From the NCBI GenBank assembly GCA_028554795.2, contig CM068842.1, positions 50,737,574 to 50,801,573 of the forward strand: a DNA stretch of 64,000 bases, written 5' to 3'. Below the pieces are notes generated by a model. That model saw only the letters and a list, made by a program, of their open reading frames with translations, was not told the origin of the DNA and did not search any database. Source of the DNA: Sinohyriopsis cumingii. Its lineage: Eukaryota; Mollusca; Bivalvia; Unionida; Unionidae. Numbering within the stretch: the stretch's first letter is position 1; every line of letters begins with the position of its first letter. Shown piece by piece: positions 1 to 64,000 of the stretch. Both the position numbers and the translations under genes were made by a program.

Positions 1-849
1 GATGAATTTAGTTTAAGAATCCAAATACAATTCCATGGAACAGTTTTCATGTGGCAAAAAGAAATATCTTTTTTCATTGCTTTTCACAAGGTCAACATAT
101 TTTATAGAAAAAAAAAGAAGAAAAAACATGTTTCACAGTGACTTATAAATAATTGCCAAATTTACAATAACTAATAATTTGAAATCTAAACTTAACTGAA
201 GAGGAACATTTAATTTAGACACCATTTTACTGTCAGAATTTCAAGATATTATCATTTTAGAGGAACTATTTCAAAACTCTCACTTTTCTATGTAAGCCGG
301 AATTGGACTGGTTCCCAGCATGTTGTTCTTATTACTCACTGTGGGTTTGCCATTGGCTGGCCAAATACAGTTTGGTACTCTCCAAAAATAATTCACTGTT
401 ACATGAACCTGCTGTGAGTTGTACGATAAAAGACCAATTCCAGCCAGTTAATGTAAACATACATTGAAAAGTCAAGAGTTTTGAAATATTTCCTCTTAAA
501 CAATGATATCTCAACATTCTCACTGATTTGAAGATAGCAAGTGGTGTCAAAATGTTTCACATGAGTTAAAGTTTAGATTTGAAATGATAAATTATTGAAA
601 ATTGGACAAATTATTCATTAATCACAGTGAAAATAATGGTTTTTATGGTTTTATATGTTGACCTCATGAAAAACTACCACATTTCAAAATATTACTCTTT
701 GTCATGGGAAAACTGTTTTGTGGAATTGTTTTTGGTTTCTAAACTACATGCATCTGCGGATCCAATGAGTTCTGTGTGAAAATTTTACAGGTGTAATAGT
801 TGATGAATTGACAAGATACAACAATAATGCCTGGGAAAGACAACAACCT

Positions 850-853
<4 letters not shown>

Positions 854-928
<75 letters not shown>
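854..928. repeat. (TA)n microsatellite
   Basis: About 75 bases of almost pure TA with a single TG interruption near the end. Long open frames across it, reading Ile-Tyr repeats, are artefacts. Confidence 0.95.
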
Positions 929-929
<1 letters not shown>

Positions 930-1488
930 GTATGGTAATGTTTTTGTTTTGTAATGTTTGTTTGAACATATAAACATGTAAAAACTTAAAATGGGTTTCA
1001 GAGTATCCAATTATTATGTGTAAAAGGTGTGATATGAGACATGTGTCATCTTTATATATGACAATTAAAGCTGCATGTTCAGTCAGTTGGGGAATATTTC
1101 CCATGTTTACTGAAAATAAAAGTAATTCAGGCATCTTGTGGTTTTAATATTTCTTGAATCCCTTCATAAAAAATACATATTACCTTGTCTAATTTAATAA
1201 TAATTTTTGAAACTGACATGTATAGTCCTGCTATCAAATTTCATATATAAGTTCTGGGTACTGTATTTAGGTGCATATAAATAGATCGATCTTAAACCAT
1301 GTAAATATTGGGTTTTACATCCAAATAAACTGTCAAGACAATGTTTCATCCTTAAACCTGAAAACCACATATACCCGGTTGATCAAAAAATGAACAACTC
1401 ATTTTATTATCACTATTCACAAAATGTTTTATATTTATCATATTATCTTTAATTATAAATATTAATTAAATCCATTACATTTTATTTC

Positions 1489-1737
1489 GGGGCCCCGAGT
1501 GGCTGAGTGGTCTAAAGCGCTCTTCGTTACGGATCACTGCCATCTCACCTCTGCCCATGTCGGTTCGAGTCTAAGATTCAGCCAATGTGGGTATGTGAGA
1601 AAGCTTGCCAGTAGCTTCTCATGGGTCCGGTGGTTCTTTCCGGGGTTTTCCCTGGTTCTTCCTCCACCATTAATACTAGCCGCCATATATAGCCTATCGT
1701 GTGCTGAAAAATGGCGTTAAACCCCACAACAACAACA
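1489..1737 (+). mobile_element. tRNA-derived SINE, family A (full length)
   Basis: The head resembles a tRNA gene, with an A box around GTGGCTGAGTGGTCTAAAG and a B box at GGTTCGAGTCT. A tRNA-unrelated body follows, ending in GGCGTTAAACCCC and an (ACA)n tail. A 12-base target-site duplication, ACATTTTATTTC, flanks it at 1477-1488 and 1738-1749. That is a clean retroposition signature. Confidence 0.9.
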
Positions 1738-2512
1738 ACATTTTATTTCTGACTATTATGTTTAATACTTCTATTCAAGTTAGCAATAGTAAAAATGAAT
1801 ATATAATTCACTTCTATAAAAATAATTTGTATGCACAGTCATGAATTTCCGAAATTTGCTTCTATGCATGGGCATGGGTGTCCAAAATTCACTTCTATGA
1901 CTGGTGGTGGTATGGACAAAATCAATTCTGTGGGTGGTCACCAATTTTTGAATGTGGCCCCCCCCCCATATGTTTAAATGGAATAGCCCTCAGGTACGTA
2001 TTAGGTCATAAATGTACGTAATATGTACTACTGAAAGTGATAAAAAGGTCTTGGAAAAGTCATGGACTTATATTTTGTAAAGATTGTAGGGACCCTGGAC
2101 TTAGCAAAATCATCAATTTCAGCATGTTAACAAAATACATTTTTAGCAAAAAATACTAATAGGAAGTTTGGGTTTTGTCAGGTGCTGTTAGGGCAGAATT
2201 TAGTAGACACCAGAATAAAAGCAAATGTTGACATCTTTCAGATTGTTACTGCACAGGGAAGACTTATTAATTAAGCTCAGTTTTATAGATAAAGACATAG
2301 TTTGAACATTACTTTTACTTGGAACCTTATAGCCATTATTGTGCTGAGGTGCCAACATGAATTCAGACACTTGCATACTGATAATATAAATTTGTAGCAG
2401 GTGCAATTTTTTGACAATCAGAAGTTAACGATACCTCACATGAGAAAGATTGTAGTGGTAGAAAAATACATCGTTTTAAAGATATAAAATTAATGGAATA
2501 ATATGTCCATTG

Positions 2513-2663
2513 ATTTGGACAAGTCTGCAGTGATTTAGACAAAAGTCTGCAAAGATTTGGACAAGTGTGCAAAAATTTGGACAAGTCTGCAAAGATTCGG
2601 ACAAGCTTGCAATGATTTGGACAAGTCTGCAAAGATTTGGACAAGTCTGCAAAAATTTGGCAA
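2513..2663. repeat. 20-bp minisatellite, about 7 copies
   Basis: Tandem, slightly diverged copies of a unit of about 20 bases of the form GATTTGGACAAGTCTGCAAA. Both strands stay open, giving spurious repetitive open frames. Confidence 0.85.
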
Positions 2664-3312
2664 AAGGGGTTTAAGAGAAAATGAGAAACAAGTTAGGAAA
2701 CCAGAAATGAAGAGCAAGGATCATTTTCTTTATTGCCTCTTTCATGACAATCTTTGACAGTTTTTCCATGACCCCAGGGTAGCTTCAGATGAGTCTGTCG
2801 GGATTAATGTTTCTATGAAGGAAAAAATTTAACTTTATGCTTCGAGAAAGCCAGTATAGAAAATCATAGGTGTGTATTACCGACAATGGTTTTCAAAATC
2901 GGATCCCACACTGGTCATGTATTGCATAAGAATGGTTCATTTTTCCTTCAAGGAGAATACATTTCTGGTCCATGTTGTGAGACTCCCGAAATAAATATTT
3001 TTGAGAATCTGGCAAACAATTAAAATGTTGCACATAGGATTCAGTGAGCTAGGAACAGTGTGTTACCTATCCCCCAAATACGGAGAACTAAAAAGTTTCA
3101 AAGGGACAAAAAATTGATTGCATTACAATTAACAGTTCTAAAAAATGTGACCCACCTGTGTACAGGAGAAAGGATTTAGGGCCAGAAATATTCCCATGTT
3201 GAAAGTCCACACTGATCAAGTCCCAGCTTGAAAAGACTAAATGAAATTAATTCTAGGGCTGGTTGCATTTATGTAGTTCTTGACATTGGGTCACTTTCAG
3301 TCAGTCTCATGC

Positions 3313-3558
3313 GGGGCCCCGAGTGGTCTAAAGCGCTCTTCGTTACAGATCACTGCTGTCTCACCTCTATCTGTGTGGGTTCGAGTCTTGGATTCGGCCA
3401 ATGTTGGTATGTGAGAAAGCTTGCCAGTAACTTCTTGTGGGTCGGTGGTTCTTTCCGGGGTTTTCCCGGGTTCTTCCTCCACCATTAATACTGGCCGCCA
3501 TGTATAGCCTATCGTGTGCTGAAAAATGGCGTTAAACCCCACAACAACAACAACAACA
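3313..3558 (+). mobile_element. tRNA-derived SINE, family A (full length)
   Basis: Same family as the copy at 1489, with a few bases missing in the A-box region. The 13-base target-site duplication TCAGTCAGTCTCA lies at 3297-3309 and 3559-3571. Confidence 0.9.
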
Positions 3559-4299
3559 TCAGTCAGTCTCACACCATGGGCATTGAGACTCCCTACCCAA
3601 GCAGCTGCAAGCTCTGATAAGAGCCAAGGCTTTATTTACCAAGTATTAGATGTCTGTGTACCATTTCACATACAACTTTTGTTAGGAATCTATATAGAAA
3701 CAGCAATGCTGCTACTTCTCCTCCTAAGACATCATCTTTTGAACTGGTACTGTATGTGTTATTTTCTTAGTTCTGTGTAAGTTGATACTAATGTCAGGAG
3801 TTATTAGAAGTATAGGTAAAAGGGTTCAGCTTCCAGCTGAGTTACCATTTAAACATATTTTGTAACCAGGGAAGGCACTTTTGAAAATGATATACCAGTG
3901 TACGCTGATTATTTAAAGAGTTCGCAAGGAAACAATACAGAATTCTAATTTGCATCTATGGTGACTACTCCACATTAAATGCGCCTTCCCTGGGTTGCAA
4001 GTACATGTACTGGAACAGTTCTTAATAACATTTACTGCTGAATGAGAAGACATTTCCGACCTATTTCAGATTAAAAAGTCATATCACAAGGAAGAAATGT
4101 TTACAACCTTAAGTGAAAGAATTGATGTCTTGAGTAGAAAGCATATATTCAGTTATGGTTTAAAGTCCCTCATATCAGATCATGCATTGAACATGTTTTT
4201 ATCATACAGAATAAGTTCTCTGATTGATTGATAACAAAATTCGTAAAGAAACATTATGCATATAGAAGGCTCAATTCTGTTCTTTTCCATTCCTTTCAG

Positions 4300-4380
4300 G
4301 TGCATCGACTTGGCCCTGACGATTTGATGATACGAAAAGTAGTACATATAGATATAGCAAATGATCGTATATCAGCTAAG
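4300..4380 (+). CDS. PITP exon (27 codons)
   Basis: Acceptor TCCTTTCAG before 4300 and donor GTAGTT after 4380, phase 0 on both sides. It encodes [10 protein letters not shown] through [11 protein letters not shown], matching the VHKL...IDIAD strand of class I PITPs. Confidence 0.85.
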
Positions 4381-7300
4381 GTAGTTAACTTTTTATATAC
4401 CCACCATACAGCACAATGTATAATGTTATGACCTTAACTTGTCTGTTAGCAATTTCATTTCTCGTTTGAATATATTCCACAGATTGCATTAACATTAGGG
4501 ATATAAGCCTGATACTTCCTTATCCAGTCCTACTAAAAGATGAAAGGTCATCTTTTCTCTCTATATCATGTATATGAAGGATGTTTCTCAGTACCATTAC
4601 AGTGGAACCCCGCTATAACGCTCCCCGATTTAAAGCGAATTCGGATATAACACGGTCGTGGCATGGCTCCCAAAATTTTGTATATTCGCATGTGAAAAAA
4701 TATTTTTTTTGAAAGTACATGAAATAGCGTATAAATAAATTAGTATCTTTATGGAGAGGAGATCGCGTGTGGATTCCAATTTAATATGATCGTGGCGTGG
4801 TTCCTGAAATAGGGTGTAAAACGTTTATTATCATTTTGGGGGAAGAGTTTGCATATACATTTTAATATAATACGATCGTGGCGTAGCTTCTGAAATTTAA
4901 CAATATCACCAGGTTCTTAAAGTGTTATGCCAAAAATAAACATTATTGGAAATGTTACTTATTACTGATCCAGTAAAAAAAAAGCTGCCATCATGTTTGC
5001 TGGGCTTGGTGGTGTTATTAGATGAAATCAGTTGACCATTAAATAATGTCCGCTCTATTAGCTGGAAATTGAAAGCGTATGAAATCAAATTTTATATGAT
5101 CGTGGCATGGTTCCTGAAATTTTAAATACACATGTATTTTTCTTGTACCGGAAAATTTTTTAATTTTTATTTTAGGTACGAGAAATAGTGTGTTTTTAGG
5201 TACGAGAAATAGTGTGTTTTTAGGTACGAGAAATAGTGTGTAAAACGTTTATTATCATTCTGAGGAAGAGTTCATGTATGAATTTTAATATAATATGATC
5301 ATGGCATAGCTTCTGAAATTTAACAATATCACCAGGTTCTTAAAGTGTTATGCCAAAATAAACATTTTCAGAAATGCTATTTATTATTGGTCCATGAGTA
5401 AAGTCAGTAAGTCGTCCTTGTGATTGTCTTCAATTAATTCTGTATACAATCATTGCTCAAACAGTAGCCAACATTTATTTCTTCTTTAACTGCATTCACA
5501 ACCAGGCATCAGACAATGCGGTGGTTGATTAAAGATTCTCACAATTTAATAAACATCAAAAAACAAAAGCTGCCAACATGTTTGCTGGGCTTGGCGGTGT
5601 TATTAGACGAAATCAGTTGACCAGTTAAAAAATGCCCGCTTTAATAGCTGGAAATTGAAAAGGTAGGAAATTGTACATGCGTTCAGCTTTAATTTTATTT
5701 TTTATTTTATAAAAGAAACTCGTGGCCATTTGGGTTTACTTATGAACTCGTTATTGTGCAACAAATTATTATCATTTTGGGGAAGAGATCGTGTATGAAT
5801 TCGAGTATAATACTATATAGAATACGATCGTAGTGTGGTTCCTGAAATTTTAAATAATGTATGTGTATTTTTCTCGTACCTGGGAAAATACTTTTTTTAG
5901 GGTACGAGAAATAGTGAGTAAAACGTTTATTATCATTTTGGGAAGAATTCGAGTATGCATTTGAATATAATACGATCGTGGCTTGGCTTCTGAAATTTAA
6001 CAATTTCACCAGGTCCTTGAAGTGTTATGCCAAAATAAACATTATTGGAAATGTTGCTTGTTACTGATCCATGAGTAAAGCCAGTAAGTCGTCTTTGTGA
6101 ATGTCTTCAATTAATTCTGTATACAATCATTCCTCAAACAATAGCCGACATGTGTTTCTTCTTTAACTGCATACACAAACAAGCAGCAGCCAATGCAGTC
6201 GTTGATAAAAGATTAATCAAAAAACGAAAGCTGCCAACATGTTTGCTGGGCTTGGTGGTGTTATTAGACGCAATCAGTTGACTAGTAAATAATGTCTGCT
6301 TTATTAGCTGGACATTTAAAAGGTATGAAATTTACATGCGTTCAGCTTTAAATTTTTTTATATATAAAAGTGATTTGTAATCATTTCAGGCCTACTGCAC
6401 TTAGTTCTCGGGTTTTACATGGGTATGGTGTTTGTTTATGAACTTGTTATTAATTTCCTGTTTATTTATTTTTTTAAAAATATTTTACCGTTATGGGAAA
6501 GCTAGTCATTCTCTGCACTTTGCGCAATGATTAGTATAGTAGTTTTCATACGTTTCTTTCTTTATTCACAAAATCTGAAGTAAAAGTTATCTGCACGCTG
6601 AAAGCATGTGTTGATTGGTAATTATTCTTGTTATAGTCATTCAAACGAATAGGCGTACAAGCGTTAATTATTGGAAATTTGCAAAGGATCAAAGGATAAA
6701 TGTACATGGAAATGCATGTGAGAAAACTTTAGCAGTATGAAATTTGTACTGACACCGTTCATAGATCCAGGAACATAATGAACCATGCACATGCTTCGTC
6801 TTTCTTAACCTAATTTTGCTGTTAATTTTTCCCATTGAATCCAGACACACATTGATGTGTGAAAAATTATTGAATAGTTTACATATGTATGCAGTTTTTA
6901 CAATGGAATGACATATTTTATGGATTAATTTCAAGTCTCGACGGTATGATATCAGACGGCATGTAAACGGTGTTGATACTCTGTTCATACTATATATTAA
7001 ACGTTGAATTCAGACACAATGATCTGGGAAAAAATATTGAATATTGTAAGTCAGTGTGCCATTTTTCATGCATTATAGATGAACTGAATGCCACGACAGC
7101 ATGATAGTAAACGGTGTTGATACCCTATTCATTATATACGTTAGGCATGAATACAGTGAGTTGTTCTCTGAAAAAAGTAAAATACTTTAAAACCCTGCAT
7201 TAACGCGACCCCGATATTAACGCGATCCAATTTTGTGGACCCCAATTATTGCGTTATAGCGGGGTTCCACTGTACCTAACATTGCCACCGCTAGGTGTCA

Positions 7301-10300
7301 CCAGTTTTTAAGATTACATTCCATGCTACAGTATTGTGCGAGACACCTTTCATCAATCCAAGCCAAATTTGTATTCAGTTCAAACTACTCATCTGGGATT
7401 TTGGCTTTACTTGGATTAATATTTATTCCTAAATAGGTGATAAATATTTTTTTTTAATTTTGCGAATATTTTGTGAAACCTTTCACTTTCTTAGATTTGG
7501 TAAATTTTAGACCATGGTACAACATAGTATCATTGATGCACGTGGTTATTAATGGTTTTGTACACACTGCTTATTGCTAACTCATGCAGTTAGTAACCAG
7601 TGTTATTTTAGCAACCTATTAACCCACTGTATCATTTCATTTATAAATTTTTGATAAGTTTTGTTTTATCTTGACATTTCCATAGAACCAGATGACAAAG
7701 TGTAATACATTAAGTAACAAATTACAAATTTGCTATATTTTTCTTCATGTTTTCAGACTGCTGAAAATTATTACTTTGGTTTGCAACATGAAACTTTGGA
7801 TTGAAGCTTATGCCTAACATAATACAGCTATTGACTTAACAGGGGTAGAGACAAGCAGAGAAAAATTAGAACTTCAAAGAAGGAATTTTTCTTTGACTTG
7901 GCCAAAACATTTGACAAACACGGGTTCTCAAGATAACCAGGGTGGAGATAAGTCTGTTTGACTGTACCATGTCTCAAACAATCATGTTTTCTTTGCATAA
8001 TTACTTTTATTGTAACACTCATACCTCGACCAAACTTTGTAGAGGGCTTGCACATATGGTCCGGAAGAGGACTATTTATTGGAGGTAAAAGAGTCATAAG
8101 GTTGAGTTCGAGGTCATTGTTACTTTATATTTTTTTTAAAATGTATTTTACAGAATAACTTTTGCTTTAGTGTAAGAGCCATGAAAAACTTTGCTGGATG
8201 AAACCTATAGATTATGGGATTTTAACTTATGAGATATCAGTGATGGTAAGACTTATAAAAAAATAATTGCTTGTGTAGACTGGGTTTAGTTCAAGGCTAC
8301 ATACCCAGACCCATGAGACCTTTTTGTCAGAGTTAACCACACCCTACTAGTGCCCTCATTGCAGCTGTCAAAAGTTGAGGAAAAGTCAACTGGGTACCAG
8401 TTGACAGAGGACAATTAGAAATCATGTATTTGTTTACTGTAGGCAGTAATGTGCCACACGCTTTTCAAAGAAGACATTTTGTCCTAAAATGCTGTAAAGG
8501 GATGATTATATTATTGACAGACATATTACCATTAATAAAAAGAATTTGCATTAACAAAGGACATCAGACTTTCACAATAGTTGAATAGGGGTGGGGGTTG
8601 TCTGAATTATTCATCAGAACAGGGTATATGTTATAATGTTTGATTTGAATTCATAACATTCAGATCAATTTAAACTTGAAAATCTATGAAAAACTTCACG
8701 TATGTTAAAACATTAATTGGAGTTTTTTCCACAGGTGATTACTGGGTACAGTTAGTAATCACTCTTTATACTTTTTGATTGGAGCATCTAAACAATGGTA
8801 TGTTATTGCATCCAGTTCCATGATAACACAGTGTAAATAAACTGTGGCTGCCTTATACCTATGCATGGAGAATACCAAACCAAACATAAAATTAATCACA
8901 AATAATATAGAATGACTGCAATGTTAGCATATTTTGCAGATCTAGGATTAGAGTGTGACTGGATTGAAATGGAGTGATTAATTATGTTGTGCATACTGTT
9001 GGTTGAAATCCAGAATGTTGATCTTTTCAGGACTATAAGGAAGAATGGGATCCCAAGCTGTACAAATCAACCAAAACAGGTAGAGGGCCACTCAATTCCA
9101 ATGACTGGCAGGTAAGTATGTTTGTTCTAGTGTTTATGCCATCATTGTATTCTTTGGAGAGGACATGTTTTGTTGCTCATGTCTGTACATTACATTGTGA
9201 AGGACTTATGGATTGGAACCAAAATTTAGCATGTTACTTAAACTTAAGAAGACTTAGGCCAAGTTTGTTGTTCATTTTGTAGTTTTTTTCCTCCATGATA
9301 AAATAAAAATCACAGAAAATCACATTACATATATATATAAATGATGCAGTATAAATTTATTGCAGTTTTAACAAATTTGAGATTTTCAGGTATGGCAGAT
9401 TTGTAGATGAACACTGTTGTTTTGATACTAAACCATCTCATATTTCAACTTAATGATCTTTGATGGTTTGATGATGTGCATCATTGTCTTGCTATGATTG
9501 GATCTTGGATGGTGGTAAAAAATTATGAAAAATGTGTGAAGAACGTTAATTCACAACAGCTTTCCCAGCTGATTAGAATTATTCTCAAAAATATTTGAAG
9601 GTAAGACATAATAGCAGTTCAGTTTGGTAAGGTGTTGTTTTACACATACTAGTGATTCAATTTAGTGAATTAGATGGTTTAGTGGTGGAAAGTGTAGTGG
9701 TTCAGTTCAGTTTAGTAATTGTCAGGTAGTCTACATCATTCACAACTGTCACAAAAAACTATATTCTTTCAGAATAAGAAAAGCATTTATTATGATCTAA
9801 ATTGTTATTTAAATATGGTTTCATTTAGTTTTCTGATTGTGAGTCTTACATGATGATTAAAGAATGAAATTGTAGGCACAACCTCAAATAAAATACATGG
9901 GGAACATGTTTCAGGCCACAATTATTTTCTTTTTTTGATATGTATAACATTTATTGTTGTACATATTTTACTATAACTAATAGCACTTTGTAACTTTCAA
10001 CACACAGAACTAAAATGTTTAATCAAGAGCTGTATGGCTTTTTTTTTGTGCATTCACACAGTAGAGAGACTTACTCTGGAGAAAACCAAAATGCAGTTTA
10101 ATGACATAGTTAACTGACATTTTACATACCAGTGTATTCATTGTAGAGCTGACAATTTTCACAAACTAGGCAGTTTTGTAAATTTTGAAGTCTCCTGTTT
10201 TATTATCAACACAGCTTGTAATAATTCAGAACAAGTAAGCTGTTGAACACACATTCAAACTCGGTTGTTGTTGTTGTAGGGTTTAACACCATTTTTCAGC

Positions 10301-13300
10301 ACAAGATAAGCTATACATGGCAGCCAGTATAAATGGTGTAGGAAGAACCCGGGCAAACCGAAAACCCAGAAAGAACCACTGATCCACGAGAAGCTACTGG
10401 CAAGCTTTCTCATGTACCCACAATGGCCGAGCCTGAGGGTGAAACACACGCAAATGGAGGTGAAATGGCAGTGAATCATAATGGTCAGCACTTTAGGCCA
10501 CTCTGCCACTAGGGCCCCCTTCAAACTTGTTACTGTTTTTGTTGTGGAAGTTAATTGTCTTCAGAGGCTAGCACTGTACTTTACCAGAAGCTGTGGTTGT
10601 TTTGTTGCAGCTTATTTGCCTGGAGAGAACAGTTCATGTATTGCCATCTTTATATAAATAACTTAAGTTGTGGTTTAATAATGTTACATAATTTTATTCC
10701 AGGACAAAGTAAAGCCAGTGATGTGCGCATACAAGTTAGTCTCCTGTAAATTCAAGTGGCTTTTACTCCAAAATAAAGTGGAAAAATTTATTCAAACTGT
10801 GAGTAAATCAATCAGTTACTAAAAGTATCAAATGCTTTTGCTAAGACACAGGTATTGCTTATAGCAACATTATTGATTGCATATTGTCATCAACATTTTT
10901 AAGGTTTTAAAGTAATATATTCAGACTTGCCACTTATCCTGGTTTACTTGGGAGCCTCAAAAATATTTTTTAAAACCTCTGAAAATTCCAGTTACCCAAT
11001 TTTTAAACCCAAAATTGATTTTTCTAAATGCAAAAAAAAAACTTGATTCACAATGGCTGTGACTCCTTCAAGGAGCAAAAGTGAGGCAGAAAATTCGCAA
11101 AGAATACACGAGTCGTAACATGAAAATCTATCATTTTTCCATTTTCATCTTTTATGCTGATCTTCTGTTAATTGACACTAAATATCTGCATGAAAAGTGT
11201 GTTAATTGACACTAAATATCAGCATGAAAAGTGTGTTAATTGACACTAAATATCAGCACGAAAGATGAAAATGGAAAAACAATTTTCACGGTATGGCTTT
11301 AGCACAAGTTTTTCGTGTTAAGTAAATAGCATATGACATCAGAGATGTCAATTCCTATGCAAAATTTTATAAATATATCGTTGCAAACACTGATCCTGTT
11401 TTTTCCCATGCAAATCCTGATTTTTTTTCAACTCTAAATCCTTTTTTTAATTACATTCAAAGTGGCAGTTTTGTATAATTTCTGCGTAAAATATTGCATT
11501 CAGTTGTTAAGTTTTGTATAGTTATGTTATGACTGAAGTTTGTACCCTCATTTGCTAGGTTATTGCTGGTCCATGAACATCAGCAGCAAACATTGTCACG
11601 ATAAGGTTGTGCACAGATGACACACTGCATTCTGCAAAACAGATGTTTAGCAATTTTGTTACTACTGTAGAACCTTCCTGGAGGACCACCCATTCTACCA
11701 AAATTGTGCTCTAATGACAGATGGTCTCCCATGACAGGTCATAACACTGTATATTCAGTAACCTGTGCATTATGAATTTGGTCTCAAAGCAGTGGTCTTT
11801 CAACACAGGTTTTACTGTATTCATTTACACACATTTATCAGGATGAAATACATTGAAAAGTGGCAATGTGTATATTTGAAAGGATAAAAAAAATATGAAA
11901 CCTGGCTAATTTTGGGTTGCTGCATTTGTGACTTGGGTCATCAATGAAAACCACAAAAATTGGTCCAGCACAAAATAATTTTGATACAGTAAGCAATTCA
12001 TACAAGTTTCCAGCCAACAGCATTTGGTTTCCACAAGATCATTTTACTGGGAGTAGTTGTATTTCAGCCAATTTTAGCATGCAGCTTTGTGTTGAGGGGA
12101 CCTTGAGCAGTATGATTTGTTGTAATTTGGAGGAGTTGTATGCCTTAACAGTCCAGCTTCCTAACTTTATTTTTGGCAACATAATTTTACCAAGAATCAT
12201 TGGATTCAACAAAATATAGTCTATTTTGATGAGATGTTAAAATGAGTTTGACTTGCATTGTTCTGTGTTATAATTGACATGAATTGCTGCCTCTGATTTT
12301 CTCTTCTCCAATTTATGGTTTCCCAAGCATACCTTTTTCTAGGTTTTCAACCCGATTTGGCTTGGTTTTTTATATTGATGAAACCTTGAGTAAGTTGATT
12401 CCAGAACAATATTAAGACGGGTTACAACACCTAATTGCCTGCTCGATGTATTTTAGTTTCCACCTTGTAACTTTACCAAGGGTTTTTGGCTGTCAGCTAA
12501 ATTAGGTATGGTGCATTATCTAAATAGACCCTCAGAGAGTTATGGCCACTTGTTACCCTTTTTTCTAAACTAGGGTTTTAGCAGTATATAAATTTATCAA
12601 GGAAACTGGCATTTGGCTTAATATGCACTAGATGTCGGATGAGTTTGATTTCCAGCTTTCTTCATCCTTATTTACAAATTATTTGGAGAGTGATTTCGCA
12701 TCCTACTAAATTTTGTTCCTGCTGCTTTGTATTGATTAGAACTGATACATTTTCAATTTAGCTGCCTACTTCCCATGAGGTTAAGGATATGATTAACTAG
12801 AGAAATGATGACCCATTTTTTTCAAACTTTGGATTAGTGCACTAGAGCACTACCAGATATCAATAGATTTCATGTGATTTTGTGTGCAGCTTCATTTTAT
12901 TGAACTCTGACATCAGTTTATTTCAGAATTATACATTATCATTTTGTAGAAATTTAGCCCAGAACTGTTGAATATGCATTGTTTTGTTTGTGCATAGTTC
13001 CACTATGTTTGGTTCTGTTTACCAAATCGTATCATATGGCGCCCTTAATGATGCACCATTGCTAAAAGATTTGAATTATATTTTACGCATGTATTAATAG
13101 ATGTCAGTAAATTCATTATCAGGTCAGTATTTCCTCAGATTTTCTAGAAAGGAGCTCAGTGATTAGAATGCCCAACTTGCAACCAAAAGGTTGCAGCTGC
13201 CATGGTGTGTCCTTGGGCAAGGCACTTTACTCCAGTTACCTTGGCACTAAAGAACCTACTTTTGTATTACTATGTATGGTATTATCAAACCTAAGCAAAC

Positions 13301-16300
13301 AACCTTGAAAGTGCATTCTTTAGAGTGAAAAGTAGTTTTTATCTACCATCAGGAAATAACTGCTGAATTTTTAAAAATATTGTTTGTTTGATAATAAGAA
13401 ACCAAAATGTAAGATTTCAATATTGTTTTCAGTATTGTAATTACTGCAGCGTCATGTTGCTTTTCCTAACTGTTCCTGGCTTTATTCACCTGCTTTGTTT
13501 TGTGCCAGAACTTGGCTCACAAAAAGGCAGTGGACCTTTTAAGAAAGATAACTTTTTCATAGGGTATTCATAGCTGCCAACCCTCACAATTTTGGTGTGA
13601 ATTTCATGATTATTTTTAGCGATTCACGGATTATTTTAATCTATATGTATAAGAGTAGTGTTGCAAATGCTTTTGAGAGAAACTGGGGCCTAACCAGAAT
13701 TTTGCTCCGTACATGTGTCACCAACACTTATTTGGGTTACCGTTCGCCATCACATGTAAGCTCTTGTAAATGGCTTCACCGCCAAGGAAAAAGAAATGTA
13801 TTGCTTAAAAAGTGAAGTTTAATTTGGAATATATCAAAAATTGGCCGTGCATACTGCCATTAAAAATGTATATACATCATGCTCTTTGTACACAGTGTGG
13901 CACAAATTTTAGTATTGGCATGGTGGCAGAGATGATGTGAAGATTTCAGCTCTGGACTATTTTAAGCCATCGGTGGAAGACCTGCATGCTACCAGTGCTG
14001 AAGCATTATTTGTGAGTTTTCTTGTTGAACACTATCTACCTTTATCAGCTGAAGACCAATGCTGAACATTTGTTCCGACAAATGTTCCGGACTCAAAGAT
14101 CACTTCCAAATTTTCCTGTGGAAGAACCAAACGTGCTGCAACTCCTGTGCATTCCTCACAGCAACAGTGACAGCGAAAGAGTATTTTCTCTAGTGAGGAA
14201 AAATAAGACAGACTTCAGGGCCTCCTTAGCTGGAGAAAATTTGTCAGCAATTTTATTCACCAGCAGGCAAGAAGTCTGAACTGTTTAGAAAACAAATTTA
14301 CAATCAAGCAATTGAGGAAGTTAAAGTCTGCCACAGTATCATGTCTTGATAAATAACCACAATAACAAGTGAAGTTTATGAATACCATAATAAATAGAAA
14401 TGCAAATATATTTCTGCATAAATGTAGTGGTTTAGTTTTATATTGCCATCTTGATACAGTGTAGTATTGACGGTCAGGGTGGATGGAGTTATTGTCATGG
14501 TATTTGTCACTAATTCATGTCCAAATTCACTAATTTGTATCCCTATTTTGACTAACTAATTGCGAGCCTGGAAGGTTGGCAGCTGTGGGTGTAACTTGTA
14601 GTAGAAAGTACTAAAACAAAAATATTAGATCCATTGTGCCACAATTTGGCTCTTAGAAGACTTTAATCTGTAAACAAAAAATATTTGATGCTTAACATTT
14701 TCAGCACTTGTTACATGGCAGTTTTCACAAGTGATGTTATTGATCTCTTTTTCCCTCTACATGCACCTTAGGTTTTTAGTCCCACTATGAATGTTGCAGG
14801 GCTGTTTGAAGGTCTATTTATATGTAGGATGGGCTTAGTGAAAAAGCTTGCATCAGATATGAATTGGGGTCTGGATTAGGGCATGGATAGGGGTCTATTG
14901 GATTCCAAAGATTATTTTTTATTGCAGCAAGAACAGAGATTGTTTACCTTGTTTCATCGGCAAGTATTCTGCTGGACTGACAAATGGTATGGCATGACAA
15001 TGGACAATATTCGAGAATTGGAAGAAAAAACTAAAAAGGAATTAGATGAGGTAAGCTAATATTTACGTTAAAAATTTTGATATAACATGATTTTTTGCTG
15101 AGCTGTTAATCTTTACAGAATTACATTTAAAATGGGTAATTATACCTGTTTATTTTTTATTGATTAAAGAATCAGGTCAACATGTGTAATAAACCTTTTA
15201 AATCTTCATGCATTTATTGTCCCCTGCCTTTGGAAAGAAAAGTTGGAGACATGGTGTCCACATCTCCATCTGTCCCTGCATCTGTCATACTTCTGTTTCC
15301 ACTGTGTAACTTTAAAGTTGATTGAAATCAAGGAATGAAACATGGTTGTACCTGTATATCATCATTAGAAAATGTGTTACTTACCATTGTTTCTTCTTCA
15401 AATACGTTACCCAATCATAATACGTTAGGAGTACTACTCCTACCACACAAAGATAAAACGTTTAAGCTATAATAAAAAAAAAAGCTTGGTTATCTGCCCA
15501 CCTTGATGATGGTCAGCCATTTATCTCCCCTTGGTATAGGGATTGGCGTCAAAACCCATGAATATCTCAGTTACTACTTCCGCTCATGCCGAGCACACTC
15601 TCAACATGAGAGACCTTGCAGAAGCTAGAATCAATGTTGATACAAGGATGAGTTTTTATTTCACAAGAAAAGTATACTACTTTATTTCCAACATGTCTTT
15701 CTTTCTGTCTCGATAGAGTTCTGCCTTTACAACTTTAGCCATACACTTAATTGTACTTAGGTGCTTGCATGGGTAGCCCACACAACTTAACTACCTTCAG
15801 ACTAGTTTTATTTTGTTACGGTGCAGGTCCCTGAGACCTATAGAAAACTGCAGCAGAATTGTGGAATTATGCATACAGAATGTGGAATTATGCTTACATT
15901 AAATTATAATATATTAAGAGTTTTCTATGGAAAACTCTTAATATATTATATTATTATATAATGATGCAGAATGGCATCATAAACTTCAACCAAGTTGTCA
16001 TCTGAGCCTTTGTGACTTGCTACATACAAGTGAGTTTTCTCTGCTAATACATGTTGTGTCTGGATGTCATGCTTCATTGCATTTAACTGTACAGGTAGTG
16101 TGATGAATTATTTTGGCAATTCGTCTGCTATCGTCCAGGTTACACTATAAGGCATAGCTTTGCACCTACTTTCTGTTCAGTAATAACAAACATGTTGATT
16201 TGTTCTGCTCTATTTGTCTTACAGGGCAAAGTGCAGAAGTGCATGACTAAGGACAAAGACAGTATCAGCCTTCATGACAACATGGCCTTAGTGTGTGTAA

Positions 16301-19300
16301 TTTTTTGGTGGGTAGACTGTTCTGGTGGCCTAGTGGTTAGAGCGTACACCTTGGATGTGGGAGGTCGTGGGTTTCGATCCCCGGCTGAGTCATACCAAAG
16401 ACTTACAAAAATGGTACTAACAGCTGCCTCGCTTGGCACTCAGCATTAAGAGGTTAGTGTTAGGACTGGTCGGCCTGGTGTCAGGATAATGTGACCCGGG
16501 TGGGACATCATGCTACATGTCTGCGGCATGATGCCCCAGTGCTAAACATCACTGTAAACTGCCACACTGCAGACATCGTAGTGATATGACTGAAAAATTG
16601 TTAAAGCTAGGTTAAAAATCCAAATCACACACACACACACACTTTGGTGGGTAAGGGAGACCAAGCATCGAAGGACTCTTCAGCTACAAAATGCAGGAAA
16701 TCTACACAGAGACATCCCAATACCTATGTCACCACCTCCTGAATCCTCATGGCTGGCTATACCTTTAGTCATTGCCTCTTCATTTCTTAATCATAAACAA
16801 CAAGCAAACAAACATAACATCTTTTTGCTCCACCAATACACCGACTGGTTACACGGATCAAACATCTCATAATCCATTCCAGCAATATGACTTGGATGAC
16901 ATCCTCCCTTCAAATGTGGCCCATTTCCATCTTGACTGGACTGATGGCCTACTACAAGGGATCGTCATGGATAAAAACCTCAACACAGTAAGTTCCTGGA
17001 AATCAATATGTTGTCAAGTCTGTCAAGCCAGGTGTATACAGGCAGTTATGAAGACCAGTCTAACATACATATGGCCTCACTGCATTCTCCATTTACGATG
17101 CCATGATTAGTACCTTAACCTCTGCCAAATGCCACCTCTCATTTCTTTCAATAGTCAATAGAAGGGACTCTACTTGTTTGGAAATCACTGTTTCTACTTC
17201 AGGGTACTCAACGATTTTTGTCATTGGCAGACAACACTCTTTATCAGCTTCTTCTCAGGCAACTGAAGAGACATTAGCCTCACCTCATGAAACCAGAATC
17301 AATGATGCTTGCTCACAGGCTTCTTCACTTCTTGATCTCTTTATGTTGCAGGGAATCTCAGCCTTCGGGGCTTCTATTGAAGAAGTTTTCTGCCATTTTA
17401 AGTCTGGAGTTTTGCCCTCCTATCTTGTCAATCATCTGGACCAGAGCTCCAGCATCTGATGATTTTATCCTGAAAAAAGGAAGAATCCAGCTTCAAATTA
17501 CTTCCTCAGTTTGGCAGAATCACAACATTTTGAACTGTTGACATCATCAATTGCAAGAGCCCAGCATCAACAGTCTGATGGGAGAAGTAGATCAACGACC
17601 TCCTCTTGTACTGGAAATTCCCTGAAAAATGGCAAATTTCCACCATCTAATAAAAGAACCATGATGGCAGTTGTTTCACCACAACCCAGAGCTACAGAAA
17701 CTGCATGTCTGGATGAAATTAAACAGGCCCTCAGAAATAAACAGATTTTACAACCAGTCATGGAAAAAAGGGCTGCCACTCTGAAAGCTAATGAAGGCAA
17801 ATGGAAAATGTCTGAAATAGCTAACTTCTCCTCTTGCTTATTGATGTGAAAAATTAGCACCAAGCACAATCAAAAGTTACCACTTCATGATCGCTGACAC
17901 CTTTCGTCATCATGAAGGAGAGGATATCAGACAAAACAAAGACTTATCCAACCTCCTCTCCAGCTCTGATAATATACAGCCAAAAACATTGGTCCTATGC
18001 CCAAAATGGAACCTATCATGGGTACCAACCTGGTTGAACAAAACACTATTTGTACTACTGTCGGAGACATCTTTGGCTCACTTTTCATACAAGACCTGCT
18101 TCCTTGTCACATTAATGATGGCAGGCAGAATCAGCAAGATACCTGCCATATCAGGGGACCTGAATTAAATGCAGTTCCGACAAGATGGGTCAGTTTCAAT
18201 TACAATGGTTCCCTTTCGTTACCAAGAACAGACTTCTTTCCATCAGAAACCAGATCTTTGTAATGAAATCATTGTCTACTCTGGACACTTCCAATCTGGC
18301 CACCTACAAGATCCAGTATGAGCCTTGAAGTGATGCCTTCAAAAGGCAGAACTGTTGTGCTGAGGGAGATCATGTTTCTTTTTACCCCTCAAACAGGGTC
18401 AAGATGATATAACTACTCCGACCATTTTAAGTGGATTATTTGGCGTTGCATATTGGCAAATAATTCAACCTCAGATGAATTTGCTCTGCATTTCGACTCA
18501 CAAGGCTAGAGCAGTTGCCACAAGTATTACCTTTGACCAGAACTATACGCTGATATTATCGATGTTGTGAGATAGAGATCTGAGTCCACATTCTCATGTT
18601 TTTACCTTTCGTTCCAAAGGATTCAGCTCATTCTGGTGGGGCTTGTAGCTGCAGTGAAATAGGGCATTTTTACAGGTTGTCTGACAGGCGGCCCTATCTT
18701 TAAGGTCAAAGTTCATCACACTTTCCCTTCCTCTATCTTCATGAACAAGACTTTCTATACTTCTGCATCATCACTAATAGGTGTCACATGCCATATTGGA
18801 GGTTCTATCATTGGACCCAGATGGTTTCTTCAGTATGAAATAGAAAGTCAGATATGGCTGACTCCACTTTTAAGAAGATCCAAGTGGTCTATGTTACACC
18901 TCTCCACAAATAGATTTTATTGTCACTCTTTGCTCAAAGAAGAGAAATGGTTTCTGCAACTATACCTGTAGTTTTCCACCATCAACAGTTAAAAAATGTG
19001 GATGACTTGCACTCGGGATCAAAAAGAATTATACTTCAAGGCCTAAAGGTCAAATGTCAAGGTCACTGCCTAAAAGAATGAAAAATGGTAACTGCACAGT
19101 AACTTGAGTTTTTGAGGTTAGGAAGAAGCTTATTGATTGGGGGTCAAAGGTCTTGGTCTGAAGGGGGGAAAAAAAACTTGCTCCATACAGTAACAGTTAT
19201 TCATGACATACCTGGACCAGACTTTGTGGATGGCTTGCAGTTGAGATAAGGAAGAAACCTATTGAATTTGAGGTCACATGTCATGGTCACTGAAAACATT

Positions 19301-20157
19301 GTAGATGGTTTACACTAACAAGGAGGATGAAGCCTTTTGATTTTAGGATCAAAATGTCTAAGGTCAAGGTCACTATACTGAATGAAGAAAAATGGTTACT
19401 ATACAGAAATTTCAGTTTCTCCATTGAGGATAGGCATATACTCTTTTTTTAATTTATAAAGAAATAACTTCATTTACAGAAAGACATTGAAATTAACTTT
19501 TTTCTGGAGACAACTTACAATAGAAAATGAAAAAGAAAAGTTTGATGGGAACTTCAAGATATCTCTTATGTGGCATCTCACAGCATATGATACGTTTAAT
19601 CAGTTTGCTTGTATCTTATTACAATACCAGTTTGCTTGTATCTTATTACAATACCAGTTTGCTTGTATCTTATTACAATACCAGTTTGCTTGTATCTTTT
19701 TACAGTACCAGTTAGCTTGTATCATATTACAATACCAGTTTACTTGTATCTTATTACAATATCAGTTTGCTTGTATCTTATTACAATGCCAGTTTGATTG
19801 TAGCTTAGTACCAAAATTCTTTAAAGAAAGTTACAAAATGATCTTTTTATTTGCGGTGAAATTGACAGTAATGTGTGGTTTAATGATGAAAATGATGCAG
19901 CCAACAGTTGCATCTCAGGTAACAAAAGTTAAATTTTTAGTGTACATATTTGATTGACAGGTACGAATACCTATATTGTGTATATGCCTTTATTCAGGAA
20001 AACCTAACCAATAATGATATCATAAAGTTACCTTTTTTAATCTACAATAAAAAAAATAATGCGCACATTGACAATGTTTTCATTACGGTTACTAACTTCT
20101 TTCTTTTCACAGCAAAGATGTAAGGGTGAAGCCAGAGGTCTAAAAGCGGAAGATTAG
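4300..20157 (+). CDS. Phosphatidylinositol transfer protein, class I (alpha/beta type), C-terminal half, five exons
   Basis: Cytosolic lipid carrier that exchanges phosphatidylinositol and phosphatidylcholine between membranes and supports phosphoinositide signalling. Recognised exons are 4300-4380, 9031-9111, 10703-10798, 14928-15050 and 20113-20157. All junctions are GT-AG and phase 0, giving 141 codons plus a TAG stop. Diagnostic segments are YIDIA-like [38 protein letters not shown] and [16 protein letters not shown], then a short tail ending [11 protein letters not shown]. The tail and the FHRQ-FCW-DKW block match class I PITPs better than RdgB-type class II proteins. The lipid-binding N-terminal half lies left of the window. 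In place of the WW membrane-docking pair of mammalian class I proteins this one has WL (KFKWLLLQ). Introns carry SINEs and DNA-transposon debris. The choice between PITPNA and PITPNB cannot be made; invertebrates usually have one class I gene. Confidence 0.9.
4600..7272. mobile_element. Non-autonomous DNA transposon with TA target duplication (Tc1/mariner-pogo-like ends)
   Basis: The ends are inverted copies: CAGTGGAACCCCGCTATAAC at the left, its reverse complement at 7253-7272, and a TA dinucleotide just outside each. No transposase frame remains. Inside, a unit of roughly 400-650 bases is repeated about three times (starting near 4830, 5240 and 5930), with shared blocks such as TTATGCCAAAAATAAACATT and GTTTGCTGGGCTTGG. 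The ends resemble pogo/Tigger-type elements; the exact family is inferred. Confidence 0.85.
7275..9030. other. PITP intron sequence, nothing recognised
   Basis: AT-rich intron. Open frames on either strand are short and lack splice context or recognisable protein similarity. Confidence 0.6.
9031..9111 (+). CDS. PITP exon (27 codons)
   Basis: Acceptor CTTTTCAG and donor GTAAGT. It encodes [20 protein letters not shown], a highly conserved PITP segment, ending in DWQ. It is phase 0 and shorter than the mammalian equivalent at its 3' side. Confidence 0.93.
10262..10519 (-). mobile_element. tRNA-derived SINE, family A
   Basis: Reverse-orientation family A copy with a TTGTTG tail at the left and the GGGGGCCC head at the right. 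The short duplication TTCAAACT lies at 10254-10261 and 10520-10527. Confidence 0.85.
10703..10798 (+). CDS. PITP exon (32 codons)
   Basis: Acceptor TTATTCCAG and donor GTGAGT. It encodes [13 protein letters not shown] and [17 protein letters not shown]. The Trp-Trp membrane-insertion pair of mammalian PITPs is Trp-Leu here. Confidence 0.93.
11134..11279. repeat. 28-bp inverted repeat enclosing three 34-bp tandem units
   Basis: Arms at 11134-11161 and 11252-11279 pair except for two or three bases. Between them a 34-base unit starting GTTAATTGACACTAAATATC is present three times. It looks like a small foldback or MITE-type element whose core was amplified. Confidence 0.75.
11663..11819. mobile_element. 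Short MITE-like element
   Basis: The imperfect terminal inverted repeat reads TACTGTAGAACC at the left and TACAGTAAAACC on the opposite strand at the right. Both are followed by a GACCAC block, and both ends sit at TA. No coding capacity. Confidence 0.5.
13145..13305 (+). mobile_element. tRNA-derived SINE, family C, degraded
   Basis: Contains GGAGCTCAGTGATTAGAATG (A-box-like) and the body segment CTTGGGCAAGGCACTTTACT. The related copy near 44235 has GCATGGCACTTTACTCC. It ends near AAACCTAAGCAAAC. The B box is damaged. Confidence 0.55.
13569..14587 (+). mobile_element. Internally deleted hAT-type DNA transposon
   Basis: Terminal inverted repeat AGCTGCCAACC at the left (from about 13572) and GGTTGGCAGCT at the right (to about 14584). 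Inside, in the frame 14022-14279, is a residual C-terminal hAT dimerisation-type segment: [20 protein letters not shown]. The N-terminal and catalytic parts are missing. A clean 8-bp target duplication is not visible, so the insertion is old. Confidence 0.75.
14928..15050 (+). CDS. PITP exon (41 codons)
   Basis: Acceptor TTATTGCAG and donor GTAAGC. It encodes [20 protein letters not shown] followed by the C-terminal helix [17 protein letters not shown]. The QE-RLFT-FHRQ-FCW signature is specific to class I PITPs. Confidence 0.95.
15905..15950. repeat. Perfect 21-bp hairpin
   Basis: Arms 15905-15925 and 15930-15950 are perfect reverse complements around the 4-base loop TATG. It lies in an intron of the PITP gene and has no associated gene. 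Confidence 0.9.
16225..16310 (+). other. Possible alternative PITP 3' exon
   Basis: An acceptor (GTCTTACAG) precedes an open stretch reading [20 protein letters not shown], in the phase left by the exon ending at 15050. It has no resemblance to known PITP tails, and the frame runs on into a SINE before stopping at 16447. It could be an alternative last exon or a chance open frame; transcript data would decide. Confidence 0.25.
16319..16641 (+). mobile_element. tRNA-derived SINE, family B (full length)
   Basis: tRNA-like head with GTGGCCTAGTGGTTAGAGCG and GGTTTCGATCC, then a body with CTGCCTCGCTTGG and GTGGGACATCATGC, and a (CA)n tail. Other copies lie near 25427, 27949, 34179 and 36952. Confidence 0.9.
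16660..18980 (+). mobile_element. Degenerate retroelement-like block, unclassified
   Basis: This stretch has higher GC and many broken open frames, unlike the neighbouring intron. Fragments such as [13 protein letters not shown] (near 18500) and [12 protein letters not shown] (near 18770) are reminiscent of tyrosine-recombinase and RNase-H pieces of DIRS-type elements. Their order is not the usual one and no intact domain exists, so the class is a guess. Confidence 0.3.
19601..19805. repeat. 27-bp minisatellite, about 8 copies
   Basis: Tandem copies of a 27-base unit beginning CAGTTTGCTTGTATCTTATT. Because 27 is a multiple of three, all three forward frames stay open and produce repetitive spurious proteins. 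Confidence 0.9.
20113..20157 (+). CDS. PITP terminal exon (14 codons and TAG)
   Basis: The acceptor CTTTTCACAG precedes a short open stretch ending [11 protein letters not shown] and TAG. It aligns by position and composition with the C-terminal tail of class I PITPs (K-G-x-x-G-x-x-A-x-D) and is in phase with the exon ending at 15050. Confidence 0.75.
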   Translation, partial: QRCKGEARGLKAED

Positions 20158-23100
20158 TGTTGACGTTGTCCACTATTTGACATATAGCAAGAGAATCCTT
20201 CAGTCTGTTGCACTATTAGTTTTGTTGTGTAGATGAAGGGCTTTTTAAATCATGACAGCCAAGATAGAATACATTCACTGAATCTTAAATTTTTCTTTTG
20301 CAATGTTTATGAATTCCATAGCCAATGTATATCTTATTTCTTTAAAAACCCAACATTTAGAGCTCGGTGATAAATTATAGTTTAAAGAAAGTTGAATCAG
20401 GAGTAGATTTGTTATTTGATAATAAACAAAGTTGAATTTTTGAATTAAGAATAATGCTGTTTTCTTCAAAACCATTGTTTATAAATAAAATTTATAAATA
20501 AAATAAACAAGGTTAAAATAAACAATTATAGCCATAGTTTGTGGCTATTTAAATGGGAATTCTTCTGCAGCAGTAATTTTTCCTTTTCTTTGACCCAACC
20601 CAACCCAGACCGAATTTAAGGCAAGAGAAATTGAATTATTGGTTCATTTTTTGTGACTGCATTATTCCATTAAATTGATTATTATGCATATTTTTCCTAT
20701 AGGCATATTTTGGCAATTTTTAAGTAAAACTTGTATCAAAAAATCATAGGTTTTAAACAAGTTAATGGATTTTAAGTTCTGGCCCTTGGTCTACATAACT
20801 TATAAAATGGTATATGATTTAAAAACAGAATTTATTGATTTTGTGTATATTTATAGTGCATTCTAATTCTCAGGATGTGCAGGTGAAAATTCATTTTTCA
20901 TAACAGCTATATTTGTATCTAATGTTTTATCGGTAAAATGCTGTGAATTCATTTATTTTCCTGGGTGTTAGTTTTCATTCAGAGTTCCCACACAACCAGA
21001 AAAACAAAAAAAACATCAGGATTAAGAACCTGTTTCTCCACCAGGAAGAGCGGGGGGGGGGGGGTCTGCTAAATTTAGTCCAGTCATAATCAGCTGCAAC
21101 TTTAGATGGATGTTGCCAGAAAAATTTGTTTAACCTCGTACATTTTATCTGATCGTGAGTTGGATTTGTCGACTTGAATAACCAGAATTTTTGGAACTTG
21201 TGTAACTCTTCAGTTAGTTGATGTCCAAGTGATTATCTCATAACTTTGCAACCATTAACAGCAAAACCAAACATTAAGTAAGCCGTATCAAAATAAAAAG
21301 GAGGAATAGTGTACTGCATAAATTAGCACTCAAGAAAATACTTTCTAGAGTACTTGTAACGTTGGAAAGTTTCTGACCATATTATAAAGTGATAAACTTT
21401 TCATGAAAAGTTACTATATGAGCGCTTGCTTTTATCTGTGAACACAAATTGATAATGAGCTAAAAAGTTTGAGTTTTAAAACATTTCCATTCCTGTTCGG
21501 CCTTGTCAGTTATTTTGGTTTATTGCACCCTTCTTGAGATGACCCCCAGTTTAAATCAGTTTCTTTCACTATGACAGTGCTGTTGCTATTTTTGGAGTAC
21601 TGTTCCAATTTTAGGAGTGCTGTTACTATTTTTAGAGTATGTTGTTTACATGATGTCCAGCATGGAGGCTTTAAGGGATATCCAGGATTAGAGTTAAAAG
21701 TCTGTAAAGCATTGAGCTTTGTTTAGAAGGCAAGACTTATGGTGTGACAAGAGTATGACATTCTGAATTTGCCAGCTAATGTCAGCTGAATTTCTTTTAT
21801 GAGGAATTTTTTAAAAAAAACTTGCAGATAAATATTATATAGTTTCATTGTATTATCTCTGTCACTCTTTCTCAGAACTTTTTGTTGCAAGTATTCATAT
21901 TTATTGAATCAGATATCAGACAAGTATGACAGACTGAGTGCAACATTTAGTGCTCTTTTTGCTAGGTATACCGGCTTTTATACTTGATCATTTTGTGTAC
22001 AATTAGCCATATACATGTTTGCAAGTTTGTTAAATGTGACATCCCTAATTGCTTATATTGCTCTCTTGCTGTAGACTGATTCTTATTTATTTGCATTTAT
22101 GATGCTGAGAAGAAAGCAAAACTATTATTATTTATCCATCCCACACTGAATGGAGAGTAATAACAAGTAATGAAGTAAGATATTGATATGGACAGTTTAA
22201 AGGAGGTACATGCATAGTTATATAAATTTCAGTACATCTGTACTTGTTACAACTAATATCTAATTTAGGGTGACACTTGGACATCAAAGGAGAGGCTTAA
22301 AATGGAAGTGGTTTTCCTATAACTATGTTTTGTTGATTTGCTTAGATGACCCATGAAAAAAAATGATTTTTGAACAGAGAAACCTAATACTTTTTGTTTT
22401 AAAAATGTGGGAACCCATTCTTTATTCTTTGAAAAATTTAATTTTTATTTGTAGTTAAATTCATGGACTGGGAACCCATAATCCAAGAATCATGGGTTTA
22501 ATACTTGTCCGGATCAGCCCTGATTGGCTGACTCGGTGTGACCTTAGAAATGCATCCAGCTCCTAAATCTTTGTCGTTTCATAACCAGTGGAGTATTAAA
22601 ATCAACCAAACAAACAAAAGACGTTAAAGGGATAATTGTTCTTTGGGTTTTGAAATTTGTGGCTAAAATGAAATCTGCTAAAAATGACCCATGTAAAATA
22701 GGGAATTCACAGTCAGTGTAATTGCAAATTAGTGAAGAAATTGTGCCAATAGTTATGCTTGATCAATTGTCCATCCATTATCAGTATGTGGTTTTCATTA
22801 CCTATATGTATATAGAAATGCTCTCTAGTCCATACCTTTTATTTTACAGCTACCAGAAGTGTGAATCTTTTTTTAGCCCATTAACAAACAAGCATCTTTA
22901 ATAATATCAGTGCAGTAACATGTATAAAAAGATAAACAAAAAATCACCACAGAATCGGATTATGGGATTAAGCTTTAAGATTATATTAAGTGAATATGGA
23001 ATGATAATTATTCATTCAGTCTTTAAATTTGTGGTTCATATCAACCACAAAATCGGTACCCCATAAAGATTTTGCATTTACGATAAGGAGAATTGCATAC

Positions 23101-25239
23101 ACATGGGAATTATACCACATCTTTATCCTGTAACATCTCTGTGACACTGTGTAACATGCCTGCATGTGTATAATCAGGGCCAGTTTGCCATTGGTTAAAC
23201 ATACAAACTGCCCACATCTTTTCAAGGTGATTTTGTTGTTGTTTTGATAGAACACATCATGGGACAGTCCAGTCTAAAGTTATAAATCATAAAAATTCAT
23301 AATTCCCTTTGATAGATTTAAGTCAGTACTTTGTAACAAATTTAGTCTTACTATTCAGCAATCAAGAATAATTTCTAACATATTTTATATTCCATAACTA
23401 TAACGATGTACCAAATTCTCTTATTTAGGAAGAGCTTTTAAAACAAAGGAAAAGAAATCAGTCAAAATAAATTGTTACATTGGTATCCGTGGAGACAGGT
23501 TGTTGAAGATTTTTGGGCCATTTGTTGTCTCAGCCATGAGTGCTTTTTCTGTAAATTATTCAGTAAGTTATTACTACTCCTGCTTATAAATTTTATGCAG
23601 AAGTTTTTATTATTTTGTTGAAAATCATTGTCAATATTTTTTCTCTCCCTGTTATTCATTTATTTTCCCATACCATCTATTAGAATCAGGAATGCACTCT
23701 TTGACCTAAAGATCTATATATATTGTTTCCCTGCCTTTTTTAAAGAATTTCCTTATATGTTGGTTTAGACTGGTTAAAAACATGAATACCATTTTGCTTT
23801 GGTTTTTTATATATAATAACTTGAAGCAGTTATATTTACTTAGACCTTGGAAGAATGAAAATTTTGACCTGTGTTATATTTTTACTGATAACTTCCAATT
23901 CTTGTTTTACCTCTGTGCAATCTTGGGTAAAGCATTTAGTTCCCATTTCCTCTACATGATGTATCCAATAGTGTGTTTGTGAAAAAAAGTGCCATTACAA
24001 CACCAACCCACCCCCACTATACTATGCATTACATGTTGACCTCTTTGTCGGTATAGATGGATATGTTTCACCGCGTTGTTAATCTCAGTTTTTGACATAC
24101 AGCAACCAGTTTTGAATAGTTAAAAACTAATTAACCAAATTAGAAAAGATTAGGTGGGTATTCATATAACCACCAAAGGATTCCAAATATGGCATTACAA
24201 TTTCACATTACAAGTTTATAAGACTCAATGCTATTTGTGTATCCAGTTGAAACAGAACATGTGTTATTACCAGTAATGTGTTGACCCATGTAAAAGACAG
24301 CTTTAACTGAGTGCATGGTTGATTCCTCCAGTACACAGATGAGTTAATACTGGCAAAACACAAGTTTTGATCTTTTAATTTGGCCTGTTTGTAGAGGTAC
24401 GTTTGGTAACTGCTTAATTTTCAGGTTTCAGACCTTAGAGAAACATTATTGAAGATCATCAGTGCATTTGAAATTTAAACAAAGCTTTAATTGCCATCTT
24501 CAGACTGGTTCGTGACACTGGGTCCACAAGTTTTTATGATTTCCAGGCCATATCTGGGTCCAGTCTGTTTGCTGCTGGGTCAATATAAACATAGGGAAAT
24601 GTCTTATTCATCTGTATCATCAGAAAACTCAGAGCATAACCACCTTTTGTGAATCTTTTCACAACATTGAAAGGTATAGAAATAATTGTTTGTTTTCTCA
24701 TTAATGAAATTGATAAATAAGTACAATGTAAAGCTTTTGCTGGTTGTTTCTTTGCTTGTGCCAATTATAAATTTGTATACTCATTTTCAAATTCATAATT
24801 CTATCAAGAAATCTGAAGTTGTTAGTTCATAGGCAGTCTGAAAAGAGTGTTTTTCTGTGACGGAATAAGATGTTATGTTTTGTATATCCTTTGATGTAAA
24901 AGAAGACTTTTTATTTCTTTTAAGTTATTTCCTTGTTTCAGGTGAGCAAATGATTTAAAAGTCTAATGGTGTTAAAACCTATTGTGCATGACATCATCGT
25001 TCAGTAATGCTACCAGTTGTTTCATGTGTTTTATTTGAAAAGGTGTACATGAACTTATGTACGTGGATAGAGATGCATCATGTATTCTCATTTTTAAGTT
25101 TTTCATATTGGACCTAAATGGACCAATATGTAAACAATACATTGAAAGACTTTGTGAATTAAAGATAACATCATTACTTCTGTGTTTATTTTTTAACTTT
25201 TTGAACCCTTTAGCGACATCTGTTAAAACTTGATCTATA
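20158..25239 (+). other. PITP 3' UTR and intergenic sequence
   Basis: AATAAA at 20484-20489 and again just downstream could end the PITP transcript about 330-360 bases after the stop. No further exon was recognised up to 25.2 kb. A degraded SINE-like stretch (about 22455-22620, ending AACCAAACAAACAAAAG) and a short G run at 21052-21063 are the only landmarks. Confidence 0.5.
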
Positions 25240-25406
25240 CTGAAGAAATGCCAGTGTGGGTTTTTGAGAAAGCTTGCCAGTAGCTTCCTGTGGGTCTTTG
25301 GTCCTTCCTGAGATTTTTCCAGTTTCTTCCTCCACGAAATATACTGGCTGCTATGTATAGCCTGTCATGTGTTGAAAATGGCATTAAACCCCAAAAACAA
25401 CAACTG
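25240..25406 (+). mobile_element. 5'-truncated family A SINE
   Basis: Contains the 3' body of family A (AAGCTTGCCAGTAGCTTC to GGCATTAAACCCC) and a short CAA tail. The tRNA-like head is missing. Confidence 0.8.
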
Positions 25407-25426
25407 TACTAGTTTATTTATCACCG

Positions 25427-25742
25427 TTTAGGTGGTCTAAGTGGTTAGAGTGTCCACCTTGGATGTAGGAGGTCATGGATTCAATTCCCAGCCGAGTCAT
25501 ACCAAAGACTTACAAAAATATGACTAGCAGCTTCCTCGCTTGGTACTCAACATAAATAGGTTAGTGTGTGGACTGGTTTGCCTTTTTCAGTATAATGGGA
25601 CTGGGTGGGACATGATGCTACATGTTGTGGCATAATGCCCCCGTGCTTGACATCACTATAAACTGGAACAGTGCAGACATATTAGCAATATAACTGAAAA
25701 TTTGTTTGAGCTACATTAAAAGTCCAAATCACACACACACAA
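25427..25742 (+). mobile_element. tRNA-derived SINE, family B
   Basis: Starts at TAGGTGGTCTAAGTGGTTAGAG, with body segments CTTCCTCGCTTGGTAC and GGTGGGACATGATGC and a (CA)n tail. It is more diverged than the copy at 16319. Confidence 0.85.
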
Positions 25743-26334
25743 ATGTGTTTATCAGACCTTGAGTACCAGTGTGACATTTTCACAACTTTAATGTCCACCT
25801 TACCCTATTGCAAAACTCTCCAAATCAGATACAGAGTGCATAGGAAATGCTGGTGATACACTAAGAATTCAGTCAGCAACTTTATAACAAAGTTTGTTAA
25901 AAATTAATATACCGTACATTTCATGTACCGACGGTACTCACATTTTTGTTTTTAAAAAATCATCATACACAGACGGGCATAATCACTTCCTTCATTACTA
26001 TAATTGAATGACTTTAATTAACAGAGAGAGAGAGACTTTAGTGCCATATTATTTTGGCATTTAAACACCTTGTTGGGATTTCTTAAAATGACCGAATTAT
26101 CACAAGGTAACATCCTTAGACAATTCATGGTCTTAGGTTAAGAAGGTTCTTGCACAATTTTATCTGATTTTGGTCATTTGATTTTTAAAAATATATTTGT
26201 TTTACATTTCTCAAATACTATAATAATAATAAAATAATTAAAATAATGATAATAAAATACTTTTATGCTCTGATTTATCATTGAGCTTTATTTTTGTCCA
26301 GAATTGCAAAGCATGTGATAGAATCTTGAGTTAA

Positions 26335-26405
26335 TGCAGAAAGTACAATGTAGTCCATTCATTAGCATCGATGCAGAAAGTACAATGTAGTCTATTCATT
26401 AGCAT
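26335..26405. repeat. Tandem duplication of about 35 bp
   Basis: The segment ATGCAGAAAGTACAATGTAG...CATTAGCAT occurs twice in direct succession (26335-26369 and 26370-26405), at the start of the hAT-like relic. Confidence 0.8.
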
Positions 26406-26766
26406 TTTAATTGATGAGAGTACAGACATTTCAAATACCAAGAAGCTGGTCATTTATGCCAGAATCATTGAACCAACCATATTTGTTTCTACAACTCATT
26501 TTCTTGGTAATGTGTCAGTGGAAGGCCAATCACACACCGCTGAAGTTCTTTTCAAAAAAGTTGTTCATTTCTTGGAAAAGGAGATTCCTTTTGAAAAAGT
26601 TGTTGGTTTTGGCAGTGATGACCGGTCGCAAAAGTGAAGTAGCAACATGGTTAAAGGAGAAAAGTCCTCACTTGTTCAGCATTCATTGTAAGGCTCATAG
26701 ATTGAATCTGTGTATCGAAAAACATTCCATACCTCAAGGAAACCTTTGAAGGCACAGTTAAAGACC

Positions 26767-27005
26767 GGGGTCCTGAGTGGTTTAAAGCTCTCTCCATTAC
26801 GGATCACTGCCATCTCACTTCTGTCTGCATGGGTTCGAGTCTAGGATTCGGCCAATGTGGGTAATGTGAGAAAGCTTGCCAGTAGCTTCTCATGGGTCGG
26901 TGGTTCTTCCTTGGGTTTTTCCGGGTTCTTCTTCCACCATTAATACTGGCCGCCATACATAGCCTATCGTGTGCTGAAAAATGGCATTAAACCCCACAAC
27001 AACAA
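26767..27005 (+). mobile_element. tRNA-derived SINE, family A, inside the hAT-like gene
   Basis: Full-length copy with a CAACAACAA tail. The 12-base target duplication CAGTTAAAGACC lies at 26755-26766 and 27006-27017 and interrupts the hAT-like coding sequence. Confidence 0.92.
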
Positions 27006-27948
27006 CAGTTAAAGACCTGTACTATTTTTTTTTAACAAATCTGCCAACAGAACAGCTGAATTGAAGGAAATCCAGAACGTTCTGGACAGTCCTCAACTGA
27101 AAGTCAGAGAGGTGCATGAAATAAGATGGCTGGCATTTTATGATGCACTATATGCAACTTTTCACAGCTGGGAGGCTCTCGTGAATTATTTCAAAAAGAA
27201 TAACAAGACAAAAGAGTGTCAAGACATGTTGAATAAACTCATAGACTACAGATTTGTGGCATGCATGAATATTATGATGGATATCATACCTCACTTAGCA
27301 CAGCTAAATATGCTTTTACAGAAATCTGACTTGGATATAGCAGCTGTGTCACCGGCACTTGACATTTTGAATTCTACCTTACAGAAAGTAGACAAAGAAA
27401 AACCCTATCATCAGACCTGTATGTCTGAAAAATTGAAATCATCTAAGGATGGAGACAAAACTAAAATCACTTACAATGGTGTTGAACTCAATTTAAACAG
27501 GAGCACACTGACAAAAGTTTCAGATTATGTGTCTAACCTTCACCACAAGTTTGTTACAAATTTGCAGGCGGAGATGACTGCAAGATTTCCAAAGAACAGC
27601 ACACAGATGGCAACAGCATTTGAGGTTCTTGGTCTATGTGACCTCACATTCCTATCTTCTGAAGAACAAAAAATGTATGGTTATGACCAGATAAAAATTC
27701 TCTGTGATCATTTTGGTCAGGAGAAGAAATCAAAAGAAGCTATCAGTCCCCCTTTGTGTGACCCAAAACATGTTCTGACAGAGTGGTCTCTTGCTAAGAC
27801 TATCATTAAAAGAGAAATATACACTAGAGACAAAATGTGCGGACTCTGGCAGATCGTACATCAACATCATGCAGACACATTTCCAAATCTTCTTCAGTTA
27901 GCACCAGTAGCCATGGTTATGCCATACCAATCCACTGACTGTGAGAGA

Positions 27949-28235
27949 TGTGTGTGATTTAGATTTTTATCGTAGCTTTAAAAAAATTTCAGTCATATCG
28001 CTACCATGTCTGCAGTGTGGCAGTTTATAGTCATGTCTAGCACTGGGGCATCATGCCGCAGACATGTAGCATGATGTCCCACCCAGTCACATTATCCTGA
28101 CACCAGGCCGACCAGTCCTAACACTAACCTCTTAATGTTGAGCGCCAAGTGAGGCAGCTTATTGTACCATTTTTGTTAGGTTAGTCTTTGGTATGACTCG
28201 GTCGGGGTTCTAACCCGCGACCTCCTGCATCCGAG
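27949..28235 (-). mobile_element. tRNA-derived SINE, family B, inside the hAT-like gene
   Basis: Reverse-orientation copy. The 12-base duplication GACTGTGAGAGA lies at 27937-27948 and 28236-28247, splitting the conserved DCER segment of the hAT-like frame. Confidence 0.92.
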
Positions 28236-28440
28236 GACTGTGAGAGAGGATTCAGCAATCAAAATTTAACCAAAACTGCAGGAAGAAGCCATCTGGAAGA
28301 AAGGGTTCTCAGCAGTCTCGTGAAGATTTCATTTGAAGGACCTTTGAGAGACTTCAACTTCAACAAGGCATAGGTAGAATGGAGGATGAGGAAGGACAGG
28401 AGGCTATTGAGGAAACACTGATCATATTTGCAGAATAATA

Positions 28441-30160
28441 CAGTCACAATTACAGTCTGTCTGGATGCAGATGTATATACATGTTCCAGTTAAGAGTTAA
28501 CTGTTATATAAACTGTATATATACTTTCCCTAATTCATTTTGAGCTTTGGACTCTGATCTTTCTTAGTATGGACTTGTAACCAATCAGAATTGATCAAGT
28601 GACACGCAGGAAGTACATGCCACTTTATTACTATTTGCAGTCAATGATTTGATTCTTTAATGTTTAGAGTGTAGGTAGAATATTGTTATTAGAACACATA
28701 AGATTGATTTCAGTTTTAAGTGTTATACTATAATACACAGATAACATAATATGCATTTAATGCACTTGTTATACTTGCTATTGCTCTTTTTGAATACATT
28801 GAGGTTTTTTTACACCATACTGGACCCCCCCACCCCACCCATTTTTTTCTTCAGATTCAGTAGGGGCAAGTAGCCACATTTATCAAATCCTAAATGCAAC
28901 ACTGCACTAATAAGAGTCAAAGTGCAAAAAACAGAGATCATGATATGCTGTAGCAAAATGCGTCAGCAGATTAGGGTTTATGTTGTTTGTTCCCAACAAA
29001 CTGCACAGACCCAGGTCTGCCAGTGCATTATGCAATGGCAGATCTGGGGCTGTGAAGTTTGCAGTTAGACTCGTCTAATAAGCAGGTATAAACGGTATGA
29101 AAACTTTTATTTGTAAGTTTCTTGTTTTTGTTGCTGCTAGTATCTTTAAAACCCATCCTTTGTTTTTGTAGATTTCCACCCCAGTTCCAAATTTTTGTCA
29201 ATAGTACAAACATGGTGATCGAATCATGCATCCTTCTATATATTCCTGATTTCAGTCTCGCTCAATCTGATGTACATATATTTTAATGATTTTCAGATTT
29301 TACAACTACCTCTAGAAAATAAAATAAAAATATTTTTCTCAATGTTTTTTGTAAATGTACGAGTATATTCCATTTATTCGTAATGGTGACTCAATCAAAT
29401 TGGTGTTAATTTAGTGATACATTTTTGAATACACACCAGTATCTTAATCTTTGCATCATTATCAGTGTATAAATTGACATTGATAATAAAAAGTTAAGAT
29501 TTCAGTCAAAAAGAACAGCAGAAAGGTGGTTGTAGAATACAATATTTTTTAATGATGCAGAAAAGTTACAGTAGAACTAGCACAAAAAGATACATCGCTG
29601 AATCGGGCAACTCGGCTAAAAATGACTGCATTTGATCATTACTTTAAAGACCCTACCATCACTATAATTATGGACTTATTTCGTTTTATAGAGGGGGTGG
29701 GTGGGTGATGCAGGGCAGCTAAAAAATACTCTTACTCTGATTTGAAGGAGAAAAAACTTGCATTTGTTTGGTTGGTTGATTTTGTTTTTGTTGGGGTATT
29801 TCTTCGTTTTTTTTTTTTGGCGGGGGGGGGCTCTTAAGATAAAAAACAAAATAAAATATCCCTGTTTAAAAAGAAATCCCAGCTACCCATCCATAAAATT
29901 CAATGATCATTCCTATTATTGAGTTAGATGACCTTGAATTTCGTCCATTTTTAGACGGTAGAGTTGGTACAACCTTCCATTTTTTTTGCCAAACCAAGTA
30001 CTCCATCATAAATAATAACTTGAAACCTTCACAATATAAGAGCTTGGTTATTTAGATCAGATAAATAAAAGTCGGTTTGAACTGGTATCATTCTTTATAA
30101 AAGACAACATTTTTACACAAATAGACCATTTTAATAGTAATACCTGTTGCTATTGCATAG
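28441..30160. other. Intergenic, nothing recognised
   Basis: AT-rich sequence with homopolymer tracts (C run near 28826, T and G runs near 29808-29830). No gene, RNA or element was recognised. Confidence 0.6.
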
Positions 30161-31768
30161 CTAGTACTTTTCGGTGGCGGGGGCGAAATACCTCAACCGT
30201 ATTATGAGAATTCATCCTCCGGTGAGGGAGGTGAAGTACTTTCCCGAAACAGAGAGGACAGAAGATTCCAGAACACTGGATCGCCTCTGGGCATCCCGTA
30301 GCTGCGATTCCCATGCATACTCCATTCTGTTCACGTTTGCATGGCTGTAATGTCTGTCTTCGCTTTGGGGATTAACAAGTAAATTTTCATTATTGTGAAT
30401 TTCGCTATCCAGGTAAAGTTAATCGCACATATTTACCTTGATATAACACGTTTGTTTATCGAATACGGGTCTTTTTCGATAATTTCGGTTAGCTGACCTT
30501 GATTTTTACCATTTTTATTAGCAATAATTACGACTGTTTTGTTCTTGTTGCTGCTAGTTTTGAAGTTCCTAGTTTTTGTTTAAGCATGGTCGACCTAATT
30601 ATCTTGTATTTGTCTGCACTATTTATAATCTTTTGCGTATTTTTATAGGAACAACGTATGAACAGGGTGTGGGTAAGTGTGATCACAGAAGTCCACATTG
30701 GACACATATCCTGCTTGTTTATCTTGTACATGTTGTGAGAGGACACACCGCTGGTTCTTCTGCAGCCTATTGTCATATAATGTTTCGTGTCTCACCGAGT
30801 GTAGACATACCTAGAAAGTAAGAAAGAAGGCTCTTTTCCTCCTCCTCCTCAAAGTTTTCATGGTTCTTGTTCTCTGAAGCCCGTAAGTGTTGTAGAAGGT
30901 TTATCCGTTTCCTCAGAGACTTGGAGTTAGTGGGCCCGCTTCCAAGGCATGTTATAAACGAGTAAGGAGTAAGTCGCGCCCTTTTGAGGGAGGAGCACCC
31001 TCTTTTATCGACTAGGGCATAGCGAGTCCAGTCCTTCCTTTAGAGAGGAGCAGCACGTACTTTTAAAATGAAAAGCAGAGAGTGAGTCGCACCAACACCA
31101 TCCCCTTTGAGGGGGAAGCGGCACACGACTCATGTGCGGGCTGAACGCTGGTTGCGACACCTCATAAAGGAGAGCAGCATCATTTCTGTCCCTTGGGGTG
31201 AGGAGATAGCTCATATATAATAAGTTTATCAAATCTGAGGAAACGTCTCCATATACATCTAAATCGCCGGACTTGTCCTTGCTCGGACACCGGTCATTGA
31301 AGTACCTACGGTACGTGGACAGGCATTGGGCCGAGACCCACTTCCCACTCCATACTGCCTTTTCATCTCGTGGGATGCAAAGGAATCTGCTAACAGACGC
31401 CAGATTGGGGAAAGGGATCGGATTGGCATCTATCTCTCTTTATATTCCAACTGGATGTTGGGGGCCTTCCACCACAAGGAAATGAGCAGTTCTCCTGTAT
31501 GCAGCCATGGGTTTCAGTACCTTGGCCACATGGCAGCTAGGTCGTTGCTGCGGTTCATTGACCTACATCATCTTACGAAGTTGGGTTATAGAAAGAGGGA
31601 GGGGATGGACCTTCTTCCCCATATGCTATGGGTGGCTGGAGAGTCGTCCTTACCCACCTGTTGAATCCACTGCTAAGGACATACCGTTAGCTCTATGGGA
31701 GGTTCAAGTTCCCCCTCCACCAAGTCACCCCCGTAACACAGACATTGTTGCACGTAGTCCTGCCACCC

Positions 31769-31803
<35 letters not shown>

Positions 31804-32230
31804 GGACAAAGATGTCCGTTCGGTCCTCATCTATGCGCACAAGTTGAATACAGATCAGATCAGTTCCCAATTAAAAGGGCTATCCTTCCTTGTAAAATAG
31901 CGGAAACAGTGAGACACTGTCACAAACTCAGAAATAAAGCGTGTATTGTAGCTCACAACTTGCAACAAGCTTTTTCACTGCAACAAGTTCTGGGACTCTC
32001 AAGATTCAATGACAGTTTTAAGAAATACATAACTAGCATCACTCCACGCTCAGTCCATACAGGGTCCATATTCAATGTACATTTGTCGTTTTCCATCTTC
32101 AACTCCTATTGTATATATTGCACACCATGCCCGAAATGCTCATCCTCCCATGACGCAGCATTATGTCTTCAAGTATGTCATGTACACTCGAGGCTGTACT
32201 GGGAGTATGTGGTGTTAAGCATGTAAAGCT
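30160..32230 (+). other. Unclassified GC-richer block with partial open frames
   Basis: Base composition changes sharply here and there are several overlapping open frames, the longest at 31507-32226. None shows a family motif that I recognise. A (GA)n tract lies at 31770-31799. It may be a decayed retroelement or an unrecognised lineage-specific gene; no terminal repeats were found. Confidence 0.35.
31770..31799. repeat. (GA)n microsatellite
   Basis: About 15 uninterrupted GA units inside the unclassified block. Confidence 0.9.
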
Positions 32231-34129
32231 TCTATCTTGTTCTAGAAAGTGGTCACGTGTCCCTCATACGAGAATCTGTTCTGCATCTTAAATTAGTGTA
32301 TAACCTTTTTCTGTAGGGGATTTTTTTCAGTCAGGCTTTTAAACACTTGGACGTAAGTTTTTTTTTGTTGTGACCAGTTTGAGTTGAAATTCTATTTTAT
32401 GGAATTATTAACTCTTTTCCCTGAGAATATTTAAGTGCTCATACAGAATTCTTGGACAAAGACATTTATTGAAAAAAAATTAAATTAAAAACTGGAATAT
32501 CATTTTCTGTGATTCAACAAGGAAATGTTGACTCATCAGTACTACACTGCCTACAGCATACATCAACGCCTTCCATTTTGGATTTCGTCGGGTCTCGAAC
32601 TTAAGTTCATTAGAACATTTTGTTACTGGGACTTCTAAGCTTTATTTCTTGGATTGTTTTTGGATTTGATTCTTAAAACCGTAAGTTCTTTTCCTCATTG
32701 TTTCCTTGTTGTTCTAGGGAAATACATTATTTATTAAATTTTATAAAGCTTGTTGTCTTCACTTTTTTCTTGTTATTGTTTATGATAGCCTAAACATGTA
32801 ACAATACCTCTACAAATATTTAAACATTTAATCCTGATTTTATGACCGCATATCATTTGTACGTTGTAGATGTGGTAAATCTGTTAAAACAGTGTGTTAA
32901 CTTTTGAATGTTTGCATCAACGTCTGAGATTTATATTATTTTTTGCAGTAGATGTCAACTGTCTACATTCTTTAATAATTAGATGCTTATTTGTTTGAAT
33001 TGCATTGCTATACTTCAAACTAGCTGTTAGCTAATTATATCACCCTGGACGAAAAAAGATAACAGTAGCATTGATACCGTGATACAAATGTTCAGAGGTT
33101 CTTTTTTAATTAGTTTTTCTAACACTGTATTTTTCAGTTTCCATAAAGCTTTATATTAACAAAGTTTGGTACAAACATTTCATCTCAGAACTCGTACGGA
33201 TATCTTCACTTTCATTCATGCATTATTTCAGTCATTTGATTTGTCTCGTTAGTTAACCAGTTTATTTGCATTTTCATTCTTCTGGACAAAATGTCCATGA
33301 ATCAGTGAAACGGATGTCACGTCACCTCATTCTTCAAAGTTGTGTGTGGGTGGGTGGGTGGGTGTGCTTCATTAATAACACCTGAACCTCATCCTTACAC
33401 ACATGTGTACACTATCATTAAAAATATACAGAACTAGAAATTTCTGAGTAAACATGGTAACATTAGCAAAAACCCATTGTCAAATATTGATCGTAAATTT
33501 TCTAGTTAGTGACATGTACATACTTTTGTATAGATATGTGGGACTTTTCTTTGAAAAGCAGAGACACGCCTTCTTAACAATGTGCATGCACACCAGATTA
33601 AAAAAGTTCACACTGTGTATGGCGAGTGCAGAGAAGTTCAAAACACAGACTGAAAAGAGCGTTGTATTCTATGTTGTGATGTTCCACATGGCTGACGTGG
33701 AGTTCCTTATGGTCGTGGTGTTCAGCAAAGCTGTGGTGTTGATGATCGTTGAGTCAGTTATCTGACTTTCTTGGTATAATAAACCTGCATTGTAAGAAAC
33801 ATAATGGAAAAATGTAATGACGTAAAGGCGTACAGATATGTTTAATATGCAGAAATGCTGGGGGTTTTCCAGAAAAAAGTGAGATCAGTATTGTTATATA
33901 GGGCATGACTAGTTTTTGAAAACCAGTCAATAATTTCAACTCTGTGTGATAATACATCTCAATTTTCTTGTTTTTCTTTTTTGCTTTACTTGATTTCATT
34001 GCTTCAAAGATATAAATGTGTTTTATTCATGAACTCCACACTAAGTTTAAGCTTGTGCCTTTCTGCCTGTCACTTTTTATGGTTTTCGATGCAACATAAT
34101 GGAACTATAAAAGAGTGATATTATAAATA

Positions 34130-34132
<3 letters not shown>
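32231..34132. other. Intergenic, nothing recognised
   Basis: AT-rich with no supported gene. A short (GTGG)n tract lies at 33343-33364. The open frame at 33454-33765 (+) has no recognisable motif and no splice or promoter context. Confidence 0.55.

Positions 34133-34179
<47 letters not shown>
34133..34179. repeat. (GT)n microsatellite
   Basis: About 23 GT units. It is directly continuous with the tail of the reverse-strand family B SINE, whose (CA)n tail it probably grew from. Confidence 0.93.
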
Positions 34180-34180
<1 letters not shown>

Positions 34181-34462
34181 GAGTGTGATTTGGATTTTTA
34201 ACGTAGCTTTAACAGTTCTTCAGTCATATCGCCTAGATGTCTGCAATGTGACAGTTAATAGTGATGTCTAGCACTCCAGCATTATGCCGCAGACATATAG
34301 CCTGATGTCCCACCCAGTCACATTATTCTGACACTGGGCCGAACACCTAGCGAGGCAGCTGCTGGTACCATTTTTATGAGCCTTTGGTATGATTTGGTGG
34401 GGGTTCCAACCCTTGACCTCCCACATCCGAGGCGGACGCTCTGACCATCAGAGCGGCTACTT
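34180..34462 (-). mobile_element. tRNA-derived SINE, family B
   Basis: Reverse-orientation copy with GTGATTTGGATTTTTAACGT at the left and the tRNA-like head near 34400-34455. It is flanked by unusually long direct repeats of about 57 bases (34076-34132 and 34463-34521). Confidence 0.85.
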
Positions 34463-34693
34463 GTTATGGTTTTCAATGCAACTTAATGAAGCTATAAAAG
34501 AATGATATTATAAATGAAGTAGCATTACATATTTATAGGTGTTTGTACAAAATTGAATTTGCAGTTGCACAGTTGTAACCCCTAACTCGTAAAAAAAATT
34601 TGCAATAACAATAACAAAAACAGTGTGTAATGATTAAACGTTCTAAGGAGTTTTAAGTTGTATGTTTCATTTTGTTGAACTCAGCATTTAACA

Positions 34694-34852
34694 AATCTGA
34701 TTAAAATCAGATCTCCACTAACCTACATGAAGATCTGACAGTGACCTTGTAGGGGTCATGTTTAGGAGGCCATTGTTATTATCATAATCGCCAAATTTAT
34801 CAACCAATTAGATGAAGTCTTATATCAGTGGAGATCCGATTTTTATCAGATT
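34694..34852. mobile_element. MITE of about 160 bp
   Basis: Terminal inverted repeats AATCTGATTAAAATCAGATC (left) and AATCTGATAAAAATCGGATC (right, opposite strand), both followed by TCCACT. It has no coding capacity. A second, partial right end lies near 35310-35350. Confidence 0.75.
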
Positions 34853-35900
34853 GGTTATTTAACTGACCTATGAACGAAAAGGAAATCTTTTCGAATGCTT
34901 ACTGTCTTGACTTCAGTACACAAAGTTAATTCTGGAATACAAATTTGTATAACTTAAAAACATACTTTAGAGTCATAGAAAATCATGGAACACTCGGTAT
35001 TGATAGAGCAAAAGGCAGTGCGAAAGACAAATAACGGTACACTGTGTATCCAGTTGAATAACAAGCAATGCAAGAGACGAATAACGGAACACTGTGTATC
35101 CAGTCGAGTGATAAGCAATGCAAGAGTTAAATAAAGGAACACGGTGTATCTGACCAAGCAATAGGCAGTACAAGAGACAAATAATGGAACACCATGTATC
35201 CAATCAAGCATTAGACAATGCAAGAGACACATTTCTGAAAGCTGCATTTCCATTAACTAATTCAAAGGTCGCCAGAACATGACACTTAACTGGTCATTGT
35301 CAGATCTTCACGTATGACAGTAGAGATACGATTTTAATCAGACTGGTTATTTAACTGACCTATGAACGAAAAGGAAATAGTTTTGAATGCTTATTATCTT
35401 GACTTAGTAGAATACGTAAATTCTGGAATGCAGATTTATATAACTTCGAATAGTAAACTTAAGAGTCACAGAAAACAATGAAATGCTTGGTATCCAATAG
35501 GCAATGCAAAGGCAAATAATGGAACATTTGTCATCCAATCAAGCGATGGGCAATGCAAAGAGGCAAATAACAAAGCACTATGTATCCAGTCGAGTGATAG
35601 GCAATGCGAGAGACAAATAATGGAAGCCTGTGTATCCAGTTGAATCATAGGCAATGCAAGAGACAAATTATGGAATCTGGTGTATTCAGTCGAGTGATAG
35701 GCAATGCAAGAAGTATATAATGGAACATTGTTTATCCGACCAAGCGATAGGCAATGCAAGAGACAAATAATGGAACACTGTCTACTCAGCTGAGTGATAG
35801 GCAATGCAAGAGACAAATAATGAACACAGTGTATCCGACCAAGTGATAGACAGTGCAAGAGACAAATAAATGAACACTGTGTATCCAGTCGATAGGATGT
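34853..35900. repeat. 51-bp satellite inside a segmental duplication
   Basis: Units of about 51 bases built around ACACTGTGTATCCAGTCGAG and GGCAATGCAAGAGACAAATA are tandemly repeated at 34985-35230 and 35475-35900. Each array is preceded by the same leader (34853-34980 and 35352-35470), so a leader-plus-array block was itself duplicated. A reduced array continues at 36140-36290. Confidence 0.85.
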
Positions 35901-35909
35901 TATATTATG

Positions 35910-36140
35910 ATTTTTTGGGTTTCATGCCGCTTTTCAGCACATGATAGGTTGATTATGCATGGCGGTCAGTATATTTAGTGAAAGAAGAACCTGGGAATAA
36001 ACACTGACCCACTGGAAGCTAATGGAAAGCATTTTCACATAACCTCATTGCCCGAGCTAACGCTTGAACCCATGCTGACAGGCGTGAGATGTCGGTGATC
36101 TGACCGTCTTAGACCACTTGGCCATTCAGGACCCCGGTAA
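35910..36140 (-). mobile_element. tRNA-derived SINE, family A, degraded
   Basis: Reverse-orientation copy inserted in the 51-bp satellite. It shows GGTTTCATGCCGCTTTTCAG and GGCGGTCAGTATATTTAGTG at the tail side and CCACTTGGCCATTCAGGACC at the head side. Confidence 0.75.
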
Positions 36141-36303
36141 TGCAAGAGGCAGATTATGGAACGGGTATCCAATAGACAGATAGGCAATGCAAGTTAATGG
36201 ACAACTGGGTATCCAATAGAGTGAGAGGCAATGCAAGGTAATGGACAACTGGGTATGCAATAGAGTGAAAAGCAATGCAAACTGTTGGATGAGATGTATA
36301 ATA

Positions 36304-36492
36304 TCACACACCAGCAATACAGGCCGTCATAAAGCAGGCCACATTCCCTCCCACAAATGCCCGGATGATCCCTGTGGCAATGTCGCCTCGTCGAGAAGGA
36401 CAAGCGGAACTCAAGCTCCCAAAATTTATCCCTATCGCTGCCATGCTGCCGAAGCCGCACAGTATGTAGGTTGCTATCACAGCGCTCCGATC
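36304..36492 (-). CDS. SLC28 exon 9 (likely last)
   Basis: Acceptor TTATTGCAG. It encodes [31 protein letters not shown] and [12 protein letters not shown], then TGA. Vertebrate relatives continue with an extracellular tail; this protein either ends here or splices at the GTGTGTG that overlaps the stop. Confidence 0.88.
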   Translation of the reverse strand, partial: DRSAVIATYILCGFGSMAAIGINFGSLSSACPSRRGDIATGIIRAFVGGNVACFMTACIAGV

Positions 36493-39400
36493 CTGCAATA
36501 AACAGATTTTAAAGAGAACATCATGAAAATTAAAATGCATACGCATCAATCTAGTCCAATTTTAATTTCAAGTGAGATCTAACAACAGAAAACTTCACCT
36601 CTGTGACCTCTGCTTATGGTACAGAGACTGACGTTCAATATTACTGAGTGACAATTTGCTGTACTCGCAAGAAAATGTTTTCCATTATAATACCTGGAAC
36701 GGTTTTAACACTAAAGAAGCATATAATAACAAAACTCAATGTTGGTGAATAGTTTTGACGATATTTTTATGAAGGTATACAAACAGGGAAACATCAAAAT
36801 TATACATATCACATGACACAGTATGTCTTCTAAAGTAAATCAACTTTATTTAATGATAAACTCATCTGGTCAGGTATTGCATCAATTAGTATGATAAACT
36901 AATCGAACAAGGTATTTCACCGATTAGTATAATTTTAATGTGAGGTGACAAGTGTGTATGTGTGGTTACTTTTAACGTAGCTTTAACACATTTTCAGTCA
37001 CATCATTACTATGTCTGCAGTGTGGCAGTTTATAGTGATGTCTAGCACTGGGACATCATGCCACAGACATGTAGCATCATGTCCCACCCAGTCATATTAT
37101 CCTGACACCAGGCCAACAAAACCCTAACACTCACCTCTTAATGCTGAGCGTCAAGCGAGGCAGCTGCTAGTACAATTTTTATAAGTCTTTGATATGACTC
37201 GGCTGGGGCACGAACCCGCAACCTCCAGCATCCAAGGCAAAAGCTCTAACCATCTAGGCCACCGGAGCTGTCCACACTTATTGTAAACAGGCTCTAAATG
37301 ACATCACTTTTAGTTTCTATATTATTCTTCTCAATTAAATGAAAACCTGTGCAAACATCATTGCTGTCTTCTTTCTTTATAGTCACGATCATAAAGTTCA
37401 CGAAAAAGCAAATCCTGCAGTAATGCTACATTCTGAATATTACATTAAACTTTCAAAGTGATTTGGACTTATGGCCGTATATAGAAATTAAATAGGGTCT
37501 AAACCTGGCTGAGGATTAGGTGTGACCTTCTGCTAGCCCATGTCAATACACAGTAACCTAGATTTAGGAACAATGCCCATGTAGAAAGTATCCGAAATTA
37601 GTGACCCTGTTTTGCAGAGGCGTAGCTATGATATTTTGCGCCCGGGGACGAACTATAAAATTGGCGCCCCAGCCCTCTCCCCGTTTAATCACATTTTTGA
37701 ATATTACCCTTGTTTACTTATTATAATGTAACGTTGTAAGCCTCATTTTGGCGCCCCTGTACCTTGGCGCCCGGGGACATATGTACCCCCCTGCCCCCCC
37801 CCCCCCCCAGCTACGCCTCTGCCTCTGCCAGTGCTTGCAAGATGATTCAAGTATTATTAAACGTTATTATAATGCAAAATAGTCTTTATTAATTCACCTA
37901 CATTTAAATCGGCTACGTTCTCAGTGAAATTTGAACTTACAGCGATTCCTCCATCTTTAATCATTTGTCCTAGTTCGGCGAAAGATAGAAACTCGTTTAG
38001 AATCAATTTCTTGCCAACGAGCCAGCCAACAAAACTGCAGTCCTCCCAAGCCACGCCCATCACAAGTGACAGCGGCATGAACACATAGGAAAATATTATC
38101 TGAAATAAAGCAAGTAAAATGTTCCTTGTTTGTGACATATTTCTGTAGAGATGATTTGTCATCCATATTTACATCTTCATGCATCACTGTGTGCATCCAT
38201 CCACCCACCCATCCATCCACCCACCTATCCATCCATCCACCCACCTATCCATCCATCAACCCACCCACCCATCCATCCACCCACCTATCCATCCATCCAC
38301 CCACCCACCCATCCATCCACCCACCTATCCATCCATCCACCCACCCACCCATCCATCCACCCACCTATCCATCCATCCACCCCCCCCACCCATCCATCCA
38401 CCCACCTATCCATCCATCCACCCACCCACCCATCCATCCACCCACCTATCCATCCATCCATACATACGGTGTTTTCTTACTTGACCTCAACTTCATCTTC
38501 ACATTTTTTATCACTTTTTTTAAGACCACAGTTTTAGGACATATTCTTGACTGTAAACAAACTTTCCTTTTGCATATTAGATACCTCAGGGACAAAAACC
38601 CAAAAGCCCTGCATATTACACAGTTCGTGTCAAACTCAGACTGGGGAGAAAATCAGAAGGTCTTACTCCGGTTATGAACAACATTATTAAAATAAGACCA
38701 AGACGATGTCTCGACTGTATGGATTAGCATGCAAATCTTACCTATTGATGCTTGATCCAATGCACATATTTCAACTTAAACTTTCCCCTGAAGCATTTAA
38801 AACTTCCCATTCAGAATGCGTCTGTGCTGCGTGAATAATCCATCACTTAATCTCAGACGAACGAAATTATCTAGTCATTATCAAACTATCCGCCAACCAA
38901 TCCAACCCAGCACTTGATGTCGTCCTGGGCCCGAACTACCAAACCTCGTACTCTAGGACACCAAATTTTATTCCAGCTTCCAGCATACGAATTCATCCTC
39001 ATCAAGAAGCTGCAAAACTCAAGTTAACCAAAAACACAAAATTCTCCATTCCCAAATTACTATCTTGGTTCGTAACCCTACCTCCTCAATAATATTTGAT
39101 CTTTGCGATTACATAACGTCTACTATTGGTTCGTAACCCTACCTCCTCAATAATATTTGATCTTTGCGATTACATAACGTCTACTATTGGTTCGTAACCC
39201 TACCTCCTCAATAATATTTGATCTTTGCGATTACATAACGTCTACTATTGGTTCGTAACCCTACCTCCTCAATAATATTTGATCTTTGCGATTACATAAC
39301 GTCTACTATTGGTTCGTAACCCTACCTCCTCAATAATATTTGATCTTTGCGATTACATAACGTCTACTACTGTACTAATCTTCTCATGATACAGAAACAA

Positions 39401-42400
39401 TTCAACGCAATGTGAACTTCGTATAGTGGCCATACGTTCCTGTATACAGGTTGTTGTAAAGATGGAGACAAGGTTGCACCAGCCATTTTCAACAAAAGCC
39501 CATGGCACCATCTTATACATACATACCTTACTTTCTAATCTTTCTGTCCTACTTTCTAACTTTCTGTCTTTCTAGCTCACTTACCTTGAAAATATACAAC
39601 CGGAGAAACAATGTTGCACTATCAACTGCGTTTTATATACAAGGGCCTAGCGTTTGCTCTAAAATAGCTTGAACAGAGTTATCTGATATTTTCTTTACTT
39701 TTCATAACAATAAATATTTTCATATGGTAAATTTAAAATAATTAGAGTTCTTTTTACAATACCTTGTCCCTATTTGTTATTTGTTTGGAAAGATCATTTT
39801 TTTCTTACCATGCATAAGAGATGACTGCTTAGAGTTTGATGTTTCCTTGTGCAGAGAGGGAATGTGAGATGATTGCTTAGAGATTGATGTTTCCTTGTGC
39901 AGGGAGGGAATGTGAGATGATTGCTTAGAGTTTGATGTTTCCTTGTGCAGAGGGGTAATGCTTCTTTTTTGTACTGGACCTTAATCTGTTCAATAATAAT
40001 GAAAAGTGGAACGGGCAGAACATTTTAGTTGAACTATACAAATTGGTTTTCTTTGTTCTCGCACATCGCTCCTCACCTGAAAGCTCAGTTGCGGATAACC
40101 GACCCTCCCTCCTAGGTACGACATAAATGAGTCCAGTAAGGTGAGAAAAGCTAGGAAAGCTATCAAGTTCACCACCACATACGCTACTAGTTTAATGGCA
40201 TCCGCTGCTCCCACTGATATCGCCTCCAGGATGTTAACTTCTCTCCTGAGGACATAATTATATAAAAAAGATGGAGCATTGTGGTACATTGTAAAATCAA
40301 GACTCGTGTGTTTTACTACTATTCTTGCTATATAGTTTACATAGAGTACAACATAACTTGGTTCCCTTCCGATGTCAGAAATGATCTGGCAACTATTTAG
40401 GACACACATTATTTTACTTTGAATGTATTCCACTTTCTACCAGTGGATGCCAAGGAAGCATCAGGGAACAGATCATGCCTCTTTGTAGACCATATGTGAA
40501 AATAAATAGTGTGCCGAAGGAAATAGATGATAGCTATGAAAAGTTTCTTCATCTCTAGAAAGATATTTAAGCTTTCCCAGATAAATTGCTTTAACTCCAT
40601 TTGTTCTCTAAGCTATTAGGTGAAATTACGAGTTTATAGTAAATTGGAAGTAAAAGTGATATGCCTAACAAGGTACATGTACTTGGTAGTCCGAGTTTCC
40701 TCTGACCCTTGTCACCCCATTCTTTACATTTGGACATTTATGTTGGGGTGTAGGGTTAGAGTCCATTCCCTATATAAAAAAAGTTGGAATTCGCCGACAC
40801 CATTTGGTGTCGGCGCGGGGTACCCGCTTTTTAGCCAGCCCAGCAAACATGAATTACCTTTCATCGAGATATACCTGCATGAAATCGATAGGAATATGAT
40901 TTATATTCTCAAAAATCATGAGCATAGCATTCGTCATGTCTTTAATCCGCTGACAGACCAGACGAAATTATGTCGTTGCTGAAATGGGGTGGCAAGGGTC
41001 AGAGGAAACTTCGTAACTTTTATAAATCTGAGATCATACACACACACGTATATATGCATATATACTTTAAACATCTGAATACAGCTTCAAATGCCAAAAA
41101 TGCTTGGCTTGTATTCTTTTCTATCTTAAATCTTCTGGTTGAAAATAGCAATGAAACATAGAACTTGCCTTTAAACTGTTTTAAATGGTATTATCTATCA
41201 TCTTCAATAAAACTAAGGGAAAAAAGGAGATAAAGGAACAGACAATTGCTGTTACATATGAACTTTTCAAACACATGGATTAATACACAAGGAGAGGAAC
41301 GTATAAAAGCTTCAACTGATTCAGTGATTTATCTCAAAGGAGACCACTGAATGACGACATATGAAAGTGATGTACCAGTATAATAAATCAGCATACAAAC
41401 GTAATTTAAAAACACTAAAGTTCTACATTTTGCAAAGAAGAAAGAAACTGGATATGTCAAATATTGCGAGAAAACAAACCCAGCTGTAATCTTGATTTCC
41501 TTCTGGGATTTAATTTTTGGAATTTCCGTTTCTGGTAGACTTAGTTTAGACACAGCCAGAGCTGCAGGAGCCGACATGAATGAGGCGGAAATGACGTGTT
41601 CAGCTGGAACCTGCAATCATGAACGTGACTAAGTATATAGAAGAGAAAAAGCACACAAAAATAAAAGATCTCAGCAGGGAAGGAGAGGTAGTAGATGGAT
41701 TGGGGTGATGAATCTTGACATACTGTATTTAAACAAAACATAGAGGAATTATCACTGGAACTGGAGAAGAGATGTTTTTCTCTCTAAAGTGTTTTTGTTG
41801 TTGAAATTAGGCTCTATTACCTTCAAGATTTTTTTCAGATGCTTTCATTATTGGTAAACTTTATTTAAAGAAGATATGCTATGCTGAAATGTACAAGTGC
41901 ATATACAATCTATTTAGAATGTGCTAGGACTTTTAAAGAAGTTACATGTTCCGTCATCTCCAAAAATAGACACTTACATAACTGAAGTTAACAGTAATGT
42001 TCTATCCTGAAAATAATGCAATAAATTGTCGTTAACACAAATAAACTTCCACAAAAGCTCTTTCTAACTTTTTATATATCTAAATAACTGTCGAAATGTT
42101 CCACAACATTGTCGTAGAGTGTTTACATCAGACAGAGAATACATGAACATTTTTCCTTAAAAATCAAAAAGGTCGAGCTAGTGAAATCGGCACCAGAGAA
42201 AGAAAACTTCCCGGTGCACTTCGCACATATCATCTGGGTTGTGATTGTTTGCTTCAGGCTAGTTAGGAAGCATGAAATGGGGAGATTTTATTCGGTACTT
42301 AATAAGTGAGGAAAATATAATGTTGCCATTTTCGTCATTCCCAACGTTTTAGGTACTTGAATAAAGGCAGAGTCAACAGACTCGTGGATTCTTTAAAGTG

Positions 42401-44921
42401 ACCAGTTTCCACTTGCATGTAAATGATTTAGGCTACATTTATGGTGACTTGCTGAAATTTTGAAAATGTTTGAAAAGAAACTGTCTGTCGTATCCGGATG
42501 AATTTTGAGCGATCACTAAAGCTTACTGACCATTACGATTTAACTCTTTTATGTCCAAATCAAAATCCCACTGAATGAAATCAGGAAGAGCATTGTATCA
42601 CAAAATATCTTTTCACTCTCATCCGGGAGCACGCTACAATTCCGACAGCGATAAAATAAAGATTCTTGAATGCATTCGTGCAAACTCAATGAGCATCACA
42701 AAAGTCAGGAATGTGAATCCCAGTTTCTTAGAAACAATACAACTGTAGTCTATATACAGTTTGTTTGGATCGGGTGATACAATACCTAATCTAGTTCGTT
42801 TTCACATCTCTTAATGCAACACGGGTGATCCAACATGACCACTTGATGAGATATCTACCCTTGAAAAGTATTAAAAGCTTTTAAATTTGTACATTCATTC
42901 TGTCCTCATTTTGGGCACACTTCCAAAAATTGCAAGCACTTTTCTGTTGCTGAAATTGTTTCATGTGATGTTGATCGAAGCACGATTGACTCGCAGTTAT
43001 TAATCGCGTTGTTGGTGATGCTGTGATAATGGTGGTGTTGTATGGATAATTTGTCGATAGGTTGATTGTTATGTTGGTTAATTCATTGTCTGATTGTCAT
43101 ATTGACCATAACATGTGTGGTAAGATATCAATGACAAAATGAATGACCTTGGTCATAGTAGCTCGGCAAAAGATCTTTAATAGTTTCTTTTATCTTTTTA
43201 TCATACTGCCATAATATTTCCATTAAGGTTTCTCTTTGTGAAACACATGTATGTAAATGTGATGGATCTACATAGACTCTTAATAGGTCAATGGAACGTT
43301 GAGAGACTTACCGGTAAGAAGGACATAAAAAAACAATTAAAAAATTGCTTTCTTAGCTCAAAAGAAAAGAGAAAAGAAATTCGAAATGCAAACAAAAGTA
43401 GTCATGTAGATTATGTAGATTACTAATAAACTAAGAAACCTATTGTCTATTGATTATCAGTTCTGAAAGCTATCATAACCTTTATAAAGTTTCATTTACA
43501 CGTACTTGATTTCTATGATCTGCATTGCACTTGTCATGCTCAACATCTTTTCACCTAAGCTTATTCATTGTCATCGTGTTTAAATTAATATTGATCTCTC
43601 TGAAGTCTTTTCTAATGTCTTTCAGATTATTATTTGCATCTTCTCGTTCTCCCTCTTTATAATAGGTTTTAAGGATAGCCGATTATCGCTTTTCATCCAG
43701 ACCCCCCGCCCCCATAATAGAGGTCCAAAACATCTGTCTGACATAAAACTTTCAATTACTTTCTCCGCCTGATTGGTTCACTTACCTTAATTCTCTCATA
43801 CTGATATTTTTTCTTACCCCAAACTCAACATATGCAGCAATGACCGTGCCAGCCACTGTAGCAAAGCCACTGGTCATTACGGAATTCATCTCAGAGCGGG
43901 TCAACCGAGACAAGAAAGGCTTCAGGGCAATACTGGACTCTACCTGGTCAAAATAATTAAACAAAATTATATTTGTGTCTACAGCTTAAATCTTGTAAAT
44001 TAAATTATTACTGATTCAGGTTATCATACGAGTGCTAATAGTTTGTGTACAATAAATGTGTGTGAAGAAGAAACAGAGGAGATAAGAGTAAATAAGAACT
44101 GATTCGAGAATAATTCAGATAGAACATAATACAAAGTAGCATAGTGATTTTAATACCAATTGCGACACAATGAATTTCGATATTGCGTCGAATGATTTTT
44201 TCTTCACACTTGATCACACTGTGTTGATACAAGTTCTGAGAGTGACTCAGTGGTAAGAGTCCCTGACTCACGACTGAAAGGGTGCATGTTCGAATCCTAC
44301 CATCGGACCGGCCTGGGTCAGCTACTGTTGCGTGTACCTGAGCATGGCACTTTACTCCAATTGCCTCGGCTCTAACTAACCTACTTGTGTTATTCTGCCG
44401 TAAAACACCAAACTGAAACCAAACTCTGAGACTTACTAGAAAATGTTTGGTCTTTCAATCATTGTCTACTCTTAAGATTTCGTGATGAACTGCAGCTCTT
44501 CTGTCTATAAAGAAACCACCGTAGCTCAGTTGATCGTGTGTCGGAATCAAGAGTTGCAGGTTCGATCGATACACACTTAGGTCTGCTCCGTCGGTGTTTC
44601 CTTGGGAAAGGACATTAGCTCCCATTTCCTCGGCACCATATGCCAATGACGTGTTAAGTAGAAACAAAATCTTCTGGCTAAACTTTACATTTCATTTCCA
44701 TGTCTCAGTAGAGAAACCCCATAAATGTTTTTATATCGTTATAACAGGTTATTTATTATATCATAGTGAGATATTGTAATGTATCAGTAGGAGAAAGGTT
44801 ATATCGCCACAGTGGCGATATCATTTTTGGAACTAATTCATTACATATTTAGACCTATTTTCTTTTTCTTCTTCTTCTTCTTCTTTTTCGCTCTCCCTTC
44901 TCTCTTTCTCCCTCCACATTA

Positions 44922-44977
<56 letters not shown>

Positions 44978-47900
44978 TCTAGAGTACATGGATGCAATTA
45001 GTGAGGTACCGTCAAGAAATTCCTAAAAGCGAACTACAACAGCAAAAATAATACTTTCATTATTAACTTTTTTATATTTAGTTTTCTGTATGTATAATGG
45101 AAACTATCAGTGACTGAACTTGCATGACATGTTGCTATGTGTCTCTCTCATAGTACTGCATACCTGTAATACTCTACCACAGACGGTTATATTTACATCT
45201 ACATTTTTAGTAATAAAGAAATCGTTATTAGATACAGTAATACGATTTTAAGTAGCATTTGTAACTCGTGTCAATTTCGTGTATGAAAATGAAGGAAAAA
45301 TTGGCTGTTAATTGGAAACCGAAATTAAGTGACAAAAATAAATTGGATACCTAGCCTGCAATCTTGCTAGAGCCACGCCAAAATTTGAAACGTTTGAATG
45401 TATAAGGACGAAAATCCTTTGAAGCAAACTCACAATCACTAAAATCTTTTATATAAAGATTTTACACTTTGAAGTCACAACCGTTTGGACCTTAACAGTA
45501 TCAATCCGTACATGAAACGTGTTAACAAAAGTAACAAAGTAATAAACTCATCATTTCGATAAAATACACAAGATGAGGCCAGACATATAAGCTAACGTTT
45601 CAAAAGTCGTCGTCCCAAAATTATTTTGAAATTTCGGAACCTCTTTTTATCGATGTAGTACTGCAGCTCTTAATTGCATTGACACATAATGATGAAAATG
45701 CATACAAATCGACTGATTTTGCTTTTAAAATATATATGAAAAAAATTGCGATATGCATTGTAAAAACAAATAATGCCTTGCCGCATGTAGGTGTCTATCA
45801 TTTAAGAACCTGCCTGTCTGAGACCTTCTCAGCGTTGACTGTTCATTGTGCATTTCCGCTAAATGGTTCATCGTGTGTTTCAGCTAGGTTGGTAGTGGAC
45901 TCAGGTTGCTTGCAGTGCTGAACATTTTTAGCACATGGTAACCCTGCTATAATCATAGAGCAATGAGCGTGCTTGCCACTTTTGTCCCGAGAGAGAAGAC
46001 AAAGCCATTCATTTTACTCATCCAAATATCTAAATCCCCTTGATAAAATGCTACAGAAATGTTCAACTTTCCCTATATTTTTTAAATGTCAGAAGTCTGT
46101 TTAGGAAGTGAAATATATGAGCTTCGGAATAGAGGGGCTTTATGTTATTATATTTTACTCGTAATTTAGTCAGTGGATAAAAATAGAATCATTTTATCAG
46201 CAGGACCATAATGATTATATTGAATGCAGACGATTATTATCCGACGTTCCACATAATACACCAGACTTGATGGTTCATTCCTTTATATAGGTTTGCATTT
46301 AGTGCAAGTGGATTATACCTTGCCACCTGATCAACGAGAATGTAAGCTGGAGTTGCTACTAATCTTACCTACGCAATTTAAGTGTGTGCGTGTGTGCGTG
46401 TGTGTGTGTGTGTGCCATACTTTCTGCATACTCATTTGCTGTCCAACGAAAACGTGTGTCGAAATTTCCTCATATTCAACCCCGACCAGTCAAAATGTGC
46501 CAAACCTTTCTCTTACTATTAACTGACATATCAGAATGTGTTTTGAACCTTTCACGTACCATTCCCTGTCCAGTCAAAATGTGCGCTTAACATTTTTTGT
46601 ACCATTACCTGATCTGTCAAAGTGTGCGCCGAACCTTTCTCGTACCATTACCTGACCAATGAAGATGTGTGCCTATCCTTTCTCATACCATTACCTGACT
46701 AATCAAAATATGTGCCTATCCTTTCTCGTATCATTACCTGACCAATGAAGATGTGTGCCGCGGTAGCAAAGGATTCGATGGGTGTCGTCTGCATGAAGAA
46801 CTGGAGGCAGATGGCTATTGCTTTGATTACGACCTGCATGACGCCCAGATAATACAACACATGTACGATGGAGCTGAAGAACACCACTACAGGCAGAATC
46901 TGCATGGGAATGAAGTAATTATCAATTTTATAAACTTATTTCTCTTCAATTGCTAGCTAACGAGGTAACCTACATTTGAGCACTTACATTAACGAATATA
47001 GGTAACACAGAAAGGAAACAAAACATTCAGCAAGAAACAGTACACCTTTACTAAATATTAATACGGTTGCTTTATCCATTTAATTTTTCATTCTTTTGCT
47101 TTAAAAAAATACAATTGGAAAAAAGGTATAGTCAGGGTTGAATAGGGTCGCTTGTATATTTTGAGTTAATAGCGACTTTCTTTGACATTAACGTTGGCTG
47201 AACTACTGCAAATATTTATTTTTCAAAACAAGATAGAATGTGATGTATGTACGTTTTGCAAGATGCAAGGCTACTTGCTTTAAATGCCACTGGATGAAGA
47301 ATGTAGTTTTCTCCGAAAACAAATTTAGATCCGGTGTCGGTGTATTCCAGCAGTATTGTCACCTGTTCCCCGGCCCACTTACAGGCAATGTAACCAGTCC
47401 GCCAACGAAGAATCAAGATACCCAGTGCAAACTGCAGCAGCACTCCCCAGACAACAGGAATCCAGTCCACCTTTAGAAAAAAGTCTTTAAATGCATGCAT
47501 CTAGCTTTTAATTATGTTATCAAATAAATCTTAACGTATGTATTGTCTGCTTACGTACGATGGTTGATGACACTGAAGGTTGACACGTAATGACTAGCCT
47601 TTTTGACACTTGTTGTCATTTAGTATCAGTACCTAGGTTGTGTCACACGCGAATATTACAATTTCTTTCATGATTATCTATTTTATGCTGCAAAGATCTA
47701 TTGATCCACGCATTCAGTTATCCGTTTTTTATTCAAATTTATCACTTATCATCGAAACTACCCTCATCGTTTATCTGCTTTTTCTCACCTTGTTAGCATA
47801 TATGTACATTTCATATTTCATATTCAAGATGTGTTTTAAGTGTTGTGCCTAGTATGTTCCTTCTACAGCAACAGATTTGACGGCCACGTGGGTAGGCGTC

Positions 47901-48442
47901 ATTCAACGCAGGGAGAAGATGTTGCCTGATTCAATATCTTTGGTTGTTGTTGTTGTTGTTCCGTAAAGTAAGGACAGAACATTCATTCCTGACATAAAAA
48001 GTTGTGTTTCAACTAAAGAATCTCAGAGACATTTCGGTGTCGTAGCAAAGCTTATTCACCTGTGACCCCTGTCAATCTCATCGAACGATCAAACGAACCA
48101 GTTTAGACCTATAATTTGTGACCATAGACGTGTTGTAATCCATCAAAGAAAAGTATTCATTAAAATCAATTAAAAGCTCCATTAGAAATTTGTGTTTGCT
48201 GATTTCATGAAAACAAGAATAGAAATATTCCAAATACTTTCATTTTATTTCATGCTGAACAGCAACCAGTAATGTTTTCCTGATGTTTTCATTTTGATCT
48301 CGATTCCGTGGACGCTTGCATGTTCACCGTCTTGCAATATCCATAACTGCACTTTAGTCGATATAATGGCTTCTTCTTGCATAAGCAAATATCGAGGAAT
48401 AATGGAATAATCGCCACTTGCAAGGCTTGGTTTTCGTCACAC

Positions 48443-48521
<79 letters not shown>

Positions 48522-51500
48522 CCCATAATAAAGTATGTAAGATTGTTTGTCTGGCATTGAGAACATTTGATCCTGGTGCTTGAATATATGCATCATAGAG
48601 GGTAAGAAATGTTAAAAACATGGAGAACAAGGAAACCCAGGGATAGAAGCCAACGCAAATATCCGCACTTTGTAACCTTCCGACTCCCTTCCCACCCACC
48701 CTGAAGTTATAAAACGTTCGTTATCCTCTACTCATCTTCATAAAGCGGCATTTTAAACACATCCATGTTTTGCCAATCAATGTAGGAAAAACAGACTGAC
48801 GCACGAACTAATATGACCAACCACAAAGTGCGAATATATCATTTTCATCAAGTGTCATGCGTATGATAGAAAATGTACCCAACCTTTTTTTTTCACATGC
48901 ACCAGAAAACTTAGATAAAAATGCTCTATGGCAGCTAAAATGAATTAGATTGGAAGGTAAAGGGTCATGACTTACTTGGAAGATAAAGGGTGAGACTTAC
49001 TTGGAGGATAATGGGGGATGACTTACTTGCAATGGACTTTCTGAGGTGACAAAGAGAAATATAAGGAAGATAACCAGACCGGATAGTGGAATCCATTTAT
49101 AGGAGTTGTCCCAAACATCTATTATGAGGAAAATGGCAAGACTCATAACACACACCAACGTAGAAACTCTGCATGGGAGGAAAAAAAAAGAGAAAATTTG
49201 TGATTTATTAATTTGTATTTCTTCTTATTCAGGAATATACCGACTATATTTTTCTAGATATTCTTATTATTAAACATGCAAGCATTCATTATGCTTATTG
49301 TACCAGTAAGTTCGAATTTCTCATGAAGTAGTCTACTTTGTGGACTCAATGAAGTAACAGTTGCCTGTGATAAGACTACATAATTATATCAGGGGAATGT
49401 TTTTGACGGGGAAAACAGACATGTTAGCCTCAGTGCTTGGAATTAAAAGCATGGCTAGACCATGTCCGATAGAATCAATTCTACAGCTTGTGCAAGCGGA
49501 AGTATTTGTGCTCTCACAATAATGCTTAGTTGTGATCTAGAATTCATAAAACGTCCACGATTGAGACAGAATTTTTTCAGATCTTTTGGGATAAAGTATA
49601 TTTAAAACTATTGGTGATACTTTATGGAACTTTCCGTTTTCGTAACTTTTTCTGTAAAATACTCTTGAAAGTTTTAAACTTTCTCTTTCAAACAACTATG
49701 ATTTCTAACAATTGGGATTTGATTTAAAGTCCAGGTCTTTCATTAGAAGGTTATGTGTGTGTGTGTGTAACATTTTTATTAGCCCTCTAATAGATTTGCA
49801 TGGGTCAGGGTTTGCCATTCCATCTTCAGCGTATGCTTAAGGACAATGTATGTTCTATTACATTCACTATGAGATGATGATTAGATTTACATGACCAATA
49901 ATTTTGGGATCAACAATTACATTCACAAATGGGATTTTAGCAAAATTAAAAAGTATATATAACAAAAACACATACATACATCTGACGTGTTGTTCAGACG
50001 AAAGGTATTATATTGATTATTTTAAAAATATTTTTGCCTCTCTGAAACATACATGAATATTTTAAACAGTCCCCCCCCCCTCCAAACACGAATCAAATAT
50101 TTATCAATAATGGTATACATACAGTTTTTAAATTTAATCCAGAAAATGAACATCTTTACTTCATACAAATATTTATATTTGGTTCATCTGCATATTCGCA
50201 TACAGAACACAGTGAATTATTACTAATAACGATTCTATTCGGATACTTAATGGCTGTCAATATTTAATGAATTAATCTGTATTAAAACCACCGTAACTTC
50301 GTATCGTTATTATATTTGTACATGTTTTTATATATTTTACTAGTCTGTAAATTTATCGGAAAATTCAACTGCTCAATAAAAGTGTTACAAAATCTCGATG
50401 ATCCTTTGTTGTCACTTATCACTAATTGAATGCTTACGAAAATAAAGATGCATGACGGTGCTCTAAAAGCATTTTTTATTCTAGAACCGGTTGCTTGTAT
50501 AGTATGGCTATATTTAATACATAAAAGATACGCAAACTATCTACAGTCACATTTCTCACAAAATTACACACTTGTTTCTTCTTTAATTTCTATTAAAATA
50601 CTTCCATTATACCAACTTAGTAAATGCAAAATGTTGTCTGGATTAGTCAACATTCGCTCATCTTGTATTTAAACAAAGTATTGTATATTTCCTTCCAAAA
50701 GGGATTTATTGTTTGTGTAGCTAATTTTCTGGCACATTTATAGCCAAAATGTATTACATTCGAAACATAAGTATGGAGTTCATGAAGTATTTGATATTGA
50801 TGACGGCCTAACCCAATTAAGCGGGAGGGACTTAATACAAAAATCAATGTGTCTCATTTTGCAAGCAATAAAGACATAAGCCTGAATAACCGAGTTCATG
50901 CGGCTATGTCAGTGCCATTCCAAATATACTAAAAGAGAACTGAGTTCACAAAGGTTTTGGAAGTGCACGATGAATAGGAGCAAACACTGAGTTTTTACAA
51001 CATCCACTTTGCCTAGAACATTTAAATGTTTGGGGTTTTCTCTTATTTTCTATAATTTGTATATCAGATTATTTTGAATTAAGTTTAAGAGGTTGTATTT
51101 AATTCAGATTTACATTAAAAATTGTAACCAAACACCATAATGGGATCTTTTATCCAATGTGTATTTCTCTCCAGACACAGTTGCTCTTGGCTGCCAAGTG
51201 GCTCCTGTTTTTCAATATTTGCTTTCGAACCCAAAGATTGGTGATATTTGTTTAAAAGTTCTGAAGATTTTTAATGCATTTCCGATCCATCTAACATTAT
51301 TCCCGTGTCATCGAAATATTAGAAAAGTTTGTTTAAAAATCATTGTTATATCTAATTCATTCCTAACTACAGTGTTCAGTAGTTCTACGTATACAAGAAT
51401 CAGATATGGTGAAATAGATTTTCCTTGTCTTGAACCTATTCTAATTCTAACGAAATTCTCAAAAAAGGTCCATTTTGTTTTACATAAAGATTTGCATCAT

Positions 51501-52224
51501 TAAAAATGTTTTTTGCCCATCTAATAAAATCTGCACCGAAACTGAAACCAAATGAAGATGTTTGGAGCCAGTTGTCTTTTTGAAATTGATTTGAAGTATC
51601 AAACCTGGCAGATGATTTTCTTCTGTAAAATAGACGATGTCCTACAATAAACGTGTATTTAGGCAATATCTCTTTGGATATTTTTATGAAAAATTTATAT
51701 ACTTTTGTCTCAGATGTCTTATGAAAAGATACACGAGTTGCTTTGCCAAGATAGTGAAGCAAGCAAATTTTATAATCATATTAAATGTGTATCACCTACC
51801 TTCGAATTATACTTCTTGTTCTTTTGGTGAAAAGCAATTTTCCTTTCATCGTCTTCCAAACATTCCAAACGATAGAATTTATGCGACCATGAGTCAACTT
51901 CGATGATAAATAAAATATGATAAGCGGATATAATATGCATAGGAAAATACTTCCAGGTGGATCAAATGTGATAGAAAATGATAGATAGACTGTTATTCCA
52001 ATTATTGAGAGGACGTATATCATTCTTTGGACAAAAATACACACTTTCATCTTTACATTTTGTAGCTTCCGTTGTAATAACGAAGCCTTCTTTCTTTCCG
52101 GTTCGTCTGTGCTGTATTTGTCTGTCGGAACTTGACCGTTCAACTCAACGTCATTTAATGGAACACAAACTACATTATCGTCGTCGCATGTGCTGCATTT
52201 GTCGCTTCGTGATTTCTCCTCCAT
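36304..52224 (-). CDS. Concentrative nucleoside transporter (SLC28 family), nine exons
   Basis: Sodium-coupled plasma-membrane nucleoside importer. Exons in transcript order are 52224-51800, 49168-49027, 47470-47279, 46899-46738, 43943-43818, 41610-41480, 40245-40077, 38099-37941 and 36492-36304. They total 1695 nt, coding for 564 residues, close to the family norm of about 600-690. Phases agree throughout. The N-terminal cytosolic tail is rich in acidic and polar residues. Family blocks are [36 protein letters not shown] with [74 protein letters not shown], the signature [21 protein letters not shown] and [12 protein letters not shown]. The binding loop normally reading GQTE reads GQVE (split by an intron). 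The final TGA overlaps a possible donor (GGTGTGTG), so a further exon cannot be excluded. Confidence 0.93.
36952..37270 (-). mobile_element. tRNA-derived SINE, family B (SLC28 intron 8)
   Basis: Reverse-orientation copy with TTTAACGTAGCTTTAACA at the left and CTCTAACCATCTAGGCCACC, the A-box complement, at the right. Confidence 0.88.
37614..37822. mobile_element. MITE, about 210 bp
   Basis: Terminal inverted repeats GCAGAGGCGTAGCT and AGCTACGCCTCTGC. The interior holds GGCGCCC blocks and a long C run. It lies in SLC28 intron 8. Confidence 0.8.
37941..38099 (-). CDS. SLC28 exon 8
   Basis: Acceptor TTTATTTCAG and donor GTAAGT, 53 codons. It encodes [19 protein letters not shown] and the family signature [12 protein letters not shown]. 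Confidence 0.93.
38190..38463. repeat. (CCAC/CCATC)n microsatellite
   Basis: Dense CCATCCATCCACCCACC-type repeat in SLC28 intron 7. Three frames stay open and encode spurious His-Pro-rich peptides. Confidence 0.95.
39061..39369. repeat. 61-bp tandem repeat, five nearly identical copies
   Basis: The unit contains TTGGTTCGTAACCCTACCTC and TGATCTTTGCGATTACATAA and recurs every 61 bases (39067, 39128, 39189, 39250, 39311). The copies appear identical except at the array edge, which indicates recent expansion. It lies in SLC28 intron 7. Confidence 0.95.
39805..39960. repeat. Minisatellite of about 57 bp, three copies
   Basis: Three diverged units built on GCTTAGAGTTTGATGTTTCC and TTGTGCAGAGAGGGAATG, ending about 120 bases from SLC28 exon 7. 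Confidence 0.8.
40077..40245 (-). CDS. SLC28 exon 7
   Basis: Acceptor GTCCTCAG and donor GTGAGG. It completes a Gly codon, then encodes [19 protein letters not shown], a helix through [15 protein letters not shown], and YPQLSFQ. Confidence 0.93.
40693..41010. mobile_element. Inverted-repeat element with central hairpin
   Basis: Termini GAGTTTCCTCTGACCCTTG (left) and CAAGGGTCAGAGGAAACT (right) are inverted copies over about 30 bases. Inside, 40792-40815 is a perfect hairpin with arms CGCCGACACC and GGTGTCGGCG around ATTT. No transposase. It lies in SLC28 intron 6. Confidence 0.8.
41480..41610 (-). CDS. SLC28 exon 6
   Basis: Acceptor TGATTGCAG and donor GTTTGT. It encodes [20 protein letters not shown] followed by PETEIPK, a strongly conserved family block, and ends in phase 2. 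Confidence 0.92.
43818..43943 (-). CDS. SLC28 exon 5
   Basis: Acceptor TTTTGACCAG and donor GTAAGA, 42 codons. It begins [11 protein letters not shown], where relatives have T-E, and contains [19 protein letters not shown]. Confidence 0.92.
44233..44420 (+). mobile_element. tRNA-derived SINE, family C
   Basis: Head with GTGACTCAGTGGTAAGAGTC (A box) and GTTCGAATCC (B box), body with GCATGGCACTTTACTCC, and end AACACCAAACTGAAACC. It lies in SLC28 intron 4. Confidence 0.8.
44515..44665 (+). mobile_element. tRNA-derived SINE, family C-like, partial
   Basis: CCGTAGCTCAGTTGATCGTG and GGTTCGATCG resemble A and B boxes. The body CCTTGGGAAAGGACATTAGC resembles the family C body. The 3' end is lost. 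Confidence 0.65.
44924..44976. repeat. (TA)n microsatellite with preceding TTC tract
   Basis: About 26 TA units, preceded by a TTC-rich tract at 44864-44888. Confidence 0.93.
46382..46415. repeat. (TG)n microsatellite
   Basis: Mixed TGTGCG and TG repeat, just beyond the distal end of the 43-bp array of SLC28 intron 4. Confidence 0.85.
46437..46760 (-). repeat. 43-bp tandem array overlapping SLC28 exon 4 and its splice donor
   Basis: The unit includes the last 22 bases of exon 4 (CACATCTTCATTGGTCAG core), the donor GTAATG and a GAGAAAGG segment. Donor-equivalent positions fall exactly every 43 bases: 46738 (real), 46695, 46652, 46609, 46566, 46523 and 46480. The first three intronic copies keep CAG-GTAATG; the more distal ones have lost the GT. 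Confidence 0.9.
46738..46899 (-). CDS. SLC28 exon 4
   Basis: Acceptor CCCATGCAG and donor GTAATG, 54 codons, phase 0. It encodes [19 protein letters not shown] and ends HIFIGQ, the first half of the substrate-binding loop. Its last 22 bases are also the first unit of a 43-bp tandem array in the intron. Confidence 0.92.
47279..47470 (-). CDS. SLC28 exon 3
   Basis: Acceptor TTCTAAAG, 64 codons. It encodes [20 protein letters not shown] and [14 protein letters not shown], ending FK. The donor that keeps frame and family alignment is GCAAGT, a GC-AG intron. The nearest GT, 5 bases on, would break the frame. Confidence 0.9.
48446..48520. repeat. (TA)n microsatellite
   Basis: About 37 TA units in SLC28 intron 2. 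The Tyr-Ile open frames over it are artefacts. Confidence 0.95.
49027..49168 (-). CDS. SLC28 exon 2
   Basis: Acceptor CCCATGCAG and donor GTAAGT. It completes the split Arg codon of exon 1 and encodes two further helices ([15 protein letters not shown] and [13 protein letters not shown]), ending in phase 0. Confidence 0.85.
51800..52224 (-). CDS. SLC28 exon 1 (start codon, N-terminal domain)
   Basis: The ATG at 52224 opens a 141-codon stretch ending at donor GTAGGT, phase 2. It encodes a hydrophilic tail of about 55 residues, a basic segment, two hydrophobic helices ([13 protein letters not shown] and [14 protein letters not shown]) and a basic loop. Confidence 0.85.
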
Positions 52225-54719
52225 CTTTTGTCAATAAATCTAGGTCAATAAAAAGAATGAATACATTAGAGACTTCATGGACCTTATTTTAGAAACATGG
52301 TAAAACAGATCATGCCAGTTTTTTTACGGTGTCATGACATGAGGAGTTACATCATGACGCCGCCTTTGTGTATTTCTAATTTACTGTAACATCCGTGAAA
52401 AATTCACATTCGGTAAAGTGACTGTCCTAAGAAAAAAAACTGTTAAGTACTAGCAACTTTAAAGGAAGGAAATAAATTATACGATCATCAGATATCTTAA
52501 AGGCAATCACAATATTAGTATACACAAATTACATCATTATTAGAAAGGTCAGTATGTTCCACTTAATGTTTAATTTCATTCTTCCAACGGTTAAGGGGCA
52601 AAAATGATTTCATCATAAACTGTTGATAATTGTGGAGGTAAAGTTTCATCCCGTATCCAAGAAATGGTGTTGTGCCTTAGGGTTTATTTCATTTTAATCT
52701 TAGCGTATGACAGTAAACAGAGGGTATGACAGAGACAGATACAGAGGGTATGAGAAATGGAGCTTAGATTACTAATGGCTTTGCTAAAGCTGCGTCATGC
52801 GAACCATTCCAATGGAACTTTAGGATCTCTATGATTGTTTAATTTCCCTGTCGTTAGGGTGATAATAACAATATAAGTGTGATCTTGCATAGAAGAATCA
52901 GAGCAAGATGGATTCGTTTCAGACAAAAAAGGAAACTTTCCTAAATATGACCAGTTCCTTCGAGCGACCAGAAGATAAAAATTATATGGTTTGTTTCAAT
53001 TTATTTTTATAGATAATAATCATACAGAAATTAATAGACAATAAAGTAAATAATTCAAAGACTTTTATTTCGACTAATTTAGAAAGGATATCAAGACGGA
53101 TGCGAAGTTTATATTGTCAAGTAAGAATCCTAAAGCTATTATGGGTTGAAAAAGGGGTTAGGCAGGATCGTTGAGAATAGCAAAAGCTTTGACTTTGCAA
53201 GTATAATAACTGTTGCACAAGAAGGGATGAAAGACTACATCGATCGTGCTAAGGCAATTGGGTGATGGGCTTTGCCCAGGATCGCACCAAGGCGACCAAC
53301 CCAATATGGTCTGGTCCAGATACGAAACCCGTCCCCTTCTGATGGAGACTTCGGCAGGCTATCTACTGGACCACAGCGTTTTCTTCTAGAATGTACGAAT
53401 CCTATGAAAGGATATAGGTATCATCGAATAAACCATGGCATAGTAAAGGTGATATATAAGAACTTAATATTGGTGGTTATCAACTATTGGTGGTTTGTAA
53501 TATGACAGGGGTGAAACGGTCAAAAACAAATTACAAGAAGGCACGATGGTTTAAATCATAAATCCAATGGCATCGTTCAGATGCATGCAACCTGTAATGT
53601 GACATAAAACTGTTTGCTTTATAATCACTTCAGAATCACAGTCACTATGAGTCGGGTGTCATAAGTATGAAAGGCTGTTGTAACAGACTTATTGTAGATA
53701 GGACAAGAACAGTATCAACAGAATTAAGACATGTAACATATACTGCAAGATAAGCATTGATGAAAACACACTAATACACGCATATAAACAAAACAAAAAA
53801 TACACACATGTACACAAATTGCAAGACAAACAATGATGAAAACATCAATACACACATGCACACTAACATTAAGACCAGCAATGATGAAAACACACGGAGA
53901 CACGCATGCACACAAACTGTAAGACAAGCAATGTTGAAAACAGTGATATACATATGTACCAAAATTGTAAGACAAACAATGACGAAAACAGACAGATACA
54001 CACATGCACACAAACTGGTAAAATAACAATGAAAACAAGAATACATACATGTACACACTCTGTAAGACAAGTAACAATGAAAGCATACGGATATACACAG
54101 GCATAACTAAAATTGTATAGGCTTAAAAACCTATGGTCACATTTTTTTTTAAAGATTCTGCTAAGAACCTTTCATTATGAATGTATAATGTACAACATAA
54201 CTAAATGACCATACTACCATGAATACTAACAATTTTTCCAATAAGTATAATATTGACAACATTTTCCAGTTTCTTTCTTAATGGTCAAAGCTGAGTACGC
54301 TCCAATAATAATTAACGAATACTTTTCCCTAGTTGATTCTAGATATAATTAATTGTGTGGTACAAAAATAGTTACATATTCCAGAATTAAGAAAGAGCAA
54401 CTATTCTTTTATGTTGATAATATACTGTTATTTTTGTCATTCGTTAATCTTCCTTTGTCTTGTCATTTTTTCAGCAAGCTGTTAACACTAATTATTATAT
54501 GTTGTGTTCGCGACAGAGAAAATACTTATTTTAATAGCGACAAAAATACAAATGTGAAAATATTTAAAATTTAAATGTTCTCTAAATTAGATTTAAAAGT
54601 TATTTTGAAGTACAAATATTGGAATTTGTGCTTTGAGAACGACCATTGTGTCCGATGTAACAGCTTCTGCAGGGAAGAAGGTTCACTGAATCTGAGCAAC
54701 AGAATACTAGGAATATGTA
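52225..54719. other. SLC28 upstream region and intergenic sequence
   Basis: It should hold the SLC28 promoter and perhaps a 5' noncoding exon, but no core promoter is certain. From 53760 to 54105 there is a loose minisatellite (ACACATGCACACAAACTGTA with AAGACAAACAATGATGAAAA). The open frame at 53272-53505 (+) has no recognisable motif. Nothing else supported. Confidence 0.55.
53760..54105. repeat. Irregular minisatellite, ACACATGCACAC / GTAAGACAA type
   Basis: Seven or so diverged units of about 45-55 bases. Both strands stay open and give spurious Cys/Tyr- or His/Thr-rich frames. Confidence 0.8.
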
Positions 54720-54935
54720 AGTAGTGAAGTAGGCCACCCTAGGGACAATGGGACAAAGCATTAAAAAAAAACCTGGGCCACTCTAGGGACAATGGAAATT
54801 TAACATGGAGAAAAATCGTGGGCCACTCTAGGGACAATGGGAATTTAACATAGAGTTTGGGCTTGTCTAGGGACAAGGGAAATTAACATGAGGAATATAG
54901 TTTGGGCTTGTCTAGGGACAAGGGGAATTAAATAT
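54720..54935. repeat. Tandem repeats at the presumed left end of the Polinton
   Basis: Five diverged units of about 38-46 bases, each holding TCTAGGGACAA(T/G)GG (CCTAGGGACAATGG in the first) followed by GAATTTAACAT-like sequence and GGGCCACT or GGGCTTGT. The left edge, near AAGTAGTGAAGTAGG, has the AG start seen in many Polintons. Whether this is part of a terminal inverted repeat is unproven. Confidence 0.6.
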
Positions 54936-54954
54936 GGGATTTTTTTTTTTTTAA

Positions 54955-55000
54955 AAAGTTTTTTAAATTTAAATTTAAATTTAAATTTAAATTTAAAAAA
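54955..55000. repeat. (AAATTT)n tract
   Basis: Self-complementary AAATTT repeat between the tandem units and the first accessory gene. Confidence 0.9.
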
Positions 55001-55020
55001 GGGTAGGCAATTGAAAGGCT

Positions 55021-55059
55021 ATCTCTTTTCGAGAAATATGGCTGGCCCTGAAAAGGGCC
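55021..55059 (-). terminator. Histone-type 3' end signal of the 198-residue accessory gene
   Basis: Minus strand, 22 bases after the TAG stop. AAA precedes the 6-bp stem GGCCCT-TTTC-AGGGCC (55059-55044), an exact fit to the metazoan replication-dependent histone stem-loop. AGCCA follows. After 13 bases comes GAAAAGAGAT (55030-55021), like the purine-rich U7 downstream element. No AATAAA intervenes. Confidence 0.75.
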
Positions 55060-55080
55060 TTTCGCTTTCTTCTGCTTCTT

Positions 55081-55677
55081 CTATTTCCTCCATTTCCTCA
55101 TCCAGCCCCTAATCTTTCCCCAAATTCCTTTGTTCTTCCTCTTTTCTTTTTCAGGTAACCAGTCTGGGTGACCCATAGCCCTGAACTTCTCTTGTATCTT
55201 GATCCAATTTTGATTGACTTTGTCAAAGGCCTCTTTCTTCTTTATTGTTTCCTTATCCTGTTTTTCTTGACTCCATTTTTCTTTTATCTTTTTCACCTCT
55301 TCAGTCATCACTTGTTTCATTATTTCTTCTCCTTTTTTCAACCTGTTCAGTCCCCTCTTCATATATGACAACTCCGTCCAATACACTATATGTTCTAGGA
55401 AGCACCGGACTTGGATGACATAATCCAGTGCTTCCTTCAAACTCCCCACTCTGACATAAGGTGGGTCAATAAATCCTCTTGATTTGTTGACTTCATCTTC
55501 TATCATTCCTTCTATTATATGTCTGGCGGTTTTTATACGTTCGACTTGCCTGGTTACCAAGTATTCTTTATCTTCATACTCCCATTCCTTTTGTATCCTT
55601 TCTATAGCATATTCTGCATCTATTATCCAGAAATAGATATGCCTCAATTGATTAAATAAATCAGTCACTTGCGTCAT
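55081..55677 (-). CDS. Accessory helical protein 1 (198 residues), Polinton gene
   Basis: Not recognised as a known family. From the ATG at 55677 it encodes 198 residues, highly charged and mostly helical. Two successive segments (about residues 5-62 and 75-135) share a pattern also seen in the gene at 56965: a Leu/Val/Arg-rich helix, then (E/R)xIIExMxxEE-like, then K/E-rich sequence ending in Trp. It ends in a cationic, Trp-rich amphipathic tail (GKIRGWMRKWRK). The open frame reaches up to 55833, but that first ATG lies in an upstream copy of the promoter element. The 55677 ATG is 58 bases from the TATA-like box, as in the two sister genes, and is preferred. Intronless, with its own promoter and a histone-type 3' end. 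The function is unknown; a role in chromatin or virion assembly would be a guess. Confidence 0.75.
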   Translation of the reverse strand: MTQVTDLFNQLRHIYFWIIDAEYAIERIQKEWEYEDKEYLVTRQVERIKTARHIIEGMIEDEVNKSRGFIDPPYVRVGSLKEALDYVIQVRCFLEHIVYWTELSYMKRGLNRLKKGEEIMKQVMTEEVKKIKEKWSQEKQDKETIKKKEAFDKVNQNWIKIQEKFRAMGHPDWLPEKEKRKNKGIWGKIRGWMRKWRK

Positions 55678-55729
55678 CTTGTTTAGATTATTCTTTGTAG
55701 AATGGTTTGAACGACGAATACTGTGGGTT

Positions 55730-55767
55730 CTTATACGAAAAGCGCGGACGTGATGGAAAACATCCCT
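55730..55767 (-). promoter_or_regulatory. Promoter of accessory gene 1: conserved element plus TATA-like box
   Basis: Minus strand: the element (55767-55742) contains GATGTTTTCCATCACGTCC and GCGC, then 6 bases, then TATAAG (55735-55730). The ATG is 58 bases from the box. The same layout precedes the other two accessory genes. Confidence 0.7.
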
Positions 55768-55781
55768 CAATACATAAAAAT

Positions 55782-55838
55782 TGATCTTACCTAGATCATG
55801 ACCAAAACAACGCGCGGACGTGAAGGAAAACATCCCCC
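55782..55838 (-). promoter_or_regulatory. Second upstream copy of the element plus a dyad site
   Basis: A further copy of the GATGTTTTCCTTCACGTCC element lies at 55838-55812, without a TATA box. Between the copies is the dyad TGATCT-TACCT-AGATCA (55782-55798), conserved at the same place upstream of accessory gene 2. On the minus strand the dyad also reads AGGTAAGAT, a possible splice donor. Confidence 0.55.
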
Positions 55839-56045
55839 ACTTTTCTCATTTCATATAATAAAACCCAAACTATACTCTCCACATACGCTAAGAAACAATA
55901 AAAAAACCCATAATCTACTATTCACACAAACTTACGCAAGTGCTTACAAACACAAACACACAAACACATACACTCACACTATAAAAAAAGAGTTAGTGTT
56001 TATATTCACACTACTCTACCTACACACATTGGCAAATTGATGGTT

Positions 56046-56084
56046 ATTTCTTTTCTAGAGTATTGGGTAGCCCTGAAAAGGGCT
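56046..56084 (-). terminator. Histone-type 3' end signal of accessory gene 2
   Basis: Minus strand, 30 bases after the TAA stop. Stem-loop AGCCCT-TTTC-AGGGCT (56084-56069), then ACCCA (the usual histone flank), and 13 bases after the stem GAAAAGAAAT (56055-56046). Relative to gene 1 the first stem pair is A-U instead of G-C, a compensatory change. Confidence 0.75.
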
Positions 56085-56114
56085 GTTTTTTTTTTGAACT
56101 TCATGGACACCTGG

Positions 56115-56468
56115 TTAATGGTGGCACCTTCCAGGCCTGGCGCCACATACACATCTTGTCCCCCAGTTACTTTTTACCTTTTGGGGGGAGAGAGCAGAGG
56201 CAGGATATGTGGCTTCAGAATCCCAATTTTCGCTCTCTGGGATTCTGAAATTTCTTGTTCTTCTCTCCTTTTCCTCTTCCTCTTCTTTGTTTCTTCTCTT
56301 CTCCTCCTCTTCTTTGTATTTTCTCTCCTCCTCTTCTTTATTTCTTCTTTCCTCCTCCTCTCTCATCCTTCCGTCTTCCACAATGGCTTCCGCGGCCAGT
56401 TCATTCAACAGGCGCCTGGCATATTCCAGATGCACATGAAGTTCCAGTTTCGCCAGTCTCGTGTTCAT
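56115..56468 (-). CDS. Accessory helical protein 2 (117 residues), Polinton gene
   Basis: Not recognised. It opens MNTRLAKLELHVHLEYARRL, similar in start and pattern to the gene at 56965 (MCSKLAKL...). It continues with about 40 residues of almost pure Glu/Lys/Arg, likely a single charged helix or coiled coil. A polar tail with two Cys follows (RCVCGARPGRCHH). The ATG at 56468 is 58 bases from the TATAAA box. It is intronless, flanked by its own promoter and a histone-type stem-loop. The charged part is low complexity at DNA level, so its length may vary between copies. Confidence 0.7.
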   Translation of the reverse strand: MNTRLAKLELHVHLEYARRLLNELAAEAIVEDGRMREEEERRNKEEEERKYKEEEEKRRNKEEEEEKERRTRNFRIPESENWDSEATYPASALSPQKVKSNWGTRCVCGARPGRCHH

Positions 56469-56520
56469 TTTTGGTGTTGATCAATCAACAAGGGTAGCTA
56501 GACTGCCCAGCGAGTTTCAA

Positions 56521-56559
56521 TTTATAGTGAAAGCGCGGACGTGAAGGAAAACATCCCCC
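56521..56559 (-). promoter_or_regulatory. Promoter of accessory gene 2
   Basis: Minus strand: element at 56559-56533 (GATGTTTTCCTTCACGTCC, then GCGC), 6 bases, then a consensus TATAAA (56526-56521). CAGTCTA, an initiator-like motif shared with accessory gene 3, begins 21 bases past the first T of the box. Confidence 0.75.
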
Positions 56560-56573
56560 TAAAAACATAAAAT

Positions 56574-56630
56574 TGATCTTACCTAGATCATGACCAAAAG
56601 AAACAACGCGCGGACCTAAAAGAAACACTC
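56574..56630 (-). promoter_or_regulatory. Degenerate second element copy and dyad, accessory gene 2
   Basis: The dyad TGATCT-N5-AGATCA at 56574-56590 is identical to that upstream of gene 1. A decayed element copy follows at about 56608-56630 (GCGCGGACCTAAAAG on the + strand). Confidence 0.5.
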
Positions 56631-56897
56631 ACTCACTTTTTATGCTACCCATCACTATTTTAAAATTTTTTCATAAATCACTTCAATAGACTATCCACAT
56701 ACCCAAAGCAATCCAATCTAACCCCAAATCTAAACCTCAAACACCAAAAAAGACATCATTTTAATCTACTATCCATACCAACATACTTTAGCACTTACAA
56801 ACACAAACACACAAACACATACCCTCACATTTTTAAAAAAAGAGTTAGTGTTTATATTCACACTACTCTACCTACACACATTGGCAAATTAATCGTT

Positions 56898-56936
56898 ATT
56901 TCTTTTCTAGAGTATTGGGTAGCCCTGAAAAGGGCT
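56898..56936 (-). terminator. Histone-type 3' end signal of accessory gene 3
   Basis: Minus strand, 28 bases after the TAA stop. Stem-loop AGCCCT-TTTC-AGGGCT (56936-56921), flank ACCCA, then exactly 13 bases after the stem GAAAAGAAAT (56907-56898). Confidence 0.75.
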
Positions 56937-56964
56937 GTTTCTTTGTTTGCCTTGGCAATCTTTT

Positions 56965-57324
56965 TTAGTTTCTAAGAATGCGATGTCCTCTGAGGATAGA
57001 CTTTCTGGCGATAGGTCTGCTTCTTCGGAAAGAGAAGTAGAACTCTTTGGTGTCGATACGGCAATCTACAAAGCCTCTGTCAGGTTCAGGTTGCTGCTGC
57101 TGTTGCTGTTGTTGCTGCTGTTGTTGCTGTCTCTGAAGTCTGTACTTCTCTGTCCATTCTTCTTTCTCCCTGTTCATTTCTTCTCTGAAGAGCTCTTCTA
57201 TCAGGTCTTCAGTGACTTTTAGCATTCTCACATTCTCTATTTCTTCTGGCTTCGGTATCAGACTGTGTCTGACCCTATGCAAATTCACGTAGGCTTCGTT
57301 GAGCTTAGCTAGTTTGGAGCACAT
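56965..57324 (-). CDS. Accessory helical protein 3 with polyglutamine (119 residues), Polinton gene
   Basis: Not recognised. From the ATG at 57324 it encodes 119 residues. A helical segment (residues 2-58) carries KVTEDLIEELFREEMNREKE and resembles both halves of accessory protein 1. Then come 13 glutamines encoded by mixed CAG/CAA codons, then a basic tail. The open frame extends up to 57444, but that start is not ATG and would cross the promoter. The 57324 ATG is 60 bases from the TATA-like box, like its sisters. Intronless, with its own promoter and a histone-type 3' end. Confidence 0.72.
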   Translation of the reverse strand: MCSKLAKLNEAYVNLHRVRHSLIPKPEEIENVRMLKVTEDLIEELFREEMNREKEEWTEKYRLQRQQQQQQQQQQQQQPEPDRGFVDCRIDTKEFYFSFRRSRPIARKSILRGHRILRN

Positions 57325-57378
57325 CTTCTTAGGAGGATGAGTCGACAATGGATGGTTAGACTGGAAACAACCCCGGTT

Positions 57379-57417
57379 CTTAAAGCCAAAGCGCGGACGT
57401 GAAGGAAAACATCCCCC
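57379..57417 (-). promoter_or_regulatory. Promoter of accessory gene 3
   Basis: Minus strand: element at 57417-57391 (GATGTTTTCCTTCACGTCC, then GCGC), 6 bases, then TTTAAG (57384-57379) in the TATA position. CAGTCTA lies at the same distance as in gene 2. Confidence 0.7.
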
Positions 57418-57640
57418 ACACGGTTTTCGAGCCGCAACGTTCAATGAGTGTCATGAGAGGGATAGTAAGAAATGAAAGAGCATCAATCCAACATTCTTAT
57501 AGTTAAACAAACCACAAAGGCATTTTTTTCAAAACACAACATTTTTTATTCAAAAATCACTTAACACTAAACAATAACTCTAACATTTTTAACAATAATC
57601 CAACACTATAACATCAAACAATTTTTTCTCCATTGACAAT
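57418..57640 (-). terminator. Polyadenylation region after the protease gene
   Basis: AT-rich spacer. On the minus strand AATAAA occurs at 57550-57545, about 90 bases past the protease stop, so the capsid/protease block probably ends in ordinary polyadenylation. No histone-type stem-loop is present here. Confidence 0.55.
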
Positions 57641-58201
57641 CTACTTTAAACAGGGCTGACAACGTTGTGAATGAAATTGTGATTTCCACTGTTGGAAATC
57701 ATTAGGCCATTGATGGACACTACGTTTCCTAGCTTGAGACAAAAGATAAGCATAATGGTCACAAAACCATCGATCTACTTTCGCATCGTTTCTAGAAGAA
57801 GAACGAGGATCAAAATGAGTCACTAAATGTTCTAAGGAATAGCCCAGGCTGCGATGATGCAGAAAATACACACAGTACTGTCCACACACCAAGGAATCTG
57901 TGCCTTGTAATGTCACATTATTGAATCGGGTGGTCTGAGCATTTCTTCTCATAAAGTCGATGATATCGTCTTCCAAAGGTGGCAATCCGTACGAATCGAA
58001 ATATTCCACACATCCTTCTTGAGGAAAGTAGACGGCTACCCAGTGGGTTCCTGGGAGATGACTGTCGTCCGTGTTGATCACGTAAGCTTGATGGTCTTTA
58101 GGTTTGCGATGAGGGAGTTCATCTTTAGCACAGACGACAGGATTCCAAGAAGCCGTATACGAACTGTGGTTCAAAAGGTAATAAAGTTCCCAGGTATCCA
58201 T
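57641..58201 (-). CDS. Adenain-like cysteine protease (Polinton PRO), maturation protease
   Basis: C48/Ulp1-like fold protease, homologous to adenovirus adenain, which processes virion proteins. From the ATG at 58201 it is 186 residues; an earlier TTG in the same frame is not needed. Catalytic residues are visible: His53 in GTHWVAVYF, Asp69 in EYFDSYG, the oxyanion Gln99 in LQG, and Cys106 in LVCGQYC. Spacing matches adenain. The gene follows the Cys/His protein, whose stop lies just downstream of this ATG's upstream region, and it is the last gene of the structural block. It looks intact. Confidence 0.93.
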   Translation of the reverse strand: MDTWELYYLLNHSSYTASWNPVVCAKDELPHRKPKDHQAYVINTDDSHLPGTHWVAVYFPQEGCVEYFDSYGLPPLEDDIIDFMRRNAQTTRFNNVTLQGTDSLVCGQYCVYFLHHRSLGYSLEHLVTHFDPRSSSRNDAKVDRWFCDHYAYLLSQARKRSVHQWPNDFQQWKSQFHSQRCQPCLK

Positions 58202-58224
58202 TGTTTTGTGTGGTTTTTTCTTCT

Positions 58225-58731
58225 TCACAGGTAACAATAAGTCGTCAATTCGATCCTGACTTTTTGCTTGAAAATGTCTGACGAATAAACGGTTATTCGT
58301 TCTGTTTCCTCACTCTGATTCAGGAGAGCTTCGATACGATGGATCTCTTGAGTGGTTAATGGTGGACAAGAATGTTCACGCAAGTCTTTATACCACTGGT
58401 GCAACACGTCTTTGTTCGAGATGAGACTCCAAGCTTCGTCCAGATACTCGTCCAATTTTTCTTCTTGACTCAACATCAGGCATTTATCATGTTGAATTTG
58501 ACTGGGATGATCGTTTTGACATCCATAGCAATTTTTCTTGATCAATTCCGTCATTTTATCGACCAAGTGTTTGGCAAAACAGGAGACTAAATGGGCTTCT
58601 TGTTCTGGCCATCTTGACTTCATCATGACAACTTCTTCGTCTTTGTCTTGGGATTCTTCTTTTTCCACGGTCTCCTCACATTCCATGTCCAAAGTTTCTC
58701 CACTAGGCAAAGAGGGATAACAGTCTTCCAT
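58225..58731 (-). CDS. Conserved Polinton Cys/His protein (168 residues), function unknown
   Basis: Familiar as a recurrent neighbour of capsid genes in animal Polintons, but without an assigned role. The N-terminal third is very acidic. The centre carries NCYGCQNDHPSQIQHDKCL, with Cys68, Cys71, His75, His81 and Cys84 spaced like a metal site. The C-terminal part is helical. The ATG at 58731 follows the capsid gene stop by 5 bases, which supports co-packaging in the structural block. Possible roles include a scaffold or nucleic-acid-binding virion protein; this is inference. Confidence 0.75.
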   Translation of the reverse strand: MEDCYPSLPSGETLDMECEETVEKEESQDKDEEVVMMKSRWPEQEAHLVSCFAKHLVDKMTELIKKNCYGCQNDHPSQIQHDKCLMLSQEEKLDEYLDEAWSLISNKDVLHQWYKDLREHSCPPLTTQEIHRIEALLNQSEETERITVYSSDIFKQKVRIELTTYCYL

Positions 58732-58736
58732 GGCTT

Positions 58737-60047
58737 CTAGTAATCTAGAATGACTTCTCTCAAACTGTTGATTTCTATGGTATTATCGAATTCTGCATAC
58801 AGGATGACGTTCACCGTTACATCAGGGTCTCGGTTTGCAAACTGAATTTCCACACGAATCTGACCGGATTTTATAGGGTGGAAATGTCCCTCGTCGCTGC
58901 CTTGGTCAGGAGTGAAATCGAAAGCCCACAAAACATAGACTCCTACATAATCGTCGTACGTAATACCGTGACTGGTGTTGGTTCCTAACTGTCCCGTGGC
59001 TTCGTACAGGGACAAGTACGATCTCAAGTAATTCTTCTTGGTAAAGTCAGGTTCGAAAGGTCGGGTACACAAGGTCTTGCCATCGCGACTGACTTCGATC
59101 TTGGACACGCCAAAGTGTTGAAAGTAGAAAGGATTTTTACCCAAAGCTCCGTTGAAGGCTTCATTCTCGACGATACCAACGATCAAACGTTTGGGTAACT
59201 GTCCTTGGAACAAATGATCTTCGATCATGGATCGCTGTCCCTTGGGAATGGTGAAGGTTTTCACTTCCACGCGTCGTATGGGATACTTAGCGGTCGTTCT
59301 GCTCAATGTTTGACTGATGTCGTTACCCACTTTAGGTAACACTTCCACGCGTCGTACGTAGAGCCTGGCTTCCTCGATGACAGTTTTGCAAGCAGTAGTA
59401 CCTATCAAATGGAAAGTGGCACTGCTACGATTCAGTCTCAGGCGAACATTCACCCCGTTTAGCAAATATTTCTCTTGTAACCACATGTCCAAATGCAAAC
59501 GATCCATCAGTTCTAAACTCTGTTCATCTTTGATTCTGTTTCTTCGTTCTACAAATCCGTCATTGTTTTCTTTCTTTTCATCAGTTTCGAAATTTTTAAA
59601 CTTTTCAGCTTCGTCAACTTCCCATAGTACAGAGGCATTGAGATGAGTGTTCTTGGCGTCTATTTCGTACGTCAAGAGATTTTCCAGGTACGCTCGATAA
59701 GGGTAAGTATCCATGCTGCTGCTGACCAGTTTGTTGTTCAAGTACAAGTCCACTCCGCTAAACAAGGAATGCATGAAATTGTTGACGGGAGCTATTACCT
59801 CATCGCCATCTAGGGTCGAATTGTCCTCATCGACAACTTTGACTTTCAAGTACAAGTAACTGCTATTCAGATCGATGTAATCTTCGGGCTGTCCTTTGAT
59901 TTCAAACTCGATGGGAGCTGAGGCTGTCAATGAGGAGACGGGGTGAAATTCCACCCATTGGGATTCTTGCATGGTCATCATGGTGGGGGGCATGGCAAAC
60001 AGATCCAGTTCCGTCTTGGAACAAGCGCAAGATTCTCGGTGCATCAT
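58737..60047 (-). CDS. Major capsid protein, double-jelly-roll type (Polinton MCP; F54H12.2-like)
   Basis: Predicted hexon-like capsid subunit of 436 residues. It belongs to the family often annotated in animal genomes as F54H12.2-like. It begins with a Cys-containing stretch and ELDLFAMPPT, then WVEFHPVSSL. The N-terminal half has PVNNFMHSLFSGVDLYLNNK; the C-terminal half has GQLPKRLIVGIVENEAFNG, KNPFYFQHFGVSKIEV and VLYAEFDNTIEIN. The pair of similar beta-rich halves fits a double jelly roll. The track of the frame starts at a TTG (60065), but the ATG at 60047 is preferred. No internal stop is seen. Confidence 0.9.
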   Translation of the reverse strand: MMHRESCACSKTELDLFAMPPTMMTMQESQWVEFHPVSSLTASAPIEFEIKGQPEDYIDLNSSYLYLKVKVVDEDNSTLDGDEVIAPVNNFMHSLFSGVDLYLNNKLVSSSMDTYPYRAYLENLLTYEIDAKNTHLNASVLWEVDEAEKFKNFETDEKKENNDGFVERRNRIKDEQSLELMDRLHLDMWLQEKYLLNGVNVRLRLNRSSATFHLIGTTACKTVIEEARLYVRRVEVLPKVGNDISQTLSRTTAKYPIRRVEVKTFTIPKGQRSMIEDHLFQGQLPKRLIVGIVENEAFNGALGKNPFYFQHFGVSKIEVSRDGKTLCTRPFEPDFTKKNYLRSYLSLYEATGQLGTNTSHGITYDDYVGVYVLWAFDFTPDQGSDEGHFHPIKSGQIRVEIQFANRDPDVTVNVILYAEFDNTIEINSLREVILDY

Positions 60048-60061
60048 TTTTTTTCTGTGTT

Positions 60062-60478
60062 TCAATAATCGAAAACGTCTAAGACTCGAACGGTTCTTTT
60101 TTTCTTCGCCTTTCTAGCTTGAAGTCTGGTGAAAGGGTGTTTTCTTCGTCGTCTCTTTCTGCCTTGTCCTTGCTGAATGCCTGACTCGGTAGTGTGCAGG
60201 GCATTTATAGGTGTGTCTCGTCGACCCAAAATGTCTTTGCCCGTTTGCAGCAAGACATTATTGCCTTCTCTCATGAAGGTTTCTTTAGGGTTTTGTTTGT
60301 CGATGATGACATTTTGGAGAAATTCTTTGCCTTGCGTCAGTGCCGCATCTTTCAAGGCGTGCAATCCGCGTGTCACCATCGGTTTCAACACCGGGGCCAC
60401 CGAACGAAAGGCCGATTTCAGCATGTCTCCTAAACCGTGTCCTCGCTGTCGAGCAACCCCTCGGTACACTGGATACAT
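60062..60478 (-). CDS. Basic virion protein, pVI/pX-like (138 residues)
   Basis: Short protein with the Polinton-typical opening MYPVYRGVARQRGHGLG, a predicted amphipathic helix (MLKSAFRSVAPVLKPMV), and a strongly basic tail (RKRRRRK, then KAKKKRTVR). Relatives next to capsid genes are compared to adenovirus pVI or pX, which lyse membranes or bind the genome. That equivalence is family knowledge, not shown here. The ATG lies 7 bases after the minor capsid stop and the gene ends 14 bases before the MCP ATG. Confidence 0.78.
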   Translation of the reverse strand: MYPVYRGVARQRGHGLGDMLKSAFRSVAPVLKPMVTRGLHALKDAALTQGKEFLQNVIIDKQNPKETFMREGNNVLLQTGKDILGRRDTPINALHTTESGIQQGQGRKRRRRKHPFTRLQARKAKKKRTVRVLDVFDY

Positions 60479-60485
60479 GATTTAC

Positions 60486-61425
60486 TTACGAGTCGTGAGA
60501 GAACCGTTTTCGAAAATGGAGTTTCACCGTGACTTTTCCTTTGGTGAATGGAATATTTTGTCCCAAATCTCCTTTTATAGTAATGTTGACCGTATCCAAA
60601 TACGACTTGCTGACAGGCAAATAGTGAGGATGGTCAAAATTCGCGGTGGACGTGGTAAGTGTTTCCACCTTCCTCGTCAGCGTTCGTGGCAGAATCCACT
60701 TTGAAAGGAATGACACGCAGTAACGGCACAGAGGTGTGTCCCACCACGTTGTACTCCACCACATCGGAATACACGAACATCAAATTCAGTCCTTGATTCA
60801 GTTCTACTGGGGTACGAAAGAACTTGCTAAAAGACTCGTTGTCGTAAATGATTGCTAGCTCAACTTTTTGCTCAAATTTCTTTCTCATCTCCATGTCTCC
60901 GCCCAACATGTCAAACAATTCAGGACAAAATAAGAAAGACATCATTTTACGCCCCTCAGGAAATTTCATTAGGAAGCGACGAGCTGTTTTGTGGTACTCC
61001 AGGGTGACGACACCTTTTTTGACTTCCTCCAAAGCTTTCAGAAACACGCCATTAAACCTGGTGGCTATGGTACTGACCAATTGTTGACCACTAAAATAAT
61101 AGCCTGGGGGAATGAACAAGTGATAGGTGGTGTACTTTTGATTTTTTGTGCCAAGGGTTTTCTTGTCATATTTGCCATGGCTATCCAACCACTGTTGCAA
61201 TTGTTCGTCATAAACTACCACATCAAATTTATTTTGATTGGGAAGGACATTGAGGACTTGGGTCGGGTGAATCATTTCTACTAAAGCCACTTCCCAATGG
61301 GCTTCGTGATCTAAGGGGATGGCCTGAGGTAATTTGGCCGTGTAACAGCACAACGTGTTGTGGGGAAACACCTCCATGGAACTGTCACTGGGTAAGGTTA
61401 AGTAAAATTGGTTGTCGTGACTCAT
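60486..61425 (-). CDS. Minor capsid (penton-like) protein, single jelly roll, with one frameshift
   Basis: Predicted vertex protein. It opens FYLTLPSDSSMEVFPHNTL, followed by LPQAIPLDHEAHWEVALVEM, a typical start for Polinton minor capsid proteins. The first frame (61425 to 60634) gives 263 residues and stops at a TGA that falls in a run of four A on the + strand (60636-60639). The remaining roughly 50 codons continue in another frame to the TAA at 60486 and look like the missing C-terminal beta strands. A one-base change in a homopolymer therefore truncates the protein: either decay of this copy or a sequencing error. The ATG overlaps the preceding stop as ATGA. Confidence 0.82.
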
Positions 61426-61838
61426 AATTCCAGAGTTCTGTGGCTGTCCGAGGGGTTACTGGACGTCAGAGGCGTGTCTCCGCCCAAAATGGGGTTCTGA
61501 TTGTGGTTGGAGTGGTGACTGCCACTGGCACTGGACACAAGGTTCCCGGGGTTCCCGTTCGAGGAGAATTTCAGGGAGGGATTGGGAAGCAGGTAACCGA
61601 TGCAACTGCTCAATAAAATGGTCCACAATTGTTTGTCTCCTTGTTGCAAACTCAAATTGGCGATGGCTGCCCCGATGACACAATACACCACGAAGATTTG
61701 GCAGAAAAAGACGATTTGCGTTTTAGGCACACGTTCTCCGCACCACATCCACAAGGGTTGTTTTTGTAAATCTTGCACAGAAGAACTAGGTGAAGGAGGA
61801 GTGGTCGACGTAGCTGCGTCTGCTGTGTGAAAGGGCAT
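61422..61838 (-). CDS. Two-helix membrane protein conserved in Polintons (138 residues)
   Basis: From the ATG at 61838, a Ser/Thr-rich head leads into WCGERVPKTQIVFFCQIFVV, the start of a first membrane helix. After a short polar loop (LQQGDKQ) a second helix, LWTILLSSCIGYLLP, ends in NPSL. The tail is polar, rich in Ser, Asn and Pro. It is recognised as a recurrent small membrane protein of animal Polintons without an established role; a virion membrane or entry-related function is possible but unproven. It lies between the integrase stop (5-base gap) and the minor capsid ATG (ATGA overlap). Confidence 0.72.
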   Translation of the reverse strand: MPFHTADAATSTTPPSPSSSVQDLQKQPLWMWCGERVPKTQIVFFCQIFVVYCVIGAAIANLSLQQGDKQLWTILLSSCIGYLLPNPSLKFSSNGNPGNLVSSASGSHHSNHNQNPILGGDTPLTSSNPSDSHRTLEL

Positions 61839-61843
61839 GCTGG

Positions 61844-62953
61844 TCACTTCTTTTTATAGTCGATGACTTGCGAAGCGTCGATCCAAGAATCGAAACTGGG
61901 TGGATATCCTTTCCAACGTACTTTGACTTCTTTGACACGTCGTTTGCCCACTTTACGGGTGCTGCGTTCGAGAATGCTTTCGATGTCGTACACGTCGTCT
62001 TCTTTTTTGGTGACACGTTGTAACTCGGGCAAATAAAACGTTCCTTTGAGCACTTCTCCGTTCATGTCTTCCAATTTATAGACGGCAGGATGACGGCCAT
62101 GCACTCGTCCAGTGACGCGAAACAATTCGGTCGTCCAGTTAGGTAAGTAACCTTTGTCGAAAGTGCGTTTGGTTTTGCCAATGCGCACCCAATCTCCTAC
62201 GGCCAACTCTCCACTTTTCTTGGGGACAGCCCTCGTCGGGGACGTACCGAACAGACGCTTAAACACCAACACTTCGTTGTCGGGAGTCACGTCTTGCGGG
62301 GCACGTCCGATGCTTCGATGGTAAGATTGGTTGTACGCTTGCACCAGGTGCGGCAAGATGTCGATGTACTTCAGAGTGTGATGATGCGTAAAATATTTCC
62401 ACATGCGTTCTTTCAAAGTGCGTTGAAAACGTTCCACGATGCTGGCTTTGGTTTCGGGATTCTCGGTGGTAAAAAAATGAATGTCACGTTTCTTTAATTC
62501 TTTTTGGAAAGTTTGGTTCAGAAATTCGGTGCCTTTGTCCGTTTGCCATCGAAGAGGGTGACGACCGCTTTGTTTCAACACCCGTTGCAGGGCTCGCACT
62601 AACTCGCTGCTCGATTTGGAAGTCAAGGGCACGACCCAGGCAAATTTGGAAAAGACGTCGATGACACAAAACAAATATTTGTAGCCACGATTGTAGCTGG
62701 CCAAATGAGAGACATCGGCTAAATCGGCTTGCCATTGATGATCGATGCCTTCCACTCGGGTGCGCCTTCTGGCAAACTTGCGTCGAATGGGTTTGTGTAA
62801 AGTGTAGGTAGGTTGTTCTTGTAACCATCGTTGCACTTGAGGTAAACGGAGACTTTTCAGTCGAGTTTTAGCAGCACGATACAATTTTTGAACTCCTGCG
62901 TAACCTGCAGGATGGGAGGGATCGTAGTAAATGCTGGCTAAGACTTTTTCCAT
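61844..62953 (-). CDS. Polinton integrase, rve family with chromodomain
   Basis: Inserts the linear element into host DNA. It is 369 residues. A short N-terminal helical region (residues 1-50) precedes the RNase-H-like rve core with Asp77 (WQADLADVSHLA), Asp139 (WQTDKGTEFLN) and Glu174 (ASIVERFQRTLKERM). The acidic triad has 34 residues between the last two. A C-terminal beta barrel (GDWVRIGK) is followed by a chromodomain at about 321-365 (YDIESILERS, VRWKGYPPSFDSWI), which in other elements guides insertion to marked chromatin. The gene is intact, begins with ATG and follows the Pro-rich gene by 10 bases. Confidence 0.96.
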   Translation of the reverse strand: MEKVLASIYYDPSHPAGYAGVQKLYRAAKTRLKSLRLPQVQRWLQEQPTYTLHKPIRRKFARRRTRVEGIDHQWQADLADVSHLASYNRGYKYLFCVIDVFSKFAWVVPLTSKSSSELVRALQRVLKQSGRHPLRWQTDKGTEFLNQTFQKELKKRDIHFFTTENPETKASIVERFQRTLKERMWKYFTHHHTLKYIDILPHLVQAYNQSYHRSIGRAPQDVTPDNEVLVFKRLFGTSPTRAVPKKSGELAVGDWVRIGKTKRTFDKGYLPNWTTELFRVTGRVHGRHPAVYKLEDMNGEVLKGTFYLPELQRVTKKEDDVYDIESILERSTRKVGKRRVKEVKVRWKGYPPSFDSWIDASQVIDYKKK

Positions 62954-62963
62954 TTTTTGTGTG

Positions 62964-63665
62964 TTAATAAGTCACCCACTCTTCGGTGATGCTACTTTGG
63001 GTGGGACGGAAGGGTGGTTTAGAAACGGATTTACGTGTCCGATGGGCTACGGGAGTAGAAGTCGAAGGTAGTGGTGGTGGAGGTGGCAATGGAATGGCTT
63101 TGGTTTTCTTTTCTTTTTTCACTTCTGGTTTCCCTTCTTTCTTTTTCACTTCTGTCGAAGGAGGCGTGGACATCATCTTTTTAACCCAAGCTTTCATTTC
63201 TTCTCGTTGGGGTGTGGGGGACGGGGTCAACAAGGATGCTGCAATCTTACTCGAAATTGGAGCTGCTGACGGTGTTTGAAACACTTCTCGCATCTCTTCT
63301 TCCTCAGGCCTTCGTGGGGTAGCATTTCTGGTGACCCCTGGGGATGGTAGTAGTGGTGGTGGTGGTAATGATGATGGTGCTGGACTTTTCATCAAGGTCT
63401 TAAAATCTTTCAGAGTGGGTAAAGCTGTTTCGTCTAAAGCTTTCTGGTGAAAGAGTTGCAGTCGTTGCAAGAGTTGACCGTACTTTTGCGATTTTTCTGT
63501 TTCGGACAAATCTTGGCGATCCATCAAGGACTGCAATTCGTGTTGTAACTGGGACATCTCGCTCAAATTGGGATTGGGAGGTAAATACGGGGTACGTTGT
63601 TCTTGCCACCGATGGTATTCCATCCGTCGTTTGTAAGGCACTAAAGCTAGTTTTCGTCCTTCCAT
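62964..63665 (-). CDS. Proline-rich Polinton protein (233 residues), function unknown
   Basis: The N-terminal part (ALVPYKRRMEYHRWQEQR, then a helical stretch with LQHELQSLMDRQDLSETEKS and YGQLLQRLQLF) resembles a protein found upstream of the integrase in many animal Polintons. The rest is disordered: PPPPLL and PPPPPP runs, Lys/Glu-rich stretches, and a short conserved-looking end, SSITEEWVTY. The ATG is at 63665. Its place among structural genes suggests a virion or assembly role, but this is inferred only from position. Confidence 0.72.
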   Translation of the reverse strand: MEGRKLALVPYKRRMEYHRWQEQRTPYLPPNPNLSEMSQLQHELQSLMDRQDLSETEKSQKYGQLLQRLQLFHQKALDETALPTLKDFKTLMKSPAPSSLPPPPLLPSPGVTRNATPRRPEEEEMREVFQTPSAAPISSKIAASLLTPSPTPQREEMKAWVKKMMSTPPSTEVKKKEGKPEVKKEKKTKAIPLPPPPPLPSTSTPVAHRTRKSVSKPPFRPTQSSITEEWVTY

Positions 63666-63714
63666 GGGGTTGTCAGCGGTCGATTCTGAGATCTTGGGAC
63701 TTCCGAGGGCCTTT

Positions 63715-64000
63715 TTATCTTGCTCCCACCAGTCCTCCCAACATGGTTCCCAAGACTCCTTTCAGTATGGGGCCTAACAAGAGATGTAAAATACCTCCAC
63801 GTTGCACTAACATCTTCTTCTTTTGACGAATGGGAATTTTCTTTTGAACCATTTTCCGAAGAACGTGACGATGTTCGCCTAAGCATTGTTTCTGGTGTTT
63901 GGACAAAGGGATTGTGCCTTTCAAAACGTTCAAACAACATTCGCACACAGTATCGATGACCTCTTTGGAGGCCGTTTGAATGAGTTTTTTTCGTAGGGGT
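63715..64000 (-). CDS. Small basic/hydrophobic Polinton protein, 5' end outside the window
   Basis: The frame is open from the window edge to the stop at 63715 (94 codons visible). Features are CECCLNVLKGTIPLSKHQKQ, a basic linker (KKIPIRQKKKMLVQRGG) and a glycine-rich hydrophobic tail (LLLGPILKGVLGTMLGGLVG). This layout, Cys motif, basic stretch with RGG and hydrophobic C-terminus, is typical of a small protein near capsid genes in Polintons and may be membrane-active. The start codon is not in the window. Confidence 0.78.
   Translation of the reverse strand, partial: PLRKKLIQTASKEVIDTVCECCLNVLKGTIPLSKHQKQCLGEHRHVLRKMVQKKIPIRQKKKMLVQRGGILHLLLGPILKGVLGTMLGGLVGAR

What the first reader, a model, noticed from the sequence alone, without database searches (positions are those of the whole stretch)
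55021..56936. Histone-type mRNA 3' ends on three Polinton accessory genes
Seen: each of the three small genes ends 22-30 bases before a 6-bp stem with a TTTC loop (GGCCCT-TTTC-AGGGCC once, AGCCCT-TTTC-AGGGCT twice). In all three, exactly 13 bases separate the stem from GAAAAGA(G/A)AT. Two have the ACCCA flank and the third has AGCCA with an AAA leader. Known: replication-dependent histone mRNAs end in this stem-loop, bound by SLBP, followed by a purine-rich U7 snRNA site. Inferred: these genes, which are not histones, could produce non-polyadenylated, S-phase-linked transcripts by borrowing host histone processing. The stem sequences differ by a compensatory base pair and the spacer sequences differ while signal and spacing are kept, so the structure appears to be under selection. 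I know of no report of this in Polintons or related viruses.
Basis: partly seen in the sequence, partly recalled or inferred. Interest (0 to 1): 0.93.

Follow-up and report, generated by a model that had tools for sequence, protein, structure and literature searches.

The report
Mobile element genes mimicking histone genes
A virus-like mobile element, present in very many copies in this animal's genome, puts on several of its own non-histone genes the same 3' end signals that the host's histone genes carry and, on three of them, the same promoter motifs too, which suggests that it ties their expression to the cell's DNA-copying phase.

Summary
Three minus-strand genes end 21, 30 and 28 nt before a histone-type stem-loop, with GAAAAGA 13 nt past each stem. 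Rfam Histone3 matches all three (29.0-32.8 bits, under the cut-off of 34); simulated windows have none with the element. The host's H1, H2A, H2B, H3 and H4 genes carry the same kind of stem and GAAAAG at 13-14 nt. The element has five such genes: a divergent pair at its other end too. Stem plus element occurs 53,193 times in the genome, its reversed control 0 times. In ten copies chosen by capsid gene, 18 of 20 stem-loops are whole and 19 of 20 keep GAAAAGA. New here: the three accessory genes carry host histone promoter motifs, 24/24 nt identical to H2B's, 21/21 to H4's. The core cluster ends in AATAAA. Best reading: histone-gene mimics, expressed and processed by the host's S-phase histone machinery. 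No transcript was seen; U7 and SLBP were not found; six of ten acc3 copies also have a downstream AATAAA; six distant Polinton contigs lack the stem-loop.

The parts
55081..55677 (-). acc1, 198 aa charged protein (coiled-coil-like by eye); single open frame; an upstream in-frame ATG at 55833 would run through the promoter motifs
   Evidence: 5 unnamed homologues at 48-51%; no Pfam match at E 0.05 for the 250-aa frame
55044..55059 (-). histone-type stem-loop of acc1 (GGCCCT-TTTC-AGGGCC), at the inner edge of the element's terminal inverted repeat
   Evidence: 32.8 bits; repeat of about 342 nt, 96.5% identical, starts with it at both ends
55021..55030 (-). histone downstream element GAAAAGAGAT of acc1, 13 nt past the stem
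55741..55767 (-). promoter motif of acc1: GATGTTTTCCATCACGTCCGCGCT identical 24/24 to host H2B upstream, 26/27 (with three more bases) to host H1 upstream; a TATA-like GTATAAG follows (by eye)
55812..55836 (-). second copy of the same motif upstream of acc1
56115..56468 (-). acc2, 117 aa, Glu/Lys/Arg-rich
   Evidence: only weak Pfam matches below cut-off
56069..56084 (-). histone-type stem-loop of acc2 (AGCCCT-TTTC-AGGGCT)
   Evidence: 31.0 bits
56046..56055 (-). histone downstream element GAAAAGAAAT of acc2, 13 nt past the stem
56532..56557 (-). promoter motif of acc2 (GGGATGTTTTCCTTCACGTCCGCGCT), followed by TATA-like CTATAAAT (by eye)
56605..56635 (-). second promoter motif of acc2; holds TTTCTTTTAGGTCCGCGCGTT, 21/21 identical to the host H4 upstream region (27/31 over the whole match)
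56965..57324 (-). acc3, 119 aa with a Gln run
   Evidence: no Pfam match at E 0.05
56921..56936 (-). histone-type stem-loop of acc3 (AGCCCT-TTTC-AGGGCT)
   Evidence: 29.0 bits
56898..56907 (-). histone downstream element GAAAAGAAAT of acc3, 13 nt past the stem
57390..57415 (-). promoter motif of acc3 (same 25-mer)
57545..57550 (-). AATAAA with GT-rich sequence after it, 90 nt past the protease stop: ordinary poly(A) signal at the end of the core gene cluster (contrast)
   Evidence: also in L032, L034, L036
57641..58201 (-). adenovirus-type protease, 186 aa
   Evidence: Pfam PF00770 E 0.0057, 16.8 bits, below the cut-off of 21.3
58737..60047 (-). capsid protein, 436 aa (name recalled; relatives are annotated F54H12.2-like)
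   Evidence: 867 homologues at E 0.001; 96 copies scored in this genome
61844..62953 (-). rve integrase with chromodomain, 369 aa
   Evidence: PF00665 E 4e-14, PF00385 E 5e-7

Best explanation
The element is a Polinton (Maverick) whose accessory genes are dressed as host histone genes. Three genes at one end (acc1-3) have host-histone promoter motifs in front of a TATA-like box, and these three plus a divergent pair at the other end (R1, R2) end in the host's histone 3' processing signal. Proposed mechanism, in order: host histone transcription factors activate acc1-3 in S phase (inferred); SLBP binds the stem-loop and U7 snRNP pairs with GAAAAGA (inferred); the transcript is cut a few bases past the stem, giving a capped mRNA without poly(A) that is stable only while DNA is being replicated (inferred). 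The core cluster, which ends in a normal poly(A) signal, would be made in the ordinary way. So the element has two classes of genes, one locked to S phase, when its own DNA can be copied. Shown here: the sequence signals, their identity with the host's own histone genes, their placement after stop codons in sense orientation, their repetition in many copies, and their absence from the core cluster in the window.
For: Rfam Histone3 matches after three genes and chance expectation near 0. Host H3, H4, H2B, H2A carry GGCCCT-TTTN-AGGGCC and H1 GGTCCT-TTTC-AGGACC, with GAAAAG at 13 nt (H3, H4, H2B) or 14 nt (H2A, H1), all five over the Rfam cut-off at 35.0-39.4 bits. The window's own element has two more such ends: R2 at L031:9422-9437 and R1 at L078:516 (GAAAAG at 12 nt there). 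53,193 exact genome matches of stem + 12-16 nt + GAAAAGA against 0 for the reversed pattern (host H2B units fit the pattern and are among them); the first 100 listed include 9 complete five-site sets in one fixed order and orientation. Ten copies chosen by capsid gene: 18 of 20 acc2/acc3 stem-loops whole, 19 of 20 GAAAAGA. In acc2 mean pairwise identity is 0.69 and 0.85 in two coding parts against 0.98 in the stem-loop and 1.00 in the GAAAAG block (L059, whose loop is a base short, was not in that alignment). Promoter identity 24/24 with H2B, 26/27 with H1, 21/21 with H4; element and histone unit share 11 18-mers, 300 simulated pairs a mean of 0.003. No AATAAA past acc1-3 in the window; one 90 nt past the core cluster.
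Against: No transcript, 3' end or cell-cycle data. U7 snRNA not found: Rfam gave one match of 29.3 bits, below the cut-off, 21 pattern candidates read in context had no single long 3' hairpin by eye, and the second pattern was not enriched over its reversed control (90 against 138). The SLBP domain search found nothing, but its control rang nowhere, so it says nothing. In 6 of 10 capsid-chosen copies an AATAAA lies 63-72 nt past the acc3 stem, in 1 of 10 past acc2's, an ATTAAA lies past acc3's stem in the window (56765), and a GT-rich stretch follows the inner stems: poly(A) use is possible. That stretch is itself conserved (0.90-0.92 at 58-110 nt past the stem start), so the signal is not the only kept sequence; in acc3 the contrast with the coding part is small (0.93-0.97 against 0.99). 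The outer two sites lie in the terminal inverted repeat, so homogenisation could keep them alike. Of 60 stems listed, chosen by or near stem-loop score, 12 lack an exact GAAAAG (mostly CAAAAAG; two have none recognisable). In one search, 9 of 30 loci had no gene frame ending 7-27 nt before the stem. R1 and R2 lack the promoter motif in L039, L041 and L042. None of six distant Polinton contigs has the stem-loop.
Confidence: 0.8

Rival explanations
1. Passive inheritance: an ancestral element once picked up a host histone 3' end (and promoter piece), and the sequence is copied along and homogenised without being used.
For: The sites resemble one another beyond the signal; the two inner ones lie in a 96% identical block; the outer two lie in the terminal repeat. 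Scored capsid copies are 95-100% identical, so there was little time to lose the signal. Some sites have lost GAAAAG.
Against: In capsid-chosen copies stem-loop and GAAAAG of acc2 are better kept than the coding sequence beside them; sites stand in sense after the stop of five different genes, at 15-27 nt in 21 of 30 loci; the 18-nt words shared between 9.1 kb of element and the histone unit number 11, just those of the two promoter motifs, so both halves of a histone gene are present.
Confidence: 0.1
2. The genes are polyadenylated at a signal downstream of the stem-loop, and the stem-loop is at most a stability element.
For: AATAAA 63-72 nt past the acc3 stem in 6 of 10 copies and past acc2 in 1 of 10; an ATTAAA past acc3's stem in the window; a conserved GT-rich stretch.
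Against: No AATAAA past the three genes in the window; host histone H4 itself has AATAAA 21 and 76 nt past its stem, and in Drosophila histone mRNAs become polyadenylated when Slbp is missing (PMC2781718, passage read).
Confidence: 0.12
3. The hairpin is a DNA or replication feature of the element ends (origin, packaging or terminal-protein site), not an RNA signal.
For: The outermost hairpin is the inner edge of the terminal inverted repeat at both ends.
Against: Three further sites lie 1-2 kb inside one end and 1.1 kb inside the other; orientation follows the gene in the sets seen; GAAAAG at 13-14 nt and likeness to host histone genes have no reason under this reading.
Confidence: 0.04
4. 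Decoy: the many stem-loop RNAs or sites bind up SLBP and U7 and so hold back host histone production.
For: 53,193 exact sites against 148 H3 matches, fragments included (232 first-look candidates).
Against: Many copies keep open frames before the sites, so the transcripts look meant to be translated; no expression data.
Confidence: 0.05

Closest known systems
Replication-dependent histone genes of metazoa (Rfam RF00032 Histone3; SLBP/U7 processing)
   Same: Stem, loop, downstream purine element and 13-14 nt spacing; on acc1-3 the same promoter motifs as this host's H2B, H1 and H4; single open frames
   Different: The encoded proteins are not histones, and the genes belong to a mobile element
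Polinton/Maverick elements (adintovirus-like)
   Same: rve integrase with chromodomain, adenovirus-type protease, capsid protein, terminal inverted repeats, element of roughly 20 kb
   Different: Histone-type 3' ends on five accessory genes and histone promoter motifs on three; the stem-loop was not seen in the six distant Polinton contigs examined
Hairpin transcript ends of mimivirus and virophages (recalled, no call)
   Same: A hairpin marks transcript ends in viruses that are or infect with relatives of Polintons
   Different: As recalled, hairpins of no fixed sequence with poly(A) added; here the sequence is that of the host histone signal

Membership tests
Histone 3' UTR stem-loop (RF00032) | Covariance model score at or above the gathering cut-off of 34 | tested here: inconclusive
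   Window sites score 29.0-32.8, under the cut-off, E 8e-7 to 2.2e-5. In the genome 75 of 589,472 first-look candidates were scored and all 75 pass; of the best 30, 13 have acc1/acc2 relatives and none a histone in the 3 kb around them
Histone 3' UTR stem-loop (RF00032) | 6-bp stem with 4-nt UUUN loop shortly after the stop codon | tested here: met
Histone 3' UTR stem-loop (RF00032) | Purine-rich downstream element at the host's spacing | tested here: met
   GAAAAGA at 13 nt in acc1-3; host H3, H4, H2B GAAAAG at 13 nt and H2A, H1 at 14 nt; 48 of 60 stems have GAAAAG at 13-14 nt
Histone 3' UTR stem-loop (RF00032) | Pairing with host U7 snRNA | tested here: inconclusive
   U7 gene not identified
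Histone 3' UTR stem-loop (RF00032) | Binding by SLBP and cleavage without poly(A) | not testable with these tools
   needs RNA
Replication-dependent histone gene promoter | Motif shared with host histone promoters, near the start codon | tested here: met
   acc1-3 only; 24/24 with H2B, 26/27 with H1, 21/21 with H4; the 25-mer is absent at R1/R2 in L039, L041, L042
Replication-dependent histone gene promoter | Binding of a histone factor such as HiNF-P, S-phase activity | not tested
   that GTCCGC is the HiNF-P core is recalled; HiNF-P's role at H4 promoters is in PMC5706932 (passages)
Polinton/Maverick | rve integrase | tested here: met
   PF00665 E 4e-14
Polinton/Maverick | Adenovirus-type protease | tested here: inconclusive
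   PF00770 E 0.0057, 16.8 bits against a cut-off of 21.3
Polinton/Maverick | Terminal inverted repeats | tested here: met
   about 342 nt, 96.5% identical, at both ends of the window's own element
Polinton/Maverick | Protein-primed DNA polymerase B and packaging ATPase | not tested
   that part lies mostly beyond the window, in L031, and was not annotated

The most novel reading that the evidence does not exclude
A mobile DNA element or virus runs a whole regulon as histone-gene mimics: promoter and 3' end both taken from the host's histone genes, so that non-histone proteins are made only in S phase from mRNAs without poly(A), perhaps at the histone locus body, in an animal where element copies of the signal far outnumber the histone genes and may compete for SLBP and U7. 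It would be the first natural set of non-histone genes under histone mRNA control that I know of.
Probability: 0.5. Interest if true: 0.95.

Novelty: new variant of a known kind. Interest (0 to 1): 0.9.

Why it matters
Histone-type 3' ends are regarded as the private mark of replication-dependent histone genes; a 2009 paper states that SLBP had never been implicated in direct regulation of any other gene (PMC2781718, passage read). If these element genes use it, a selfish element has solved the problem of timing its genes to DNA replication by copying the host's own S-phase signals. It also predicts that these transcripts are missed by poly(A)-selected RNA sequencing, which may hide Polinton activity, and that an animal with tens of thousands of extra histone-type ends must cope with possible competition for its histone processing machinery.

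Tried and rejected
Rejected as chance: Markov simulation and reversed-pattern control. Rejected as host histone genes: none of the 30 best-scored Rfam sites has a histone match in the 3 kb around it. IMG/VR scans for the stem with its flank found 0 and 3 stretches. Of the 3, two (L048, L049) are alike and have GAAAAG 8 nt past the stem, the third has none near; Rfam gives no Histone3 match in any of the three even at E 10; what these contigs are was not looked into. Capsid searches in IMG/VR found no relative. Capsid profile in bacterial and archaeal genomes found six contaminant Polinton contigs without stem-loop; of these L051, L053 and L054 reach 0.8-5.2 kb past the protease. U7 hunt failed: one Rfam match below cut-off (L057; 65 of 801,960 candidates scored); a first pattern gave 356 matches, 100 listed, 9 read in context, several of them element integrase pieces by their sequence; a second gave 90 against 138 for its reversed control, 17 read in context counting 5 from before, among them a four-copy local repeat without a hairpin. 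SLBP domain search was blind. The conservation table rests on copies picked by stem-loop score; I use instead. One search's acc2 alignment left out L059 (loop one base short), which I count as one of the two failures among 20; the other is L061 acc3, whose last stem pair is mismatched. The ten copies were picked by hand from the 96 scored.
Full report
What is there. The stretch lies near one end of a Polinton-like element on the minus strand: integrase with chromodomain (61844-62953), adenovirus-type protease (57641-58201, Pfam match below cut-off) and a capsid protein (58737-60047, by homologues). Beyond the protease stand three small genes without a Pfam match above cut-off, here acc3 (119 aa), acc2 (117 aa) and acc1 (198 aa). 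They end 28, 30 and 21 nt before a 6-bp stem with a TTTC loop, and in each GAAAAGA begins 13 nt past the stem. Rfam's Histone3 model matches all three over its full 46 positions, at 29.0-32.8 bits, a little below its cut-off of 34. Chance does not explain it: 400 simulated windows gave a mean of 0.05 such stems and none with the downstream element. The two inner sites share a duplicated 114-nt block, so they count as one case rather than two.

The host's histone genes. H3 is present in tandem arrays with a unit of about 8.3 kb (232 first-look candidates, 150 scored, 148 matches, fragments included). One unit was fetched. H3, H4, H2B, H2A and H1 all lie on one strand and each ends in a stem-loop that passes the Rfam cut-off (35.0-39.4 bits). 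Four of five stems are GGCCCT/AGGGCC, exactly the stem of acc1; H1 has GGTCCT/AGGACC. GAAAAG follows at 13 nt in H3, H4 and H2B and at 14 nt in H2A and H1, and in H3, H4, H2B and H1 it stands as TAGAAAAGA, as in acc2 and acc3. The loops TTTC and TTTA both occur in host and element; H3 and H4 have TTTT. So the element carries this host's own version of the signal.

Five genes per element. Stretches around other sites show two more genes at the far end of the element: a divergent pair about 1.1 kb long, R1 (77 aa) and R2 (183-190 aa where whole), each followed by the same stem-loop and, in most copies read, GAAAAG. In the window's own element R2's stem is at L031:9422-9437 and R1's at L078:516, about 16.5 and 17.6 kb from acc3's; GAAAAG is 13 nt past R2's stem and 12 nt past R1's. 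R1's 77-aa frame is open there; of R2 only a 62-aa open piece was found before the stem, so that copy's R2 is probably broken. The outermost site at either end is the inner edge of the terminal inverted repeat, about 342 nt and 96.5% identical. Genome-wide, the exact string GCCCTTTTCAGGGC, 12-16 nt, GAAAAGA occurs 26,337 + 26,856 = 53,193 times, the reversed pattern 0 times; the host's H2B units fit the pattern and are among them. Of the first 100 places listed, 18 neighbouring pairs are divergent at 1.0-1.25 kb and 9 runs of five show the full set in one order (acc1, acc2, acc3, a gap of 13-18 kb, R2 and R1 back to back). Among the 30 best-scored Rfam loci, 21 have a frame of 60 aa or more that stops 15-27 nt before the stem, 1 at 7 nt, 5 at other distances (-41 to 196 nt, frames probably broken) and 3 have none.

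Is it kept by selection? Copies picked by stem-loop score cannot tell. Ten copies were therefore picked by the capsid gene, by hand from the 96 scored, and the acc3-acc2 stretch fetched. Of 20 stem-loops 18 are whole; L061 acc3 has a mismatch at the last stem pair and L059 acc2 lacks a loop base; 19 of 20 keep GAAAAGA (not L063 acc3). For acc2 the mean pairwise identity is 0.69 and 0.85 in two parts of the coding sequence, 0.73 in the stretch before the stem, 0.98 in the stem-loop, 1.00 in spacer and GAAAAG block, and 0.90 in the GT-rich stretch beyond (ten sequences, the window included, L059 left out). For acc3 the contrast is small (0.93-0.97 coding, 0.99 stem-loop, eleven sequences). Across gene classes the spacer differs while the stem stays; of the 60 stems, 48 have GAAAAG (47 at 13 nt, 1 at 14), and 12 do not, mostly with CAAAAAG in its place. 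This is moderate evidence for selection on the signal.

The promoter half. The 25-nt repeat found upstream of acc1, acc2 and acc3 is also upstream of host histone genes. GATGTTTTCCATCACGTCCGCGCT upstream of acc1 is identical over 24 nt to the sequence upstream of H2B; 26 of 27 nt agree with that upstream of H1. A second motif upstream of acc2, TTTCTTTTAGGTCCGCGCGTT, is identical over 21 nt to the sequence upstream of H4. About 59-83 nt separate the motif from the start codon in H4, H2B and acc1, and a TATA-like box stands between (read by eye). Element (9.1 kb) and histone unit share 11 words of 18 nt, the number that these two motifs alone give; 300 simulated pairs share a mean of 0.003. The motif contains GTCCGC, which I recall as the core of the HiNF-P site; that HiNF-P recruits NPAT and polymerase to H4 promoters is stated in PMC5706932 (passages read). 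R1 and R2 do not have the 25-mer in L039, L041 and L042.

Contrast inside the element. On the coding strand the only AATAAA outside coding sequence in the window's part of the element is at 57550, 90 nt past the protease stop and followed by TGTTGTGTTTTG; three other copies have it too, 110-117 nt past the end of their protease match (in L036 a partial match). So the core cluster appears to use ordinary polyadenylation. Against a clean split, 6 of 10 capsid-chosen copies have an AATAAA 63-72 nt past the acc3 stem and 1 of 10 past acc2's, and the window has an ATTAAA past acc3's stem at 56765; host H4 has AATAAA 21 and 76 nt past its own stem.

How it most likely works. Shown: the signals, their match to the host's histone genes, placement, copy number and contrast. 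Inferred: activation in S phase, SLBP binding, U7-directed cleavage, mRNAs without poly(A), decay at the end of S phase. The benefit proposed is timing: the element makes these proteins when host DNA synthesis is active. R2 has an acidic N-terminal part and a conserved basic PKRKRPSRAK-like stretch, which would suit a nuclear regulator; this is a guess from sequence.

What could not be shown. No U7 gene was identified and the SLBP search was uninformative. No DNA of close relatives in other species was available; six distant Polinton contigs inside bacterial MAG records (27-43% capsid identity) have neither the stem-loop nor detectable acc1-3, and only three reach past a recognised protease. 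The host is an animal, probably a bivalve mollusc judging by the nearest named capsid relatives (Mercenaria, oysters); it was not named.

Literature. No paper in the held open-access library has both 'Polinton' and 'histone stem-loop' or the three terms; the listings of the further searches (in 16, 67 and 87 only the first 20) show none that by title or abstract start reports histone-type ends in a virus or transposon. Beyond listings only passages of PMC2781718, PMC6210712, PMC12775136 and PMC5706932 were seen. PMC6210712 reports stem-loops on histone mRNAs of the bivalve Lucina. Most subscription papers are not covered, so novelty is likely but not certain.

Noticed in passing
whole genome (capsid search): Very large and probably young expansion: 29,041 first-look candidates, 96 scored, all 96 at 95-100% identity to the window's capsid protein, 91 of 96 without an in-frame stop.
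   Followed up: partly
L039:519-1091, L042:9427-9978 (R2): R2 protein has a conserved acidic NWDFVDFL-type N-terminus, a Gln/Glu-rich stretch and a basic PKRKRPSRAK-like stretch, like a nuclear regulator; 19 unnamed homologues.
   Followed up: partly
L041:640-870: R1 and R2 share a short divergent promoter region with CACGTGACGTCA and two CGGATTGG (CCAAT on the other strand), unlike the acc promoters.
   Followed up: no
54729-54932: Five imperfect repeats of a 25-45 nt unit with CTAGGGACAA near the element's terminus, next to a TTTAAA repeat tract (54959-55000).
   Followed up: no
L051-L056: Polinton contigs inside bacterial MAG records (symbionts of Escarpia and Bathymodiolus, and others): probably eukaryotic DNA contamination of reference genomes.
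   Followed up: no
L052:11734-11798: Twister-P1 ribozyme-like match (28.9 bits, cut-off 67.2, E 0.04) past the capsid gene in a contaminant contig; probably chance.
   Followed up: no
L048:758-775, L049:629-646: Two alike IMG/VR stretches with GGTTCTTTTCAGGACCAC followed by GAAAAG at 8 nt; no Rfam Histone3 match.
   Followed up: partly
55982-56095 and 56834-56947: A block 96% alike past and including the acc2 and acc3 stems, with a GT-rich part conserved in other copies; role unknown, could hold a fallback poly(A) site.
   Followed up: partly
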